Shown one piece after another: positions 1 through 64,000 of a stretch of 64,000 nt of DNA. Numbering within the stretch: position 1 is the stretch's first letter; every line of letters starts with the position of its first letter. Location: positions 744,001 to 808,000 of the forward strand of contig NZ_CP041637.1 in assembly GCF_007197735.1 (NCBI RefSeq). Direction: 5' to 3'. The notes beneath the pieces were generated by a model that was not told where the DNA came from, did not search any database, and saw only the letters and a program-made list of their open reading frames with translations. Both the position numbers and the translations under genes were made by a program. Source of the DNA: Formosa sediminum. GTDB taxonomy: Bacteria; Bacteroidota; Bacteroidia; Flavobacteriales; Flavobacteriaceae.

Positions 1-684
1 ATAGAGGATGTGAATTCTAAAATTGTTGAATCTATTGAAAATCACGCACAAAATAACATTGAATATACATTAAATGGAGTGTTCGATTTTTTTAATTCTA
101 GAAAAAACTACCATCCAGAATATCGAGTGTTTAAAGAATATTTTGTAGTCTGTTGGGCAGGACAAAAAAAAGTGGTTAAAAACAACACCTATTATTCTAG
201 AGTAGATATTGAGTTAATAAATGAGCAAGTTCGTTTATTCTATTCGGCTTTAGACGAAGTATCCATCACCATTACAGAAGACACTTTTAATATCATTGAA
301 TACGTACATTTAGGACTACAAGATTCTTACAATTATTACCCCTTAGAAAAAACAACTATTCGTTTTAAAGATAATGCCAGTTATCATATAAACACTAAAT
401 TACTATTTGAACCTCCACAATACGACAAGAAAATTCTGCACCACATTTACAATACCAATAATGCAATTATAGATAAGTTAAAAAAAGGCTTAGCCCTTAC
501 ATCTTCTGAACAAAAAGACATTAAAAACTTACCGGCTACCTATTTAATATGTTATTTAAACAATTTCCCAGAAGCCATCAATAAACTTAATATAGCTAAA
601 CCCTATTTAAAAGCCTATAGCTTAGAAGTGTATATTATTTACAAAGAAACCTTACGAATCTTGCGTAAAGTAAAATATAACTAA
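1..684 (+). CDS. Hypothetical protein, 5' end cut by window edge
   Basis: The frame is open from the first base, so the true start probably lies upstream; a GTG at 10 is the first possible start inside the window and would give 224 residues. I do not recognise the family. The protein is rich in Tyr, Asn and Lys, has no signal peptide or membrane segment in the visible part, and ends in a basic helix (ETLRILRKVKYN). A strong hairpin terminator follows about 175 bases downstream. Seen: an open frame with normal local codon use. Function unknown. Confidence 0.6.
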   Translation: MEDVNSKIVESIENHAQNNIEYTLNGVFDFFNSRKNYHPEYRVFKEYFVVCWAGQKKVVKNNTYYSRVDIELINEQVRLFYSALDEVSITITEDTFNIIEYVHLGLQDSYNYYPLEKTTIRFKDNASYHINTKLLFEPPQYDKKILHHIYNTNNAIIDKLKKGLALTSSEQKDIKNLPATYLICYLNNFPEAINKLNIAKPYLKAYSLEVYIIYKETLRILRKVKYN

Positions 685-783
685 ATTTTAAACATACAGC
701 AAAAACTACCAAGTATGTGTTTTTTTAAACCAATTATATAATTCAACACAAACAATACTAATAAGATAATATCTTTGACCCGC

Positions 784-890
784 TATTAGTCAATACCAAA
801 ATCTAACTTTTTTCTCCCAATACATTTGGCATTGAAAAAATGTTATTTTTTGAGACTTAAAAACCGACTAACCTATTAGTCGGTTTTTTA
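784..890 (+). ncRNA. Candidate small RNA or attenuator transcript
   Basis: A TAnnTTTG box (TATCTTTG, 770-777) sits about 85 bases before a strong hairpin terminator (861-886) with no convincing gene between them, only a 6-codon ORF from the ATG at 840. The 5' segment near 783-791 (CTATTAGTC) repeats the right arm of the terminator and could pair with its left arm (CCGACTAA), giving mutually exclusive folds. This suggests a short terminated transcript of about 105 nt. No -33 TTTG is evident, so transcription is an inference. Confidence 0.25.
857..890. terminator. Bidirectional hairpin terminator
   Basis: A 10-bp perfect stem (861-870 with 877-886), loop ACCTAT, is flanked by an A run on the left and a T run on the right. 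It can therefore stop transcription from both the hypothetical gene on plus and the OmpA-family gene on minus. Confidence 0.85.
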
Positions 891-905
891 ATTTTTCAAC
901 TTTTT

Positions 906-1485
906 TTATTTTCCTCCTTTTAATTTACCCTGCCACTCTTGTAGTTTTTTCCACTCACCTTGGTATACTAATTTAGCTTGTTCTGGACCGCGATATATCC
1001 CTGTGCTATCTGGGATCATATTATTATATAACGCCCCAAACACATCTATTTGCTGAGAAAAAAATGCCTTTTGTTACAAAATAACTTTTAATTGCATTTG
1101 CTCTAGCTATGCCTAAATTTGGAAATGCAGAAGTATTTTGTTCGTCTTTTACATACAATCCTGTAATACTAATTGTTTTTAAGGGGTTATTACTTAAATA
1201 ATTTTTTAAACGTTCGACACCTTGTTCTACCGTTTTTGAAATTGGCTTAACAATAACAATACCCGACGTATTAAAGTTAAAGTTGTCTGTAACATTTAGA
1301 CTAAAACTACCGCTAAAATCTTGTATTAAAAACGAATACTCCGTGGCCGATTTAGAAATGTTAACCCCCGACTCTGATACAATTGTTTCCTCCTTACAAC
1401 ATGATGTACAACGTTTACAATACAAAATTGTACCTAAAATAATGGTTAACTATACACCTAATAGGTAAACTGCTTTTCTACTCAT
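906..1485 (-). pseudogene. Broken OmpA-family protein gene
   Basis: Reading on minus from the ATG at 1485 gives MSRKAVYLLGV, then a TAG (1450-1452), then LTIILGTILYCKRCTSCC. This is the membrane anchor and Cys-rich start typical of a flavobacterial OmpA-family protein. Changing TAG to TTG would restore the reading. The body holds the OmpA-like core (GVERLKNYLSNN, then GIARANAIKSYFVTKGI). A second lesion follows: a run of seven T (complement of 1058-1064) shifts the frame; with six T the protein continues FSQQIDVFGALYNNMIPDS and ends WQGKLKGGK at 906. Intact length would be about 192 residues. Two independent lesions argue for a pseudogene rather than one sequencing error. The family assignment rests on motif memory. 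Confidence 0.75.
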
Positions 1486-1572
1486 TGGTTTTGGTTTTAA
1501 ATTATTGAATATTAAGGTATTAAAATTTTGATTTATTTTCAACAAAATAAAATACAGCACTTTTACCAAAAC

Positions 1573-1605
1573 AAAAAAGCACTTTCAGTGTCTTGAAAGT
1601 GCTTT
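1573..1605 (-). terminator. Hairpin terminator of the lipoprotein operon
   Basis: A 12-bp perfect stem (1576-1587 with 1594-1605) and 6-base loop is followed on minus by a run of T. It lies 60 bases downstream of the YciI-like lipoprotein stop codon. Confidence 0.75.
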
Positions 1606-1665
1606 ATAAATAAATATAAATAGCATTTAATAATCTAAATTCTTAATAAAGTAATTTATATAGGT

Positions 1666-2211
1666 TTAACGCAACATAAATCCTTTAGCAGCCCACCATG
1701 GCTTAACTTCGACCTCTAATTGACCAGCTTTTACCATTGGATCTGCATGAGCTAAACTATCTGCCATCTTTTGGGTAGGTACATTATAAATAGTAATACC
1801 ACGTAGATTGCCATTATCTCCAAAAGGTCCAGATATATCTGCATAACCCAATTTGTACATTTTATTTAAATGAGCTATATGTTGGTCTTGCAAATCTTTT
1901 GCTTCTTCTTCATTTTGAGTTCTAACGGTTCCCCCTTTTAAAAAAGCTATAAAATATTGTTGCATTAAAATAGTATCGTTTGTATCCTGATCTATATAAT
2001 CAAAAGTTTCAAAACCTTTTGCTTCTAAATCTGCTTTTATGTCTTTATAACTTTTAACTACTTGTTCCGTTTCAGGTTTTACTTTCACAGAATCTAAAGC
2101 TGTCAATGTATTTAAACTATCCAATACCTTTGATGTTGACGGTGCTGTTTTTTCAGTTTTATTACAACTAAAACATATTAATGTAAGCATTATACATATT
2201 AAATATTTCAT
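1666..2211 (-). CDS. YciI-like domain lipoprotein
   Basis: 181 residues from the chosen start. A lipoprotein signal is clear: MKYLICIMLTLICFSC, with Cys16 as the lipidated residue, so the protein is probably exported and membrane-anchored. A Thr/Ser/Lys-rich linker follows. The C-terminal half (FIAFLKGG, then QDQHIAHLNKMYKLGYADISGPFGD, partly) matches the YCII-related fold, a small ferredoxin-like domain of unclear chemistry. ATG 2211 is preferred over 2220: it overlaps the upstream stop as ATGA and is preceded by GGGGA, so the two genes are probably translationally coupled. Last gene of a three-gene operon. Substrate unknown. Confidence 0.8.
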   Translation of the reverse strand: MKYLICIMLTLICFSCNKTEKTAPSTSKVLDSLNTLTALDSVKVKPETEQVVKSYKDIKADLEAKGFETFDYIDQDTNDTILMQQYFIAFLKGGTVRTQNEEEAKDLQDQHIAHLNKMYKLGYADISGPFGDNGNLRGITIYNVPTQKMADSLAHADPMVKAGQLEVEVKPWWAAKGFMLR

Positions 2212-2681
2212 ATTCCCCATGTTTTATAAGGTTTTTTGCTAAGCTGAGAGTTATAATATTTAACCTCTCCAGTTACTTCTTTTCCCAACCAAAGTGGTTT
2301 AGAAATTACTTCTGTAGGATAGCTTAATTCTACTTCTGCAATGATGAGTCCGGCATTAGCTCCAAAAAATTCATCAACTTCAAAAGTATGTTGATTCATT
2401 TTAATTTCATAACGAATTTTATCAATCACTCCAGCTTCACATAATTTTAAAAGCGCTTCTGCATCTGTCTTTTCTATAGGTTTCTCCCACTCAAATCGTT
2501 CCAGACCATTTTTGGTAGATTGCCCTTTTACAGTAATAAAACCTTCCTCTCCTTTTAGTCTTACGCGTACCGTACGCGCTTTATCTGTATTTAAAAATCC
2601 TTGAACAATTTTAGTTTGCTTAAAAGCCTCTGCCTTAAAGGCATTAGATGTTACTAAAAATTTACGCTCTATTTCTATCAT
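2208..2681 (-). CDS. CYTH domain protein (triphosphate tunnel metalloenzyme)
   Basis: 157 residues. The N-terminal MIEIERKFLV carries the ExExK signature of the CYTH/TTM superfamily, and charged strands (RVRLKGEEGFITVKG, YEIKMN, FEVDEFFG, AEVEL) complete the usual tunnel. Bacterial single-domain members hydrolyse inorganic triphosphate, so a cytosolic tripolyphosphatase is the likely role; CyaB-like or nucleotide activity cannot be excluded. ATG 2681 is chosen because the upstream extension would begin at TTG and the ExExK motif normally sits at the very N-terminus. It overlaps the SDR gene by 20 bases and the lipoprotein gene by 4. Confidence 0.85.
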   Translation of the reverse strand: MIEIERKFLVTSNAFKAEAFKQTKIVQGFLNTDKARTVRVRLKGEEGFITVKGQSTKNGLERFEWEKPIEKTDAEALLKLCEAGVIDKIRYEIKMNQHTFEVDEFFGANAGLIIAEVELSYPTEVISKPLWLGKEVTGEVKYYNSQLSKKPYKTWGI

Positions 2682-3339
2682 ATTCTTTTGCAATTTCTTT
2701 TATCTTCTCAGACGGAATACATTGTAATTTATACGAGTGGTCTGCTAACCACAGCATAGCAGATACAATTGTTTTGGTTTGTATGGGTTTATATTTTTCT
2801 AATTTTCCTATAAACAATGGCGACACTATATTTATTAACACTTTACCTATTGTTTCACCCAACCTAAACTCATTTCTAGGACCTGTTATTAAAGAAGGCT
2901 GAAGCAAATACGTGTGTTTAAGGTTTAAAGATAATACAACAGCCTCCATTTCGCCTTTAGTTCTGTTATAAAAAATTTTACTTTTAGAATCTGCTCCTAA
3001 AGCAGAGATACATATAAAACGAGTTATATTATTTTTAACACACAAATTAGCTGCCACCACAGGAACACCATAATCTATTTTATGATATATGGTTTTATCT
3101 GGAGTTTTAGTTTTGGTAGTTCCTATACAACAGAATACTACATCTGCCCGAAATAAAGTTTTATAATTATCTAACTCAAATACATCTATTAAATATTCTG
3201 TAATCTTTGCATTTTTAATTCCGCATGTAGATCTACTAAATAATACAATCCTATTATAACTGCTATCATTTAATAGTGCATTCAATAAGTTATTTCCAGT
3301 TAAACCTGTTGCTCCTAATACAATAGCTGTTTTACCCAT
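2662..3339 (-). CDS. NAD(P)-binding SDR-type oxidoreductase (HTATIP2/TIP30-like)
   Basis: 225 residues. The N-terminus AIVLGATGLTGNNLL is a Rossmann glycine-rich motif, followed by a loop with CCIGTTKTKTPD and a conserved ISALGAD stretch and YNRTKGEMEA, which supplies the Tyr-x3-Lys of atypical SDRs. This combination matches NAD(P)H-binding proteins related to TIP30. Substrate unknown; cytosolic. It is the first gene of the operon with the CYTH protein and the lipoprotein, and is divergent from dinB with a 92-base gap. Confidence 0.85.
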   Translation of the reverse strand: MGKTAIVLGATGLTGNNLLNALLNDSSYNRIVLFSRSTCGIKNAKITEYLIDVFELDNYKTLFRADVVFCCIGTTKTKTPDKTIYHKIDYGVPVVAANLCVKNNITRFICISALGADSKSKIFYNRTKGEMEAVVLSLNLKHTYLLQPSLITGPRNEFRLGETIGKVLINIVSPLFIGKLEKYKPIQTKTIVSAMLWLADHSYKLQCIPSEKIKEIAKEYDRNRA

Positions 3340-3348
3340 AAGTTTATA

Positions 3349-3377
3349 TTTGCTTTAATAAAGTTATTATAAATTTG
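3349..3377 (+). promoter_or_regulatory. dinB promoter
   Basis: TTTG at 3349-3352, a 17-base spacer and TAAATTTG at 3370-3377 match the Bacteroidota housekeeping promoter. The expected start near 3384 leaves a leader of about 48 bases. No LexA-like palindrome is evident. Confidence 0.55.
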
Positions 3378-3431
3378 TGTAATAGTATACAAAACAGATT
3401 GCAATTAACCATAGTATTGTTACACTAATTT

Positions 3432-4532
3432 ATGACATTTGACTTTCCTTTACGAAAAATAATTCATGTAGATATGGATGCGTTTTATGCGTCTGTAGAA
3501 CAATTGGATACTCCTGAACTAAAAGGGAAAGCCATTGCTGTAGGCGGTAGCGAAAAACGAGGTGTTGTAAGTGCAGCAAGTTACGAAGCCCGAAAGTTTG
3601 GCGTAAAAAGCGCTATGAGTGGCATACAAGCTAAACGTAATTGCCCAGATTTAATTTTTGTTAAACCCCGTTTTGATCGCTATCGTGAAATTTCTAAACA
3701 AATAAGAACAATTTTTTTTGAATATACAGATTTGGTAGAACCCCTTTCTTTAGACGAAGCTTATTTAGATGTCACTGTAAATAAAAAAGGGAATCCAAGC
3801 GCATCTCTTATTGCCGAAGAGATTAGAGCTCGAATTTTTAAAGAAGTTGGACTAACAGCTTCTGCTGGAATCTCTATAAATAAATTTATTGCAAAGATTG
3901 CTAGTGATTACAATAAGCCAAACGGACAAAAAACAGTGAACCCTGAAGATGTCTTAACCTTTTTAGAAGACTTAGACATTCGTAAATATTATGGTGTTGG
4001 CAAAGTAACAGCCGAAAAAATGTACCAATTAGGAATTTATACAGGTAAAGACTTAAAAGCTAAAACCATTGAATATCTAGACACGCATTTTGGTAAGTCT
4101 GGGCGTTATTATTATTACGTTGTACGCGGAATACATAATAGCGAAGTAAAACCAAACCGCATTAGAAAATCGCTGGCTGCAGAACGTACATTTAGTGAAA
4201 ATTTATCTAGCGAAATATTTATGCTAGAAAAACTAGAACACATTGCCGAAGAAGTCTCTAGACGTTTAAAGAAAAGTAAAGTTGCAGGAAAAACCATTAC
4301 TCTAAAAATTAAGTACAGTGATTTTACATTACAAACCCGTAGTAAAACACTTCATTACTTTATTAGCGATGCGGCTTTAATAATGGATACTGTAAAATCT
4401 TTATTAATTCAGGAAAAATTAACAAATTCGGTTAGACTCTTAGGTATATCTATTTCTAACCTTAATACAGATAAGCAACATAAAAATACAGATTCAAAAA
4501 GTGTAAGTGTGCAATTAAAACTTCAATTCTAA
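3432..4532 (+). CDS. dinB: DNA polymerase IV (Y-family, DinB)
   Basis: 366 residues, usual length for the family. Y-family motifs are complete: HVDMDAFYASVEQ at the N-terminus with the metal-binding Asp, SAASYEARKFGVKSAM, and the catalytic SLDEAYLDV near residue 105. A helix-hairpin-helix region (YYGVGKVTAEKMYQLGI) and a little-finger domain with KTITLKIKYSDF follow. It performs translesion synthesis and is error-prone. It is transcribed alone, divergently from the SDR operon. Confidence 0.96.
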   Translation: MTFDFPLRKIIHVDMDAFYASVEQLDTPELKGKAIAVGGSEKRGVVSAASYEARKFGVKSAMSGIQAKRNCPDLIFVKPRFDRYREISKQIRTIFFEYTDLVEPLSLDEAYLDVTVNKKGNPSASLIAEEIRARIFKEVGLTASAGISINKFIAKIASDYNKPNGQKTVNPEDVLTFLEDLDIRKYYGVGKVTAEKMYQLGIYTGKDLKAKTIEYLDTHFGKSGRYYYYVVRGIHNSEVKPNRIRKSLAAERTFSENLSSEIFMLEKLEHIAEEVSRRLKKSKVAGKTITLKIKYSDFTLQTRSKTLHYFISDAALIMDTVKSLLIQEKLTNSVRLLGISISNLNTDKQHKNTDSKSVSVQLKLQF

Positions 4533-4710
4533 ATTTATTTCAATTTTATTCAAATTCTAATTTATAATACTAAAACACTTATAAATAATTCAGAATTAGC
4601 AGTTTTGTAAATTTTTATTTATCATTTTCTTAATTTAGAATTATTCTTATTAAATAAAAACCATCAAATTAGCAGAGTTTTAAAATTATTCTCAAAACGA
4701 CTATTTTTAT

Positions 4711-4740
4711 TTGTACTTAGTCTAAATAAGATTAGTTTTG
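4711..4740 (+). promoter_or_regulatory. Promoter of the TonB receptor operon with possible metal-regulator operator
   Basis: TTG at 4711-4713, a 19-base spacer and TAGTTTTG at 4733-4740 form a good Bacteroidota promoter. The spacer holds CTTAGTCTAAATAAG (4716-4730). Its TCTAAAT half and flanking CTTA/TAAG arms resemble Fur-family operators. Placement between the two promoter elements would suit a repressor. The assignment to Fur is inference; an iron- or manganese-responsive control fits the downstream receptor. Confidence 0.45.
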
Positions 4741-4765
4741 TTAAAAATTTTAAGAAAAACCATTA

Positions 4766-7183
4766 ATGAAAAACCACTTAACTCTATTTCTTTTTTTAAT
4801 TAGCATTGTTGCTAATGCACAACAGGGAATTTTAAAAGGTAATGTTGTTTTCGATACTAATGAACCTGTACTTGGTGCTCATATAATATTAACAGGTAAT
4901 AACATCACAAAAGAAACAGCTACAGATTTTAATGGTAATTATAAGTTTAAAAATGTGCCTTTTGGAACATATGCTATACAAATTCATTCGTTAAATGCAA
5001 ACTCTAAAACCATTTCTGTATCACACACCTCTGCTGAAGAAAATCATAAAACAATTTTAAAGTTTGCAGAATATCATGATCTTGATGAAGTACTAGTAAA
5101 ATCTCAGACTACAAAACAAAAAATTGAAGATAAAGGGTTCTCTGTAAATGTTATAGAAACAGAAGAAGCAGGCCTTAGAAACATACAAACAAACGAATTA
5201 TTAAGAACAAGCGTTGGGGTAAACATCAGACAAAGTGGAGGTTTAGGATCAGACGTGCAATACAGCCTAAATGGTTTGTCTGGTAGTGCTGTTCGTATCT
5301 TTATTGACGGCATCCCCATCTCTATTTACGGATCATCTTTCAGCTTAAACAGTATACCGCCATCTATGATTAAACGTATAGATGTTTACAAAGGGGTTGT
5401 TCCTGGCTATTTAGCAGACGATGCTTTAGGTGGTGCGATTAATATTATACTTAATGAAGGTGCAAAAAACAATTTAAATGCATCTGTTTCTTACGGGTCG
5501 TTTAATACATTACAAACAAGTCTTAATGGATTGTATCGTTTTGAAACATCTGGATTTACTGTTAAAGCCTCTGGATTTTACAACTATTCTGATAACGATT
5601 ATAAAGTTTCGGGTAGAAGTGTTGTTGTAACTGGTTTAGGTGGTGTGCAAACACCAATTACAGCCAGACGTTTTAATGATGCTTATGAATCTATTGGTGG
5701 AATGGCCGAAATTGGTTTTACAGATGTTAAATGGGCCGATCAGTTTTTTGTAGGAATTACAGGATCCGACGACTATAAAGAAGTGCAACATGGTGCTTTT
5801 ATGACAATTACACCATATAAAGGCCGATTTTTAGAATCTGATGCATTATTGGGAAGTGTAACCTACCAAAAGAAAGATATTTTTACTGAAGGTTTAGACG
5901 TAAATATCCATGGTTTATACGGTTCTAGAAATAGAGTTGTAAACGATACTGTTGCCGCTGCTTACAGTTGGAATGGTGAGCGAGCTATAGATTTTAAAGG
6001 AGACGAATATGAATACACTTGGGGCTCTCAACAAGAAGGCGGACCAACTTTAGCGACTATAAAAAGATATGTAGCTTCGGTACGATCTGGAGTATCTTAT
6101 GCCTTTAATAACCAACATAAAATATTGCTTAACCATGTGTTTAGCCGTGTAGATAGAGAAGATAGTGATGTAATGAAATCTGTTCTAGAAAACACGTTTA
6201 TGGGACAACGAGATTTAGACAAAAATATATTCTCGCTTACTTACGAGTTTAGTGCTTTCGACAACAAATTAAAAGCTAATATTTTTGGTAAACACTATCG
6301 TCAAAAAACAGTTAATATAGATCCTGCTATTGAAGAAGATGAAGATGGTAACGACCAAATTGTAGATGAAATTATTGAAAGTAATAATAAAGATAACGGT
6401 TATGGTTTTGCTTTATCTTACGATATTTTTTCAAATGTGTCTTTATTAACATCTGCAGAAAAAGCAATCCGTTTACCAGATGAAACAGAAGTCTTTGGTA
6501 ACGATGGAGATAATGTTGTTGCAAACCCTAGTATAAGACCAGAAACGAGTAAAAATTTAAATTTTGGATTCAGATTTGGAACCTTTAAACTTAATAATCA
6601 TGATTTCTCCATCTCTACAAACTTTTTTATAAGAGATATAACAGACAGAATAGGTTTACCAATAGAAACCTCTCTAAATATAGACGACGAAACAATAGTC
6701 TATGTAAATCAGGGGAATGCAAAATCAGAAGGATTTGATGCTCAACTAAATTATACGTATAAAAATAATCTTGGTTTCAACTTTAATATATCTCATTTTG
6801 ATTTAACTACTGAGACGGCCCAAGGTACAGAAGTAGACATACCCAATACACCTTTTTTTACAATGAATGCTAGCTTACGTTATGCATTTAAAGATCTTAT
6901 TCAAAAAGGATCGCAATTAAATCTGTTCTATACCATGTATTTTACAGATGAGTTTTCGTACCTAACAGCTCAAGGCTCTAATACTGTTGGAGATGAATTC
7001 TTTCTAGTACCACAACAATTATCTCAGGATTTTGGAGCAAGTTATGCATTCCCAAATAAGAATTTAGTATTGAGTTTTGATATCAAAAATATATTTGATG
7101 AAGCCGTTTACGATAATTTATCTGTACAAAAACCAGGAAGAGCATTTTACCTAAAATTAAATTACACACTCAATAAATTTTAA
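4766..7183 (+). CDS. TonB-dependent outer-membrane receptor
   Basis: 805 residues. A signal peptide (MKNHLTLFLFLISIVANAQQ) precedes a carboxypeptidase-regulatory-like domain (about 21-105), a plug domain (about 115-235, with IDGIPISIYG and a long glycine-rich GGAINIILNEG), and a 22-strand barrel that ends in the expected aromatic-rich strand (YLKLNYTLNKF). It should import a metal chelate or other ligand across the outer membrane with TonB-ExbBD energy. The DUF4374 partner and the operator-like promoter favour an iron or siderophore substrate, but nothing in the sequence fixes the ligand. The next gene starts 25 bases downstream. Confidence 0.93.
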   Translation: MKNHLTLFLFLISIVANAQQGILKGNVVFDTNEPVLGAHIILTGNNITKETATDFNGNYKFKNVPFGTYAIQIHSLNANSKTISVSHTSAEENHKTILKFAEYHDLDEVLVKSQTTKQKIEDKGFSVNVIETEEAGLRNIQTNELLRTSVGVNIRQSGGLGSDVQYSLNGLSGSAVRIFIDGIPISIYGSSFSLNSIPPSMIKRIDVYKGVVPGYLADDALGGAINIILNEGAKNNLNASVSYGSFNTLQTSLNGLYRFETSGFTVKASGFYNYSDNDYKVSGRSVVVTGLGGVQTPITARRFNDAYESIGGMAEIGFTDVKWADQFFVGITGSDDYKEVQHGAFMTITPYKGRFLESDALLGSVTYQKKDIFTEGLDVNIHGLYGSRNRVVNDTVAAAYSWNGERAIDFKGDEYEYTWGSQQEGGPTLATIKRYVASVRSGVSYAFNNQHKILLNHVFSRVDREDSDVMKSVLENTFMGQRDLDKNIFSLTYEFSAFDNKLKANIFGKHYRQKTVNIDPAIEEDEDGNDQIVDEIIESNNKDNGYGFALSYDIFSNVSLLTSAEKAIRLPDETEVFGNDGDNVVANPSIRPETSKNLNFGFRFGTFKLNNHDFSISTNFFIRDITDRIGLPIETSLNIDDETIVYVNQGNAKSEGFDAQLNYTYKNNLGFNFNISHFDLTTETAQGTEVDIPNTPFFTMNASLRYAFKDLIQKGSQLNLFYTMYFTDEFSYLTAQGSNTVGDEFFLVPQQLSQDFGASYAFPNKNLVLSFDIKNIFDEAVYDNLSVQKPGRAFYLKLNYTLNKF

Positions 7184-7208
7184 TAAAAACAACAAACAAT
7201 TATTTAAT

Positions 7209-8552
7209 ATGAAACGCAATTTTTTAAATTACAAAGTTCTTAGTGCCATAGCATTAACCATGGGTTTATTTGCATCATGTAGTAGTGATGATTCTAATAA
7301 CACTATCGATCCAGATCCGGATCCAACTACAGAATCACGATGGATAACTGTAGCTGCTGCAAGAATGGGAGAAGATCCAGGAGATGGTAACGGAGGTACA
7401 TTAATTTACTCTGTTAGTAGTGAAGATGCTAAAGACCCAACAGTATCTATAGAACCTTTTGATTATGGTTTTATTGTTCCATCTAACAGAACGGCTAGAT
7501 TACAATCATCTGAAGATGGTAATACTATGTTTAATATTAGTTATGCTGGAGACACAGGGGGAAATTACACAAAATACACTGTAGAAGGTGGACAAACATT
7601 TACACAAACGGGTTCTGAAATTAGTATTGCACCTTACGTTGGAACAGCACCAAGATGGATTAAATTATTTGATGGTGACCAAACTGGAGCAGCTGTGTAT
7701 GTTTCTACAGAAAATGAATTTGATGAAAACGGAGATTATACTCGTACAGAGGCTACAATGGGTATTGTGACTTTAGATCTACAAAACTCTTTAATTAACG
7801 ATTTTCAAGAGCACAGTGTGCCTTTAACAGAAGAGGAAGAAGCTGCTGGATATTATATTTCTAGAATAGATATGCCTACATTAAATGAAGCTGGCGATAA
7901 ATTATACATAGGTGCACGTTTAAGCAAAGTAGATCCTGCAACGACCGAAAGCGATAGTGATTATGAAATTTTAGGTTCTAAAACAATTGTATTAGACTAT
8001 CCTTCATTATTAAACCCATCTGTAATTTCATCTTCTGTAGGACACGGAAACACTAATGGTTACCGAAGTATTAATGCTTTTGAATACAACGGAAGTGTAT
8101 ACCAAGCGAACCAAAGTGATCCAGAAGGGTCTCATATCTTAAAAATTGATGCAGATAATGAATACGACGATTCTTACGTATTTAATTTAGATGATGCACT
8201 TGGTGTAGAAGGAGCTTATATCCTTGCTTGGAGACCAGCTTCTAATGGTAAAGCAGTTATTGCTTACCGTCATGATGGTTCTGCTGAAGGCGTAGCAGGT
8301 GCTCAAGGATTTTTTGCTCTAGCAGATTTAAATACTAAAACTGCAACTAAAATTGATGAAATCCCTTACGATCCTGATTTCTACTTATTTCAATATCAAG
8401 GATTTGTTGTAGATGGAACAGAAATATACTTAACACAAGCTCCTGTTGGTGAAAACGGAAACATTTATGTTGTAGACACCGAAACTGGAGAAGTAACTAA
8501 AGGTGCTGAATTAGTCAATGTAGAAGGAAGCCACTTTATTGGAGTATTCTAG
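7209..8552 (+). CDS. DUF4374 domain-containing lipoprotein
   Basis: 447 residues. The signal peptide ends in a lipobox (GLFASCSSDD) and is followed by an acidic Asp-Pro linker (TIDPDPDPTTES) and a repetitive beta-rich body with many Asp/Gly turns, consistent with a propeller-like surface protein. The family is known in Bacteroidota beside TonB receptors for iron or siderophore uptake. Together with the receptor upstream it forms a two-gene operon closed by a terminator. It is probably exposed at the outer membrane and may capture the ligand; the exact function is not established. Confidence 0.82.
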   Translation: MKRNFLNYKVLSAIALTMGLFASCSSDDSNNTIDPDPDPTTESRWITVAAARMGEDPGDGNGGTLIYSVSSEDAKDPTVSIEPFDYGFIVPSNRTARLQSSEDGNTMFNISYAGDTGGNYTKYTVEGGQTFTQTGSEISIAPYVGTAPRWIKLFDGDQTGAAVYVSTENEFDENGDYTRTEATMGIVTLDLQNSLINDFQEHSVPLTEEEEAAGYYISRIDMPTLNEAGDKLYIGARLSKVDPATTESDSDYEILGSKTIVLDYPSLLNPSVISSSVGHGNTNGYRSINAFEYNGSVYQANQSDPEGSHILKIDADNEYDDSYVFNLDDALGVEGAYILAWRPASNGKAVIAYRHDGSAEGVAGAQGFFALADLNTKTATKIDEIPYDPDFYLFQYQGFVVDGTEIYLTQAPVGENGNIYVVDTETGEVTKGAELVNVEGSHFIGVF

Positions 8553-8568
8553 AATACCCCGAAAAAGC

Positions 8569-8602
8569 AAAAAGACTGTCTAAATAGACAGTCTTTTTTT
8601 TT
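8569..8602 (+). terminator. Terminator of the TonB receptor/DUF4374 operon
   Basis: Stem AAAAAGACTGTCT with AGACAGTCTTTTT, loop AAAT, followed by a long T run, 17 bases after the DUF4374 stop. Confidence 0.9.
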
Positions 8603-8651
8603 ATTAAACTTATTTACCTCACTTTAACTTAGAGCGTAATATAGTACCAAT

Positions 8652-8689
8652 AATAAAGGTGTCTAGTTCTAAAATTAGACACCTTTATT
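8652..8689 (-). terminator. Terminator of the acpP-to-pyk operon
   Basis: A 14-bp perfect stem (8652-8665 with 8676-8689) and 10-base loop lies about 30 bases downstream of the pyk stop on minus. The A/T ends supply the U-tract. Confidence 0.75.
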
Positions 8690-8719
8690 TAATTATTTAT
8701 ATATGTATTTTAAAATACC

Positions 8720-10162
8720 TTACATACTAGATTTTGTAATCTCGGTAACACGTAAAGTATTTACCATACCTTTTTCATGTATTGGCATTGCAGCTAAACT
8801 AATTAACATATCTCCTTCTTGAAGATACCCTTTATCACAAGCGAGTTTATTTACATCTTCAATCGTTTCATCAGTACTTACAAATCTATCGTAATAAAAA
8901 GCTTTAACACCCCATAATAGGTTTAATTGCGTTAAAATACGTCTGTTAGATGTAAATACTAAAATGTGAGCAGAAGGCCTCCAAGCCGAAATTTGAAACG
9001 CTGTATACCCACTATTTGTAAGCGTAGAAATGGCTTGTGCATTAATTTCGTTTGCCATGTTAGCAGCATGAAAACAAATAGATTTGGTGATATAACGTTT
9101 AGTACGAATATGTGGTGGAGATTGTGGCACTTTAATAAGTGGCGAATCTTCAACACTTTTAATGATATTAGACATTTGTTTAATAACCTGTACTGGATAT
9201 TTCCCTACAGAAGTTTCACCAGATAACATTACAGCATCTGCACCATCCATAACAGAATTCGCTACATCATTAACTTCTGCACGTGTTGGTGTTAAACTAT
9301 CAATCATAGTTTCCATCATTTGCGTAGCAATAATTACTGGAATTCTAGCTTTCTTAGCACAACGTACTAGCTGCTTTTGAATTAATGGCACTTCTTGAGC
9401 TGGAATTTCTACTCCTAAATCACCACGAGCAACCATTAAACCATCACAGTAAGCAACAATCTTATCTATGTTTTCTACGGCTTCTGGTTTTTCAATTTTA
9501 GCGATGATAGGAATTTTATTTTCGCTATGCTCTTTTATAAGGTCTTGTAATTGCATTAAATCTTCTGCATGACGTACAAAAGATAACGCAATCCAGTCTA
9601 CTTGTTGAGAACATGCAAAAATAGCATCTTCAATATCTTTTTCTGTAAGTGCAGGCTGAGAGATATTAGTATTAGGAAGGTTTACCCCTTTTTTAGATTT
9701 TAAAGGCCCACCTTGAATAACTTTAGCGGTAACCTCATCTACATTATTACTTGATACAACTTCAAAAATCAATTTACCATCGTCTAGAAGAATACGTTCT
9801 CCAGCTTTAGCATCTTGAGGAAATTGTTTATAAGTCATGTAAACACGGTCTTTAGTCCCTTCGAATCGCTCTCCGGTTGCAAAGATAATTTCGTCTCCAG
9901 GATTCACAAAAACTTCTTCCTTCATGACTCCTACACGAAGTTTAGGACCTTGTAGATCTCCTAGTATTGCAGCATTATAACCGAATTCATCATTTAATTC
10001 ACGAATAATTCTAATACGTTCTGCAACGTCGTCATAATTTGCATGAGAAAAATTAATTCTAAACACATCAGCACCTTCGTCTAACATGCCTTTTAAAACT
10101 TCTTTCGTACTTGTCGCTGGCCCTAATGTAGCCACTATTTTGGTCTTCTTTCTTTTCAACAT
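8720..10162 (-). CDS. pyk: Pyruvate kinase
   Basis: 480 residues, normal for the enzyme. It converts phosphoenolpyruvate and ADP to pyruvate and ATP in glycolysis, in the cytosol. Visible motifs: KIVATLGPAT and RINFSHA at the N-terminus, the active-site IAKIEKPEA with catalytic Lys, VARGDLGVEIP, ATQMMETM and MLSGETSVGKYP, then a C-terminal alpha/beta domain. Its ATG overlaps the stop of the IPExxxVDY gene as TAATG, which implies coupling. It is the last gene of the fatty-acid/RNase III operon. Confidence 0.97.
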   Translation of the reverse strand: MLKRKKTKIVATLGPATSTKEVLKGMLDEGADVFRINFSHANYDDVAERIRIIRELNDEFGYNAAILGDLQGPKLRVGVMKEEVFVNPGDEIIFATGERFEGTKDRVYMTYKQFPQDAKAGERILLDDGKLIFEVVSSNNVDEVTAKVIQGGPLKSKKGVNLPNTNISQPALTEKDIEDAIFACSQQVDWIALSFVRHAEDLMQLQDLIKEHSENKIPIIAKIEKPEAVENIDKIVAYCDGLMVARGDLGVEIPAQEVPLIQKQLVRCAKKARIPVIIATQMMETMIDSLTPTRAEVNDVANSVMDGADAVMLSGETSVGKYPVQVIKQMSNIIKSVEDSPLIKVPQSPPHIRTKRYITKSICFHAANMANEINAQAISTLTNSGYTAFQISAWRPSAHILVFTSNRRILTQLNLLWGVKAFYYDRFVSTDETIEDVNKLACDKGYLQEGDMLISLAAMPIHEKGMVNTLRVTEITKSSM

Positions 10163-10647
10163 TAATTAAAAATTAAATTGTCTTTAGATTTTATCTGATC
10201 CACATTTACCGTATAAGTTGTTATAACCTGAGGTATTTCTTGGATTTTATTCACTATTAATTGTTCACTTATTTGTAAGTCTTCTTTCGTAATCTTCATT
10301 AAATAATCTACATTTTTTAACTCAGGGATTAAGTTGTAAGACTTTATAATTTTTTCTTGATTTGCAAACAGTAATCCCGAGCTTTGTAAGCTATCTTCTT
10401 CACGTTTACAAATATTAGACACCAAATTATATGTAATTAAATTGGCTTTGTCTTTCCATTCAAATATAGAGTAAGCGGCAGAAAAATATTTGTAATCAAC
10501 ATCTTGTGCACTTCTCACTAAACTTAAATTTAAATATTTATTTAAATAGTAAGCTAATCTATAATCTTCTAAGCGACTATGTATGGCAATTAAAATATAA
10601 TCGACATCCTCAAGAAAGTCTTCAAGATTAAGTTTATGAATAGCCAT
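10162..10647 (-). CDS. IPExxxVDY family protein
   Basis: 161 residues from the preferred ATG. The family-naming motif is visible as NLIPELKNVDYLMKI near the middle-to-C-terminal part. It is a small soluble Bacteroidota protein of unknown function, regularly found just before pyk. ATG 10647 is chosen because a TATCTTTA box (complement of 10665-10672) would lie inside the longer version that starts at 10686. That box may be an internal promoter giving pyk its own transcript. The gene overlaps pyk by one base pair. Confidence 0.82.
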   Translation of the reverse strand: MAIHKLNLEDFLEDVDYILIAIHSRLEDYRLAYYLNKYLNLSLVRSAQDVDYKYFSAAYSIFEWKDKANLITYNLVSNICKREEDSLQSSGLLFANQEKIIKSYNLIPELKNVDYLMKITKEDLQISEQLIVNKIQEIPQVITTYTVNVDQIKSKDNLIFN

Positions 10648-10783
10648 AATCGTTACTTTAACTGTAAAGATAACATTTAAAAGCATTCGAAAATGACCTT
10701 TTTAACTTATCTTATTGTTATATTTTTACGAAAACGTTTTAGTTTATGCGAATTTTAAAAAAATCTTTCGATATATATTCAGA

Positions 10784-11524
10784 CTACGTATTTTTTGTAA
10801 TCTCTTTCTGAAATACAAAAAAAGCACGTTTTGAGGCTTTTTCTTCGGCCTTCTTTTTTGAAGTTGCTCTTGCTTTTGCAACCACTTTTTTATTTATAGA
10901 TAATTTTACGGCAAAATGCTTAACATCGTCATTTCCTGTATCATCATATACATCATAATCAAATGTTTTTTTCTCTTTTTGGCACCATTCTATAAGCAAA
11001 CTTTTATAACTTATAACTTTACCTTCTAATTTTTCAATATCTACAAAAGGTAAAATAATGCGTTTGTAAATAAACTTTTCGCAATATTTAAACCCACGAT
11101 CTAAATAAATAGCACCAACTAAAGCTTCAAATAAATTACCATGTATATTATCTCCAAATTGACCTTTGGGGATTTTACTTTCTACCAAGTCTATTAGTTT
11201 TAAATCGCGGCCAAGTTCATTTAGATGTTCGCGACTCACAATTTTTGAACGCATTTTGGTCAGGTAGCCTTCGTCTCCTGCTGGGGCTTCTTTATATAAG
11301 TAAGAAGCAATTACAGAGCCCAACATGGCGTCTCCTAAGAATTCTAAACGTTCGTAGTTTATGGTATTACCTTTATCGTCCCTAATGTTCATAGAGCGGT
11401 GCGTAAAGGCAGTTTTGTAGAAGTTCTCATTTTTAGGTTTAAAACCCAAAATTTTAGAGACTGAAACAAAAAAATTCCCGTTATTTTTAAAACGGGAATT
11501 TAATATGTAACGAATGTTTTTCAT
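10784..11524 (-). CDS. rnc: Ribonuclease III
   Basis: 246 residues. It cleaves double-stranded RNA, including rRNA precursors. The nuclease signature NYERLEFLGDAMLGSVI with the metal-binding acidic residues is present, as is a second acidic cluster (GNLFEALVGAIYLDRG). The C-terminal dsRNA-binding domain follows (SYKSLLIEWCQKEKKTFDY, then KKKAEEKASKRAF). It starts 6 bases after fabF, so it is in the same operon, a common order in this phylum (acpP-fabF-rnc). Confidence 0.96.
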   Translation of the reverse strand: MKNIRYILNSRFKNNGNFFVSVSKILGFKPKNENFYKTAFTHRSMNIRDDKGNTINYERLEFLGDAMLGSVIASYLYKEAPAGDEGYLTKMRSKIVSREHLNELGRDLKLIDLVESKIPKGQFGDNIHGNLFEALVGAIYLDRGFKYCEKFIYKRIILPFVDIEKLEGKVISYKSLLIEWCQKEKKTFDYDVYDDTGNDDVKHFAVKLSINKKVVAKARATSKKKAEEKASKRAFFVFQKEITKNT

Positions 11525-11530
11525 TCGTGT

Positions 11531-12781
11531 TTAATCTAATTTTCTAAATAATACACAAGCGTTGTGACCGCCAAATCCAAAGGTATTACTCATAGCCACT
11601 TTAACATCTCTTTTTTGAGATTTGTTAAGTGTTAAATTCAATTCTGAATCAATAGTTTCATCAAAAAATTCGTGGTTAATTGTAGGAGGCACAATACCGT
11701 TTTCAATAGCTAAAATTGCAGCTATAGATTCAATAGCACCAGCAGCACCTAACAAGTGACCTGTCATTGATTTTGTTGAATTGATGTTGATGTTTTTAGC
11801 GTGCTCACCAAAAACTTCGGTAATTGCTTTTAGTTCTGCGACATCACCTAAAGGAGTAGAAGTACCATGTGTATTTATATGGTCTACATCTTCTGGTTTT
11901 AATCCCGCATTTTCAAGACAATTTCTCATTACAGCCATAACACCGATACCTTCTGGATGTGGAGCTGTCATATGATGTGCATCTGATGACATTCCTCCTC
12001 CTAAGACTTCTGCATAAATTTTGGCTCCCCTTGCTTTCGCATGTTCGTACTCTTCAAGAATTATGGCTCCGGCACCTTCCCCTAACACAAAACCATCTCG
12101 GGTTGCATCGAAAGGTCTAGATGCAGTCTCTGGACTTTCATTTCTTGTAGATAACGCATGCATCGCATTAAAACCTCCCATTCCTGCAATAGTTACAGCA
12201 GCTTCACTACCTCCAGTAACAATAACATCGCATTGGCCTAAACGAATATAATTTAGGGCGTCTATCATTGCATTTGCTGAAGAGGCACATGCAGAAACTG
12301 TTGTATAGTTAGGACCCATAAACCCATGTTTAATAGATATGTTTCCTGGAGCTATATCTGCAATCATTTTAGGTATAAAAAAAGGGTTAAATCGTGGCGA
12401 ACCATCACCTGCCGCAAAGTTTAAAACTTCGTTTTGGAATGTCTCTAAACCACCTATTCCTGCTCCCCAAATAACACCTACTCGTAATTTATTAACAACG
12501 TCTAAATCTAGTTTGGCATCTAAAATAGCTTCATCTGAAGCCACCATAGCATACTGCGTAAACCTATCCATTTTACGAGCCTCTTTTCTATCTAGAAAAT
12601 CGGTAGGGTTAAAGTTTTTTAATTCGCAAGCAAATTTAGTTTTGAACTTTTCAGTATCAAAATATGTTATAGGAGCAGCACCACTTTTACCACTAATTAG
12701 AGCATCCCAATATTCATCTATTGTATTCCCTATTGGTGTAAGTGCTCCTAAACCTGTAACTACTACTCGCTTTAATTCCAT
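11531..12781 (-). CDS. fabF: 3-oxoacyl-[acyl-carrier-protein] synthase II
   Basis: 416 residues. It condenses malonyl-ACP with acyl-ACP in fatty acid elongation. The Cys-His-His triad is visible: TVSACASSANAM (catalytic Cys), HINTHGTSTPLGD (His) and SMTGHLLGAAG (His). The N-terminus RVVVTGLGALTPIGN is typical. It lies 13 bases after acpP, its carrier substrate, and 6 before rnc. Confidence 0.97.
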   Translation of the reverse strand: MELKRVVVTGLGALTPIGNTIDEYWDALISGKSGAAPITYFDTEKFKTKFACELKNFNPTDFLDRKEARKMDRFTQYAMVASDEAILDAKLDLDVVNKLRVGVIWGAGIGGLETFQNEVLNFAAGDGSPRFNPFFIPKMIADIAPGNISIKHGFMGPNYTTVSACASSANAMIDALNYIRLGQCDVIVTGGSEAAVTIAGMGGFNAMHALSTRNESPETASRPFDATRDGFVLGEGAGAIILEEYEHAKARGAKIYAEVLGGGMSSDAHHMTAPHPEGIGVMAVMRNCLENAGLKPEDVDHINTHGTSTPLGDVAELKAITEVFGEHAKNININSTKSMTGHLLGAAGAIESIAAILAIENGIVPPTINHEFFDETIDSELNLTLNKSQKRDVKVAMSNTFGFGGHNACVLFRKLD

Positions 12782-12794
12782 AAAAATCTTTTCC

Positions 12795-13028
12795 TTATTT
12801 TGCAGCTTCTATGTATGATATAGCTTGACCAACTGTTGCAATGTTTTCTGCTTGATCATCTGGAATTTGGATATCGAATTCTTTTTCGAATTCCATAATT
12901 AATTCTACAGTATCTAATGAATCTGCTCCTAAGTCGTTTGTGAAGCTAGCTTCAGTTACAACTTCGTTTTCATCAACACCTAATTTGTCTACGATAATCG
13001 CTTTTACTCTTGATGCAATGTCTGACAT
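12795..13028 (-). CDS. acpP: Acyl carrier protein
   Basis: 77 residues, strongly acidic. The phosphopantetheine attachment site is [15 protein letters not shown] with the modified Ser. It carries the growing acyl chain in type II fatty acid synthesis and is the first gene of the acpP-fabF-rnc operon. Confidence 0.97.
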
Positions 13029-13057
13029 AATCTTTAATTTTAAGTTTAAATAAGGTG

Positions 13058-13065
13058 CAAAAATA
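13058..13065 (-). promoter_or_regulatory. -10 box of the acpP operon
   Basis: On minus this reads TATTTTTG, a match to TAnnTTTG, 30 bases before the acpP ATG. The -33 element is not clear. Confidence 0.4.
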
Positions 13066-13254
13066 AAAAACTTTATTTTAAAACACGCTTTTAGTTAAAA
13101 AATAGTGAATGTAAATTAATTATTTTACACTCAAGTACTTTAATTTTGCAATGTAAATTTAAAAAAAACATTCTTTTTTAACAAAAAACAGAATGTCGTT
13201 TTAAGCCTTATTTTACTGTGTTTATCGCGATTTTTAAACTAAAAAACACCACTC

Positions 13255-13818
13255 ATGAAACGTATTGTAATTTTTGCTTCTGGATCTGGATCGAATGCAG
13301 AAAATTTAATAAAATATTTTAAAACACACGACAAAGCATCTGTTGTACTAGTTCTTACAAACAATGCTAAAGCCAAAGTTTTAGACCGTTGTAAAAACTT
13401 AGAAATTAGCGCACTATCATTTAACAAAATTGCATTTACGCAAACAAATGATGTTTTAAACCTTTTACATGCTGCTAAACCCGACCTTATTATTTTAGCG
13501 GGTTTTTTATGGAAATTCCCTGAAAACATATTAAACGCTTATCCAAATAAAGTAATTAATATTCACCCTGCTTTATTACCTAAATTTGGAGGAAAAGGCA
13601 TGTATGGGATGCATGTTCACCAAGCAGTTGTCACCAATAAAGAAGTAGAAACTGGCATTACTATACATTATGTTAATGAGAATTACGATGAAGGCGCTAC
13701 CATTTTTCAAGCCACTTGTCCGGTTTTAATCACCGACACCGCCGAAGATGTTGCTGCAAAAATTCACGAATTAGAAATGAAACATTTCCCTCTAGTTGTA
13801 GAAAAACTAATAAGCTAA
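13255..13818 (+). CDS. purN: Phosphoribosylglycinamide formyltransferase
   Basis: 187 residues. It transfers a formyl group from 10-formyl-THF to GAR, the third step of purine synthesis. Motifs: N-terminal RIVIFASGSGSNAENL, catalytic NIHPALLPKFGGKGMYG with Asn and His, and a following Asp in ENYDEGATIFQ. It is divergent from acpP across a 226-base gap; a TAATTTTG box at 13141-13148 is a possible promoter. The RNase H gene follows after 31 bases. Confidence 0.95.
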   Translation: MKRIVIFASGSGSNAENLIKYFKTHDKASVVLVLTNNAKAKVLDRCKNLEISALSFNKIAFTQTNDVLNLLHAAKPDLIILAGFLWKFPENILNAYPNKVINIHPALLPKFGGKGMYGMHVHQAVVTNKEVETGITIHYVNENYDEGATIFQATCPVLITDTAEDVAAKIHELEMKHFPLVVEKLIS

Positions 13819-13849
13819 AACATTTTAAACGCGTTTGTAAAACTAATCG

Positions 13850-14485
13850 ATGTCAAAAAAAAAGAAATATTATACCGTTTGGAAAGGACATAAGCCTGGG
13901 ATTTACGACACTTGGAATGCCTGTAAAGCGCAAACTAAAGATTACCCTAGTGCTGTTTACAAATCTTTCCCAACCTTAGACGCTGCCAAACACGCCCTAA
14001 ACAGCAACCCGAAAGACTTTATTGGTAATAAAAAATTTACGAGTGGATTAACCTCTGAACAATTAAGAAAAATAGGAAAACCTAATTACAATTCCATTGC
14101 TGTAGATGCCGCCTCTAGTGGTAATCCAGGAATCATGGAGTATAGAGGTGTAGACACAAAAACTAAGAAACAACTTTTTATACAAGGACCGTTTAAACAA
14201 GGTACAAATAATATAGGTGAGTTTTTAGCCATTGTGCATGGTCTTGCATTACTAAAAAAAAACAATAGCAACCTATTAATATATACAGACTCTAAAACCG
14301 CTATAAGCTGGGTAAAAAAAAAACAGTGCAATACTAAGTTAGAACGCACAGAGAACAACAAAGATGTATTTGATTTAATTGATCGCGCTGTAAGTTGGCT
14401 AAAAAATAACGACTATAATACTACCATTGTAAAATGGGAAACTAAAGCTTGGGGTGAAATCCCTGCTGATTTTGGAAGAAAATAA
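13850..14485 (+). CDS. Ribonuclease H with N-terminal viroplasmin domain
   Basis: 211 residues. An N-terminal viroplasmin/RNase HI N-domain (YYTVWKGHKPGIYDTWNACK, residues about 5-50) binds RNA-DNA hybrids. The RNase H fold starts near residue 80 with VDAASSGNPG and contains the acidic catalytic set: Asp in VDAAS, Glu in GEFLAI, Asp in YTDSKTA, and a final Asp in IPADFGRK. It removes RNA from hybrids such as primers or R-loops. It probably shares a transcript with purN. Confidence 0.92.
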   Translation: MSKKKKYYTVWKGHKPGIYDTWNACKAQTKDYPSAVYKSFPTLDAAKHALNSNPKDFIGNKKFTSGLTSEQLRKIGKPNYNSIAVDAASSGNPGIMEYRGVDTKTKKQLFIQGPFKQGTNNIGEFLAIVHGLALLKKNNSNLLIYTDSKTAISWVKKKQCNTKLERTENNKDVFDLIDRAVSWLKNNDYNTTIVKWETKAWGEIPADFGRK

Positions 14486-14562
14486 ACAGATTCTAACATG
14501 TAAGTTAAATAATTTGAATTTATTTTAAGATGAATAAATTACAAGTATTAACACATAAAAGC

Positions 14563-14570
14563 TATATTTG
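14563..14570 (+). promoter_or_regulatory. -10 box before the PfkB kinase gene
   Basis: TATATTTG matches TAnnTTTG, 21 bases before the ATG; a leader of about 15 bases is predicted. The -33 element is weak. Confidence 0.4.
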
Positions 14571-14591
14571 CAAAAAATTTAACACCCCTAT

Positions 14592-15518
14592 ATGAGCCAA
14601 TTAGTAATCGTTGGGACCGTAGCTTTTGACGCTATTGAAACCCCATTTGGAAAAACTGATAAAATTCTTGGAGGCGCTGCCACGTACATCGGATTATCTG
14701 CATCGCAATTTAATTTAGATAGTGCAGTTGTTTCTGTAGTAGGAAACGATTTCCCACAAGATTACCTAGATTTATTATCCAATAAAAATATAGATATCAC
14801 GGGTTTAGAAATCGTAAAAGATGGTAAAACATTTTTTTGGAGCGGTCGCTACCATTACGATATGAATACCAGAGACACATTAGCCACAGAACTTAATGTA
14901 CTTGCAGATTTTAATCCTATAGTACCAGAAGCTTATAAAAATGCAGAAGTGGTTATGTTAGGAAACTTACACCCTATAGTTCAATTAGGTGTATTAGACC
15001 AAATGACAACAAAACCAAAATTAGCCATTCTAGACACTATGAATTTCTGGATGGATAATGCTTTAGAAGATTTACATAAAGTTATTGCTAGAGTAGATGT
15101 TCTAACTATAAACGATGAAGAAGCTAGACAATTAACAGGAGAATACTCTTTAATTAATGCAGCTCAAAAGATTTTTGAATTAGGCCCTCAATTTGTAGTT
15201 ATTAAAAAAGGAGAACACGGTGCGTTATTATTCCATAAAGACGAGATATTCTCTGCACCAGCATTACCTTTAAAAAGTGTATTCGACCCTACTGGTGCCG
15301 GAGATACTTTTGCAGGAGGATTTGCAGGGTTTCTAGCAAATTCAGGACAATATACTTTTGAAAGTATGAAAACTGCCCTTATTTACGGATCGGCTTTAGC
15401 ATCTTTTTGTGTAGAGGAATTTGGTACAGAACGGCTACAAAAAGTTACAACCGAACAATTAAATATAAGGTTACAGCAATTTAAGGAATTAACCACTTTT
15501 AATATAGATTTATCTTAA
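14592..15518 (+). CDS. PfkB-family carbohydrate or nucleoside kinase
   Basis: 308 residues. The family's ATP-site signature DPTGAGDTFAGGF with catalytic Asp is near residue 235, and an N-terminal glycine-rich GGAATYIGLSASQ strand forms the substrate lid. Members phosphorylate sugars or nucleosides; the substrate is not evident here. It is closed by its own hairpin terminator, so it is likely transcribed alone although it is flanked by purine genes (purN, purF). The position hints at nucleoside or ribose salvage, which is only inference. Confidence 0.88.
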   Translation: MSQLVIVGTVAFDAIETPFGKTDKILGGAATYIGLSASQFNLDSAVVSVVGNDFPQDYLDLLSNKNIDITGLEIVKDGKTFFWSGRYHYDMNTRDTLATELNVLADFNPIVPEAYKNAEVVMLGNLHPIVQLGVLDQMTTKPKLAILDTMNFWMDNALEDLHKVIARVDVLTINDEEARQLTGEYSLINAAQKIFELGPQFVVIKKGEHGALLFHKDEIFSAPALPLKSVFDPTGAGDTFAGGFAGFLANSGQYTFESMKTALIYGSALASFCVEEFGTERLQKVTTEQLNIRLQQFKELTTFNIDLS

Positions 15519-15552
15519 AAAAACACGCGCCTTAAAAATGGCGCGTTTTTTA
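15519..15552 (+). terminator. Hairpin terminator after the PfkB kinase gene
   Basis: GC-rich stem ACGCGCC (15525-15531) with GGCGCGT (15540-15546), an 8-base loop, A run before and T run after. Confidence 0.85.
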
Positions 15553-15575
15553 ATTAATTTTATTAATAATATACA

Positions 15576-17471
15576 ATGAGCGATGCTTTAAAACATGAAT
15601 GCGGTATAGCACTCATAAGACTTTTAAAACCATTAGAGTATTATAAAGAAAAATATGGTACTGCATTTTATGGCGTAAATAAAATGTATTTAATGATGGA
15701 AAAACAGCACAATCGTGGTCAAGATGGTGCAGGTTTTGCTAGTATTAAATTAGACACTCATCCTGGAGAGCGTTATATCAGTCGTGTGCGATCTAACGCT
15801 CAACAACCTATTCAAGATATTTTTTCGCAAATTAATGCTAGAATTAATCAAGAATTAGTTCAGCACCCTGAATATGCAGACAATGTCGATTTACAAAAAA
15901 GACATATCCCGTATGTTGGAGAAGTCCTTTTAGGTCATGTGCGTTATGGAACTTTTGGAAAAAACAGTGTAGAAAGTGTGCACCCTTTTTTAAGACAAAA
16001 CAATTGGATGCATAGAAACTTAATTCTTGCCGGTAACTTTAACATGACCAATGTTAACGAGTTATTCGACAACTTAATTCGCATTGGACAGCATCCAAAA
16101 GAAAAAGCCGACACGATTACCATAATGGAAAAAATAGGCCATTTCTTAGACGATGCTGTTGCTAAAAAATACAAGCAATTAAAAGCAGAAGGCTATTCAA
16201 AAACAGAATGCTCACCATTAATTGCAGAGCGCTTAAATGTTGGAAAAATATTAAAAAGAGCTGCTAAAAATTTTGACGGAGGTTTTGCTATGGCAGGAAT
16301 GTTAGGACACGGAGATTCTTTTGTGCTTCGTGATCCTGCAGGTATTAGACCAGCTTATTATTATAAAGACGATGAAGTGGTAGTTGTAGCATCAGAGCGC
16401 CCAGTTATACAAACCGTTTTTAATGTAGATTTCGATAAAGTAATTGAGTTAGAACCCGGTCATGCCATAATTACTAAAAAATCTGGAAAAGTTAAAATTG
16501 AAAAAATTCTAGAACCAACAGAACGTAAAGCCTGTTCTTTTGAACGCATTTACTTCTCTAGAGGTAGCGATGCCGAAATATATCAAGAACGTAAAATGTT
16601 AGGAAAATTATTATTACCTAAAGTTCTTGACACCATAAATTTTGATACTAAAAACTCTGTGTTTTCTTATATCCCTAATACTGCAGAATCTTCGTTTTAT
16701 GGAATGATAGAATCTGTAGAAGATTATTTAAACAAAAGAAAAACCAAAGCAATAATTGAAGGCAAAAACTTATCTGAAGAACAAGTTACAGATATATTAA
16801 AAGAACGCCCAAGAATTGAAAAAATTGCGATTAAAGACGCTAAGCTACGTACATTTATTACAGAAGATAGTAGTCGCGACGATTTGGTAGAACACGTATA
16901 CGACGTTACCTATGGTGTTATAAAAAACACAGACAACATTGTTATTATAGACGATAGTATTGTACGAGGTACAACGCTTAAAAAAAGTATTATTAGGATG
17001 CTAGATCGTTTACACCCTAAACGCATTGTTGTTGTATCGTCTGCACCTCAAATACGTTATCCTGATTGTTATGGGATAGATATGGCTAACTTAGGAAGCT
17101 TAGTTGCTTTTAGAGCCATGTTAAGTTTACTTGAAGCTAATAATAAATACCACCTTGTTGAAGAGGTATATCATAAATGTAAAGCTCAAGTAGAACTAAA
17201 GGATACCAAGGTCAAAAACTTTGTAAAAGAATTGTACGACCAATTTACAGACGAAGAAATATCTGTAAAAATTGCCGAACTTATTTCTGACGATTCTATA
17301 AATGCTGAAGTTCATACAATTTTCCAAAGTGTAGAAAATTTAAATAAAGCTTGTCCTAAAAATTTAGGCGATTGGTATTTTACTGGAAATTATCCTACTC
17401 CTGGAGGAAATCGTGTAGTGAATAGAGCATTCATTAATTTTTTCGAAGGAAACAACCAACGTGCTTATTGA
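15576..17471 (+). CDS. purF: Amidophosphoribosyltransferase (long Bacteroidota form)
   Basis: 631 residues, clearly longer than the roughly 505 of E. coli PurF. It makes phosphoribosylamine from PRPP and glutamine, the first step of purine synthesis. The glutaminase domain starts at Cys9 (HECGIAL) after an 8-residue propeptide, with the HNRGQDGAGF and GHVRYGTFG motifs. The phosphoribosyltransferase PRPP loop is IVIIDDSIVRGTTLKKS. The extra length lies partly in inserts between about 95-125 and 400-450, and in a C-terminal tail. I assign PurF by motifs; a paralogue of altered role is possible because some Bacteroidota carry a second, shorter PurF. Confidence 0.85.
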   Translation: MSDALKHECGIALIRLLKPLEYYKEKYGTAFYGVNKMYLMMEKQHNRGQDGAGFASIKLDTHPGERYISRVRSNAQQPIQDIFSQINARINQELVQHPEYADNVDLQKRHIPYVGEVLLGHVRYGTFGKNSVESVHPFLRQNNWMHRNLILAGNFNMTNVNELFDNLIRIGQHPKEKADTITIMEKIGHFLDDAVAKKYKQLKAEGYSKTECSPLIAERLNVGKILKRAAKNFDGGFAMAGMLGHGDSFVLRDPAGIRPAYYYKDDEVVVVASERPVIQTVFNVDFDKVIELEPGHAIITKKSGKVKIEKILEPTERKACSFERIYFSRGSDAEIYQERKMLGKLLLPKVLDTINFDTKNSVFSYIPNTAESSFYGMIESVEDYLNKRKTKAIIEGKNLSEEQVTDILKERPRIEKIAIKDAKLRTFITEDSSRDDLVEHVYDVTYGVIKNTDNIVIIDDSIVRGTTLKKSIIRMLDRLHPKRIVVVSSAPQIRYPDCYGIDMANLGSLVAFRAMLSLLEANNKYHLVEEVYHKCKAQVELKDTKVKNFVKELYDQFTDEEISVKIAELISDDSINAEVHTIFQSVENLNKACPKNLGDWYFTGNYPTPGGNRVVNRAFINFFEGNNQRAY

Positions 17472-17566
17472 TAAGGATTTACAACTTAATCTATATAATT
17501 AAACGTTTTACCTAATATTAATGCATTTAATCTAAAAGATTAAGGAGAAAAACAAAAATACTCTAA

Positions 17567-17616
17567 TTTGGCAGAACCATAACATAAGTAGGTTAAGTTC
17601 ATGGTAGATTTGGGGC
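17567..17616 (+). repeat. Dispersed short motif, copy group 1
   Basis: TTTGGCAGA (17567-17575) and GGTAGATTTGGGGC (17603-17616). The 14-mer recurs exactly at 48827-48840 in another gene-free stretch, with related TTTGGCAGATTT copies beside it. Origin unknown. Confidence 0.4.
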
Positions 17617-17646
17617 AAAAAAGGTGAACGTAAGTTCACCTTTTTT
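17617..17646 (+). terminator. Terminator of the purF transcript
   Basis: A 13-bp stem AAAAAAGGTGAAC with GTTCACCTTTTTT, loop GTAA, 146 bases after the purF stop. The 3' untranslated stretch between holds the dispersed motif. Confidence 0.85.
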
Positions 17647-17876
17647 ATTTATAGACCTCTATTAACCTATTACCTTCTCTCTCTTTTAATATTTATATCA
17701 CTAAACACATTATTTAGTAAACTTAATCTCTAAGAGTACGAATGTTATGCCAGCTTCTAAATATCTACAGTCTAAATAATCAATAATTACTGTATTAAAA
17801 TAACACATATCCTATCTCATTTTAGTACCACACATCCTGTAAAACAGTAAAACTATACGTGATTACCCTAAAACTA
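17647..17876. other. Gene-free stretch before paralogue 1
   Basis: A+T-rich, with stops in all frames. I see no RNA gene or repeat in it. The shared paralogue control region follows immediately. Confidence 0.5.
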
Positions 17877-17982
17877 TACTAAATTAACCCAACAGCCAAG
17901 TAACATTAATTTAACAGTTAAAATACTATACAATATTGCCAATATCGATGTTTTCTAACTTTAAGATCGCATATATATTTGC
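17877..17982 (+). promoter_or_regulatory. Shared control region, paralogue 1
   Basis: Order: TTAACC (17885-17890), 26 bases, AGTTAA (17917-17922, one change from GGTTAA), then the core AATATCGATGTTTTCTAAC (17942-17960), 18 bases, and TATATTTG (17975-17982). The TTTG of the other copies is TTTC here, so this promoter may be weaker or more dependent on the activator. Confidence 0.75.
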
Positions 17983-18008
17983 AGTGTTAATCGTTAAGAA
18001 CGACAGTT

Positions 18009-18614
18009 ATGAAAAATATAATTACACTTAGTATTTGCTTGTTAGTAATGACAACTAGCTTTGCAACAAATTACACAGACATCTCCTTCTCTAAAAAAGG
18101 TGATGGATCAAAGATGGAAATTATATTAACTCTAAGTGATGTTAAAGCTGGTCAAGAATTATATATTAAAGATGAAAATGGTGTAATTCTATATAATCAA
18201 ACAATACAAAAATCTGGTATTTACAATAGTAAATTTGACATATCTGCTTTACCTGATGGAAATTATCATTTTGAACACGATAAAGATGCTTACACAAAAT
18301 TAATTCCTTTCACCGTTGACAATGGAGAGGTTAACTTTGCTAAAGCTAAAGAGAAAGTAATTTACAAGCCGATAGTACGTCTTAAGAACGATTTCATATA
18401 TGTTTCTAAATTAGATTTAGAGAAAAAAAATGTAAAAATCAATATTTATTATTCAGCTAAAGATAAAGGTGAATTAAAATTAGTACACTCTGATGAAATT
18501 TCTAATACAATTAAAATAGAGCGTGCTTACCGTTTATCTGAATTACATAAAGGAAATTACAAAGTAATCATCGAAAGTGACGGAAAAAGTTACATCGAGA
18601 ACTTTAAAATTTAG
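18009..18614 (+). CDS. Secreted two-domain protein, paralogue 1 of 5
   Basis: 201 residues. A signal peptide (MKNIITLSICLLVMTTSFA) precedes two similar beta-sandwich-like units. Unit 1 (about 35-105) has the pattern LxxVKAGQELYIKDENGVILY, a DISALPDGNYHFEH turn, and IPFTV. Unit 2 (about 115-201) has LSKLDLE-type strands and ends LHKGNYKVIIESDGKSYIENFKI, in part. The L-x-x-G-x-Y-x-V pattern recalls T9SS C-terminal sorting domains and DUF3244-like proteins, but I do not recognise a named family. It is the most divergent of the five copies together with copy 5, and stands apart from copies 2-5, with the amidohydrolase genes between. Function unknown; export is clear. Confidence 0.85.
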   Translation: MKNIITLSICLLVMTTSFATNYTDISFSKKGDGSKMEIILTLSDVKAGQELYIKDENGVILYNQTIQKSGIYNSKFDISALPDGNYHFEHDKDAYTKLIPFTVDNGEVNFAKAKEKVIYKPIVRLKNDFIYVSKLDLEKKNVKINIYYSAKDKGELKLVHSDEISNTIKIERAYRLSELHKGNYKVIIESDGKSYIENFKI

Positions 18615-18666
18615 TTTTAAATAGATAGTATTTAGTTATACTATTGAATTTAGTTAGTTTGTTTGT

Positions 18667-18700
18667 AAGAGTGAAGCTGGTTACTTCACTCTTTTTTTTT
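18667..18700 (+). terminator. Terminator of paralogue 1
   Basis: Stem AAGAGTGAAG with CTTCACTCTT, 7-base loop, T run after. It has the same GAGTGAA stem motif as the terminators of copies 2-5. Confidence 0.9.
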
Positions 18701-19040
18701 GCCTACAAATCACACTTCTTCAGCCCTAATATTAGCATAAAATATTTATACAATTAAATTATAAAAACATCTAAATCTTCTAATCTATTTTTAAAAGAAA
18801 TTAAAAAACTACACGTCTATAACCTTTTAAAATTGTCTAAGGATAAAAAATTAAAATTTTAACCAAAATAACGAATTTCAATTTTTTCCCTTCCTAATTA
18901 ACAAAATCTATAAAAACCCACACAAAAAAAAGTAATTAGCAAATACACTTCATTTAGATTACATATATCTTTAGATAAAGAATTTTTAGAAGATTTTTTT
19001 ATAAAAAGCTTAATATTTAACCCTAAAAAAAGCGTATTAA
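18701..19040. other. Gene-free leader region of the amidohydrolase operon
   Basis: A very A+T-rich stretch with long A runs. A TATCTTTA near 18968 is a weak -10 candidate for the downstream operon. I see no shared paralogue control motif, no RNA gene and no repeat. Confidence 0.4.
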
Positions 19041-21989
19041 ATGAAACAAAAATTACTAATCATGCTACTAATTATAACTAGTGGCAGCTTTTTACATGCT
19101 CAGGACTATTTCCCCGAAAGTAAAGGTGTAAAATCTACTAATCACAACTACACCGCCTTTACTAATGCCAAAATTTACATTACTCCAACACATATTATCG
19201 AGTCTGGTACATTATTAATTAAAGATGGCAAAGTGGTTTCTGCAGGAGAACAAATTACACTTCCAAAAAACACTGTAATAATTAATGCTGAAAACAAAAC
19301 CATATACCCATCGTTTATAGATGTATTTTCAGATTTCGGTGTATCTAAACCAAAACGAGAAGGCGGCCGAGGCAGATCTGCACAATATGATGCAACTAGA
19401 GATGGATTTTATTGGAACGACCATATTATGCCAGAAACAGATGCTGTTGAAGTGTTTAAATACGATAACAAAAAAGCCAAAGAATTACTTGAAGCTGGAT
19501 TTGGAGTTGTAAACACTCACTTACAAGATGGAATTGCTCGTGGCACAGGAGTTTTAGTTACATTAAACGAAAATGGCACAAATGCAGAACGTATTTTAAA
19601 CGACCGCTCTGCACAATATTTTTCATTTACAAAAAGTGTAGCAAAATCTCAGTCTTACCCAACCTCACTAATGGGAGCAACAGCCTTATTACGCCAATTG
19701 TATTATGATGCAGATTGGTATGCAAAAGGAAACATTACAGTTACAGATCGCTCTTTAGAAGCTTTAAACAATAACAAAGGACTTAAACAAATTTTTGAAG
19801 CTGGTTCTAAAAGTAATGTAATAAGAGCAGATAAAATTGGTGATGCTTTTGGCATTCAATACGCCATTTTAGGAGGCGGTAATGAATACGAAATGGTATC
19901 TGCTATTAAAGGAACCAATGCCCAATTAATTCTTCCATTAAATTTCCCAGACGCTTACGATGTATCAGATCCATTTAGTGAAACTTTTATTTCATTATCT
20001 GATATGCGCCACTGGAACCAAGCTCCAGCAAACCCAAAAATATTAGCAGAAAATGGTATTATATTTTCTTTTACATTAAAAGATTTAAAGAAAACTAAAG
20101 ATTTTAAAGACAAATTATTAGAAGCTATAGCCTACGGATTACCTAAAACTAAAGCTTTAGAAGCCTTAACCACTATTCCGGCTCAAATATTAGGACAATC
20201 GGATAAAATAGGAGCATTGCAAAAAGGTATGGAGGCTAATTTTATTATTACATCGGGTGATTTTTTTGACAAAGAAACTATAGTTTACGAAAACTGGGTA
20301 CAAGGAAAAAAGAACTTGATTAAACCTACAAATAGCAGCGATATTAGAGGTGAATATACTATTACAACTCAATCTAAAGAATTTAAATTGTCTATTAAAG
20401 GTACTGCAGACGATCCTAAAGCAACAATTAAACAAGACTCTACCACCCTAGCTTCAAAATTTAAATTTGAAAACAATTGGTTAAACATGTCTTTTACAGA
20501 CAATGCGTCTGAAACATATAGATTTTCAACATTAATACCTTCTCAAACAGATGCTTTTAATGGAAAAGTGATAACTTCTAATGGCGATCAAAATTTTAGT
20601 GCTAAACTAACAAACGCTTTTGTGGCTAAAGAAGAGAAAGACAAAAGCAGCGAACCTACAGAAATAGTACCAATAACATATCCAAATATCGGATATGGAA
20701 ACTTAGAGCTTCCCAAACAAGAAACTATACTTTTTAAAAATGCTACAGTTTGGACTAGTGAAGATGCTGGTATTTTAAACAATACAGATGTACTTGTAAA
20801 AGATGGGAAGATTGCAAAAATTGGTAAAGATTTAGCTGCAGGAAAGGCCAAAATTATAGATGCAACAGGAAAACATTTAACAGCAGGAATTATAGACGAA
20901 CATAGCCATATTGCAGCATTATCAATTAATGAATCCGGGCACAATTCTTCTGCTGAAGTTAAAATGGAAGATATTGTAGATCCAGACGATATTAGTATTT
21001 ATTATGCACTAGGTGGTGGTGTAACATCTTTACAATTATTACACGGTTCTGCAAATCCAATTGGAGGACAATCTGCTATTTTAAAATTAAAATGGGGAGA
21101 AACAGCAGAAAACATGATTTACGACAATTCGCCTAAATTTATAAAATTTGCTTTAGGAGAAAATGTAAAACAAAGTAATTGGGGAAGTACAAACAGATTT
21201 CCACAAACACGAATGGGTGTAGAACAGGTGTTTATTAATTATTTTCAACGTGCTAAAGAATATGGTGAAAAGAAAAAAAGCGGAGCACCTTATCGCCATG
21301 ACGAAGAAATGGAAACATTGTTACAAATTTTAAATGGCGAACGTTTTATTAGCTGTCACTCATACGTACAAAGCGAAATTAACATGCTTATGAAAGTTGC
21401 AGAACAGTTCGATTTTAAGGTAAATACTTTTACACATATTTTAGAAGGCTATAAAGTAGCCGATAAAATGGCAGAACACGGTGTTGGAGCTGCTACATTT
21501 AGTGACTGGTGGGCTTATAAGTTTGAAGTAAATGACGCCATACCTTATAATGCAGCTATAATGCAACAACAAGGAGTTACAGTTGCTATTAATAGCGACG
21601 ACCAAGAAATGATTAGAAGACTAAATCAAGAAGCAGGGAAAACAGTAAAATACGGAGGGATGACAGAGTTAGAAGCTTGGAAAATGGTTACAATAAACCC
21701 TGCAAAACTTTTACACTTAGACGACAGAGTTGGTAGTATTAAAAAAGGAAAAGATGCAGATCTTGTACTTTGGGACAGCCACCCAATGTCTATTTATGCT
21801 AAAGCTGAAAAAACACTTATTGAAGGTGCGGTATATTTTGATATTGAAAAAGATAAGCAGCAACGCGAGCGCATAAAAAAGGAACGTGCACAATTGGTAG
21901 ATTTAATGCTTCAAGAAAAATCTAAAGGCAAAACTACACAAAGACCAACCGGAAAGAGAAAAGAAGAAATGACTTGCGAATCGCTATAA
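19041..21989 (+). CDS. Secreted tandem amidohydrolase, N-terminal unit degenerate
   Basis: 982 residues with signal peptide (MLLIITSGSFLHAQ). Two amidohydrolase units are fused. In the first (about 35-430) the usual HxH metal motif after the GxxxxPGxID strand is replaced by YPSFIDVFSDFG, so it is probably not catalytic. The second (about 565-960) keeps GIIDEHSHIAA (HxH), SCHSYVQ, FTHILEG and AINSDDQEM, the ligands of imidazolonepropionase-like hydrolases. The ending KKGKDADLVLWD is the usual composite-domain strand. Probably a periplasmic metal-dependent peptidase or lactam/amide hydrolase; substrate unknown. Operon with the next gene, 15 bases away. Confidence 0.88.
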   Translation: MKQKLLIMLLIITSGSFLHAQDYFPESKGVKSTNHNYTAFTNAKIYITPTHIIESGTLLIKDGKVVSAGEQITLPKNTVIINAENKTIYPSFIDVFSDFGVSKPKREGGRGRSAQYDATRDGFYWNDHIMPETDAVEVFKYDNKKAKELLEAGFGVVNTHLQDGIARGTGVLVTLNENGTNAERILNDRSAQYFSFTKSVAKSQSYPTSLMGATALLRQLYYDADWYAKGNITVTDRSLEALNNNKGLKQIFEAGSKSNVIRADKIGDAFGIQYAILGGGNEYEMVSAIKGTNAQLILPLNFPDAYDVSDPFSETFISLSDMRHWNQAPANPKILAENGIIFSFTLKDLKKTKDFKDKLLEAIAYGLPKTKALEALTTIPAQILGQSDKIGALQKGMEANFIITSGDFFDKETIVYENWVQGKKNLIKPTNSSDIRGEYTITTQSKEFKLSIKGTADDPKATIKQDSTTLASKFKFENNWLNMSFTDNASETYRFSTLIPSQTDAFNGKVITSNGDQNFSAKLTNAFVAKEEKDKSSEPTEIVPITYPNIGYGNLELPKQETILFKNATVWTSEDAGILNNTDVLVKDGKIAKIGKDLAAGKAKIIDATGKHLTAGIIDEHSHIAALSINESGHNSSAEVKMEDIVDPDDISIYYALGGGVTSLQLLHGSANPIGGQSAILKLKWGETAENMIYDNSPKFIKFALGENVKQSNWGSTNRFPQTRMGVEQVFINYFQRAKEYGEKKKSGAPYRHDEEMETLLQILNGERFISCHSYVQSEINMLMKVAEQFDFKVNTFTHILEGYKVADKMAEHGVGAATFSDWWAYKFEVNDAIPYNAAIMQQQGVTVAINSDDQEMIRRLNQEAGKTVKYGGMTELEAWKMVTINPAKLLHLDDRVGSIKKGKDADLVLWDSHPMSIYAKAEKTLIEGAVYFDIEKDKQQRERIKKERAQLVDLMLQEKSKGKTTQRPTGKRKEEMTCESL

Positions 21990-22004
21990 AAATTAAGAAT
22001 TATA

Positions 22005-23297
22005 ATGAAAACATATAAAAGTATATTAATGCTAGTCGTATTGTTAAGTGTATCCTTTTCTTGGGCACAACAAACGCCTGCATCTAAACAAAAGGAAGCC
22101 ATTACCATTGAAGGGGCAACAGCCCATTTAGGTAACGGCGAAGTTATAGAAAACTCACTTGTCATATTCGAAGGCGGCAAAATAACCTTTGTTGGTGATG
22201 CTAAAATGAAAATTGCCAGAAAAGGGAAAACCATAGACGGAACAGGAAAACATATATACCCAGGTTTTATAGCTCCCACTAAAGCACTAGGATTAACAGA
22301 AATTGATGCGGTTAGAGCCAGTAGAGACGAAGATGAAATAGGAGAATTTATTCCGCATGTACGCAGTTTAATAGCCTATAATGCAGAGTCTAAAGTTGTA
22401 GAAAGCATGCGTCCAAATGGTGTATTGTTAGCTCAAATTACACCTCAAGGTGGAGAAATATCTGGAACCTCATCCATAGTTCAATTAGATGCTTGGAACT
22501 GGGAAGATGCCGCTGTAAAGGTAGACGATGGAATTCATTTACACTGGCCTAGTAGTTTTAGATTTAATCGTCGAGGAGATGATAGAGGTTATAAACCAAA
22601 CGACAACTACCAAGAAAGCATTGCACAAATAACAAGCTTTTTACAAAGCTCTAAAGCTTATGGACAAACGAATGCAAAGGAAGAGCATGCTCCATTTAAA
22701 GCCATGCAAGGCGTCTTTAACGGATCTCAAAAGCTCTATATTTATGCTAATGGTGAAAAAGAAATTATAGATGCCATAACATTAGCAAAAAGTGAAGGTA
22801 TTAAAAGTATTGTATTAGTAGGTGGTTATGAAGCCTATAAAATTACAGACTTCTTAAAACAACATAATATTCCTGTTCTAGTTCAGGCAACACATAATAG
22901 ACCACGATTTGAAGATGAAGATTATGATTTACCTTATAAACTTCCAAAGTTACTTACAGACGCAGGGCTATTAGTAGGTATTCAGAATGCATCAGCAGAT
23001 AATTTCCAAACCCGAAATTTACCATTTTACGCAGGACAAGTTGCAGGACAAGGCTTAGAAAAAGAAAAAGCGTTAGCATTAATTACTGGAAACACTGCAA
23101 AAATTTTAGGAATAGATGACAGCTATGGTACTCTAGAAACTGGCAAAAGTGCTACTTTATTTTTATCTAAAGGAGACGCTTTAGACATGAGAACCAATCA
23201 ACTTTTAAATGCATTTATAGATGGGCGTGAAGTTTCTTTAGAAACACACCAAACAGAACTTTGGAAACGTTATATGACCAAATACGAAAACCAATAA
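22005..23297 (+). CDS. Secreted amidohydrolase-like protein lacking metal ligands
   Basis: 430 residues with signal peptide (MLVVLLSVSFSWAQ). The amidohydrolase composite domain is seen at both ends (ENSLVIFEGGKITFVGD, then GTLETGKSATLFL), but the HxH motif is replaced by YPGFIAPTKALGL and I see no other ligand cluster. The barrel is also short. It is therefore probably a non-catalytic partner or binding subunit of the upstream enzyme, as its constant adjacency suggests. Confidence is high for the fold and low for the role. Confidence 0.85.
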   Translation: MKTYKSILMLVVLLSVSFSWAQQTPASKQKEAITIEGATAHLGNGEVIENSLVIFEGGKITFVGDAKMKIARKGKTIDGTGKHIYPGFIAPTKALGLTEIDAVRASRDEDEIGEFIPHVRSLIAYNAESKVVESMRPNGVLLAQITPQGGEISGTSSIVQLDAWNWEDAAVKVDDGIHLHWPSSFRFNRRGDDRGYKPNDNYQESIAQITSFLQSSKAYGQTNAKEEHAPFKAMQGVFNGSQKLYIYANGEKEIIDAITLAKSEGIKSIVLVGGYEAYKITDFLKQHNIPVLVQATHNRPRFEDEDYDLPYKLPKLLTDAGLLVGIQNASADNFQTRNLPFYAGQVAGQGLEKEKALALITGNTAKILGIDDSYGTLETGKSATLFLSKGDALDMRTNQLLNAFIDGREVSLETHQTELWKRYMTKYENQ

Positions 23298-23324
23298 ATT
23301 CCAATAAACATTATACTGTAATAT

Positions 23325-23360
23325 AAAAAAGAGTGAGACAAATAATCTCGCTCTTTTTTT
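23325..23360 (+). terminator. Terminator of the amidohydrolase operon
   Basis: Stem AAAAAAGAGTGAGA with TCTCGCTCTTTTTT (one G-T pair), short loop, T run after, 27 bases past the stop. Confidence 0.85.
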
Positions 23361-23455
23361 ATGCGTTTTAAACTATATTTTAAAACTCAAAGATCAATAG
23401 AGTATATAAAAGATAATCCTAAATAAGATAAACTATAACAAATTAACCTCTACAT

Positions 23456-23561
23456 ATGCTATTTTAACCTCATAAAAGCAATACCGTAAAAAGTTGGTTA
23501 AAATAAGATATAAAGTAGCCAATATCGATGTTTTGTAACCCCTGTTATACCACTACCTTTG
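23456..23561 (+). promoter_or_regulatory. Shared control region, paralogue 2
   Basis: TTAACC (23464-23469), 26 bases, GGTTAA (23496-23501), core AATATCGATGTTTTGTAAC (23521-23539) containing the -33 TTTG (23532-23535), 18 bases, TACCTTTG (23554-23561). A second AATTAACC lies further up at 23441-23448. Confidence 0.85.
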
Positions 23562-23592
23562 AACCAGTTAAATAATCTAAAATATTTGAATT

Positions 23593-24192
23593 ATGAAAAA
23601 AATTATGACACTTAGTATTTGCATGTTGGTAGCAGCTACCACTTTTGCATCAAGTTTCGCTAGTAACTTGTCATCTAATTTTGATAGAAGAAAGGACATG
23701 GAGATTACCTTAACATTAGACAATGTAGAAGCAGGACAACTATTATATATTAAAGATACTAAAGGAGTTATACTTTATAATAAAACGTTTAAAACTTCAG
23801 GAAGTGTAAATAATACTTTCGATTTTTCTACTTTACCAAATGGTACTTATTTTTTCGAACACGAAAAATCAAATCAAATTAAAGTAATTCCTTTCAATGT
23901 AAAATCAGGAAAAGTAAGTTACTCAGATACTAAAGAAACAATCTTTAAGCCCGTAGTAAAAGTAAAAAACAACTTGGTATACTTATCTAAATTAGAATTA
24001 GATAAAGAAGATGTAACGGTTACGCTTTCATTTGAAAATGAATATAACAGCTACAAAACCATTCACACAGAAAACTTTACTAATACAGCAAACATCCAAC
24101 GCGTATACAATTTATCTGAAAATGTACCTGGAAATTACAAAGTTGTTATTAAAGCTAACGGTAGAGAATTCGCAGAATACTTTAGCATCTAA
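23593..24192 (+). CDS. Secreted two-domain protein, paralogue 2 of 5
   Basis: 199 residues. Signal peptide MKKIMTLSICMLVAATTFA, then an Asn/Ser/Asp-rich spacer and two beta-sandwich-like units with the same landmarks as copy 1 (MEITLTLDNVEAGQ, DFSTLPNGTYFFEHEK, then LSKLELDKEDVTVTLSF and PGNYKVVIKANGREF). By eye it is nearly identical to copy 3, differing at roughly one position in eight, so recent duplication or gene conversion is likely. It is monocistronic, with its own promoter and terminator. Function unknown; exported. Confidence 0.87.
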   Translation: MKKIMTLSICMLVAATTFASSFASNLSSNFDRRKDMEITLTLDNVEAGQLLYIKDTKGVILYNKTFKTSGSVNNTFDFSTLPNGTYFFEHEKSNQIKVIPFNVKSGKVSYSDTKETIFKPVVKVKNNLVYLSKLELDKEDVTVTLSFENEYNSYKTIHTENFTNTANIQRVYNLSENVPGNYKVVIKANGREFAEYFSI

Positions 24193-24217
24193 AACCTAAT
24201 TAAACTTAAAATATATT

Positions 24218-24250
24218 AAGAGTGAACTTTTACAAGTTCACTCTTTTTTT
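24218..24250 (+). terminator. Terminator of paralogue 2
   Basis: 12-bp stem AAGAGTGAACTT with AAGTTCACTCTT, loop TTAC, T run. The stem and loop are identical to those after copy 3. Confidence 0.92.
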
Positions 24251-24553
24251 GTTTCAATATTTATAATAACAAATAAATAGACGATATAAATAAACACACA
24301 GATATACTAAATCTTAAAAGCATTATTCTTTTAAAAATCCAGAAGATTACAGCTTATACAAACGACAAGATCTTTTTTTAAATACCAAATAGTTATAGAC
24401 AACCCAATTATATAAATAAATTAAAAACAATAACTATTAAACATAAGTTATGATCACCATTTTAAATAATAACATATGTCAACATTATTTACAGATAATT
24501 AATAACGTTTATTAATCACATAAAGCTATTATATAACGTATTAACTCTAACCT
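24251..24553. other. Gene-free stretch before paralogue 3
   Basis: About 300 bases of A+T-rich DNA without open frame, hairpin or repeat that I can see. The shared control region begins at its right end. Confidence 0.5.
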
Positions 24554-24659
24554 ATACTAAATTAACCCAATGCTACCCTAACTTAAATTTAATGGTTAAA
24601 ATAAGATATAAAGTAGCCAATATCGATGTTTTGTAACGCCTGCTATACTACTATCTTTG
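24554..24659 (+). promoter_or_regulatory. Shared control region, paralogue 3
   Basis: TTAACC (24562-24567), 26 bases, GGTTAA (24594-24599), core AATATCGATGTTTTGTAAC (24619-24637) with TTTG at 24630-24633, 18 bases, TATCTTTG (24652-24659). Confidence 0.87.
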
Positions 24660-24690
24660 AACCAGTTAAATAATCTAAAATATTTAAATT

Positions 24691-25290
24691 ATGAAAAAAA
24701 TTATGACTCTTAGTATTTGCATGTTGGTAGCAGCTACCAGTTTTGCATCAAGTTTCGCTAGTGACTTGTCATCTGATTTTGATAAGAGAAGAGACATGGA
24801 GATTACGTTAACATTAGACAATGTAGAAGTAGGACAACAATTATATATTAAAGACTCTAAAGATTTTATTCTATATAATAAAACATTTAAAACTTCGGGT
24901 AGTGTAAATAACACGTTCGACTTTTCTGCTTTACCTAATGGAACTTATTTCTTCGAACATGAAAAATCAAATCAAATTAAAGTAATTCCTTTTAAAGTTG
25001 AAACAGGAAAAGTAAGCTTCTCTGATGCTAAAGAAACAATCTTTAAGCCTGTAGTAAAAGTAAAAGACAATTTGGTTTACTTATCTAAATTAGAATTAGA
25101 TAAAGAAGAAGTATCGGTTACACTTTCATTTGAAAATGAATATAACAACTATAAGGCCATACACACAGAAAAATTTACAAATACAGCAAACATTCAACGC
25201 GTATACAATTTATCTGAAAATGTACCTGGAAACTACAAAGTAGTTATTAAGGCTAACGGCAGAGAATTCGCAGAATACTTCAGTATCTAA
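24691..25290 (+). CDS. Secreted two-domain protein, paralogue 3 of 5
   Basis: 199 residues, the closest relative of copy 2. Signal peptide MKKIMTLSICMLVAATSFA. Differences from copy 2 are mostly conservative (SSDFDKRRDMEI for SSNFDRRKDMEI, VEVGQQ for VEAGQL). The C-terminal unit and last 30 residues are the same as copy 2. The strand landmarks FDFSALPNGTYFFEHEK and ENVPGNYKVVIK are kept, so folding is under selection. Monocistronic. Function unknown; exported. Confidence 0.87.
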   Translation: MKKIMTLSICMLVAATSFASSFASDLSSDFDKRRDMEITLTLDNVEVGQQLYIKDSKDFILYNKTFKTSGSVNNTFDFSALPNGTYFFEHEKSNQIKVIPFKVETGKVSFSDAKETIFKPVVKVKDNLVYLSKLELDKEEVSVTLSFENEYNNYKAIHTEKFTNTANIQRVYNLSENVPGNYKVVIKANGREFAEYFSI

Positions 25291-25313
25291 ACCTAATAAA
25301 ATTCTGAATATCG

Positions 25314-25348
25314 AAAGAGTGAACTTTTACAAGTTCACTCTTTTTTTT
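25314..25348 (+). terminator. Terminator of paralogue 3
   Basis: Stem AAAGAGTGAACTT with AAGTTCACTCTTT, loop TTAC, T run. Confidence 0.92.
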
Positions 25349-25587
25349 GGCATAAACCATTCAGGAACCTAAACGTACAAAAGTTTAAGATAAAATAGAT
25401 TTTTTTCTAGTGTTTAGACCAAAGGGTTTACTAGTTGTTACTAGTAAACTTTTTTGTTAAAGAGATACAACCATGTATTTCATGTATCAGTGTTAGAATT
25501 AAAGAGTATTTAGATGCTATTTCTATAACCATTTTATAAGGGTATAACTACCTTAACCTTCATTATATAAACAATTACCCTTAACAT

Positions 25588-25693
25588 ATGCTAAATTAAC
25601 CCAACTAAATTTCTGCAGAAAAAAACTGGTTAAAATAAGATATAATATAGCCAATATCGATGTTTTGTAACACCTACTAAACGCATACCTTTG
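25588..25693 (+). promoter_or_regulatory. Shared control region, paralogue 4
   Basis: TTAACC (25596-25601), 26 bases, GGTTAA (25628-25633), core AATATCGATGTTTTGTAAC (25653-25671) with TTTG at 25664-25667, 18 bases, TACCTTTG (25686-25693). The 240 bases between the previous terminator and this region hold nothing I can identify. Confidence 0.87.
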
Positions 25694-25724
25694 AATAAGT
25701 TAAATGATCTAAAATATTTGAATT

Positions 25725-26321
25725 ATGAAAAAAATTATGACACTTAGTATTTGCATGTTGGTAGCAGCTACCACTTTTGCATCAAGTTTCGCAAACAACT
25801 TGTCATCTAATTTTGATGGAAGAAAGGACATGGAGATTACCTTAACATTAGACAATGTAGAAGCAGGACAACAATTATATATTAAAGATGTAAATGGTTT
25901 TATTCTTTACAATAAAACGTTTAAAACTTCAGGAAGTGTAAATAATACGTTCGATTTTTCAACATTACCTAACGGGACATATTTCTTTGAACATGAAAAA
26001 TCGTATCAAGTAAAAATAATTCCTTTTAATGTAATTGAAGGCGAGGTAAGATTTGCACCAAACGAAAAAATAATTTACAAGCCTGTTGTTAAAGTAAAAA
26101 GCAACACCGTATTACTTTCTAAATTACAATTAGACAAACAAGACGTAACTGTTAGTCTTTTATTTGAAGACGACAACAATTTCAGAGTAATTAATACAGA
26201 AAAATTTACAAATACAGCAAATATCCAACGTGCATATAGCTTATCTAAAAAAGCGCCAGGAAACTATAAAATTGTTGTTAAATCTAACGGAAGAGAATTT
26301 GTAGAATATTTCAGTATCTAA
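25725..26321 (+). CDS. Secreted two-domain protein, paralogue 4 of 5
   Basis: 198 residues. The first 100 residues follow copy 2 almost exactly (signal peptide MKKIMTLSICMLVAATTFA, VNGFILYNKTFKTSGSVNN), while the second unit is more divergent (KVKSNTVLLSKLQLDKQDV, SKKAPGNYKIVVKSNGREF). Such a mosaic suggests gene conversion over the 5' part of the gene. Monocistronic; exported; function unknown. Confidence 0.87.
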   Translation: MKKIMTLSICMLVAATTFASSFANNLSSNFDGRKDMEITLTLDNVEAGQQLYIKDVNGFILYNKTFKTSGSVNNTFDFSTLPNGTYFFEHEKSYQVKIIPFNVIEGEVRFAPNEKIIYKPVVKVKSNTVLLSKLQLDKQDVTVSLLFEDDNNFRVINTEKFTNTANIQRAYSLSKKAPGNYKIVVKSNGREFVEYFSI

Positions 26322-26343
26322 ATATTAGTTAAATTCAAAATAA

Positions 26344-26381
26344 AAAAAAGAGTGAACTTTTAGAAGTTCACTCTTTTTTTT
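26344..26381 (+). terminator. Terminator of paralogue 4
   Basis: 15-bp stem AAAAAGAGTGAACTT with AAGTTCACTCTTTTT, loop TTAG, T run. Confidence 0.92.
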
Positions 26382-26632
26382 ACACTTTTTAACCTATATA
26401 AAATTATAATAGTAAAACACCCACTTAAATAAGCCTTTTAGTTTAATAAATTAGTGCGCTTTTTATTAAAACAAGTAAACTTTCTCCCTCAATCTTTAAC
26501 ATCTATTTGTAAGAAAAATTTGCTATTAACAGCATTCTAATATGTGGTTAATCATTTAGTTAATTTAGTACAAATCAAAAAAACTACGTTTAGGCTAGCA
26601 TGTCCTATTATATCTAAGATTATCCAAAACAT

Positions 26633-26738
26633 ATACTAAATTAACTTAATAATTAAGCAACATTAATTTAATGGTTAAAATAGAACATAAACTAGCCAAT
26701 ATTGGCATTCTACAACAACACCTAACACCTTATCTTTG
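26633..26738 (+). promoter_or_regulatory. Shared control region, paralogue 5
   Basis: TTAACT (26641-26646), 26 bases, GGTTAA (26673-26678), a diverged core AATATTGGCATTCTACAAC (26698-26716), then TATCTTTG (26731-26738). The -33 TTTG is lost here. The 250 bases upstream of it hold nothing I can identify. Confidence 0.75.
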
Positions 26739-26777
26739 AATAAGTTAAATAATCAAAAAACACAAAAAAACTTAATT

Positions 26778-27386
26778 ATGAAAAAAGTAATCACACACAG
26801 TATTTGCATGTTAGTTATGATTACTAGCATCGCAACAGGTTTTGCCAGCAACATCTCTAGTTTAAAAGCTGAAGAAAAAAGCATGGAAATTACGTTAACT
26901 TTAGACAATGTAAAAGAAGGACAACAATTATTTATAAAAGATATTGATGGTACAATACTTTATAAAAAGGTTTTAGATAAAAAAGGAATTTTTAGCAACA
27001 CATATGACTTTACGGCTTTACCTGCTGGAAGTTATTATTTTGAACACGAGAAAGATTTTCAAATTAAATTAATTCCTTTTAAAGTAACTTATAACAAAGT
27101 GACTTTTGATAAAGCAAATGAAAAAACCATTTTCAAGCCTGTACTTAACGTAAAAGATAGTTGCTTATATTTCTCTAAATTGGATTTAGAGAAAGGAACC
27201 GTTAAAATAAATATTTTTCACGACAATGAAATTGAAAATACTGGATACCATTTAGTGCACTCAGAAAATTTTAAAAATGCATTAAAAATAGAGCGTATCT
27301 ACAGTTTAACTTCTACCAACAAAGGAAACTACAAGGTAGTTATTAGTGCTAATGGTAGAGATTTTGTTGAATATTTTAGCATATAA
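26778..27386 (+). CDS. Secreted two-domain protein, paralogue 5 of 5
   Basis: 202 residues from the chosen ATG. Signal peptide MKKVITHSICMLVMITSIA, then the two units (MEITLTLDNVKEGQQLFIKD, DFTALPAGSYYFEHEK, LSSL-type strands, NKGNYKVVISANGRDF). It is more diverged and resembles copy 1 in the second unit (SKLDLEKGTVKINIF). A longer reading from TTG at 26736 is rejected because that codon lies inside the -10 box TATCTTTG and all four paralogues start at the matching ATG. Exported; function unknown. Confidence 0.87.
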   Translation: MKKVITHSICMLVMITSIATGFASNISSLKAEEKSMEITLTLDNVKEGQQLFIKDIDGTILYKKVLDKKGIFSNTYDFTALPAGSYYFEHEKDFQIKLIPFKVTYNKVTFDKANEKTIFKPVLNVKDSCLYFSKLDLEKGTVKINIFHDNEIENTGYHLVHSENFKNALKIERIYSLTSTNKGNYKVVISANGRDFVEYFSI

Positions 27387-27420
27387 GTATTAAAATATTA
27401 CTAGTTCTAAACTAACCTAC

Positions 27421-27455
27421 AAAAAAAGTGAATCTTAAACAGTTCACTTTTTTTA
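27421..27455. terminator. Terminator between paralogue 5 and the enoyl-CoA hydratase gene
   Basis: 12-bp stem AAAAAAAGTGAA with TTCACTTTTTTT, 10-base loop. It is symmetric enough to serve both convergent genes. Confidence 0.85.
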
Positions 27456-27458
27456 TAT

Positions 27459-28241
27459 CTATTTTCCTGTAAAATTTGCTTTTCGTTTTTCTAAGAATGC
27501 AGAAGTGCCTTCTTTAAAATCTTCGGTTGCAAAACATCTACCAAAAGCTTTAATTTCTTTCTTATAACCGTTTACCCCTGTTTTAAAACCTGCATTAATA
27601 GCTCGTATCGCCTCTGCAATGGCTTTAGGAGAATTCTTTTTAATTTTATTTGCAATACCATCACAAAAAGATAGTAAATTATCTGAAGCTACAACATGGT
27701 TTACTAAACCATACGCTAAAGCTTGTTCAGCATTAATCATGCCTCCTGTTAGTATCATTTCCATAGCACGACCTTTGCCTACTAATTGAGGCAAGCGTTG
27801 CGTACCGCCATAGCCAGGAATTACACCTAAAGACACTTCTGGTAGTCCCATTTTAGCATTTTCACTAGCAACTCTAAAATGACACGCAATTGCCATTTCT
27901 AAACCACCTCCCAAAGCAAATCCGTTAACAGCAGCAATTACTGGTGTAGATAAATTTTGAATAAAATCGAATAACAACTCTTGACCTTTAGCTGCAAGTT
28001 TTGCACCTTTTTCTTCATTAAAATTAGCAAACTCACTAATATCTGCACCTGCTACAAAAGCTTTATCTCCGCTCCCAGTAACTATTATAACTAAGGTTTC
28101 ATGGTCTTCTTCTGCTATTTTAAAAGCATAATGTAACTCTTTAATTGTTTCTTTATTTAAAGCATTAAGCTTAGAAGGTCTATTAATAGTTATTGTAGTG
28201 ATGCCCTCGTTAAACTGAGATATAATAGTTTTAAAAGTCAT
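27459..28241 (-). CDS. Enoyl-CoA hydratase/isomerase family protein
   Basis: 260 residues, usual crotonase length. It should hydrate a trans-2-enoyl-CoA in beta-oxidation or a related pathway. The oxyanion-hole region is VAGADISEFA and the signature is AAVNGFALGGGLEMAIACHF, followed by GLPEVSLGVIPGYGGTQRL with the catalytic Glu. The start overlaps no neighbour; the kinase gene ends 3 bases upstream, so the two are co-transcribed. The true substrate cannot be read from sequence. Confidence 0.93.
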   Translation of the reverse strand: MTFKTIISQFNEGITTITINRPSKLNALNKETIKELHYAFKIAEEDHETLVIIVTGSGDKAFVAGADISEFANFNEEKGAKLAAKGQELLFDFIQNLSTPVIAAVNGFALGGGLEMAIACHFRVASENAKMGLPEVSLGVIPGYGGTQRLPQLVGKGRAMEMILTGGMINAEQALAYGLVNHVVASDNLLSFCDGIANKIKKNSPKAIAEAIRAINAGFKTGVNGYKKEIKAFGRCFATEDFKEGTSAFLEKRKANFTGK

Positions 28242-28244
28242 AAT

Positions 28245-29696
28245 TTATGTTTTTGGAAATGTTACTATAAACGTTGTGCCTTTATCAAGTTGTGAATTAA
28301 ATGTTATATGGCCATTATACGTTTCAAGAATATTTTTTACCATGGCTAAACCTAATCCCATTCCACCAGATTTAGTCGTAAATTTTGGCTCGAAAATTTT
28401 GGTTTCATTACCTTCAGTAATTCCCGTTCCGTTGTCTGAGACCGTTAATTTAACAATATTGTCTTGTAAAGATACGTGCACTACAATTTTAGGAATTCGG
28501 TTATCTGGAATAGCCTGTATAGCATTTTTTACTAAGTTAGTTACAATCCTAATTAATTGAGTTTTATCGAATGTGGTTATAATCTCCTCACGTTCGGCAA
28601 GAAATACAATATAGTCTTTATTAAAAATATCTAAAGACAAGCGCACTGTATTAACCACATTAATGGTTTCATTTTGCTGAGCGGGCATATTCGCAAAATT
28701 TGAAAATGCAGACGCAATAGAACTCATGGTATCTATTTGCTGAATTAAAGTTTCTGAGTATTCTTCTACCTTGTGATAAATATCTGGATCATCTGGACTA
28801 AACTTACGCTGAAAATTTTGAACACTTAGTCGCATAGGCGTTAAAGGGTTTTTTATCTCGTGTGCCACTTGTTTTGCCATCTCTCGCCACGCCTGTTCAC
28901 GTTCACTTTTAGCTAATTTTTTAGCACTATCTTCTAATTGATCAATCATACTATTATAAGATCTTACCAAAGTCGATATCTCTTCACTTGCATCTTCAAC
29001 ATCTATACGTGCATTTCGTTTTTCTAGTGTTGTAGTATTAATTTTATCACTTATTGTTTTTATAGATTTAGTGATATAATTGGCTAAAAAGAATGCTATT
29101 GCTGTAGCTAGAGCTAGCATAAATAAATATGCATAACTAATACGCTCTAAAAACTCATCTAACTCTTTAGATAGAAAATCGTCGTCTTCTAAATAAGGTA
29201 AATTAAGAATTGCTAAAGGCTTAAATTTTTGATCTGTAATATATGAGTAAGACGATTGATAAATTATATTATTTTCACTTCGCTTTTCAACATACGTATG
29301 TTTAGCCGTATTGGAAAGTGTATTTAAAATATCTACATTTATACAATGTACAGAAGAGTCTTGAGAAAAACCTGCTCTAGACGAGGTTAATATAGAACCA
29401 TCTAAATCGTAAATATTAATTTGAAGATTATGTATGTTTGCTATTTCATAAATTTTTTCTTTAAAAATATATGGAATGTTTTCTGTTTTAACTTCAAAAG
29501 AGGTTTGTTTAACAATAAAATTAATATGAGATTTTATGTTTTTCTCCTTACGTTCTAGTCGCTGCTGATGATAATCTATAGCTTCTTCTCCATATTGATA
29601 GATTGCTACCCCAACAATTAAAATTGAAGCTAAAACTACTACAAAAAGCATAGCCACAAAAATGCGAAGTCGTAAGGATATTTTTTTAAGTTTCAT
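28245..29696 (-). CDS. NtrY-like membrane sensor histidine kinase, no adjacent regulator
   Basis: 483 residues from the chosen ATG. A transmembrane helix near residues 8-32, an extracytoplasmic sensor part, a second helix near 180-203, a HAMP domain, then HisKA with AHEIKNPLTPMRLS (phosphorylated His) and an HATPase domain with NLVKNAIQAIP (N box), DNGTGI (G1) and GMGLGLAMVKNI (G2). ATG 29696 is preferred because MKLKKISLRLRIF is a proper positive start before the first helix; the 12 extra residues of the longer reading add nothing recognisable. No response regulator lies nearby, so its partner is elsewhere. Confidence 0.9.
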   Translation of the reverse strand: MKLKKISLRLRIFVAMLFVVVLASILIVGVAIYQYGEEAIDYHQQRLERKEKNIKSHINFIVKQTSFEVKTENIPYIFKEKIYEIANIHNLQINIYDLDGSILTSSRAGFSQDSSVHCINVDILNTLSNTAKHTYVEKRSENNIIYQSSYSYITDQKFKPLAILNLPYLEDDDFLSKELDEFLERISYAYLFMLALATAIAFFLANYITKSIKTISDKINTTTLEKRNARIDVEDASEEISTLVRSYNSMIDQLEDSAKKLAKSEREQAWREMAKQVAHEIKNPLTPMRLSVQNFQRKFSPDDPDIYHKVEEYSETLIQQIDTMSSIASAFSNFANMPAQQNETINVVNTVRLSLDIFNKDYIVFLAEREEIITTFDKTQLIRIVTNLVKNAIQAIPDNRIPKIVVHVSLQDNIVKLTVSDNGTGITEGNETKIFEPKFTTKSGGMGLGLAMVKNILETYNGHITFNSQLDKGTTFIVTFPKT

Positions 29697-29741
29697 ATTA
29701 TAATAACGTACGCTAAACTCAACAATAATCAAGCCATTGTT

Positions 29742-30290
29742 TTAAGCATTAGGATTTTTTGCACGTATACGCTTATAAACTTTAAAACCTAGCATTATTA
29801 GCACACCAAGTACTACGATACCAAGTACTCCAAAAATCCAATTAAAACTACTTTTTAAAATAACCAAAAACACCACTGCAAAAAGAATAAACGTTGCACC
29901 TTCATTCCAGAGGCGCATATAATTCGATGTTTTTCTAACGTCATCGCGCTGTAACTGTTTATAATATTGGTGCGTTTTTAAATGATAGATAATAAGTAGT
30001 ATAACAAAACCCAATTTTACATGCATCCATGATTCTTGCAACCAAGCTGGCATTAAAATAAGTAACCAAATTGCAAAAAAAGTAGCCAAAATAGCCGATG
30101 GCCAAGTTATTATATTCCACAATCGTTTACTCATTAACTTTAATTGTGCGCCTAATATTTCTTTTTCGGGCGATGGTTTATGAAACGATTCTATTTGATA
30201 TACAAACAATCTAGGAATATAAAAAAGACCCGCAAACCAGGTAATAACAAAAATGAGATGAAGCGATTTTATGTAGTTATAATATTCCAT
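29742..30290 (-). CDS. hemJ: HemJ-like protoporphyrinogen IX oxidase (CopD-like membrane protein)
   Basis: 182 residues with four or five membrane helices. The first helix has SLHLIFVITWFAGLFYIPRLFVY, in part, with the His of the conserved HxxxxxxWxxG region, and a second conserved patch HVKLGFVILLIIYH (His and Lys). These match HemJ, the quinone-linked enzyme that oxidises protoporphyrinogen IX to protoporphyrin IX in the inner membrane. Two genes away lies hemH and the rest of the haem pathway is divergent, which supports this role. CopD is the alternative name for the superfamily. Confidence 0.78.
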   Translation of the reverse strand: MEYYNYIKSLHLIFVITWFAGLFYIPRLFVYQIESFHKPSPEKEILGAQLKLMSKRLWNIITWPSAILATFFAIWLLILMPAWLQESWMHVKLGFVILLIIYHLKTHQYYKQLQRDDVRKTSNYMRLWNEGATFILFAVVFLVILKSSFNWIFGVLGIVVLGVLIMLGFKVYKRIRAKNPNA

Positions 30291-30299
30291 AATATATGC

Positions 30300-31664
30300 T
30301 TAAGTTGAAATGGTTTGCTTATTAATAAGATCCGATTTGATTTCCTTATTTAAAAAATATCCGGTAACAATAGTAGACAATATATCTGAAATAGGAAATG
30401 ACATCCAAACTCCTAATTCACCATAAAAATTTGGTAAAATTAAGATTAGCGGAATAAAAAAGAATCCTTGGCGTGTTAAAGTAAGAAGTAATGCCGGTTT
30501 TGCTTTCCCTATTGCTTGAAAATAAGCAGCTCCAATTAACTGCAATGCAATAATAGGCGTTGCAGCAAATACCCAACGCATAGCTTGAGGTGTTTCTCGT
30601 ACCACGTCTGGATCTTGAGTAAACATTTTAGTGATACTTTCTGGAAATACCATTAGTAGTATAAACACAAGTGTTGCTAGACAAGCGGCATATTTTATAG
30701 CTGTATTTATAGATAATCTAACCCGATCGTATTGCTCTGCACCATAATTGTATCCTGCAATAGGCAAAAACCCTTGTGTAACTCCCAATACAGGAAATAG
30801 GGCAAACATAAGCATGCGTCCAACAATAGCATATGAAGTTACAGAAACTTCTCCACCTATATCAAATAGAATATTATTCATAAATAAATACGTTACACTA
30901 ACTACAGCCTGACGTGCTAATGTAACGAAACCTAAAGATCCTATTTCATTAATGGTTTTTAATTTTAATTTTAAATGTGTCCAATTAATATTTAAAACCG
31001 TCTTTTTATTTAAAAAGAAATACCAAACAACATACAAAAAACCTAGCAGATTTGATCCTGTAGTTGCCCAAGCGGCACCAGCCATACCTTGATCTAGAAG
31101 ATTTATTAAAATATAATCGAATATGAGGTTTCCTATAGCAGGAACCATCATCGCATACATTGCAAATTTAGGGTTACCTTCTGCACGAATAACATTATTC
31201 CCAACCATAGATAATCCCAAGAAAGGAACACCATATAGAACTATAGTATAATAAACTTTAGCAGGATAAAAAATATCGCCTTTACCTCCAAAAGCAAGAA
31301 TAATATTATCTTTAAAAAGAAGTCCTACAGAAACAAATAAAAATATTAAAAACAAAGTTAAAGTTATCTGATTACCGAATGTAGATAACGCCTTTTCTTT
31401 ATTCTTTGCCCCTAAAGCTCTAGAAATAATTGAAGAGCCACCAATACCTATAGACATCCCTAAAGCTGCTATAAAAAAAGACACTGGCAAAACAACGTTT
31501 ATAGCAGCAATGGCAATAGATCCTATCCAGTTTCCAACAAATATTGTATCTACCAGAACATTTAGAGACATAACTAAAATACCTATTGATGCAGGTACAG
31601 ATTGCCTAATTAAAAGTTTACTTATAGGTTCTGTACCTAAATCTGCCGATATTTTTCCTTTCAT
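30300..31664 (-). CDS. MATE family efflux transporter
   Basis: 454 residues, 12 predicted helices, the usual MATE size. The N-terminal repeat has SVPASIGILVMSLNVLVDTIFVGNWIG, partly, and the second repeat starts near residue 235 with ARQAVVSVTYLFMNN. It should export drugs or organic cations in exchange for H+ or Na+ across the inner membrane. It sits between hemH and the HemJ-like gene with gaps of 7 and 9 bases, so it is in the same transcript; substrate unknown. Confidence 0.93.
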   Translation of the reverse strand: MKGKISADLGTEPISKLLIRQSVPASIGILVMSLNVLVDTIFVGNWIGSIAIAAINVVLPVSFFIAALGMSIGIGGSSIISRALGAKNKEKALSTFGNQITLTLFLIFLFVSVGLLFKDNIILAFGGKGDIFYPAKVYYTIVLYGVPFLGLSMVGNNVIRAEGNPKFAMYAMMVPAIGNLIFDYILINLLDQGMAGAAWATTGSNLLGFLYVVWYFFLNKKTVLNINWTHLKLKLKTINEIGSLGFVTLARQAVVSVTYLFMNNILFDIGGEVSVTSYAIVGRMLMFALFPVLGVTQGFLPIAGYNYGAEQYDRVRLSINTAIKYAACLATLVFILLMVFPESITKMFTQDPDVVRETPQAMRWVFAATPIIALQLIGAAYFQAIGKAKPALLLTLTRQGFFFIPLILILPNFYGELGVWMSFPISDILSTIVTGYFLNKEIKSDLINKQTIST

Positions 31665-31671
31665 ACAGTTA

Positions 31672-32700
31672 TTATTTCACCTTAGAGTCGGCCCAATTAT
31701 TAATCCATTTTCCTAGTAAATCAGACCACTCATCTTCATCGTTTAAACACGGTACTGTAGTAAACGCTTTTCCTCCAACTTCATGAAAAAGTTCTTGCCC
31801 TTCCATGGCTATTTCTTCTAAAGTTTCTAAACAATCACTTACAAAAGCAGGTGTAATAATGGCAATATTTTTTATTCCTTCAAGTCCTAAACGCTCAATA
31901 GTTCTATCTGTGTAAGGTTGTAACCATGGATCGAATCCTAATCGGGATTGGAATGATGTAGAAAACGCGCCGTCCTGAAAGCCTAGCTTCTCTCCAACCA
32001 ATCTAGTAACCTCTAAACATTGATGCCTGTAACAAAACTCGTGTGCTTTTGATGGTGTTTTGCAACAAGATCCATCTAATTTACAATGCGATTTGGTAAC
32101 ATCACTTTTTTTAATGTGGCGCTCGGGCACACCATGGTAAGAAAACAATACATGGTCGTATGTTTTTCCCGCTAAATGTTTTTTTATTGAATTACTCAAC
32201 ACCTCAATATAATCAGGTTTATTATAAAATGCTGGTAAATGATCTATTTTTAGATTTGGAAAATGTGCTTGACGGATTTCTTCTGCTAAAACCAAAATGG
32301 TTTCTGTTGTAGCCATCGCAAATTGTGGATATAGCGGAATTAAAAATACTTCTTCTACGCCTTTATCGACCAACTCTTGCAAGCCTTTTTGTATAGTCAT
32401 TGTTCCATAACGCATAGCTAATGCAACAGGATAATCTACTACATTTTGTACTTTAGCTTGTAAACGTTCAGAAATTACAATTAAAGGCGATCCTTCATCC
32501 CACCATATTTTTTTATATGCTGCTGCAGAAGCTTTAGGTCTAGTTTTTAGTATAATACCCTTAACAAGAGCGGCTCTAGCAACATATGGTAAATCTATAA
32601 CACGTTCATCCATTAAAAATTCACCTAAATATGTTTTTACATCTTTTGGTGTAGGACTCTCAGGAGACCCTAAATTAACTAATAATATTCCTTTTTTCAT
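31672..32700 (-). CDS. hemH: Ferrochelatase
   Basis: 342 residues from ATG 32700 (MKKGILLVNLGSPESPT). It inserts Fe(II) into protoporphyrin IX, the last step of haem synthesis. Motifs: the LVNLGSP start, SYHGVPERH with the catalytic His, CYRHQC, SFQSRLG and the acidic CLETLEEIAMEG. A longer reading from 32715 begins at a non-ATG codon and is less likely. It leads the minus-strand run with MATE and HemJ downstream. Confidence 0.96.
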   Translation of the reverse strand: MKKGILLVNLGSPESPTPKDVKTYLGEFLMDERVIDLPYVARAALVKGIILKTRPKASAAAYKKIWWDEGSPLIVISERLQAKVQNVVDYPVALAMRYGTMTIQKGLQELVDKGVEEVFLIPLYPQFAMATTETILVLAEEIRQAHFPNLKIDHLPAFYNKPDYIEVLSNSIKKHLAGKTYDHVLFSYHGVPERHIKKSDVTKSHCKLDGSCCKTPSKAHEFCYRHQCLEVTRLVGEKLGFQDGAFSTSFQSRLGFDPWLQPYTDRTIERLGLEGIKNIAIITPAFVSDCLETLEEIAMEGQELFHEVGGKAFTTVPCLNDEDEWSDLLGKWINNWADSKVK

Positions 32701-32809
32701 ATTACAAAAGTACAATAGAAATTGTGATCATACCACACTACAATCATAGTATTATCTTATTTCATATTCACTCAAATTGATAAGATTTTAAGCTGTAAGT
32801 CAAAAAAAA

Positions 32810-32971
32810 TTACTTAGTGTTAGCTTTATATTTTTGCTGATAATTTTGAGTTTCATGATACGTATTACTATTACAATCCTGAAAAATTCCGCAAGACACA
32901 CCTGGTCTTACTAAAGATTGAGATTCTTGTTGTCTAGACCAAGCTTCGATTTCTGGAGATAAATACTTCAT
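32810..32971 (-). CDS. Small protein of 53 residues, unrecognised
   Basis: The frame starts MKYLSPEIEAWSRQQESQSL, passes a Gly-Val-Ser-Cys-Gly patch and a second Cys (GVSCGIFQDCN), and ends NYQQKYKANTK. The composition (Gln, Ser, Tyr) is unlike random A+T-rich DNA and the frame fills the gap between ThuA and hemH on the same strand, 36 bases after the ThuA stop. No signal peptide or helix of membrane type. No clear Shine-Dalgarno site, which is normal here. Two cysteines six apart might bind a metal or a thiol. Function unknown. Confidence 0.5.
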   Translation of the reverse strand: MKYLSPEIEAWSRQQESQSLVRPGVSCGIFQDCNSNTYHETQNYQQKYKANTK

Positions 32972-33007
32972 AGTAAATAATTTAGATGATATTAAAGACT
33001 ATATAAA

Positions 33008-33712
33008 TTAACGATTTAAACAATATGCAATACCACCTAATAAGTGGTTTATAAATTTTGGGTCTGTATAGGCTTCTTTGGTATGACCGAGACCCGTGTA
33101 AAAACTACGTCCGCCATCAAATTCCTGATACCACGCAATCGGGTGATAATCTTTATTTTTACCACCTGAATAAGACGTTTCATCAAGCAATAAAACCGGA
33201 TGAATATTGGGGCTAATTGTTTTAAAGTTATACCACTCATCAAAATGAGACCATGTGGAAGGCAGGTGTTTAGTAGACACATGTGAGGCGTCTACAACTT
33301 TTAACTTGGCTTCACAAGCTTTTGGATGATCCAGAAAATAAGCTCCTACAAGTTTACCATACCAAGGCCAATTAAACTCGGTGTCTGATGCAGCATGAAC
33401 ACCTAAAAAACTCCCTCCATTATTAATGTATTTTTTAAAATGTTCTTGTTGTTTTACATTTAGTACATCACCTGTGGTATTAAGAAAAATAACCAATTTG
33501 TAGCGTTGCAAATCTTCTGCATTAAAGACCTCTGAATATTCTGTATGAGTAACACTAAAATTATGATCTACACCTAAACTTTCCAATGTTTGCACACCAA
33601 TTTCTATAGCCTTATGCCTATAACCTTCGGTTTTTGAAAATACTAAAACCTGATCTGAAGACTGACTAAACCCAGATACCCAAGCTAAGATAAAAACCAA
33701 TATAAACTTCAT
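33008..33712 (-). CDS. Secreted ThuA domain protein
   Basis: 234 residues with signal peptide MKFILVFILAWVSGFSQ. The body matches ThuA-like proteins, a class-I-glutamine-amidotransferase-like fold without the catalytic Cys: VLVFSKTEGYRHKAIEIG, LVIFLNTTGDVL, GGSFLGVHAASDTEFNWPWY, HPIAWYQEFDGGRSFYTGLGH. Members bind or process sugars; the role here is unknown. It follows the AraC regulator by 4 bases, so the two are co-transcribed. Confidence 0.88.
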   Translation of the reverse strand: MKFILVFILAWVSGFSQSSDQVLVFSKTEGYRHKAIEIGVQTLESLGVDHNFSVTHTEYSEVFNAEDLQRYKLVIFLNTTGDVLNVKQQEHFKKYINNGGSFLGVHAASDTEFNWPWYGKLVGAYFLDHPKACEAKLKVVDASHVSTKHLPSTWSHFDEWYNFKTISPNIHPVLLLDETSYSGGKNKDYHPIAWYQEFDGGRSFYTGLGHTKEAYTDPKFINHLLGGIAYCLNR

Positions 33713-33716
33713 AGTC

Positions 33717-34601
33717 TTAATTTATAGATTGTAAATATTTTTTGGGGGTTGTTCCATATTTCTTTTTAAAAGCCGATATAAAATGACTAGAAGTACTATA
33801 TCCTACTTTAAGTCCAACTTCGTTTACATTTAAACCTCCTGTTTCTAACAGTTTTCTGGCTTCTTCCATTTTATAATCAAATAAAAAGCTAAACACAGAG
33901 TCACCATAAATTTGCTTAAACCCTTCTTTAAGTTTTTTAAGACTTAACCCTATTTCGTCTGCTAATTCCTGCAAGCTTGGAGGTTCTGCCATTCTTGAAA
34001 TTATAATATCCTTAGCTTTTCTAATTTTTATCACATTAGTTTCATCTACCAAAAACGGACATTGTTCTGTATCTGCATCTTCACTCCTATTAAAGTAAAG
34101 ACTTAACAATTCATACGCTTTACCTTTAAAATAAAGGTTTTTAATTGAATCGTTTAAATTATAATGAATCATTTGGGTAAGTACAATAGCCATTGATGGT
34201 GAAATTTTACCATCTTTATAATATTTTTTATCTTTATTATCGTGACTTAAAAAAGTAATATAATCGGCTTCTTGAGAAAATAACCCATGAAACTCTTTTA
34301 TAGAAATTAAGATAGTTACCAACCAAGAATTAGGATTAACCTCTAAATGTATAGGTAAATCTTGTTGCGGGTTATAAAGTAACAACGAATTTTCTTCATT
34401 TATATTCAAAGTATAGCTCCCTTTATTAAACTTAAAAGCAGCAGATCCCTTTAAACAAAAATGAAATTGTATAAAACTACTATCAATAGCTTTCTCTAAA
34501 ACCTCAACTTCAAGCCCCTCATTTTGATAAGTTAACACTAAAAACCCTTGATCTATAAAGGTTTCTTTAAAAGTTCCTACAGCGATATTTTTTTCTCTCA
34601 T
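33717..34601 (-). CDS. AraC-family transcriptional regulator (PchR-like)
   Basis: 294 residues. The C-terminal 100 residues form the two helix-turn-helix AraC domain (SLQELADEIGLSLKKLKEGF, then VNEVGLKVGYSTSSHFISAFKKKYG, in part, ending PKKYLQSIN). The N-terminal half is a cupin-like sensor domain without a recognised ligand motif. It is divergent from hemA across about 210 bases and heads a run that includes hemH, so haem or iron control of both arms is plausible. In Bacteroidota such regulators are often iron-related. The target is inference. Confidence 0.88.
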   Translation of the reverse strand: MREKNIAVGTFKETFIDQGFLVLTYQNEGLEVEVLEKAIDSSFIQFHFCLKGSAAFKFNKGSYTLNINEENSLLLYNPQQDLPIHLEVNPNSWLVTILISIKEFHGLFSQEADYITFLSHDNKDKKYYKDGKISPSMAIVLTQMIHYNLNDSIKNLYFKGKAYELLSLYFNRSEDADTEQCPFLVDETNVIKIRKAKDIIISRMAEPPSLQELADEIGLSLKKLKEGFKQIYGDSVFSFLFDYKMEEARKLLETGGLNVNEVGLKVGYSTSSHFISAFKKKYGTTPKKYLQSIN

Positions 34602-34650
34602 ATGCTCTATAAAATAAATCCATTTTATTTAGACTTCTTCTAAACAAACT

Positions 34651-34670
34651 ATAACGAAAACGTTGTTATA
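34651..34670. promoter_or_regulatory. Palindrome between AraC regulator and hemA
   Basis: AACG-AAAA-CGTT with flanking T/A-rich arms lies just downstream of a TACATTTG box (complement of 34675-34682) for the AraC gene. It is a reasonable site for autoregulation. Weak evidence. Confidence 0.3.
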
Positions 34671-34776
34671 CTAGCAAATGTATGATATTTATTAGATTAG
34701 ATTAAAAAAATAAGTTAAAAAACCAGAAACGACACTAAAAGTTCTTTCAGCGTTATTTTTTTACATTTAGTCACTT

Positions 34777-34784
34777 TACATTTG
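34777..34784 (+). promoter_or_regulatory. -10 box of the hemA operon
   Basis: TACATTTG matches TAnnTTTG. The predicted start near 34791 leaves about 20 bases to the ATG at 34811, which decides that start over TTG 34793. Confidence 0.5.
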
Positions 34785-34810
34785 TTCAAAATTTGCAACC
34801 AATATATTTA

Positions 34811-36070
34811 ATGAATCAGAATCACGGATCTAGAGGCACCTATTTTTATGCCATCGGGTTAAGTTATAAAAAGGCAGACGCTGAAATTAGAGGACATTTT
34901 AGTCTTGATGATGCAGCTAAATTAAACCTTCTAAAGCAGGCTAAGGCTTCTGGTATAGAAAGTTTAATAGTAACCTCTACCTGTAATAGAACAGAAATTT
35001 ATGGTTTTGCAGAACACCCATTTCAACTTATAAAATTATTATGCGATAATACTAAAGGCACTGTAGACGAGTTTCAAAAAGTAGCATATGTATACAAAAC
35101 CAAAGAAGCAATCTCTCACATGTTTCGTGTTGGTTCTGGATTAGATAGCCAAATTCTTGGAGATTTTGAAATTATTAGCCAACTAAAAACTAGTGCTAAA
35201 CTGTCTAAAAAACTTGGTTTATTAGATACGTTTTTAGAGCGTTTAATTACAATGGTTACTCAGGCGAGTAAACGCATAAAAAATGAAACCGAAATTTCTT
35301 CGGGTGCAACATCGGTCTCTTTTGCTTCTGTACATTATATTTTAAATAATGTTCCAGACATATCTAATAAAAATATATTACTCTTTGGTACAGGAAAAAT
35401 AGGAAGAAACACTTGCGAGAATTTAGTTAAACACACTAAAAACGAACAAATAACTTTAATTAACAGAACCAAAGATAAAGCCGAACGTATTGCTGTAAAA
35501 TTTAATTTACTAGTTAAAGATTATGCCAATTTACAAGAAGAAATAAATAATGCAGATGTTTTAGTTGTTGCAACTGGGGCACAAAACCCAACGGTAGATA
35601 AACACTTAATACAAACTAAAAAACCGCTTTTAATTTTAGATTTATCTATTCCTAAAAACGTACATGAAAATGTAACAGACCTAGAGGGTGTAACTTTAAT
35701 TCATTTAGATTATTTATCGCAAATTACAGATGCAACATTAGAAAAAAGAAAGGCTTATATTCCTGTTGCCGAAACCATTATTGAAGATGTTAAAAAAGAA
35801 TTTAACGATTGGTTAGAAACACGAAAATTTGCTCCTACTATAAAAGCATTAAAGAATAAATTATTAGATTTTAAATCGGCAGAACTTGATGTTCAACGCA
35901 AAAAAATATCTGATTTTAACGAAGCACAAGCCGAGTTAATTAGTAATAATATTATTCAAAAAATAACAAATCATTTCGCACATCACTTAAAAGACGAAGA
36001 TTTTTCAACTAATGAAAGTCTTGAACTTATAAAAAAAGTGTTTCAGCTAGAAACATCAACAAATGCATAA
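34811..36070 (+). CDS. hemA: Glutamyl-tRNA reductase
   Basis: 419 residues from ATG 34811. It reduces glutamyl-tRNA to glutamate-1-semialdehyde, the first committed step of C5 haem synthesis. The catalytic Cys lies in STCNRTEIYGF. The conserved SGLDSQILGDFEI, the Rossmann NADPH region (ILLFGTGKIGRNTCENL) and a C-terminal dimerisation helix are all present. The longer reading starts with TTG, which falls at the predicted transcription start. It overlaps hemC by 8 bases. Confidence 0.96.
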   Translation: MNQNHGSRGTYFYAIGLSYKKADAEIRGHFSLDDAAKLNLLKQAKASGIESLIVTSTCNRTEIYGFAEHPFQLIKLLCDNTKGTVDEFQKVAYVYKTKEAISHMFRVGSGLDSQILGDFEIISQLKTSAKLSKKLGLLDTFLERLITMVTQASKRIKNETEISSGATSVSFASVHYILNNVPDISNKNILLFGTGKIGRNTCENLVKHTKNEQITLINRTKDKAERIAVKFNLLVKDYANLQEEINNADVLVVATGAQNPTVDKHLIQTKKPLLILDLSIPKNVHENVTDLEGVTLIHLDYLSQITDATLEKRKAYIPVAETIIEDVKKEFNDWLETRKFAPTIKALKNKLLDFKSAELDVQRKKISDFNEAQAELISNNIIQKITNHFAHHLKDEDFSTNESLELIKKVFQLETSTNA

Positions 36071-36977
36071 AACTATTCGCATTGGTACAAGAGACAGTCA
36101 GTTGGCTCTTTGGCAAGCAAAAACAGTACAAAAACGTTTAGAAGATTTAGGGTATGCCACAGAAATTATTGCCGTTAAATCTACTGGAGATCTTATCCTA
36201 GATAAACCACTTTACGAATTAGGTATTACAGGTATATTTACTAAAACTTTAGATGTTGCTATGTTAAATGGCACCGTAGATATTGCTGTACATTCCATGA
36301 AAGACGTCCCAACCTTACTTCCAAAAGGGATCGTACAATCTGCTGTTTTAGAACGCGCCAATGTAAACGATATTTTGGTTTACAAAAACTTAGACTTTTT
36401 AGAAACGCAAGGCACAATAGCAACAGGAAGCTTAAGACGAAAAGCACAATGGTTAAACAAGTATCCAAATCATACTGTTGAAGATTTAAGAGGAAATGTT
36501 ATTACACGTCTTCAAAAATTAGAAGACAACAATTGGGATGCGGCCATATTTGCTAAAGCTGGTTTAGAACGTATTAATGTTTTACCAAAACAATTTATTG
36601 AATTAGATTGGATGGTTCCTGCTCCTGCACAAGGTGCCATGGTAGTTGTGACTTTAGAAAAAGATAAAGACATCACAGAAGCAGTCTCAAAACTAAACGA
36701 CACACATACAGATATTTGCACATACGTAGAACGTGAATTTTTACGTATATTAGAAGCAGGTTGTACTGCACCAATAGGTGGTATTGCAACAATTACTAAT
36801 GATACTATTGCATTTACTGGTGTTTTATTAGCCTTAGACGGCAGTAAAAAACTAAGCATAAACAAAACCGATAATTTGAATAACTATAAAGATTTTGGAA
36901 AACGCTGTGCCTTAGAACTCATTGAAAAAGGCGGAAAAGAACTTATGGATTCTATCAAAAAGGAAATGAATTCATAA
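36063..36977 (+). CDS. hemC: Hydroxymethylbilane synthase (porphobilinogen deaminase)
   Basis: 304 residues. It polymerises four porphobilinogens. The start IRIGTRDSQLALWQA, the active-site VAVHSMKDVPT, the GSLRRKAQW motif, and the cofactor-binding Cys in LEAGCTAPIGG are all present. The start overlaps the hemA end by 8 bases, indicating coupling. A K+ transporter pair follows before hemD. Confidence 0.96.
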   Translation: MHKTIRIGTRDSQLALWQAKTVQKRLEDLGYATEIIAVKSTGDLILDKPLYELGITGIFTKTLDVAMLNGTVDIAVHSMKDVPTLLPKGIVQSAVLERANVNDILVYKNLDFLETQGTIATGSLRRKAQWLNKYPNHTVEDLRGNVITRLQKLEDNNWDAAIFAKAGLERINVLPKQFIELDWMVPAPAQGAMVVVTLEKDKDITEAVSKLNDTHTDICTYVEREFLRILEAGCTAPIGGIATITNDTIAFTGVLLALDGSKKLSINKTDNLNNYKDFGKRCALELIEKGGKELMDSIKKEMNS

Positions 36978-36992
36978 AAAACCCAAATAATA

Positions 36993-38735
36993 ATGAAAAT
37001 TAAAACGTTGCAAAACCTATATCGTTTTACAGATATTCTCATTTTATTTTTTTTAATTTTCGATTTCGGATTTAGTTTAAACGAAGAGTATAAACCCTTT
37101 AGAATCCCCGTTTATACTGGTATTACGTTACTAATTATTACTTTTAATTTTATTAAGCTTTTTCAATACAACAAAAGTAACCCGGTTAGGAAAACAATTA
37201 AATTTAATATCGGTATTTTAATTACCACACTTATTACTGCGACTACAGTTTTTTATTTAAATCAACATTTACCACCTGTAGAGCAACTCATGAGACCAAA
37301 AGTAGTCTTTGAATTGGGACTGTTTTTTTATCTTTTAATGCGTTTAACTTTTTTTATAAAGTACATTTATAAAATTTATTTTAACCCCGCTATTTTATTT
37401 GTTGGGAGCTTTTTTATTTTAGTTTTAGTTGGCGCATTATTACTTATGCTTCCTAAAGTTACAGTTAATGGTATAACATTCATAGATGCCTTATTTACCT
37501 CTACAAGTGCTATTTGTGTTACTGGACTTGCTGTCTTAGATACTGGTAAAGATTTTACCCAATTGGGGCAAACCGTAATTATTATTCTCATTCAAATGGG
37601 TGGTTTAGGGATATTAACATTTACATCGTTTTTCGCATATTTCTTTAAAGAAAGTTCGTCGTTTAGAGAAAGTATGTATATGAAAGATTATACATCTACA
37701 GAAAACTTACAAGATGTGTTTAAAATTGCAGCCCAAATTGTTGGATTTACTTTAGGTATTGAGCTTTTAGGAACAGTTTTTATTTACATGTCTATTGATG
37801 CTATAAGTACTATTGAAGATAAAATATTCTTTTCAATCTTTCATTCCATTTCAGCGTTTTGTAATGCAGGATTTTCAACATCTTCATCTAGTTTTTACGA
37901 TCCTGCTTTAAGATACGATTACTCGCTACAATGGGTGCTTATGCTACTAATAATTATTGGTGGTATTGGGTATAGCTTTATATTTAACTCTTACACCTAT
38001 TTAAAACGCAGGTTTTTAAATCTATTTAGAACAAAAAACAAAGTTACTACAACCGTTAGGGTGTTCACGTTAAATTCAAAAATTACAATTGTAACAACAA
38101 GCATTTTATTAACACTTGGATTTGTTTTTTTCTATTTTGCCGAAGCACAATTTAGCTTACAAGACCACAGTACTACATTTGGAAAAATAACCACAGCAAT
38201 GTTCTCTTCTGTAACTCCAAGAACTGCAGGTTTTAATACTGTAGATTACAGTCAGGTCGCAACACCATCTTTATTACTAGTTATCTTTTTAATGTGGATT
38301 GGAGCTTCCCCAGGATCTACTGGAGGTGGTATAAAAACCAGTACGTTTGCTATTGCTACTTTAAATATATTAGCTACTGCAAGAGGAAAAAAACGAATAG
38401 AAATTAATACAAGAGAAATTTCTAGCAGCACTGTAAACCGTGCCTTTTCTATTATTTTCATCTCTTTATTAACTATAGGCACAGCAATACTATTACTCTT
38501 ATTTTTTGAACCTGAAAAAGATTTATTAGCCATTGCTTTCGAATGTTTTTCTGCATATAGTACCTCAGGGTTAAGTGTAAACCTTACACCAACTTTAAGC
38601 GATCCAAGCAAATACGTAATTATTGTTGTTATGTTTGTTGGACGAATTGGATTGTTAAACTTGCTTTTTGGAATGCTTGGGCAAGTAGAACAAAAATTTT
38701 ATCAATACCCACAAGAAAATATTTTAATAAACTAA
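36993..38735 (+). CDS. TrkH/KtrB-family potassium transporter
   Basis: 580 residues. After an N-terminal extension of two or three helices (about 1-125) there are the four membrane-pore-membrane units with selectivity glycines: SAICVTGLAVLD, HSISAFCNAGFST, SVTPRTAGFNT and FSAYSTSGLSVN, in order. The glycine-rich WIGASPGSTGGGIKTS loop gates the pore. It forms the K+ channel of a Trk/Ktr system and needs the RCK subunit encoded next. Inner membrane. Its place between hemC and hemD is unusual. Confidence 0.92.
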   Translation: MKIKTLQNLYRFTDILILFFLIFDFGFSLNEEYKPFRIPVYTGITLLIITFNFIKLFQYNKSNPVRKTIKFNIGILITTLITATTVFYLNQHLPPVEQLMRPKVVFELGLFFYLLMRLTFFIKYIYKIYFNPAILFVGSFFILVLVGALLLMLPKVTVNGITFIDALFTSTSAICVTGLAVLDTGKDFTQLGQTVIIILIQMGGLGILTFTSFFAYFFKESSSFRESMYMKDYTSTENLQDVFKIAAQIVGFTLGIELLGTVFIYMSIDAISTIEDKIFFSIFHSISAFCNAGFSTSSSSFYDPALRYDYSLQWVLMLLIIIGGIGYSFIFNSYTYLKRRFLNLFRTKNKVTTTVRVFTLNSKITIVTTSILLTLGFVFFYFAEAQFSLQDHSTTFGKITTAMFSSVTPRTAGFNTVDYSQVATPSLLLVIFLMWIGASPGSTGGGIKTSTFAIATLNILATARGKKRIEINTREISSSTVNRAFSIIFISLLTIGTAILLLLFFEPEKDLLAIAFECFSAYSTSGLSVNLTPTLSDPSKYVIIVVMFVGRIGLLNLLFGMLGQVEQKFYQYPQENILIN

Positions 38736-38741
38736 GATATT

Positions 38742-39428
38742 ATGAAAGTCATTATTTTTGGTCTCGGAAATTTCGGAATGTCACTTGCTTTAAGCCTTAC
38801 AGAAACAGGTAACGAGGTTGTAGGAATTGACAAAAACATGGAAAAAGTAAATATTGTAAAAGATAAAATTGCTCATAGTATTTGCTTAGATTCAACCAAC
38901 GAATTAGCTTACCAGTCACTTCCTGTAAAACAAACAGATATTGCTGTAGTTGCTATAGGCGAAAATGAAGGCGCAGCAATTATTACCACAGCTATTTTAA
39001 AAAAGTTAACAACAGCTAAAGTTATTAGCCGTTCTCTATCTCCAATTCACGATACAGTTTTACAAGCAATGGGTATAACATCTATAGTCCATCCAGAGCA
39101 AGAAGCAGCATTAAAACTTACAAATAAAATCAACCTTAAAAATATAGTAGATAGCTTTAAAATAGACGAAAAATATTCTATTTCAGAAATAAAAACACCT
39201 TCAGAATTTGTTGGAAAATCAATATCTAGTTTAGATTTTAGATCCAAACAAAAATTAAATATCATTACTATTCTTCGTAAAAAAGAAAAAATAAATTTAA
39301 TAGGGAATACCACATTTATCAAAGAAGTTATAGGTATACCTGGAGCAAATACCATCATTCAAGAAGGAGACATTTTAGTTGTTTTTGGACTCAATGATGA
39401 TATCTCTAAAATTTGTCATAAAAATTAA
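38742..39428 (+). CDS. TrkA/KtrA-family potassium uptake regulator (RCK)
   Basis: 228 residues, the size of KtrA with one RCK unit. N-terminal Rossmann motif VIIFGLGNFGMSLALSL and an acidic residue after the second strand (GIDKN) for nucleotide. The TrkA-C domain (about 140-228) has EFVGKSISSLDFRSK and ends INLIG-type strands. It is a cytosolic ring that gates the TrkH pore upstream; gap of 6 bases. Clearly one operon. Confidence 0.92.
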   Translation: MKVIIFGLGNFGMSLALSLTETGNEVVGIDKNMEKVNIVKDKIAHSICLDSTNELAYQSLPVKQTDIAVVAIGENEGAAIITTAILKKLTTAKVISRSLSPIHDTVLQAMGITSIVHPEQEAALKLTNKINLKNIVDSFKIDEKYSISEIKTPSEFVGKSISSLDFRSKQKLNIITILRKKEKINLIGNTTFIKEVIGIPGANTIIQEGDILVVFGLNDDISKICHKN

Positions 39429-39430
39429 AC

Positions 39431-40084
39431 ATGCCAATTAAATCTATTCTATCAACTAAATTGCTTTATAAGGAATATAAAGCAGTATTAACAAAGGCAA
39501 ATATTCAGCTTACAGAATATGATGCGATAAAAATAGAATTCATAGACTTTGATTCTGAAATAATTGTTGAAAATGCTATAATTACAAGTCAGAATGCAGC
39601 AAAAGCCGTAATTGAAAACAAAGTTGTAATAAAAAACTGCTTTTGTGTTGGAGAACGCACAATGAAGTATCTTGAAGAAAATGGTCAAAATGTATCCAAA
39701 ATGAAACTTTACGGATCTGATTTGGCTAATTACATCGTAAAATACCATAAAAATGATACGTTTACATTTTTCTGCGGAAATTTAAGACACGATGCAATAC
39801 CAAATATATTACAAGAACATAACATTAGTTTAAAAGAGATTATAGTATATCATACATTACCTGCTCCAGAAAAAATTGATCATACATTTGATGCGATATT
39901 ATTCTATAGCCCTAGTGGCGTTTCTAGCTATTTAACAGAAAACACAATTACAAACGAAACGCTATTTTGTATAGGAAAAACAACAGCAGAAGCACTACCT
40001 GAACACATTAAAAATATAATAGTACCCACTAGTCCTACTATAGAAAACTTACTACAAACAGTAGTTAAATACTCAAAAAAATAA
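39431..40084 (+). CDS. hemD: Uroporphyrinogen-III synthase
   Basis: 217 residues. The family is poorly conserved, but the visible pattern fits: two alpha/beta lobes, [23 protein letters not shown] near residue 40 (in part), [15 protein letters not shown] and [15 protein letters not shown] near 155, then [11 protein letters not shown]. It closes and inverts ring D of hydroxymethylbilane. The context (hemC upstream, hemE overlapping at its stop) makes the call firm. Confidence 0.9.
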
Positions 40085-41106
40085 TGATTAAAAACGATTT
40101 ATACTTAAGAGCTTTAAAAGGAGAAACGGTAGAACGTCCTCCAGTTTGGATGATGCGTCAAGCAGGACGCTACCTACCAGAATTTATTGCTATTCGCGAA
40201 AAATACGATTTCTTTACACGTTGCCGTACGCCAGAATTAGCTAGTGAAATTACCGTGCAACCCATACGCCGTTACGGTATGGATGCCGCAATTTTATTTA
40301 GCGACATCTTAGTTATTCCTCAAGCCATGAATATAGATGTGGAGATGAAACCTAATTTTGGTCCATATTTACCAAACCCTGTGCGCGACCAAAAAGGTGT
40401 AGATAACGTAATTGTACCCGATGTTAACGTCGAGTTAGATTATGTGATGCAAGCCATTAAAGCGACTAAAGAACTTCTTAACAACGACATTCCTTTAATT
40501 GGATTTGCAGGCTCGCCTTGGACCATTTTATGCTACGTAGTACAAGGTCAAGGCAGTAAAAATTTTGACAAAGCCAAAGAATTTTGTTTTACAAACCCAG
40601 TTGCTGCTCACCAATTACTACAAAAAATAACAGATACTACAATCGCCTATTTAAAAGCTAAAGTAGTTGCTGGTGTAAATGCTGTACAGATTTTTGATTC
40701 TTGGGGAGGCATGTTATCACCAACAGATTACAAAGAATTTTCTTGGCAATATATAAACCAAATTATTGAAGCCCTAAAAGACGATGCACCTGTAATTGCT
40801 TTTGGAAAAGGGTGCTGGTTTGCATTGGGAGATATGGCTAAAAGTAATGCCGCTGCATTAGGAATAGATTGGACATGTTCTGCACAAAATGCACGCTATT
40901 TAACCGGTGGAAACATAACGCTTCAAGGAAACTTCGATCCGTCTAGATTATTATCCCCGCCTTCTGAAATTAAAAAAATGGTACACCAAATGATTAATGA
41001 ATTTGGTAAAGACAAATATATAGTAAACTTAGGGCACGGTATCTTACCTAACATTCCGTTAGATCATGCTAAAGCATTTATAGATGCCGTTAAAGAATAT
41101 AAATAA
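40084..41106 (+). CDS. hemE: Uroporphyrinogen decarboxylase
   Basis: 340 residues. It decarboxylates uroporphyrinogen III to coproporphyrinogen III in the cytosol. Signatures: [16 protein letters not shown] at the N-terminus, [11 protein letters not shown] with the catalytic Asp, and [16 protein letters not shown]. Its ATG overlaps the hemD stop by one base (TAATG), and the acetyltransferase starts at its own stop. Confidence 0.97.
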
Positions 41107-41639
41107 TGCACAATAAATCGTTTTACATCTCTAATTTAGAACTATCAGATGCTCCTCATCTTCATAAATTTATGATGGATAATGTAAAGCGATTTGTTTC
41201 TTATTTACCGTATACACTTGCTAAAAATTTAAATGTTGAAGCTTCAGAGGCCTATATAATTGCCCAACAACAAAAAAGAGAGCATAAACACGAATATACT
41301 TTCACGCTAAAAGATGTTACTACAAATGCCATTTTTGCGCTTGTTATTTTAAAGGATATCGATTGGCTAAAAAAGATAGGTGAGTTTGCCTATTGTATTG
41401 ATAAACATAAGGAAAACAAAGGCATAATGTCTTTGGCTATTACTAAATTTTCTCAGTATGCGTTTACTAAATTACAATTAAACACACTTCACATTATTTC
41501 CCATAAATCTAATATTGCAAGTATAAAAGTTGCTAAAAAAGCAGGATTTACATGGACAAAGACTCTGAAAAACGAATATGCGCCACCAAACGCACCAACT
41601 CAAGATATGGAATTATATGAATTACAGTGTAAAAGATAA
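41106..41639 (+). CDS. GNAT-family N-acetyltransferase
   Basis: 177 residues. The fold of ribosomal-protein alanine acetyltransferases (RimJ/RimL-like) is seen: SNLELSDAPHLHKFM, YTFTLKDVTTNAIFALVIL, then IDKHKENKGIMSLAITKF in the acetyl-CoA region and LHIISHKSNIASIKVAKKAGF near the end. It transfers acetyl from CoA to an unknown amine. It begins at the hemE stop and overlaps hemF by 23 bases, so it is locked into the haem transcript without an evident haem role. Confidence 0.85.
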   Translation: MHNKSFYISNLELSDAPHLHKFMMDNVKRFVSYLPYTLAKNLNVEASEAYIIAQQQKREHKHEYTFTLKDVTTNAIFALVILKDIDWLKKIGEFAYCIDKHKENKGIMSLAITKFSQYAFTKLQLNTLHIISHKSNIASIKVAKKAGFTWTKTLKNEYAPPNAPTQDMELYELQCKR

Positions 41640-42531
41640 ATTTTATCAATATATATTAGGACTACAAGACACAATTACCACCGCATTAGAAGCTATGGAT
41701 GGTAAAGCCAAATTTCAAGAAGACATTTGGAAACGTCCTGAAGGTGGCGGTGGAAGAACACGTGTTATAGAAAACGGTGCTGTTTTCGAAAAAGGAGGTG
41801 TAAATATTTCTGGCGTTCATGGCGAACTTCCTGAAAGTATGCAAAATTACTTTGGTGTTAAAGATGCCAATTTCTTTGCTTGCGGGCTAAGCTTAGTCTT
41901 ACATCCTAAAAATCCAATGGTACCTACAGTACATGCCAATTGGCGTTACTTTGAAATGTACAACCAAGACGGAAACATCGTGGACCAATGGTTTGGTGGC
42001 GGACAAGACTTAACACCTTACTATCTTTTTAATGAAGACGCTATTCATTTCCACACCACTTGTAAAACAGCTTGCGATAAACACCATGCCGATTTTTACA
42101 AGATATACAAAGAGAAATGCGATACCTATTTCTGGAATGCACACCGAAATGAAGCACGAGGAATTGGCGGCTTATTCTTTGATTATTGTAAGGCTACCGA
42201 CAATATGAATATGGATGAATGGTACAATTTTACTACCGAAGTTGGCAATAGCTTTCTAGAAAGTTATGTGCCAATTGTAAAAAAACGTAAAGATTTACCC
42301 TTTACTGAAGCGCAACGTACTTGGCAAGAAATTCGTCGTGGGCGTTATGTAGAATTTAATTTAGTACACGATAAAGGCACCTTATTCGGTCTTAAAACCA
42401 ATGGTCGTATAGAAAGTATTCTAATGAGCTTACCGCCACACGTACAGTGGGTATATAATCATGATCCTGAGGCCGGTAGTGAAGAAGAAAAGTTGATAAG
42501 CATACTACAAAACCCTGTAAATTGGATTTAA
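41617..42531 (+). CDS. hemF: Oxygen-dependent coproporphyrinogen III oxidase
   Basis: 304 residues from ATG 41617. It oxidatively decarboxylates coproporphyrinogen III to protoporphyrinogen IX using O2. Landmarks: EGGGGRTRVIENG, VHANWRYFEM, WFGGGQDLTPYY, HRNEARGIGGLFFDY, and RYVEFNLVHDKGT. The longer reading from 41578 only adds residues from within the acetyltransferase gene. The enzyme marks aerobic life; no HemN is seen here. Confidence 0.95.
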   Translation: MNYSVKDKFYQYILGLQDTITTALEAMDGKAKFQEDIWKRPEGGGGRTRVIENGAVFEKGGVNISGVHGELPESMQNYFGVKDANFFACGLSLVLHPKNPMVPTVHANWRYFEMYNQDGNIVDQWFGGGQDLTPYYLFNEDAIHFHTTCKTACDKHHADFYKIYKEKCDTYFWNAHRNEARGIGGLFFDYCKATDNMNMDEWYNFTTEVGNSFLESYVPIVKKRKDLPFTEAQRTWQEIRRGRYVEFNLVHDKGTLFGLKTNGRIESILMSLPPHVQWVYNHDPEAGSEEEKLISILQNPVNWI

Positions 42532-42583
42532 TTACTACATCCAATAATTTAATTGAAAAAATAATTTCAAAATATTAATAAAC

Positions 42584-43573
42584 ATGTATCCATTAAAAAG
42601 AAACAGACGTTTAAGAGCAAACGAAGCTATTCGTGCATTAGTTCGCGAAACTATTATTTCTCCAAACGATTTTCTAGTACCACTTTTTGTGGTTGAAGGT
42701 AAAGGTGTAAAAGACGAGATTCCGTCTATGCCAAATTATTTCAGGTTAAGTTTGGATTTACTTGAAAAAGAGGTTAAAGAATTATGGGCTTTGGGCTTAA
42801 AGTCGGTCTTACTTTTTGTTAAAGTAGACGACACTTTAAAAGACAACAAAGGGACCGAAGCCATAAACCCAAACGGATTAATGCAACGCGCTATTAAAAC
42901 GGTTAAAAATGCTTGTCCAGATATGCTAGTAATGACTGATGTCGCTTTAGACCCGTATTCAATTTACGGTCACGATGGCATCGTAGAAAATGGTATGATA
43001 ATTAATGACGAATCTTCTGAAGTTCTAGCACAAATGGCGCTAAGCCATGCTGTAGCCGGAGCCGATTTTGTTGCACCTAGTGATATGAATGATGGGAGAA
43101 CCTTACAAATTCGTACTATATTAGAACAGGAGAATTTTAAAAACACGGGGATAATGGCCTATACTGCAAAATATGCTTCTGCATTTTATGGCCCTTTTCG
43201 AGATGCTCTAGATTCTGCTCCAGTAGATTTGGTAGATGTGCCAAAAGACAAAAAAACATATCAAATGGATTATGGTAACAGATTAGAAGCCATTAGAGAA
43301 ACCCTTATAGATATTGAAGAAGGTGCAGATATTGTTATGGTAAAACCAGGATTATGCTATCTAGATATCGTTCGAGACATTAAAAATGAAGTCGATGTTC
43401 CTGTAGCTGTATATCAAGTTTCTGGAGAATATGCAATGCTTAAAGCTGCGGCAGAACGCGGATGGTTAGACCATGATGCGGTGATGATGGAGCAAGTTAC
43501 ATCTATCAAAAGAGCTGGCGCAGATATTATTGCAAGTTATTTTGCTAAGGATGTTGTGAAATTACTTTCGTAA
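42584..43573 (+). CDS. hemB: Porphobilinogen synthase
   Basis: 329 residues. It condenses two 5-aminolevulinates to porphobilinogen. Motifs: KRNRRLRANEAIRALVRET, FVAPSDMNDGR, active-site Lys in TAKYASAFYGPFRDA and in MVKPGLCYLD, and VYQVSGEYAM. The metal-binding cysteine cluster of zinc enzymes (DVALDPYSIYGHDG here) lacks cysteines, which points to the Mg/allosteric type. It is 53 bases after hemF. Confidence 0.96.
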   Translation: MYPLKRNRRLRANEAIRALVRETIISPNDFLVPLFVVEGKGVKDEIPSMPNYFRLSLDLLEKEVKELWALGLKSVLLFVKVDDTLKDNKGTEAINPNGLMQRAIKTVKNACPDMLVMTDVALDPYSIYGHDGIVENGMIINDESSEVLAQMALSHAVAGADFVAPSDMNDGRTLQIRTILEQENFKNTGIMAYTAKYASAFYGPFRDALDSAPVDLVDVPKDKKTYQMDYGNRLEAIRETLIDIEEGADIVMVKPGLCYLDIVRDIKNEVDVPVAVYQVSGEYAMLKAAAERGWLDHDAVMMEQVTSIKRAGADIIASYFAKDVVKLLS

Positions 43574-43599
43574 CTTAGCTAAAAATCAAAATATATAAT

Positions 43600-44685
43600 A
43601 TGGGAGCACTCATCTTTTGGGCAACAATTTCTATCTTTTTTTCGTTTTTATGTTCTATACTCGAAGCTGTATTTTTAAGTGTCACACCAACATTTATAAA
43701 TGTTAAAAAAAATGAAGGAAAAGACTATGCTACCACTTTAGAAAATTTAAAAAAAGATGTAGATAAGCCGCTTATTGCAATCTTAACATTAAACACCATT
43801 GCACATACTTTAGGTGCAATGATGGTAGGTATTCAGGCGGAAAGCTTACCGTATAAATTTGAAATTTTTGGCATCAATACTGTAGGATTAGTTTCTGCAA
43901 TCATGACGTTTTTAATACTTGTGGTTTCAGAAATTATTCCTAAAACTATAGGTGCAAAATACTGGCAAGGGTTAGCTAATTTCACATCAAAAGCACTTAC
44001 CATTTTAATATTCCCTTTAAAATATACAGGTATATTATGGCTGCTTCAACTCACTACAAAACTTATAGGAGGCAAAGGCCATGGTAGTGTACTTAGTCGG
44101 GAAGATTTTCATGCCATGGCAGATATGGCCACTCAAGAAGGTGTATTTCAAGAATCTGAAAGTAAAATTTTAAAAAATTTATTAACCTTTAAAGATATAC
44201 TTGCCAAACACATTATGACACCAAGAACGGTGATGAAAACAGCAAACGATAACACTACTGTTCAAGATTTTTTTAAAGCCAACTCAAATATTCGCTTTTC
44301 AAGAATACCTGTATACACAGATAGCCCAGATAATATTACAGGACTTGTATTAAAAGATGAAATCTTTAAAGAAATGGCACTTGGTAATGGCACAAAAACA
44401 CTTAAAGATTTAAAACGAGACATTATTATAATAGAACGTAATATTGCAATTCCTACACTTTTTGAACAGCTTGTAGAAAGCAAAAATCACATGGCTCTGG
44501 TGGTAGATGAATACGGTTCTGTAAGTGGTATTGTAACCATGGAAGATGTTATTGAAACACTTTTAGGCCTTGAAATTATGGATGAAAGTGACCATGTTGC
44601 AAACCTTCAGGCTTTAGCTAGAAAAAGCTGGGAAGTACGTGCCAAACGCCTTGGCTTAATTAATGACTCTCTAGAAGAAAATTAA
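43600..44685 (+). CDS. CNNM/CorC-type membrane protein with CBS pair
   Basis: 361 residues. An N-terminal DUF21 membrane domain (about 1-150, four hydrophobic segments, with EIIPKTIGAKYW) is followed by a linker and two CBS domains (IMTPRTVMKTANDN, then VVDEYGSVSGIVTMEDVIE). The protein stops about 30 residues after the CBS pair, so the C-terminal CorC_HlyC domain of longer relatives is absent. Members are linked to Mg2+ or Co2+ handling. It shares a 1-base overlap with the alkyltransferase gene. Confidence 0.9.
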   Translation: MGALIFWATISIFFSFLCSILEAVFLSVTPTFINVKKNEGKDYATTLENLKKDVDKPLIAILTLNTIAHTLGAMMVGIQAESLPYKFEIFGINTVGLVSAIMTFLILVVSEIIPKTIGAKYWQGLANFTSKALTILIFPLKYTGILWLLQLTTKLIGGKGHGSVLSREDFHAMADMATQEGVFQESESKILKNLLTFKDILAKHIMTPRTVMKTANDNTTVQDFFKANSNIRFSRIPVYTDSPDNITGLVLKDEIFKEMALGNGTKTLKDLKRDIIIIERNIAIPTLFEQLVESKNHMALVVDEYGSVSGIVTMEDVIETLLGLEIMDESDHVANLQALARKSWEVRAKRLGLINDSLEEN

Positions 44686-45158
44686 TGGATACTTGTGTTA
44701 TAAACACGCCTTTAGGTTTTACACAAATTGAAGGAGATACTAATGGTATTATTTCTATAAAAGTTTTAAATTATAAAGCAATACCTTCCAAGCTTATTCC
44801 AGATTCGCTGAAAAGTTGTGCAGAACAATTGCAAGATTATTTTGAAGGTAATCGTACAAACTTCAGTATTAAACAAAACCCAAAAGGCACCGATTTTCAG
44901 AAAAAAGTATGGGACGCCTTAACTAAAATTCCTTACGGAAAAACACTCTCGTATTTAGAACTTTCTAAACAATTAGGCGATGTAAAAGCCATTCGTGCTG
45001 TAGCCAATGCAAATGGTAAAAATCCGCTTTGGATTGTTGTGCCTTGCCACCGTGTTATTGGTACAGACGGAAGCTTAACAGGCTATGCCGGAGGCTTACA
45101 CCGCAAACAATGGTTGTTAAATCACGAAAGTCCGGTAACACAACAAAGCTTATTTTAA
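44685..45158 (+). CDS. ogt: Methylated-DNA-[protein]-cysteine S-methyltransferase
   Basis: 157 residues. The acceptor-Cys motif IVVPCHRVIGTDGSLTGYAGG is complete, and the helix-turn-helix that enters the minor groove (FQKKVWDALTKIPYGKTLSY, then RAVANANG) precedes it. It removes alkyl groups from O6-methylguanine in a suicide reaction. It starts at the stop of the CBS protein gene (one base shared). Confidence 0.95.
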   Translation: MDTCVINTPLGFTQIEGDTNGIISIKVLNYKAIPSKLIPDSLKSCAEQLQDYFEGNRTNFSIKQNPKGTDFQKKVWDALTKIPYGKTLSYLELSKQLGDVKAIRAVANANGKNPLWIVVPCHRVIGTDGSLTGYAGGLHRKQWLLNHESPVTQQSLF

Positions 45159-45190
45159 ATTATTATCTTTATTCAAACTAAAATTTAGTT

Positions 45191-46342
45191 ATGAAAATTC
45201 TACTCAAACTTTTTAAGTTTATAGTCCTATTATGTGGCTTACTTATAGTTTTACTATATATATTCGATTACGATTATATTTTAAAAGCTGTACGTATAAC
45301 CTATGGTACCGGACACAAAACTGCATATTTAGAAGATTATAAAAAATTTGATAATCGAGTTATAGCTCACAGTGCACCACAACCTTGGAATATTCATAAC
45401 AACTACAATAAAGCTACCATTACAGATAGTTTAGAACGCACTAATATTGCAAACAAAACTATTGCTTACCTTATTATAAAAAACGATAGTATTTGGTTTG
45501 AAAAATATTATGATGGTTTTAATAAGACCTCTAAAACCAATTCGTTTTCAATGTCAAAAAGTATCGTTTCGGCTATGCTTGGTAAAGCCATTATGGAAGG
45601 TAAAATAAAAAGTTTAGACCAAAAGGTAAGCGATTATTTCCCAGAATTTAAAAAGGAATTATCCACAAACTTAACTGTTGGCGATTTATCGTCTATGGCA
45701 TCTGGATTAGATTGGGACGAATCTTACTATTCTCCTTTTTCTGTAACTACTCGCGCTTATTTTGATGAAAACATAGCTCCTGTGATTCTAAATATGAAAG
45801 GTATAGAAACACCTGGAACATCTTACAAATACCTTAGCGGAAACACCCAATTACTAGGTATGGTTATAGAAAAAGCTACCGGACAAACCATGTCTGGCTA
45901 TTTAAGTGAAGAATTCTGGAAACCCATGGGTTTTGAAAGTGATGCCCTATGGCAACTAGATAGTGAACAACACGGCTTAGAGAAAGCATACTGCTGCATT
46001 GCGAGTAACGCAAGAGATTTTGCTCGTTTTGGAAAACTATATAAAGACCAAGGAAACTGGAATGGAGAACAAATTTTAGATTCCGCATTTATACAAAAAT
46101 CTATAACTCCACGTTTTCCCAATAGTCCAGAATATGGTTACGGTTGGTGGTTAAAAAATATAGGAGATAAACATTTTTTTATGATGCGTGGTCACCTGGG
46201 CCAATATGTAATTGTAGAACCTGAAGACAATATTATAATAGTACGCTTAGGGCATACAAAAGGACCTAAAGGAGATGGCGGCACTTTTTCTAAAGACATT
46301 TTTACGTATATTGAAGAAGGATATAATATGTTAAATGAATGA
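45191..46342 (+). CDS. Serine hydrolase of the beta-lactamase/AmpC family
   Basis: 383 residues. One N-terminal membrane segment (about 4-26) anchors it, with the catalytic domain outside. The Ser-x-x-Lys motif is SFSMSKSIVSAM near residue 120; YLSGNTQ offers the Tyr-x-Asn-like site and MRGHLGQ the third box. Family members are esterases, DD-peptidases or beta-lactamases; the substrate is unclear. The C-terminus overlaps the exonuclease gene by 4 bases. Confidence 0.88.
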   Translation: MKILLKLFKFIVLLCGLLIVLLYIFDYDYILKAVRITYGTGHKTAYLEDYKKFDNRVIAHSAPQPWNIHNNYNKATITDSLERTNIANKTIAYLIIKNDSIWFEKYYDGFNKTSKTNSFSMSKSIVSAMLGKAIMEGKIKSLDQKVSDYFPEFKKELSTNLTVGDLSSMASGLDWDESYYSPFSVTTRAYFDENIAPVILNMKGIETPGTSYKYLSGNTQLLGMVIEKATGQTMSGYLSEEFWKPMGFESDALWQLDSEQHGLEKAYCCIASNARDFARFGKLYKDQGNWNGEQILDSAFIQKSITPRFPNSPEYGYGWWLKNIGDKHFFMMRGHLGQYVIVEPEDNIIIVRLGHTKGPKGDGGTFSKDIFTYIEEGYNMLNE

Positions 46343-47049
46343 TTACTAAACTTAATCTTGAAGACATTTTGTTTTTGGACATTGAAACCGTTCCAGAAAC
46401 CCAGTATTTTTCTGATTTAACAGATACAAAAAAAGAACTTTGGAATTTAAAATCTAAATACCAAAGAAACGAACTCTCTGCTGAAGAATTTTACGAACGG
46501 GCAGGAATTTGGGCAGAATTCGGAAAAATTGTTTGTATTTCTGTTGGATATTTTATTCTAAAGGGTGAAAACAGACAATTTAGAACAACCTCTTTTTATG
46601 GTGAAGAAATTAATATATTAAAAGACTTTAAAAATCTTTTAGAAACACATTACAACCATCCTAGACAGTTATTATGTGCACATAATGGTAAAGAATTCGA
46701 TTTCCCATACATTGCAAGGCGTATGATTATTCATAACATTCCCTTACCTTCTAAACTTAATTTATTTGGAAAAAAACCTTGGGAAGTACCACATTTAGAC
46801 ACTTTAGAATTATGGAAATTTGGTGATTACAAAAACTACACTTCACTTAAATTACTCACTAATATTTTAGGTATACCATCTCCTAAAGACGATATTGACG
46901 GCAGTGAAGTATATCGCGTATATTACCAAGACAAACAAATAGACCGCATAATTGTGTATTGCGAAAAGGACACCATTGCCGTTGCACAAATTTTATTAAG
47001 ACTAAGAGGCGATGCCATTTTAACAGACGACGAAATTATTCATATTTAA
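46339..47049 (+). CDS. PolB-like 3'-5' exonuclease (DEDD fold)
   Basis: 236 residues. The DEDD motifs are FLDIETVPE near residue 13, CAHNGKEFDFPYIARR, and the final Asp in CEKDTIAVAQILLRL. This fits the stand-alone predicted 3'-5' exonucleases related to PolB. It probably acts on DNA or RNA ends in the cytosol. Operon with the serine hydrolase (4-base overlap) and the ABC ATPase, which starts immediately after its stop. Confidence 0.88.
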   Translation: MITKLNLEDILFLDIETVPETQYFSDLTDTKKELWNLKSKYQRNELSAEEFYERAGIWAEFGKIVCISVGYFILKGENRQFRTTSFYGEEINILKDFKNLLETHYNHPRQLLCAHNGKEFDFPYIARRMIIHNIPLPSKLNLFGKKPWEVPHLDTLELWKFGDYKNYTSLKLLTNILGIPSPKDDIDGSEVYRVYYQDKQIDRIIVYCEKDTIAVAQILLRLRGDAILTDDEIIHI

Positions 47050-48726
47050 ATGCCTAAAACACCTTTATTACAGATTGAGAATCTTACCATTTCCTTTAAT
47101 GGTAACGAAGTTATCCACAACATATCTTATCATTTATATGCCAATGAAATTTTAGGTATAGTTGGAGAATCTGGATCAGGGAAGTCTGTATCATCTCTAG
47201 CAATTTTAGGATTGCTCCCTAAAAAAATCACAACATTGTCTGGTGCCATTTATTTTAATACTACAAATCTCACAGCACTAAGCCAGAGTGGATTTCAAGA
47301 GATACGAGGAAATAAAATTGCGATGATATTTCAAGAACCTATGAGTTCATTAAATCCGTCTATGCGTTGTGGCGAACAGGTTGAAGAAATACTAATTCAG
47401 CATACAGGTTTATCGTTATCTCAAGTTAAAAATAAAGTCTTAGCCCTCTTTGAACAAGTTAAATTGCCAGATCCAGAACGTGTTTATAAATCGTATCCAC
47501 ACGAAATTTCAGGAGGTCAAAAACAACGGGTTATGATTGCCATGGCTATTGCTTGTGAACCCGATATTTTAATTGCAGACGAGCCAACAACTGCTTTAGA
47601 TGTTACAGTACAAAAAGAAATTATAGTACTGCTTAAAGAACTACAAGACAAAACACACATGAGTATTATTTTTATTACTCACGATTTAGCTCTAATTTCT
47701 GAAATTGCCGAACGCGTTATTGTTATGTATAAGGGTGATATTGTAGAGCAAGGGACAGCAACAGATATTTTTAATCTGCCACAGCACAATTACACAAAAG
47801 CTCTTATAAACTCTAGGCCATCATTAAATATACGATTAAAAACACTACCTACCATTCAAGATTATTTAAATAATTCATTTGTAAAAAAAATTGTCACTAG
47901 TGAAGAGCGCCAAAAAATACACTCCGCATTATATAAACAATCTCCTTTATTAGAAGTAATTAATCTAGAAAAAGAATACATCTCAAGTTCGGGTTGGTTT
48001 GCTAAACCGCAAACATTTAAAGCCGTTAATAATGTTAGTTTTAAAATTTACGAGGGTGAAACTTTAGGCTTAGTAGGCGAATCAGGTTGCGGAAAATCAA
48101 CCTTAGGGAATGCCATACTTCAGCTCGATAAAGCCACTGCTGGAACTATCCTTTACAAAGGAACAGATATTACTACGCTGTCTAAAAAAGCCATGAGAAC
48201 GCTTAGAAAAGACATACAAATTATCTTTCAAGACCCTTATGCTTCATTAAATCCTAGACTAACCGTGGGGCAAGCCATTATGGAACCTATGACGGTACAT
48301 AAACTCTATAAAAACAAAACAGAACGTAAGGCTAAAGTTTTAGAAATTCTAAACCGAGTAGGGCTCTCTGAAGCATATTTTAATCGTTATCCGCACGAAT
48401 TTTCTGGAGGACAACGCCAACGTATAGGTATTGCAAGAACAATTGCTTTACAACCTAAACTTATTGTTTGTGATGAGTCTGTTTCGGCCTTGGATATTTC
48501 GGTACAAGCTCAGGTTTTAAATCTTTTAAACGAACTTAAAGAAAAGTTTGGCTTTACTTATATATTTATTTCTCACGATTTAGCTGTAGTAAAATACATG
48601 TCGGATCAATTAATTGTGATGAATAAAGGGGAAATCGTAGAAAAAAACGATGCGGATATTGTATATAACAATCCGCACCAAGAGTACACAAAAAGACTAA
48701 TTAAAGCGATTCCAAAAGGATTATAA
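47050..48726 (+). CDS. Fused peptide-type ABC transporter ATPase (DppD-DppF-like)
   Basis: 558 residues with two nucleotide-binding domains. First: Walker A GESGSGKSVSS, Q-loop IFQEPMSSLNPS, signature SGGQKQRV, Walker B LIADEPTT. Second: Walker A GESGCGKSTLG, IFQDPYASLNPR, signature SGGQRQRI, LIVCDESVSAL. The fused layout matches YejF and GsiA-like importers of peptides or microcin C. No permease or binding protein is nearby, so the membrane partners lie elsewhere. The start is directly after the exonuclease stop. Confidence 0.93.
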   Translation: MPKTPLLQIENLTISFNGNEVIHNISYHLYANEILGIVGESGSGKSVSSLAILGLLPKKITTLSGAIYFNTTNLTALSQSGFQEIRGNKIAMIFQEPMSSLNPSMRCGEQVEEILIQHTGLSLSQVKNKVLALFEQVKLPDPERVYKSYPHEISGGQKQRVMIAMAIACEPDILIADEPTTALDVTVQKEIIVLLKELQDKTHMSIIFITHDLALISEIAERVIVMYKGDIVEQGTATDIFNLPQHNYTKALINSRPSLNIRLKTLPTIQDYLNNSFVKKIVTSEERQKIHSALYKQSPLLEVINLEKEYISSSGWFAKPQTFKAVNNVSFKIYEGETLGLVGESGCGKSTLGNAILQLDKATAGTILYKGTDITTLSKKAMRTLRKDIQIIFQDPYASLNPRLTVGQAIMEPMTVHKLYKNKTERKAKVLEILNRVGLSEAYFNRYPHEFSGGQRQRIGIARTIALQPKLIVCDESVSALDISVQAQVLNLLNELKEKFGFTYIFISHDLAVVKYMSDQLIVMNKGEIVEKNDADIVYNNPHQEYTKRLIKAIPKGL

Positions 48727-48826
48727 CATAAACACCTTTTTCACTAAGTATATAAAATTTCTAACGAATAATCTGGTATTATAATACGCTTCATATAATT
48801 TACTCTCAGCGTAGTGAGGTTCGTCA

Positions 48827-48992
48827 GGTAGATTTGGGGCTACATTCATAATCGTTAGTTTTTGGCAGATTTGGGATCTATATAAAACAGTATTTTTGGG
48901 TATTGTAAATATCTAACTTAAATTCGATAAAACCGTTAAAAAGCATTATAAAATCGATAAAATGCACTATTTTTTAACATTTGGCAGATTTT
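48827..48992 (+). repeat. Dispersed short motif, copy group 2
   Basis: GGTAGATTTGGGGC (48827-48840), TTTGGCAGATTTGGG (48861-48875) and TTTGGCAGATTTT (48980-48992) lie in a 286-base gap between convergent genes. They share a consensus of about TTTGGCAGATTTGGGG with copies after purF. No terminator is visible for either flanking gene. Confidence 0.4.
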
Positions 48993-49012
48993 AAATTAAA
49001 TTTTACTTTAGT

Positions 49013-49666
49013 TTAAAATTTCATTTCGGGAATATCACCTTCAACAATTAATTTTCCTGCGGTAGCCTTAATTATTTCATCTACAGAAACACCAGGAGCT
49101 CGCTCTAATAATTTGAATCCGTTTTCATGTATTTCTAAAACAGCTAGATTAGTTACAATCTTTTTTACGCAACCTACACCTGTAAGGGGTAAGCTGCATT
49201 GTTTTAATAATTTTGAAGCTCCTGCTTTATTGGTATGCATCATAGCTACAATAATATTTTGAGCACTAGCGACTAAATCCATCGCACCGCCCATACCTTT
49301 AACCATTTTTCCGGGAATTTTCCAATTGGCAATATCTCCTGCTTCTGAAACTTCCATGGCTCCAAGAATCGTTAAATCGACATGTTGACCACGAATCATA
49401 GCAAAACTAGTTGCCGAATCAAAAAAACTAGCTCCTGGCAAAGTGGTAATCGTTTGTTTACCGGCATTAATAATGTCTGCATCTTCTTCGCCTTCAAAAG
49501 GAAACGGTCCCATACCCAATACACCATTTTCACTCTGAAATTCAACCTGAATATCATCCCTCACATAATTCGCTACCAACGTAGGAATACCTATACCTAA
49601 GTTTACATAATAACCATCTTTAACCTCTTGTGCAATACGTTTTGCAATTCCTATTTTATCTAACAT
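49013..49666 (-). CDS. scoB: 3-oxoacid CoA-transferase subunit B
   Basis: 217 residues. The beta subunit carries the catalytic Glu in FQSENGVLGMGPFP and GLGIPTLVANYV at the N-terminus. With subunit A it moves CoA from succinyl-CoA to acetoacetate or a related acid. It is separated from subunit A by a four-helix-bundle gene, which is unusual because the two normally touch. Confidence 0.94.
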   Translation of the reverse strand: MLDKIGIAKRIAQEVKDGYYVNLGIGIPTLVANYVRDDIQVEFQSENGVLGMGPFPFEGEEDADIINAGKQTITTLPGASFFDSATSFAMIRGQHVDLTILGAMEVSEAGDIANWKIPGKMVKGMGGAMDLVASAQNIIVAMMHTNKAGASKLLKQCSLPLTGVGCVKKIVTNLAVLEIHENGFKLLERAPGVSVDEIIKATAGKLIVEGDIPEMKF

Positions 49667-49706
49667 CTTTTTAATGTAATAATTAGTAAATGAAATAATG
49701 TAGCAA

Positions 49707-50053
49707 TTATTTACTCTTATAGCTAGAACTCAAAATTTTATATAATATTAATGCTAATTCATTAAAAGGCTCTTTTAAAACAGCAGGATTTTCATATTGC
49801 TTAGAGCGCTCACATAAGGTAACCCAATACTTAGTTTCCTCTAATTCTTTAGCAGCTATTTTTAATTTATGAATAAAATCGGCTCTACTTTCTGCATTTT
49901 GAGCTTCATGAATATGTGCCCCAATACTGGTTCCTGATTTTAATAATTGATTTGCAATTATATATTTTTTATTAGTCTCTAAAATTTCACAATACTCAAT
50001 AATCAACAAAGCAAACGCTACTACTTTTCTAATATGACATTTGGTTTTTTCAT
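49707..50053 (-). CDS. Four-helix-bundle (S23-type) protein, N-terminal frameshift
   Basis: About 115 residues if a frameshift is allowed. The body is clear: LLKSGTSIGAHIHEAQNAES and ADFIHKLKIAAKELEETKYW, partly, as in proteins encoded inside 23S rRNA intervening sequences. Homologous reading extends upstream (NEKTKCHIRKVVAFALLIIEYC), but the only ATG (50053) is one base out of frame: after ATG there are six A (complement of 50045-50050), and seven would join it. Otherwise translation must start at TTG 50009 and lose part of helix 1. It sits between scoA and scoB. Role unknown. Confidence 0.7.
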
Positions 50054-50127
50054 TAGTAATCTTATTAAAATATATTAGATTATTACAGCGCTACATTGTA
50101 TAATTATTACATTTATTAATTTCTACA

Positions 50128-50820
50128 TTACCTCACCGTTCGCTGTTCAATACGCTTCTCATAACCTTTACCTTGAAAAATACGTTGTACAAAAATGCCG
50201 GGCACATGAATTTGATTCGGATCTAATTCGCCAACAGGCACTAATTCCTCAACCTCAGCAACTGTAATTTTTGCTGCACCACACATTACGGGATTAAAAT
50301 TTCTGGCTGTACCCTTAAATATTAGATTTCCTGCTTCATCTCCTTTCCACGCTTTTACAAAAGCAAAATCGGCTTTAAACGCATGTTCTAGTACATACAT
50401 TTTACCATCAAACTCTCGAGTTTCTTTACCTTCAGCCACTTCGGTTCCATACCCTGCTGGTGTATAAATGGCAGGAAACCCTGCTTTTGCAGCACGACAA
50501 CGTTCGGCTAATGTGCCTTGCGGAATTAACTCTACATCGAGTTCACCACTCAGCATTTGTCGTTCAAACTCGTCATTTTCGCCCACATAAGACGATATCA
50601 TTTTTTTGATTTGTTTTTTTTGAAGTAACAATCCTAAACCAAAATCATCTACTCCCGCGTTATTAGAAATACAGGTTAACCCTGTAACTTCTAACCGAAC
50701 CAATTCAGTAATTGCATTTTCAGGTATACCACACAAACCAAAACCGCCAAGCATAAACGTCATATTACTGGTAACGCCTTCAAAAGCGTCTTTTACAGAA
50801 TGTACTGTTTTTTTAATCAT
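50128..50820 (-). CDS. scoA: 3-oxoacid CoA-transferase subunit A
   Basis: 230 residues. The alpha-subunit landmarks are [30 protein letters not shown], and [12 protein letters not shown]-like [16 protein letters not shown], then [19 protein letters not shown]. It binds the carboxylic acid and CoA with subunit B. Encoded on minus, first of the three-gene block. Confidence 0.94.
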
Positions 50821-50995
50821 GATATTTCGAATTTACTTACTCTTAAAAATACGAAATTATTTCATGACTAAATTTATTAATAATGCAGTGTAAAAGGGTG
50901 TAAATCTTGAATAATTAATAATTTAGAAATATTAGCTCATTTATAAGTTATTATACTCATTCCTTCACTAAGCATAAACAACCAATTTATTTTCC

Positions 50996-53674
50996 TTAAA
51001 ACCTATATTCTAATTTTAAAAGTATAAATCTTGGCAACAATCTATATTCGGTTGAAGATGTACTAATGTCACTAACAGTATATTTTCTAAACTGTTTTGT
51101 GTTTAATAAATTTTTTCCTGTTACTCCTATTTTTATTTTACTTTCAACAAATTGATAATTCGCTTCAAAATCTAAAAAATAATATTCATTTTTTGAGGTT
51201 AAGCTTCCAAAATAATACCGCTCAGACTGTAATTGCACATCAACTATTTCTGATAACATAAACGTTAAATCTAAAAAACTAACCGTATCTGTAAACGAAT
51301 TTGTAATCGTAGTTTCTATCTTCGATGTTGTCCATTTAGTTCCTAAATGATAATTAAAAAACCCTTTAAATCCAGAACGGAGTTCTAATCCATAATTGTA
51401 ATTATGAGTTGTAACTTTACGTAGTTCTGAATTATTTACACTGTTTTTGAATTCACTTTTAGTATAGCCTAAATCTAGTTTTAAGTTAGACGATATGGAT
51501 TTAAAATAATAATCGAGCTTAGAACTGATAGTAAAGAAGGATCTATCGTGAATTCGTATTTTTTCTGATTGGGAATAATTTTGTTTCACAATGCTTTGTG
51601 TAGAAAGGAAATCATGATTTTTGGTGTACACAAAAAATGTGTTTGCAAAAAAACGATCGCTCCAATTTCCAAACATATAATTAACTGTAATACTAGAGGC
51701 ATCTAACTGATTAAATCTGGATGTTCCTTTAGAAAACGAACGAAAACTGGTTAATACATAATCGCTGTACACATCTAAAACCCCAACATTTGTAGTGTTA
51801 TAAGAATAGGTAGAGGTTACCTTATTTTTGTTGTTTATCTTCCAATCTAAACCTAAACTTGGATTAACAAAAAAAGGCCTTTGATTATCTGAATGTTCAT
51901 TATTTTCTAATTCATTAAATAGCTGATGTAAATCTAATTTTCCAATTATTTTAAATGTGTTTAAATCTAAAATGTATTTACTTTTTAAATACAAATCATT
52001 TACCGTATACATGGTTCTATTTTGGTAACCTGTAGGATTTTCTAATAGTAAGTTTTCATCATATAATGAAAATGTAGTATTTAATTTATCTTTTCTAAAG
52101 GTATTTCCTAGTTGTAATTCTAAAAGGTTTTCATTTTCTTTTTTATCTAGTAAATGCGCATTGACTCCAACAAATTGCATATGGTTTGCACTGTATTGCT
52201 TTACATTATTTGCTGTGCTTTCATCTGGAAAAAGATCCTGAAAAAGGAATTGATTTACACTATAATTTTGTGGTGTATTTTCGTCTATAAGTCGTCCGGT
52301 GAGCAAAAGCACACGTTTATCTTTAAACTTATTGGTGTAATTTATACTCTGATCGAAACGTGTGTTCTTGTCGTTTAAATTTTCGGTCGTATTCAAACCA
52401 TTAAACACCAAATTAGAACCGTCTTGATAGGTACTTATATTGTATTTGGTAGTACTTTCCAACATTTCGGTTTCAGAAATATTATACGTTGCATCTACCT
52501 TACCAAAAGCAGTTTTAGCTTTTTTTCTCAGTTTATAATCTTCGGTATTAATAAAGTCGGTGCCGTTAGCATAAACAACATCGGTAGTTTTTCTATAAAA
52601 ATTGGTTTCATCCCAATTAAAAAAACCAAGTGCTTTAATTTTTAATTTTTCGGTCGGATTAAAAATGGCATTTAAAGATACCAATTCGGCATTGTTAAAA
52701 TTGGTTCTGCTTTTTTTAAAATCTAGCTGTGTTGCCGACAAATTTATAAGTGTATTTGCATTTTGGTTGTCGCCAATATGCCCTGGGTCATTTAATCGAA
52801 ACGGATTAATTAAATTTTGAATGTCGCCTGTAGCATCCTTCCCTATCGAGTTTAGGTTAGTTAAAAAGTAATATTTATTTTTCTTACCAAAGTTCATTAA
52901 GTTTCCTTTTAGTTCGTAAAAATTATCGTTACCTAAACTGGTCTGTATGTTACCAAACCAAATTCGTTTTGCACTTTCATCGAGTTTTAAATTTAAAGCC
53001 ACCTTATCGCTGTCTTCTACACCTTTTAGTAAATGGTTATTCGAGTAATTTTTTAAAACCTCGACTTCATCAATTACATACGCAGGCATATTTTTTGACA
53101 ATATTTTATAGCCCTTTTCAAAAAAATCGTCGCCATCAACCATTATTTTTTCAATCTCTTGGTTACCTACTCTTATTTTACCATCGCTATCTATATTTAA
53201 ACCTGGTATGTTTTCTAGTAACTCTTCTACCGTTTGTTCTGTATCGTTGGTAAAGTATTTAGTTTTAAACCTAATGGTGTCTTTTTGTACAGAAATGGGT
53301 TTTTCGGCCGCAATAAAAACCTCATCTAAAGCCATGGCTTTTTCGTGTAAAACCACATTAAATTGAACCGTTTTATTCTCGGCAGTTAAATTTATTGGAA
53401 GTTTTTTGGTGTGATAGCCTAGTGCCGAAAATTCTAAAACAAACGTACCAGAATCTATATCTTCTATAGCATAAGATCCATTTACATTAGAAAACCCATA
53501 AGTCACTAAAGCATTACTGTTATCTTTTAATAAAATATTTACAGATGCTAAGGCGCCTATACTATCTGTTACCGTTCCAGAAATTGTAGTTTGGGCATAC
53601 CCGAAATACGAATACAACAACATAACGGCAATAATACTGGTTTGGGCAAATTTTTTGCAAGTGGTTTTGGGCAT
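50996..53674 (-). CDS. TonB-receptor-like outer-membrane beta-barrel protein
   Basis: 892 residues with signal peptide (MLLYSYFGYAQ). A carboxypeptidase-like domain (about 30-115: ISGTVTDSIGALASVNILL, in part) precedes a plug-like domain (TVEELLENIPGLNIDSDGKI, about 145-230) and a large barrel ending FILLKLEYRF with the terminal aromatic. This is the outer-membrane beta-barrel family that accompanies GLPGLI proteins. It probably moves a small molecule or peptide across the outer membrane. The GLPGLI gene lies 192 bases upstream on the same strand, and they probably work together. Confidence 0.88.
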   Translation of the reverse strand: MPKTTCKKFAQTSIIAVMLLYSYFGYAQTTISGTVTDSIGALASVNILLKDNSNALVTYGFSNVNGSYAIEDIDSGTFVLEFSALGYHTKKLPINLTAENKTVQFNVVLHEKAMALDEVFIAAEKPISVQKDTIRFKTKYFTNDTEQTVEELLENIPGLNIDSDGKIRVGNQEIEKIMVDGDDFFEKGYKILSKNMPAYVIDEVEVLKNYSNNHLLKGVEDSDKVALNLKLDESAKRIWFGNIQTSLGNDNFYELKGNLMNFGKKNKYYFLTNLNSIGKDATGDIQNLINPFRLNDPGHIGDNQNANTLINLSATQLDFKKSRTNFNNAELVSLNAIFNPTEKLKIKALGFFNWDETNFYRKTTDVVYANGTDFINTEDYKLRKKAKTAFGKVDATYNISETEMLESTTKYNISTYQDGSNLVFNGLNTTENLNDKNTRFDQSINYTNKFKDKRVLLLTGRLIDENTPQNYSVNQFLFQDLFPDESTANNVKQYSANHMQFVGVNAHLLDKKENENLLELQLGNTFRKDKLNTTFSLYDENLLLENPTGYQNRTMYTVNDLYLKSKYILDLNTFKIIGKLDLHQLFNELENNEHSDNQRPFFVNPSLGLDWKINNKNKVTSTYSYNTTNVGVLDVYSDYVLTSFRSFSKGTSRFNQLDASSITVNYMFGNWSDRFFANTFFVYTKNHDFLSTQSIVKQNYSQSEKIRIHDRSFFTISSKLDYYFKSISSNLKLDLGYTKSEFKNSVNNSELRKVTTHNYNYGLELRSGFKGFFNYHLGTKWTTSKIETTITNSFTDTVSFLDLTFMLSEIVDVQLQSERYYFGSLTSKNEYYFLDFEANYQFVESKIKIGVTGKNLLNTKQFRKYTVSDISTSSTEYRLLPRFILLKLEYRF

Positions 53675-53866
53675 TAAGTAATTTGTTTTAGGCGTAGGTA
53701 TTTAAAACAATATGCATTTATAAAAGAAACAATCTTATAACAAATTATTACTCGGTTGGAGACTAAAAACCTGAAACGCTTTACTAAACCTGCTCTTAAG
53801 AGAACCTAAACCAAATTCAGGTTGAGGCTCGTTTTGTGATTTCAGAAACTAAAAATTCTACAACAA

Positions 53867-54658
53867 CTAATTCGATTCAGTTTCATTTTCTTCTTCCCAT
53901 TCAAAAATACGTTCCATACCATCTCCTTTTTTTTCTATATGTTTTCTAGTTACTTTTCTATCCCTAGGCATACTAGCAATAATTCGATTTACAAACTCTT
54001 CTTCAGATGCTCTCTTAAGGTCAATAAATGGTTTTAACTGAATAGGTTTAATGTTAGTTGTAGGCAATTGTAAATCATTTGTTAACTTCCCAGTGTTTTC
54101 AAGATTCAAACTAATCGCTAAAAAATCTACTTTACTGGCAGTATCTTTAATTTTTAAAATTAAGCCTGGTAACCCCTGTAATTTCCATGGCCCATAACGT
54201 ACAGGAATATCCATCGCGAACCAAGCGATATACCTTCTTCCTCTAAATTCACCCACTGCCTTATTACATAACTGACCTAAAATAGTATCTTGATCTTTAA
54301 ATGAAATATCCCAACTTATCTTTGGAAGTGTTTCAAAAATTAAATAGGTTTCAGAGTCTACCGACTCTTGGGTATGCAATGTTTTATCTTTTGTATTTAC
54401 ATAATATTTTGTCTGATCATCATCTTTGTCTAAATCATAGTCAATAACTTTTGTGCCTGAACTATGGCTAGAAGTATATTCGCCTGCGACATAACACGAT
54501 CTAGTATCTGAAAAATAAAGTGTCCCTGTATTTTGGGCAGGATAATCGATATTTAGTTTTAAACTATATACAACTGTGCCTTGCATGGCCTTATTTTGAG
54601 CAAGTACAAGTGATGAAATTAGTAAAAAAACGTAAGTTATAATGTTTTTCATATACAA
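53867..54658 (-). CDS. GLPGLI family protein
   Basis: 263 residues with a signal peptide (IITYVFLLISSLVLAQ). The name-giving motif is present as WKLQGLPGLILKIKD near residue 165. The family is restricted to Bacteroidota, exported, and paired with TonB-type barrels; activity is unknown. The C-terminus is basic then acidic (RKHIEKKGDGMERIFEWEEE). Confident family assignment, no function. Confidence 0.92.
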   Translation of the reverse strand: MYMKNIITYVFLLISSLVLAQNKAMQGTVVYSLKLNIDYPAQNTGTLYFSDTRSCYVAGEYTSSHSSGTKVIDYDLDKDDDQTKYYVNTKDKTLHTQESVDSETYLIFETLPKISWDISFKDQDTILGQLCNKAVGEFRGRRYIAWFAMDIPVRYGPWKLQGLPGLILKIKDTASKVDFLAISLNLENTGKLTNDLQLPTTNIKPIQLKPFIDLKRASEEEFVNRIIASMPRDRKVTRKHIEKKGDGMERIFEWEEENETESN

Positions 54659-54669
54659 GTTTTATTCTA

Positions 54670-54704
54670 AAAATAACTTGTTGAAAGTTTTTCAACAAGT
54701 TATT
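54670..54704 (-). terminator. Hairpin terminator between the small secreted protein and the GLPGLI gene
   Basis: 14-bp perfect stem (54672-54685 with 54691-54704), 5-base loop, T run on minus. It lies 10 bases after the small protein's stop. Confidence 0.8.
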
Positions 54705-54714
54705 AAATTATTTC

Positions 54715-54973
54715 CTACCTAAGAACAAATACAACTCCACCACAATCTTCATAACCATCAGGAGCTTCAATAGTAAATTCCCCAATAACTGAACCATCTG
54801 CCCTTTTAACTACATATAGTACACTACAAGGTAACTCTTCTAATTCTATTGACATTTGTTTATTATTTATTACAGTTTCTTCAAAATCATTAATAACATT
54901 AACCTTTATAATGTTATTATTTGCAATTCCATGTACTCCAACTAATAAAAAAAACATATAATATATTTTTCAT
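54715..54973 (-). CDS. Small secreted protein, signal peptide frameshifted
   Basis: The in-frame product from 54957 is 80 residues (MFFLLVGVHGIANNN, then VIEGEFTIEAPDGYEDCGGVVFVLR-like ending). A better start lies at 54973, where ATG AAA AAT ATA TTA TAT gives MKNILYV, a proper signal-peptide start, but it is out of frame. A run of eight T (complement of 54947-54954) would need seven to join them. The mature part has two cysteines and no recognised family. It may be intact with a sequencing error, or broken. Confidence 0.55.
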
Positions 54974-55374
54974 AATTTTTAAATTTTAAACCTGTAATAC
55001 TTTTAAACAGGTTGATTAATACGATTTTTTTGCTTCATAAAAAGCCGTGAAGTTTTATCGTTGAAGTTTTAAAAAAATAAGCTGGCGCCAGCTATGATCG
55101 ATCTTGTATTCAGAAATTTATTAAGACTTCAAACTCAATAAATTTCCTTCAACTTATCAAACGTAAAAAAAAAAAAGATTTTTCATTTTTAAAATTCATA
55201 AAAAAACCTGCATTTCATCTAAAATTACTCAAAAACAACACTTTACATTACGGAAAAACCGTAACCATATACTTTATCAAACAATTAAACTTAAATTTTA
55301 AACATAAAAAAACCATCCTAAGACAGTGTTACACAATCTTAGGATGGTCTTAAAAATATATTTAATTATATGAT
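54974..55374. other. Gene-free stretch with hairpin, palindrome and terminator
   Basis: It holds a 7-bp hairpin (54989-55013), the perfect 14-bp palindrome AGCTGGCGCCAGCT (55080-55093), and the pbp1A terminator (55311-55348). The palindrome has no loop, so a protein or restriction-type site is likelier than RNA structure. I see no gene. Confidence 0.45.
55311..55348 (-). terminator. Terminator of the ricT-gldH-pbp1A operon
   Basis: 12-bp stem ACCATCCTAAGA with TCTTAGGATGGT, 13-base loop, T run on minus, about 27 bases after the pbp1A stop. Confidence 0.88.
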
Positions 55375-57702
55375 TTAGAAATCTAAATCGTCTATAGTGC
55401 CTTGATTAGGCTTTATTTGTTCTGTATCTTCAGTATTTCCAGCTTCCGAACAATCTACTCGAATTGTTAATTCTTCTGGTTCTTGAAATTCTGCTGTCGA
55501 AATGTTTAAATCTTCATCTGCATAACAGCTCTTCATATAAGACCCCCAAATAGGCAATGCCATAGATGCGCCTTGTCCGTATGTAATAGATCTAAAATGC
55601 ACGGCTCTATCTTCAGCTCCAACCCATACACCTGTAACTAAGTTAGGCACCATCCCCATAAACCAACCATCACTTTGGTTTTGCGTAGTTCCTGTTTTTC
55701 CTGCTATTGGGTTTGTTAATTTATATGGATATCCAGTCATGATTTCCTGATACATTTTATTCCATTTTTCGGCACCTTGTGTTCTTAAACGTCCCCCAGA
55801 CGAACCGCCTTCAGTAACACCTTCCATAAGTTTTACAGTAACATAGGCCACCTCTTCACTTAATACATCCTTAGTTTTTGGTGAAAACTGATATAAAATG
55901 GTATTATTCTTATCTTCAATACTTGTTACCATTACAGGTTCTGTGTACACGCCTTTATTTGCAAACGTAGCATAAGCGGCCACCATTTCAAAAACACTTA
56001 AATCTACTGTTCCTAATGCTATAGAAGGTACTTCTGGAATTTCTGTAGTTACACCTAATTTATGAGCCATTTCAATAACATGAGCTGGTCCAACCTTATC
56101 CATTAAACGTGCTGTAATAGTATTTACAGAATTTGCTAAGGCATTTTTAAGCGTTCTTGTTCCTCCATAGGTTAATCCAGAATTTTCTGGAGTCCAATCT
56201 TTTAAATTGCCCCAACGCCCTTCTTCAATAGTATACGGTACATCTGGAAATTCGTCGCATGGAGATAAATGTAATTGATCTATAGCAGTTGCATACACAA
56301 AAGGTTTAAAAGTAGATCCTACTTGACGCTTACCTTGCTTTACGTGATCGTATTGAAAGTGTCTATAATTCATCCCTCCAACCCATGCTTTTACGTGTCC
56401 TGTTTCTGGGTCCATGGACATCATTCCTGGGTGTAGAAACTTTTTATAATAACGCATAGAATCTATAGGTTTCATTATAGTATCTATTTCTCCTTTCCAA
56501 GAAAAGATAGTCATAGGGATTGGTGTATTGAAGGCTTTTATAATTTCTTCATCAGACTTTTTAAGCTCGTATTTCATTTTTCGCCATCGTTCTGACTGAC
56601 GCATAGAGCGATTCATTAATCCATTAACCTCATCTTCAGTTAGCCCTAAAAATGGCGTAGTCGGATTTCTTTCAGGAGTATTTTGAACATCGAATTCTTT
56701 CTGTAAATTAATCATATGTTGCTGTACAGCATCTTCTGCGTATTGTTGCATGCGCGAATCTATAGTAGTGTACACTTTTAATCCGTCTCCGTATAAATTA
56801 TACTTAGTGCCATCTGATTTTGGATTTTTATTAATCCAATCTTTCATAAACTTCTTTAAATACTCTCTAAAATAAGTAGCAATACCTTCTCTATGAGACT
56901 CTGGTGTATAATTTAATCCTAGATCTTTTTTTTGTAAAGAATCTTTAACTCGCTCGGTAATGTAGCCATATTTTTGCATTTGAGCCAACACCACATTCCT
57001 ACGATTTTTAACACCTTCAGGGTTACGTCTTGGGTTATATAATGAAGAGTTTTTAAACATCCCTACAAGCATGGCTGCTTCTTCTAGATCTAAATCTTTA
57101 GGTTGTTTTCCAAAGTATATGCTAGAGGCACTTTTTATTCCATCCCCGTTATTACCAAAGTCATAAATATTAAAATATTGAGAAATTATTTCTTCTTTTG
57201 TGTATTGGCGCTCTAAACGAATGGCTATAATCCACTCTTTTACCTTCTGCATCATACGCTCAGGTAAATTTTTAGACCCTTCGCCATGAAATAGCAATTT
57301 TGCTAATTGTTGCGAAATAGTACTCGCACCACCGCCTTTACCCATCTTTACAATAGCTCTTAATGTCCCACGACCATCAATACCAGAATGTTCATAAAAA
57401 CGTGCATCTTCTGTGGCTATTAATGCATCGACTAAATTTTTAGATAAATCTTCATAACCAACTGGAGTACGATTATCGTTAAAATAAAATTTCCCTAAAG
57501 TTTTTCCATCTGCTGAAATAATTTCTGTTGCTAAATTAGTTTTAGGGTTTTCTAATACTGTATGATCGGGTAAATCTCCAAATGCAGAAGCAGATAAAAA
57601 CAGTAAAACAAAAGCAATAATGCCAGTTAGAAAAAGTATCCAAAATATACGTACATACTTGGCATGGCTTTGCACTTTAACAGGTTCTTTCTTTTTTGCC
57701 AT
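55375..57702 (-). CDS. Class A penicillin-binding protein 1A (transglycosylase/transpeptidase)
   Basis: 775 residues. One N-terminal membrane helix (about 18-42). The GT51 glycosyltransferase has IATEDARFYEHSGIDGRG, in part, with the catalytic Glu, and GASTISQQLAKLLFHGEG. The transpeptidase has the active Ser in QVGSTFKPFVYA, Ser-x-Asn in ALANSVNTITA, and KTGTTQNQSDGWF. It polymerises and cross-links peptidoglycan in the periplasm. It is 7 bases after gldH, in a familiar flavobacterial order with ricT. Confidence 0.95.
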   Translation of the reverse strand: MAKKKEPVKVQSHAKYVRIFWILFLTGIIAFVLLFLSASAFGDLPDHTVLENPKTNLATEIISADGKTLGKFYFNDNRTPVGYEDLSKNLVDALIATEDARFYEHSGIDGRGTLRAIVKMGKGGGASTISQQLAKLLFHGEGSKNLPERMMQKVKEWIIAIRLERQYTKEEIISQYFNIYDFGNNGDGIKSASSIYFGKQPKDLDLEEAAMLVGMFKNSSLYNPRRNPEGVKNRRNVVLAQMQKYGYITERVKDSLQKKDLGLNYTPESHREGIATYFREYLKKFMKDWINKNPKSDGTKYNLYGDGLKVYTTIDSRMQQYAEDAVQQHMINLQKEFDVQNTPERNPTTPFLGLTEDEVNGLMNRSMRQSERWRKMKYELKKSDEEIIKAFNTPIPMTIFSWKGEIDTIMKPIDSMRYYKKFLHPGMMSMDPETGHVKAWVGGMNYRHFQYDHVKQGKRQVGSTFKPFVYATAIDQLHLSPCDEFPDVPYTIEEGRWGNLKDWTPENSGLTYGGTRTLKNALANSVNTITARLMDKVGPAHVIEMAHKLGVTTEIPEVPSIALGTVDLSVFEMVAAYATFANKGVYTEPVMVTSIEDKNNTILYQFSPKTKDVLSEEVAYVTVKLMEGVTEGGSSGGRLRTQGAEKWNKMYQEIMTGYPYKLTNPIAGKTGTTQNQSDGWFMGMVPNLVTGVWVGAEDRAVHFRSITYGQGASMALPIWGSYMKSCYADEDLNISTAEFQEPEELTIRVDCSEAGNTEDTEQIKPNQGTIDDLDF

Positions 57703-57709
57703 AATTTAA

Positions 57710-58204
57710 TTAATGTGTTGATGGGTTTTCTATTCTGAAGCCAACATCTGTAATGCCTTCAAGGTTTGTTATGCCATTAACCTTGCCACTTTCTCTCATG
57801 GCATGTTGTATTTTTACAGTATAAGTTCCGGATTCATTTAAGCTAAACCCTTCTTTATACCATAACTTATTTTCTTTTATACTGCTAAAACCCTCGCCTA
57901 AAAATGCTCCATTGGGTTTTGCCATTTTATATTCTAACGTATCTGTAATGGTTTTTCCATGAGGAAACTCTAATCCTATAATTAAAAATAAATTACTGTA
58001 TTTATACGCTTCATCATTTCTAATATTAACAAACAGATTATATGTATTTGTAGTATCCGGAGGTGTAAAATTAAACGTGATTTTTTCGTCTTTATTCCAC
58101 GATCCTGGAACAGTTTGATATGCATCGAATACCTGATTAGAATCGCAAGAGGTTACAATAAACATTAAGCTTAAAATGAATAAAAGTGTGCTACTTCTTA
58201 GCAT
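57710..58204 (-). CDS. gldH: Gliding motility lipoprotein GldH
   Basis: 164 residues from ATG 58204. The lipobox is SLMFIVTSCDSNQ, followed by FDAYQTVPGSWNKDE and a beta-rich body (IGLEFPHGKTITDTLEYKMAKP, in part). GldH is needed for gliding and for the type 9 secretion apparatus in Flavobacterium. The upstream extension to 58252 adds a basic stretch from inside ricT and spoils the signal peptide, so 58204 is preferred. It overlaps ricT by 14 bases. Confidence 0.93.
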   Translation of the reverse strand: MLRSSTLLFILSLMFIVTSCDSNQVFDAYQTVPGSWNKDEKITFNFTPPDTTNTYNLFVNIRNDEAYKYSNLFLIIGLEFPHGKTITDTLEYKMAKPNGAFLGEGFSSIKENKLWYKEGFSLNESGTYTVKIQHAMRESGKVNGITNLEGITDVGFRIENPSTH

Positions 58205-59708
58205 CAGAATTCGTGTTTGGATTTTGATTAGGATTCTGTTTTCCCTTAGCATTTGGATTTGTTTTTGTTTTTGCTTTTACGTTAGGGTTTGTTTTTGTAT
58301 TTGGGTTTTGATTTGGGTTAGGAGACTGTTGCTTATTCTGCGGTTTTCTCTTATTTCTATTCCGACTGTTTCTACTTGGCCTTGGTTTAGCTCCTCCTTC
58401 TGTAGCATTTGGATTTCCTTTAGCATTAGGGTTCGCTTTTGGCTTAGCATTTGGATTCTGTTTCGCTTTAGGGCTCTGATTAGAGTTTGCTGGTTTACGT
58501 TTAACTTGGCGTTTTGCCACTGGTTTAGCAACCGCAACATTATCTTTAGTTTCTACTGTATTGCTAGTTCCTTTACTATTTTTATTTGCCCTGTTAGTTC
58601 TGCGTCGTTTCGATTTTTTAGGCTGATCAAAACGTGTTAAACTATCCTGACCTACAACATTTTCAAACTCTACTTTTGCATCTTCTAATAAATCTACAGC
58701 ATACTCTTCTAAACTTGCTACCTTTTCATTTTTTTTATTGAGCTCAATAATTTCTTTAGCTTGTTCAATCGTTATTTTATGCCAATTCATCCATTCCCCT
58801 TCATAAGCATACCACATATGGCCTTTAAAAATATCTGTTTTCTGACAAACAGCTGTACCCTTTTGTGTTCTTAGTTTTACTTCGGTTTTTGGGAATTCTT
58901 TTAAAGCATCTAAATACGTATCTAATTCGTAGTTTAAACAACATTTTAACTTTCCACATTGGCCAGCTAATTTCTGCGGATTTAAAGATAATTGTTGGTA
59001 TCTGGCAGCAGATGTACTTACCGATCTAAAATCTGTTAACCACGTAGAACAACACAACTCACGACCACAAGACCCGATACCTCCTAAACGCGCTGCTTCC
59101 TGACGGAACCCAACTTGTTTCATCTCGATACGCGTTCTAAATTCGCGAGCAAACACTTTAATTAGCTCTCTAAAATCTACACGTTCTTCGGCAGTGTAAT
59201 AGAATGTGGCTTTACTAGCATCGCCTTGGTATTCAATATCAGAAATTTTCATCTGCAGCTTTAAGTCTATAGCAAACTGTCTAGCTTTAACTTTCATTGG
59301 TTCTTCCTTCTCACGCGCTTCAGACCAAATATCTATATCGCGTTGCGATGCTTTTCTGTATATTTTTACAATTTCCCCATCTAGAGGGATGTTTTTACGT
59401 TTCATTTGTACTCTTACCAATTCTCCAGTAAGTGTTACCATACCAATATCGTGACCATTTGCAGCTTGAGTTGCTACAATATCGCCTATACTAAGCGATA
59501 AATTTTCGGTATTTTTATAATATTCTTTTCGTCCGTTTTTAAAACGCACTTCAACCCAATCAAAAGGGGCTTCTCCATTGGGAAGCGACATATTTGCTAG
59601 CCAATCAAAAACTGTTAATTTATTACAACTGTCTGTACCGCAAGTACCGTTACTTTTGCAACCTTTTGGCTGACCATCTTTTCCTGTTGAACAACTACCA
59701 CAAGCCAT
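58191..59708 (-). CDS. ricT: RicT-like PSP1-domain protein with long Asn-Pro-Lys tail
   Basis: 505 residues. A Cys-rich start (MACGSCSTGKDGQPKGCKSN) and the PSP1 core (residues about 70-340, with GRELCCSTWLTDF and QCGKLKCCLNYE) match RicT/YaaT, which in Bacillus joins an iron-sulfur complex for RNase Y maturation. From about 385 the protein is a low-complexity tail rich in Asn, Pro, Ala and Lys (repeats of NPNAK and NPNTK). It should be disordered and basic. The tail's role is unknown. It heads the ricT-gldH-pbp1A operon. Confidence 0.87.
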   Translation of the reverse strand: MACGSCSTGKDGQPKGCKSNGTCGTDSCNKLTVFDWLANMSLPNGEAPFDWVEVRFKNGRKEYYKNTENLSLSIGDIVATQAANGHDIGMVTLTGELVRVQMKRKNIPLDGEIVKIYRKASQRDIDIWSEAREKEEPMKVKARQFAIDLKLQMKISDIEYQGDASKATFYYTAEERVDFRELIKVFAREFRTRIEMKQVGFRQEAARLGGIGSCGRELCCSTWLTDFRSVSTSAARYQQLSLNPQKLAGQCGKLKCCLNYELDTYLDALKEFPKTEVKLRTQKGTAVCQKTDIFKGHMWYAYEGEWMNWHKITIEQAKEIIELNKKNEKVASLEEYAVDLLEDAKVEFENVVGQDSLTRFDQPKKSKRRRTNRANKNSKGTSNTVETKDNVAVAKPVAKRQVKRKPANSNQSPKAKQNPNAKPKANPNAKGNPNATEGGAKPRPSRNSRNRNKRKPQNKQQSPNPNQNPNTKTNPNVKAKTKTNPNAKGKQNPNQNPNTNSDAKK

Positions 59709-59874
59709 AAAATTATGTATATATAGATTCTGATAACGCTATGATTATCAGAAGACGATTAGTAAATTTATGTCTCAATTATTGAAACATATTCCTATTG
59801 CAAGTCGGACAAACCTAGAACTCGCTTTGGTTTGTAAAGATATGATTATTCTAAAGACTTGAAAAAAAGAAATT

Positions 59875-60353
59875 TTAATTCAACTCAACTTCATAATTTA
59901 ATCTCACAGACAAGGATTTTATTTTTTTTTCAGAAGTAAAGGCATTAAGTCCGGCTTCTAAAAGTACTATTATTTTTTACTTGGTTAACAAATTAGCATT
60001 TGTAGTTATTGAAATATATGACACGGCATAGGCTTTACCCAATTCAACAATTTTAACTAAATTTTTATATAACGTTGGTTCTGTACCACAACCTATTTGA
60101 AGCTTTAACGCCCGATTAAAAATAGTTTTCGCTACTTGATTAATTTCATCCTCTTTAAACTGCCCTTTTAAAGTTTTTACGTAATCTTTATCTGTAAAAT
60201 AACACATCTTACAGCGTAAATTACAAGCCATAACAGGATCTAAATTTACCGCTAAAAACGCTTATTAAACGTATGCAACACATAAAGCGCTAGAAACTTA
60301 ATTCTATGACTTTTAATTTTTCTATTAAGTTGTAACAGTTTATAAACGTTCAT
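59875..60353 (-). pseudogene. Decayed radical SAM protein gene
   Basis: From ATG 60353 the reading is MNVYKLLQLNRKIKSHRIKF, then HTFNKRF, then a stop. If the T run at the complement of 60254-60258 had six T, it continues LAVNLDPVMACNLRCKMCYF with the CxxxCxxC cluster. The product then runs to LLTK and a TAA (59977-59979), with IIVLLEAGLN readable beyond it, and ends at a stop at 59875. A middle-size piece and the C-terminal part of the usual protein of about 340 residues are missing. It sits 5 bases after the ferredoxin gene. One frameshift, one nonsense and a deletion make a pseudogene. Confidence 0.75.
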
Positions 60354-60358
60354 TTAAA

Positions 60359-60589
60359 TTAATTATGTTTTACACTAATAATTTTAACCGGACAGGCTTT
60401 TGAGGCATTTTTACAAGTCTCTAAGATAGTATAATCGTTACTTTTTAATGTATAAAACCCTTTTTTTTCTTGACCATGTAACAATACCGTTTTACCATCT
60501 TTTTTAGACATCTGGAAGTGTTGCGGTGCCAATTCTACACAATAGTTACAGCCAATACATTTGTTGCGTTGTAGTGTTATTATAACCAT
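60359..60589 (-). CDS. 4Fe-4S ferredoxin
   Basis: 76 residues. The cluster ligands are CIGCNYC near the N-terminus and a later Cys in ASKACPV, giving one 4Fe-4S cluster of the CxxCxxC...C type. It shares one base with the U32 gene (start to stop TAATG). Likely an electron donor for the U32 protein or the former radical SAM enzyme. Confidence 0.85.
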   Translation of the reverse strand: MVIITLQRNKCIGCNYCVELAPQHFQMSKKDGKTVLLHGQEKKGFYTLKSNDYTILETCKNASKACPVKIISVKHN

Positions 60590-61833
60590 TAAGCTTCTAC
60601 TTTATTTTCTACAATTTTATACAATTTATCTGAAGGACGAATTCTGAATTTAAGCGGTATAGTTACCAAGTCGCCTTTAGTCCCTTTTTCAGATTTTTTA
60701 TCATTAGTCATAAGCTCTTCCACCTTCATTTCTTGAGCTCCCGTTGTTGGTCCTGTAACTAAAATGGTATCGCCTACTGAAACATCGAATGCTTCAATTT
60801 TAAACTCGCCAATTTGTGCTTTCGGATAAAAATGCGTGCCTTTACCAATATAGACTTTCTTTTGTGTGGCATGAGATCCAGATCCGTTACTCCATTCTCC
60901 CAGTTTTTGACCTAAATAATACCCGCTCCAAAATCCGCGATTGTAAACTTTTTCAAGTTCTTGCATCCAAGCAATTACTTTCTCTTTATTGTAGGTGCCA
61001 TTAGCAACACTATCTATAGCATCTCGATAACATTTAATAACCTTTGCTACATATTCTGGAGCACGACCACGTCCTTCAATTTTTAATACCGTAATTCCAG
61101 CATCTATAATTTCGTTTAGAAAATCGATAGTACATAAATCTTTAGGCGACATGATGTACTCGTTATCTAATTCCATTTCAAAACCTGTTTCCTGGTCTAT
61201 TACGGTATATTTCTTTCTACAATTTTGTTTACACGCCCCGCGATTTGCAGAAGAATTAGCCGAGTGCAAACTCATATAACACTTTCCAGACACTGCCATA
61301 CACAGTGCACCATGCCCAAAAATCTCTATTTCTACCAACTTTCCAGAAGGTCCTTTTATTTGTTCCTTCGCTATAGCTTCAGTAATTTTTTTAACTTGAC
61401 GCAAACTCAACTCACGGCTTAACACCATGGTATCTGCAAACAAGGCGTAAAACTTGACCGTTTCTATATTAGTGATATTAATTTGGGTAGAGATATGAAC
61501 TTCCATTCCATACTCTCTTGCCATAGCAATAACGGCCTGATCCATAGCAATAACCGCTGTAATATTAGCCGCTTTAGCTTGTTTGATAAGCGTTTTTACT
61601 ATAGATAAATCGTGATCGTAAATAATTGTATTTAGCGTTAAATACGTTCTTACGTTTTTAGCTTCGCAACGTTTGGCTATTTCAGGAAGATCGTCTAAGG
61701 TAAAATTTACCGTTGCTCGTGCGCGCATATTAAGCTGTTCTACACCAAAATATACAGAGTTTGCACCATTATCTAAAGCCGCCTGTAGAGACTCAAAGTT
61801 TCCTGCAGGCGCCATTAATTCTATATGTTGCAT
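60589..61833 (-). CDS. U32 family protein, TrhP-like tRNA hydroxylation factor
   Basis: 414 residues. The U32 start is LMAPAGNFESLQAALDNGANSVYFG, in part, and the family signature with cysteines is EIFGHGALCMAVSGKCYMS, then NRGACKQNCR. These cysteines hold an Fe-S cluster in TrhP, RlhA and UbiUV proteins. The adjacent TrhO makes TrhP (prephenate-dependent 5-hydroxyuridine at tRNA position 34) the likeliest member, and the ferredoxin may support the cluster. RlhA-like 23S modification is the alternative. Confidence 0.8.
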   Translation of the reverse strand: MQHIELMAPAGNFESLQAALDNGANSVYFGVEQLNMRARATVNFTLDDLPEIAKRCEAKNVRTYLTLNTIIYDHDLSIVKTLIKQAKAANITAVIAMDQAVIAMAREYGMEVHISTQINITNIETVKFYALFADTMVLSRELSLRQVKKITEAIAKEQIKGPSGKLVEIEIFGHGALCMAVSGKCYMSLHSANSSANRGACKQNCRKKYTVIDQETGFEMELDNEYIMSPKDLCTIDFLNEIIDAGITVLKIEGRGRAPEYVAKVIKCYRDAIDSVANGTYNKEKVIAWMQELEKVYNRGFWSGYYLGQKLGEWSNGSGSHATQKKVYIGKGTHFYPKAQIGEFKIEAFDVSVGDTILVTGPTTGAQEMKVEELMTNDKKSEKGTKGDLVTIPLKFRIRPSDKLYKIVENKVEA

Positions 61834-61837
61834 AGCC

Positions 61838-62917
61838 TTATTCTTTAATAGAATCTGTATTTAAAGTTTCAAAAATGTTGCGAAGGTCTTTTTTATATGG
61901 CAAGTGATCTGCGCGTCCTTTTTTAAAGATATCATTGCTGTTACCTTGCCCTTTGCGCAGTGCTTTTTGCTCTTCGTAAGGTAAACTGTGAATTTCTTTA
62001 CAGTTTGTAGAACAACAACCGTCCATTTCTGCTTTACACTTTTCACATTGAATGAATAGTAAATGACAAGCATCATTAGCACAGTTTACATGTGTATCTG
62101 CAGGTGCACCACATTGGTGGCAACACGCTATAACATCATCTGTTATACGTTCTGAGCGACGTTCGTCAAACACGAAGTTCTTTCCTAAGAATTTATTTTC
62201 AAGTTTACTTTCGTTTACTTGTCTGGTATATTCAATGATTCCGCCTTCTAGCTGAAATACATTTTTAAAGCCTTTATGTTTAAAGTAGGCACTAGCTTTT
62301 TCGCAACGAATCCCACCAGTACAATACATCACTAGTTTTTTATCGTCTTTAAATTCCTTTAAATCATTTTCAATAATAGGTAACGATTCCCTGAAGGTAT
62401 CGACATCTGGACGACGTGCATTTTTAAAATGTCCGATTTCACTCTCGTAATGATTACGCATATCAACAAGAATGGTATTTTCGTCTTCTATCAATGCGTT
62501 AAACTGAATGGCGTCTACGTGTCTACCTTTATTGGTAACGTCGAAAGTCTCGTCGTTTAAACCATCGGCAACAATTTTATCACGTACTTTAACTTTCAAT
62601 TTTAAAAACGACATATTATCCTGCTCTACAGCAATATTTAATCGAATGTCTTTTAAAAATGAAATAGAATCTAAATGCGTTTTAAACTCATTAAAGCGAT
62701 CTGCTGGTAAAGATAATTGCGCATTGATCCCTTCGTGAGCGACATAAATTCTTCCGAGAACGTCTAAAGCGTCCCATGTAATAAATAATTGATCTCTAAA
62801 TGATTGAGGACTTTCAATCTTGGCGTACTGATAAAAAGAGAGTGTTAATCGATCTTTTCCTGCTTTTTCGATTAACTCTGCACGTTCTTTAGCACTTAAT
62901 TTATTGTACAGTTGCAT
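61838..62917 (-). CDS. trhO: Oxygen-dependent tRNA uridine(34) hydroxylase TrhO
   Basis: 359 residues. An N-terminal domain (about 1-120) is followed by a rhodanese domain with the active Cys in VMYCTGGIRCEKA and a Cys-rich C-terminus (ACCHQCGAPADTHVNCANDAC, shortened), as in E. coli YceA. It hydroxylates U34 of tRNA with O2. It is 4 bases upstream of the U32 gene, so both routes to ho5U34 appear in one operon. Confidence 0.93.
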   Translation of the reverse strand: MQLYNKLSAKERAELIEKAGKDRLTLSFYQYAKIESPQSFRDQLFITWDALDVLGRIYVAHEGINAQLSLPADRFNEFKTHLDSISFLKDIRLNIAVEQDNMSFLKLKVKVRDKIVADGLNDETFDVTNKGRHVDAIQFNALIEDENTILVDMRNHYESEIGHFKNARRPDVDTFRESLPIIENDLKEFKDDKKLVMYCTGGIRCEKASAYFKHKGFKNVFQLEGGIIEYTRQVNESKLENKFLGKNFVFDERRSERITDDVIACCHQCGAPADTHVNCANDACHLLFIQCEKCKAEMDGCCSTNCKEIHSLPYEEQKALRKGQGNSNDIFKKGRADHLPYKKDLRNIFETLNTDSIKE

Positions 62918-63189
62918 GCTATACTAATGTGTTAAGGTTAAAAAATATTTTTGCAAAGGTACATTAATTAGGTAAAACACAAATTTTATAGCGAAAAAGG
63001 ACTTCATTTATTCAATAATAACATAAAATACACTCGTATAATCTTACAATTATCTTTTTACAACCAATATTTTTACTTATTTTATTAGGTAGATTCTGAA
63101 CCTGACAAAAGGTTGCAGAATAAAGTTATTAGATGAGCAAAAGAAATAGTATTTTAGCAGCTCTTATTTCAGTATAAAAACACAATTAA

Positions 63190-64000
63190 ATGAGCAAGGA
63201 AAAAGAAGCAAAATTAAAAGCACTACAGCTTACTTTAGATAAACTAGACAAGACTTACGGTAAAGGTACTGTAATGAAAATGAGTGATAAAGCTGTGGTA
63301 GACATTGAAGCGATACCAAGCGGATCTTTAGGTTTAGATTTAGCTTTAGGTGTTGGCGGTTACCCAAGAGGACGTGTTATAGAAATATACGGACCAGAAT
63401 CTTCTGGTAAAACAACATTAACATTACATGCTATTGCCGAAGCTCAAAAAGCTGGTGGTATTGCGGCTTTTATTGATGCCGAGCATGCTTTTGATAGATT
63501 TTACGCAGCTAAATTAGGCGTAGATATAGATAATTTAATTATTTCTCAGCCAGACCACGGAGAACAAGCCTTAGAAATTGCCGAAAATTTGGTGCGTTCT
63601 GGAGCTATTGATATTGTTGTTGTCGATTCGGTTGCTGCTTTAACACCAAAAAGTGAAATTGAAGGAGAAATGGGAGATTCTAAAATGGGATTACATGCCC
63701 GTTTAATGTCTCAGGCACTTCGTAAACTTACAGGATCTATTAGCAAAACTAACTGTACCATGTTTTTCATTAACCAATTGCGTGAAAAAATTGGTGTTAT
63801 GTTTGGAAACCCAGAAACTACCACAGGTGGTAATGCTCTAAAATTCTATGCATCTGTGCGTTTAGACATCCGTAGATCTACACAAATTAAAGATACTAAT
63901 GGTGATGTTATGGGTAACAAAACTAAAGTAAAAGTGGTTAAAAATAAAGTAGCTCCACCATTTAAGACAGCAGAATTCGATATTATGTATGGCGAAGGTG
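63190..64000 (+). CDS. recA: Recombinase RecA, 3' end cut by window edge
   Basis: The first 270 codons of a normal RecA. The start [20 protein letters not shown] is short for the family. Walker A is GPESSGKTT, and [29 protein letters not shown] (in part) and the L2-loop region [16 protein letters not shown] follow. It binds single-stranded DNA for recombination and SOS induction. The 270-base upstream gap is A+T-rich with no LexA-like site that I see; the promoter is not clear. Confidence 0.97.

Follow-up and report, generated by a model that had tools for sequence, protein, structure and literature searches.

Five DUF3244-type paralogues of Formosa sediminum lie behind a shared control region that is probably the operator-promoter of one distant AraC-family regulator

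The window analyzed here is the whole 64,000-nucleotide stretch of Formosa sediminum DNA between positions 744,001 and 808,000 of contig NZ_CP041637.1, read on the forward strand; coordinates without a prefix are those of the window. It contains five paralogous genes, p1 to p5:

18009..18614, + strand: p1, DUF3244-type protein, 201 aa
23593..24192, + strand: p2, DUF3244-type protein, 199 aa
24691..25290, + strand: p3, DUF3244-type protein, 199 aa
25725..26321, + strand: p4, DUF3244-type protein, 198 aa
26778..27386, + strand: p5, DUF3244-type protein, 202 aa, counted from the ATG common to the others

In the open reading frame (ORF) listing, p5 starts instead at a TTG upstream of the shared ATG. 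All five products match the DUF3244 profile (PF11589) at E≤1, the best at 3.4e-6, with p1 scoring 27.4 bits against a cut-off of 25, and they are the sole members of the family found in this genome. Their N-termini indicate that they are probably secreted. In NCBIfam, TIGR04183, a T9SS sorting domain, is the best relevant match (E 0.0015) and is seen in three of the five members. Beyond the first 21 residues, p1 is modeled by AlphaFold (mean pLDDT 81) as almost entirely beta; a fold search with this model returned generic tandem Ig/FnIII-like matches, with TM values of at most 0.36 among the matches listed. The close relatives retrieved in the protein search were Formosa records and one MAG (Bacteroidia bacterium). 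The literature search turned up little on DUF3244 proteins and nothing linking DUF3244 with flavobacteria. Between p1 and p2 lie two large ORFs (19041-23297), and the model searches gave no control-region match upstream of either.

Each paralogue is preceded by a control region composed of four sites, termed A to D, and a −7 box:

17854..17981, + strand: control region p1; A 17854-17868, B 17875-17889, C (inverted) 17916-17930, D/core 17937-17954, −7 box TATATTTG 17974-17981
23434..23561, + strand: control region p2; A 23434-23448, B 23455-23469, C 23496-23510, D/core 23517-23534, −7 box TACCTTTG 23554-23561
24532..24659, + strand: control region p3; A 24532-24546, B 24553-24567, C 24594-24608, D/core 24615-24632, −7 box TATCTTTG 24652-24659
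25566..25693, + strand: control region p4; A 25566-25580, B 25587-25601, C 25628-25642, D/core 25649-25666, −7 box TACCTTTG 25686-25693
26611..26738, + strand: control region p5; A 26611-26625, B 26632-26646, C 26673-26687, D/core 26694-26711 (diverged), −7 box TATCTTTG 26731-26738

An earlier, sequence-only reading of this DNA had placed a TTAACC or TTAACT box, a gap of exactly 26 bases and a GGTTAA or AGTTAA box ahead of all five genes between 17877 and 26738, with a core stretch and then TAnnTTTG following at constant distance. Both the paired boxes and the invariant spacing from core to TAnnTTTG were found in all five promoters. The sameness of the core is partial: it is exact in p2 to p4 and carries one mismatch in p1, but is strongly altered in p5, to the point that a genome-wide core search allowing up to three mismatches missed it. 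The TTTG assigned to −33 within the core, which corresponds to the second element of the flavobacterial sigma-A promoter, is likewise present in three of the five promoters, p1 having TTTC and p5 none. The −7 box is present in all five, with a pairwise identity of 0.988 over 28 copies from the genus, and TAnnTTTG is the form reported for the sigma-A −7 box of Flavobacterium psychrophilum (PMC9723704). The diverged p5 core (26694-26711) contains GCCAATATTGGC, a perfect 12-bp palindrome.

Within the 3.93 Mb, one-contig genome, TTAACY-N26-RGTTAA occurs at seven places, the five promoters and two others, compared to five for a backwards control, so that the bare six-base motif suggested for the search is weakly specific. 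Its extended form, TATNNTANNTTAACY-N26-RGTTAANNTA, retrieves the five promoters exactly and gives zero control matches, and genome-wide model searches also recovered all five control regions. The exact core 16-mer was tried as a separate probe of 397 family genomes; it matched in five. Of the three outside the genus, one match fell within an ORF and none had a DUF3244-like ORF behind it in the ORFs listed, and they were taken as chance.

The six-base boxes are the ends of longer, 15-bp half-sites of the form TATnCTAnnTTAACY. A and B make up a direct repeat 21 bp apart, C is an inverted copy of B, and D is a degenerate inverted site lying over the core, with its end at the −33 region of a sigma-A-type promoter. 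Against the 12 specified positions of the consensus, B fits at 12 and inverted C at 11 in all five promoters, while A fits at 8-10 and D at 5-6. In a matrix built from B in 53 aligned regions, C scores equal to B (15.3 bits) and A ranks third among 228 placements; the score of B by its own matrix is circular, and A, C and D alone are informative. Shifted along the sequence as a direct repeat, B agrees best at 21 bp (0.613, z 3.7), which fits an AraC-type operator, in which two half-sites of 15-17 bp are repeated directly about 21-22 bp apart. The 21-bp repeat of C, that is D, ranks ninth among shifts. As a full fourth half-site, D was partly supported by the matrix test: it ranks 12 of 226 by the whole-unit matrix, and a 7-base part of the half-site places B, C, A and D first to fourth of 242. 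Of 51 candidate axes, the dyad between B and C scores highest both in the genus set (z 4.9) and across 49 outgroup regions (z 4.35); the outer dyad pair alone comes second of 85 axes (z 1.9). If the −7 box spans −12 to −5, a placement drawn from the F. psychrophilum report (PMC9723704), then C occupies about −70 to −56 and D about −49 to −35. In this promoter-proximal pair next to −33, C is strong, and D is in register yet poor in its fit. The earlier suggestion of a protein seated on the inverted sites along one DNA face is plausible, with a different geometry: the unit is 15 bp, and the dyad is accompanied by the A/B direct repeat and the degenerate D.

Because the five regions align gaplessly, a constant gap in five tandem paralogues could reflect common descent alone, and orthologous loci were therefore needed to assess the proposal that spacing is under selection. 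Among 28 genus copies (26 from six genomes and two from an uncultured Formosa record), the 121 columns between the ATTA of A and the −7 box, both included, contain no gap, so that the spacing is kept in all 28; the TAT part of A, just 5′ of this stretch, has one extra base in two of the 28. In the search for relatives, four of six loci duplicated genomes already included and were not recounted, and the record holding L010 and L012 carries at least two further regions outside the 28. Mean pairwise identity is highest in the −7 box (0.99) and next in the core (0.93), followed by C (0.80), B (0.76) and A (0.75). The linkers C-D and A-B stand at 0.73 and 0.55, and the B-C spacer, the spacer before the −7 box and the far upstream sequence at 0.48, 0.40 and 0.33, compared with 0.53 at fourfold coding sites. 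The sites are thus conserved above the coding baseline while the two long spacers are not, and the layout is gapless in relatives; together these results support selection acting on the sites and their spacing, as had been claimed. At G004:C1:993924-994046 and at L017, an extra control region with an apparent truncated DUF3244 5′ end lies just upstream of a full copy.

The control region is also found well beyond the genus. A set of 28 loci from other genera consists of the best-scoring DUF3244 matches rather than a random sample, and the iterations of the nhmmer profile used these loci too. Every one of these loci has one region 25-52 bases before the DUF3244 start. They hold 50 regions on the gene strand, of which 44, some of them partial matches, are net-gapless, extending the conservation of spacing to the outgroup. 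Alignment A5 and model R2 comprise 39 of the outgroup regions and 14 of the 28 genus rows, the other 11 outgroup regions being short, gapped or weak. A gene for an AraC-family regulator is divergent within the 1.5 kb flank in 22 of the 28 loci and absent from that flank in six. In most other genera examined, the element lies between regulator and DUF3244 gene, with two −7 boxes at mirror positions. In 27 regulator-adjacent loci the regulator's own TAnnTTTG stands within a base of the mirror position, 25 of the boxes being exact and two having five of the six bases. A hint from nhmmer that the regulator promoter sits one turn closer on the other strand was ruled out by this direct measurement.

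In the window's genome, the regulator is a 289-aa protein encoded at G000:C1:1038172-1039038, outside the window and 267 kb from the five genes. It is an AraC/XylS-family transcription regulator by its C-terminal double helix-turn-helix domain, matching HTH_18 (PF12833) over residues 204-282 (E 2e-22; 79.7 bits, cut-off 33.6) and PF00165 (48.2 bits, cut-off 26.6). For an N-terminal cupin-like ligand/dimerization domain, matches to AraC_binding (E 0.0068) and Cupin_2 (E 0.0092) are both under their curated cut-offs, and its PDB relatives include RamA, MarA, GadX and AraC.

Among 248 family genomes, DUF3244 occurs in 107, a relative of the regulator (E≤1e-60) in 148 and both in 105, a co-occurrence for which the Fisher test treats genomes as unrelated. 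Of those 105, 101 were scored for pairing, the remaining four being without a listed row, and in 97 of them the two genes are divergent neighbors within 2.5 kb (median start-to-start distance 232 bp). The exceptions are the window's genome, G136 (109 kb apart), and G177 and G241, where the genes are on different contigs; this count leaves out three rows for DUF3244 and a second AraC row, all from genomes already included. The region matched in 23 of 24 genomes with both genes, five of which had contributed rows to R2. In the other, G104, no region was found at E≤0.01, and a local search of the fetched stretch gave a partial, weak match (E 0.0026). Of 43 regulator-positive genomes without a DUF3244 match at the cutoff, five were tested, none of which gave rows to the model; in all five the regulator is flanked by the region (E 1.9e-6 to 3.6e-10), which there precedes a short ORF of 117-132 codons with an N-terminus that is signal-peptide-like by eye. 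Four genomes with neither gene yielded no match at E≤0.01 in three and a weak one (E 0.0072) in the fourth.

The model searches scored 105-150 candidates per genome, so some sites may be missed. Of 16 sequence stretches fetched in this part of the analysis, 14 were looked at, four of them by scanning alone. Matches away from both regulator and DUF3244 occur at G029:C1:488588-488700 (L188; E 6e-8), G163:C1:2238174-2238290 (L189; E 1.7e-7) and G060:C1:3231448-3231555 (L196; E 1.9e-5), and may be further targets or false matches; either the model is imperfectly tied to the locus or the regulon is wider. In the window's genome, a weak seventh site at G000:C1:3234386-3234492 (+) (L187; 28.1 bits, model positions 30-127) lies before a 56-aa ORF. 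Another weak site, at G003:C1:2210761-2210874 (+) (L190; E 7e-4), adjoins an ORF whose product looks by eye like a further regulator of the cupin/AraC type and which is divergent from a 326-aa ORF.

The explanation we favor, and hold to be probable, is that each of the five regions constitutes a complete operator-promoter of the one AraC-family regulator encoded 267 kb away, the target gene having been multiplied along with its operator. Regulator dimers would bind A/B and C/D, with the C/D pair next to the promoter activating transcription, and by virtue of the mirror layout the regulator would control its own gene likewise. In the Formosa lineage, the target would have multiplied and moved together with the whole operator, leaving five promoters that would respond in trans to a single regulator and a single signal. 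Since the element stands beside the AraC-type gene in relatives, all five copies are probably under the control of a single distant regulator; because that gene is unlinked to the five in the window's genome, it is the conserved sites that carry the case for trans control there.

Known systems offer partial precedents. The E. coli AraC protein recognizes 17-bp half-sites 21 bp apart, and its gene is divergent from the target. An AraC-type protein, direct-repeat half-sites and divergent regulator and target promoters are thus common to both systems; the differences here are a compact dyad between the two promoters and its copying to unlinked genes. For E. coli AraC, the sites araI1/araI2 and araO2 are described (PMC6018408). 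At PmtlE of Pseudomonas fluorescens, two 15-bp blocks at −72 to −58 and −50 to −36 are reported to be involved in activation by the AraC/XylS-type activator MtlR (PMC4514859). These blocks resemble each other, contain direct repeats and lie just upstream of −35, at positions to which C and D are close; the MtlR operator differs from the Formosa element, which has the mirror-image pair A and B upstream, a degenerate D, a TAnnTTTG promoter and five gene copies sharing it. No paper on the present operator was found among the literature matches listed.

Should the regulator bind as proposed but repress, the inverted sites would serve as a small loop or a promoter block. The roughly three helical turns between the inverted B and C would suit such a loop, and AraC itself represses via a loop (PMC6018408). 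However, C and D sit where an AraC-type activator binds, just upstream of −33, and the regulator's own promoter at the mirror position suggests a common mode for both genes. We consider repression rather unlikely, with the proviso that it is a variant of the favored explanation and the odds of the two overlap. A bigger departure would be recognition of the core and boxes by some other regulator or by an unusual sigma factor. In conservation the core is second only to the −7 box, and it makes a poor AraC half-site, as would then be expected, but the region tracks the AraC gene, the one regulator gene followed across the genomes, and the −7 box matches the sigma-A box of a flavobacterium (PMC9723704); this possibility is distinctly improbable. 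Last, the five regions might be alike only because of tandem duplication or gene conversion and share no regulator. This agrees with their gapless alignment and with p2 and p3 being sisters in the protein tree, yet is very hard to sustain when that tree (FastTree, read without support values) puts p1, p5 and p2-p4 on separate branches, each with relatives in other Formosa species, when half-sites, core and −7 box reach 0.75-0.99 against 0.53 at fourfold sites and 0.40-0.48 in the long spacers, and when other genera have an equal layout.

A sixth strong control region adjoins the regulator gene itself (G000:C1:1037987-1038118 (−), L082), outside the window. Downstream of it there is no protein gene, and about 180 nt on comes a terminator-like end that resembles the p1 end by eye. 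Nine outgroup loci (L051, L052, L056, L059, L067, L069, L071, L075 and L076) similarly have an extra region followed by a stretch of about 150-280 nt. The longest closed ORF in these ten stretches has 22 codons, which leaves room for a very short peptide. No Rfam family reaches its gathering score within the window, and the best match in nine related loci (E 0.015) is under its own. A 26-mer from a nearly invariant 3′ block of the outgroup stretches was searched in 248 family genomes and found in 32, at 51 places (43 exact; three for the backwards control). Of these places, 25 come no more than 40 nt after a DUF3244 match, also just after stop codons; among the others, a DUF3244 or AraC gene is at most 700 nt away in 25 and 735 nt away in one. 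The window's genome and G005 lack the 26-mer in this search. The sixth copy may make a small RNA, or it may be a deletion relic.

These observations allow a broader reading of the favored circuit, tentative and in our judgment somewhat short of an even chance: a conserved flavobacterial module in which an AraC-family regulator and a bidirectional operator with mirror symmetry serve both DUF3244 proteins and a non-coding RNA transcribed from that operator. Copies that lost their coding part and kept the operator and transcript end would have given rise to the RNA, which would work in trans or adjust the mRNAs sharing its end, and the sixth operator copy in the window's genome would yield a diverged form of it. 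The sRNA Rfp18 of F. psychrophilum (PMC9723704) bears a remote likeness in being a conserved flavobacterial non-coding RNA; no relation is claimed.

What was an anonymous promoter motif can now be framed as a probable circuit with one candidate regulator, an exact operator and a target set. For Formosa, it would represent a case in which a target gene multiplied and, taking the entire operator along, parted from its regulator, and for the family it points to an apparently non-coding relative of the same transcript that is kept in several genera.
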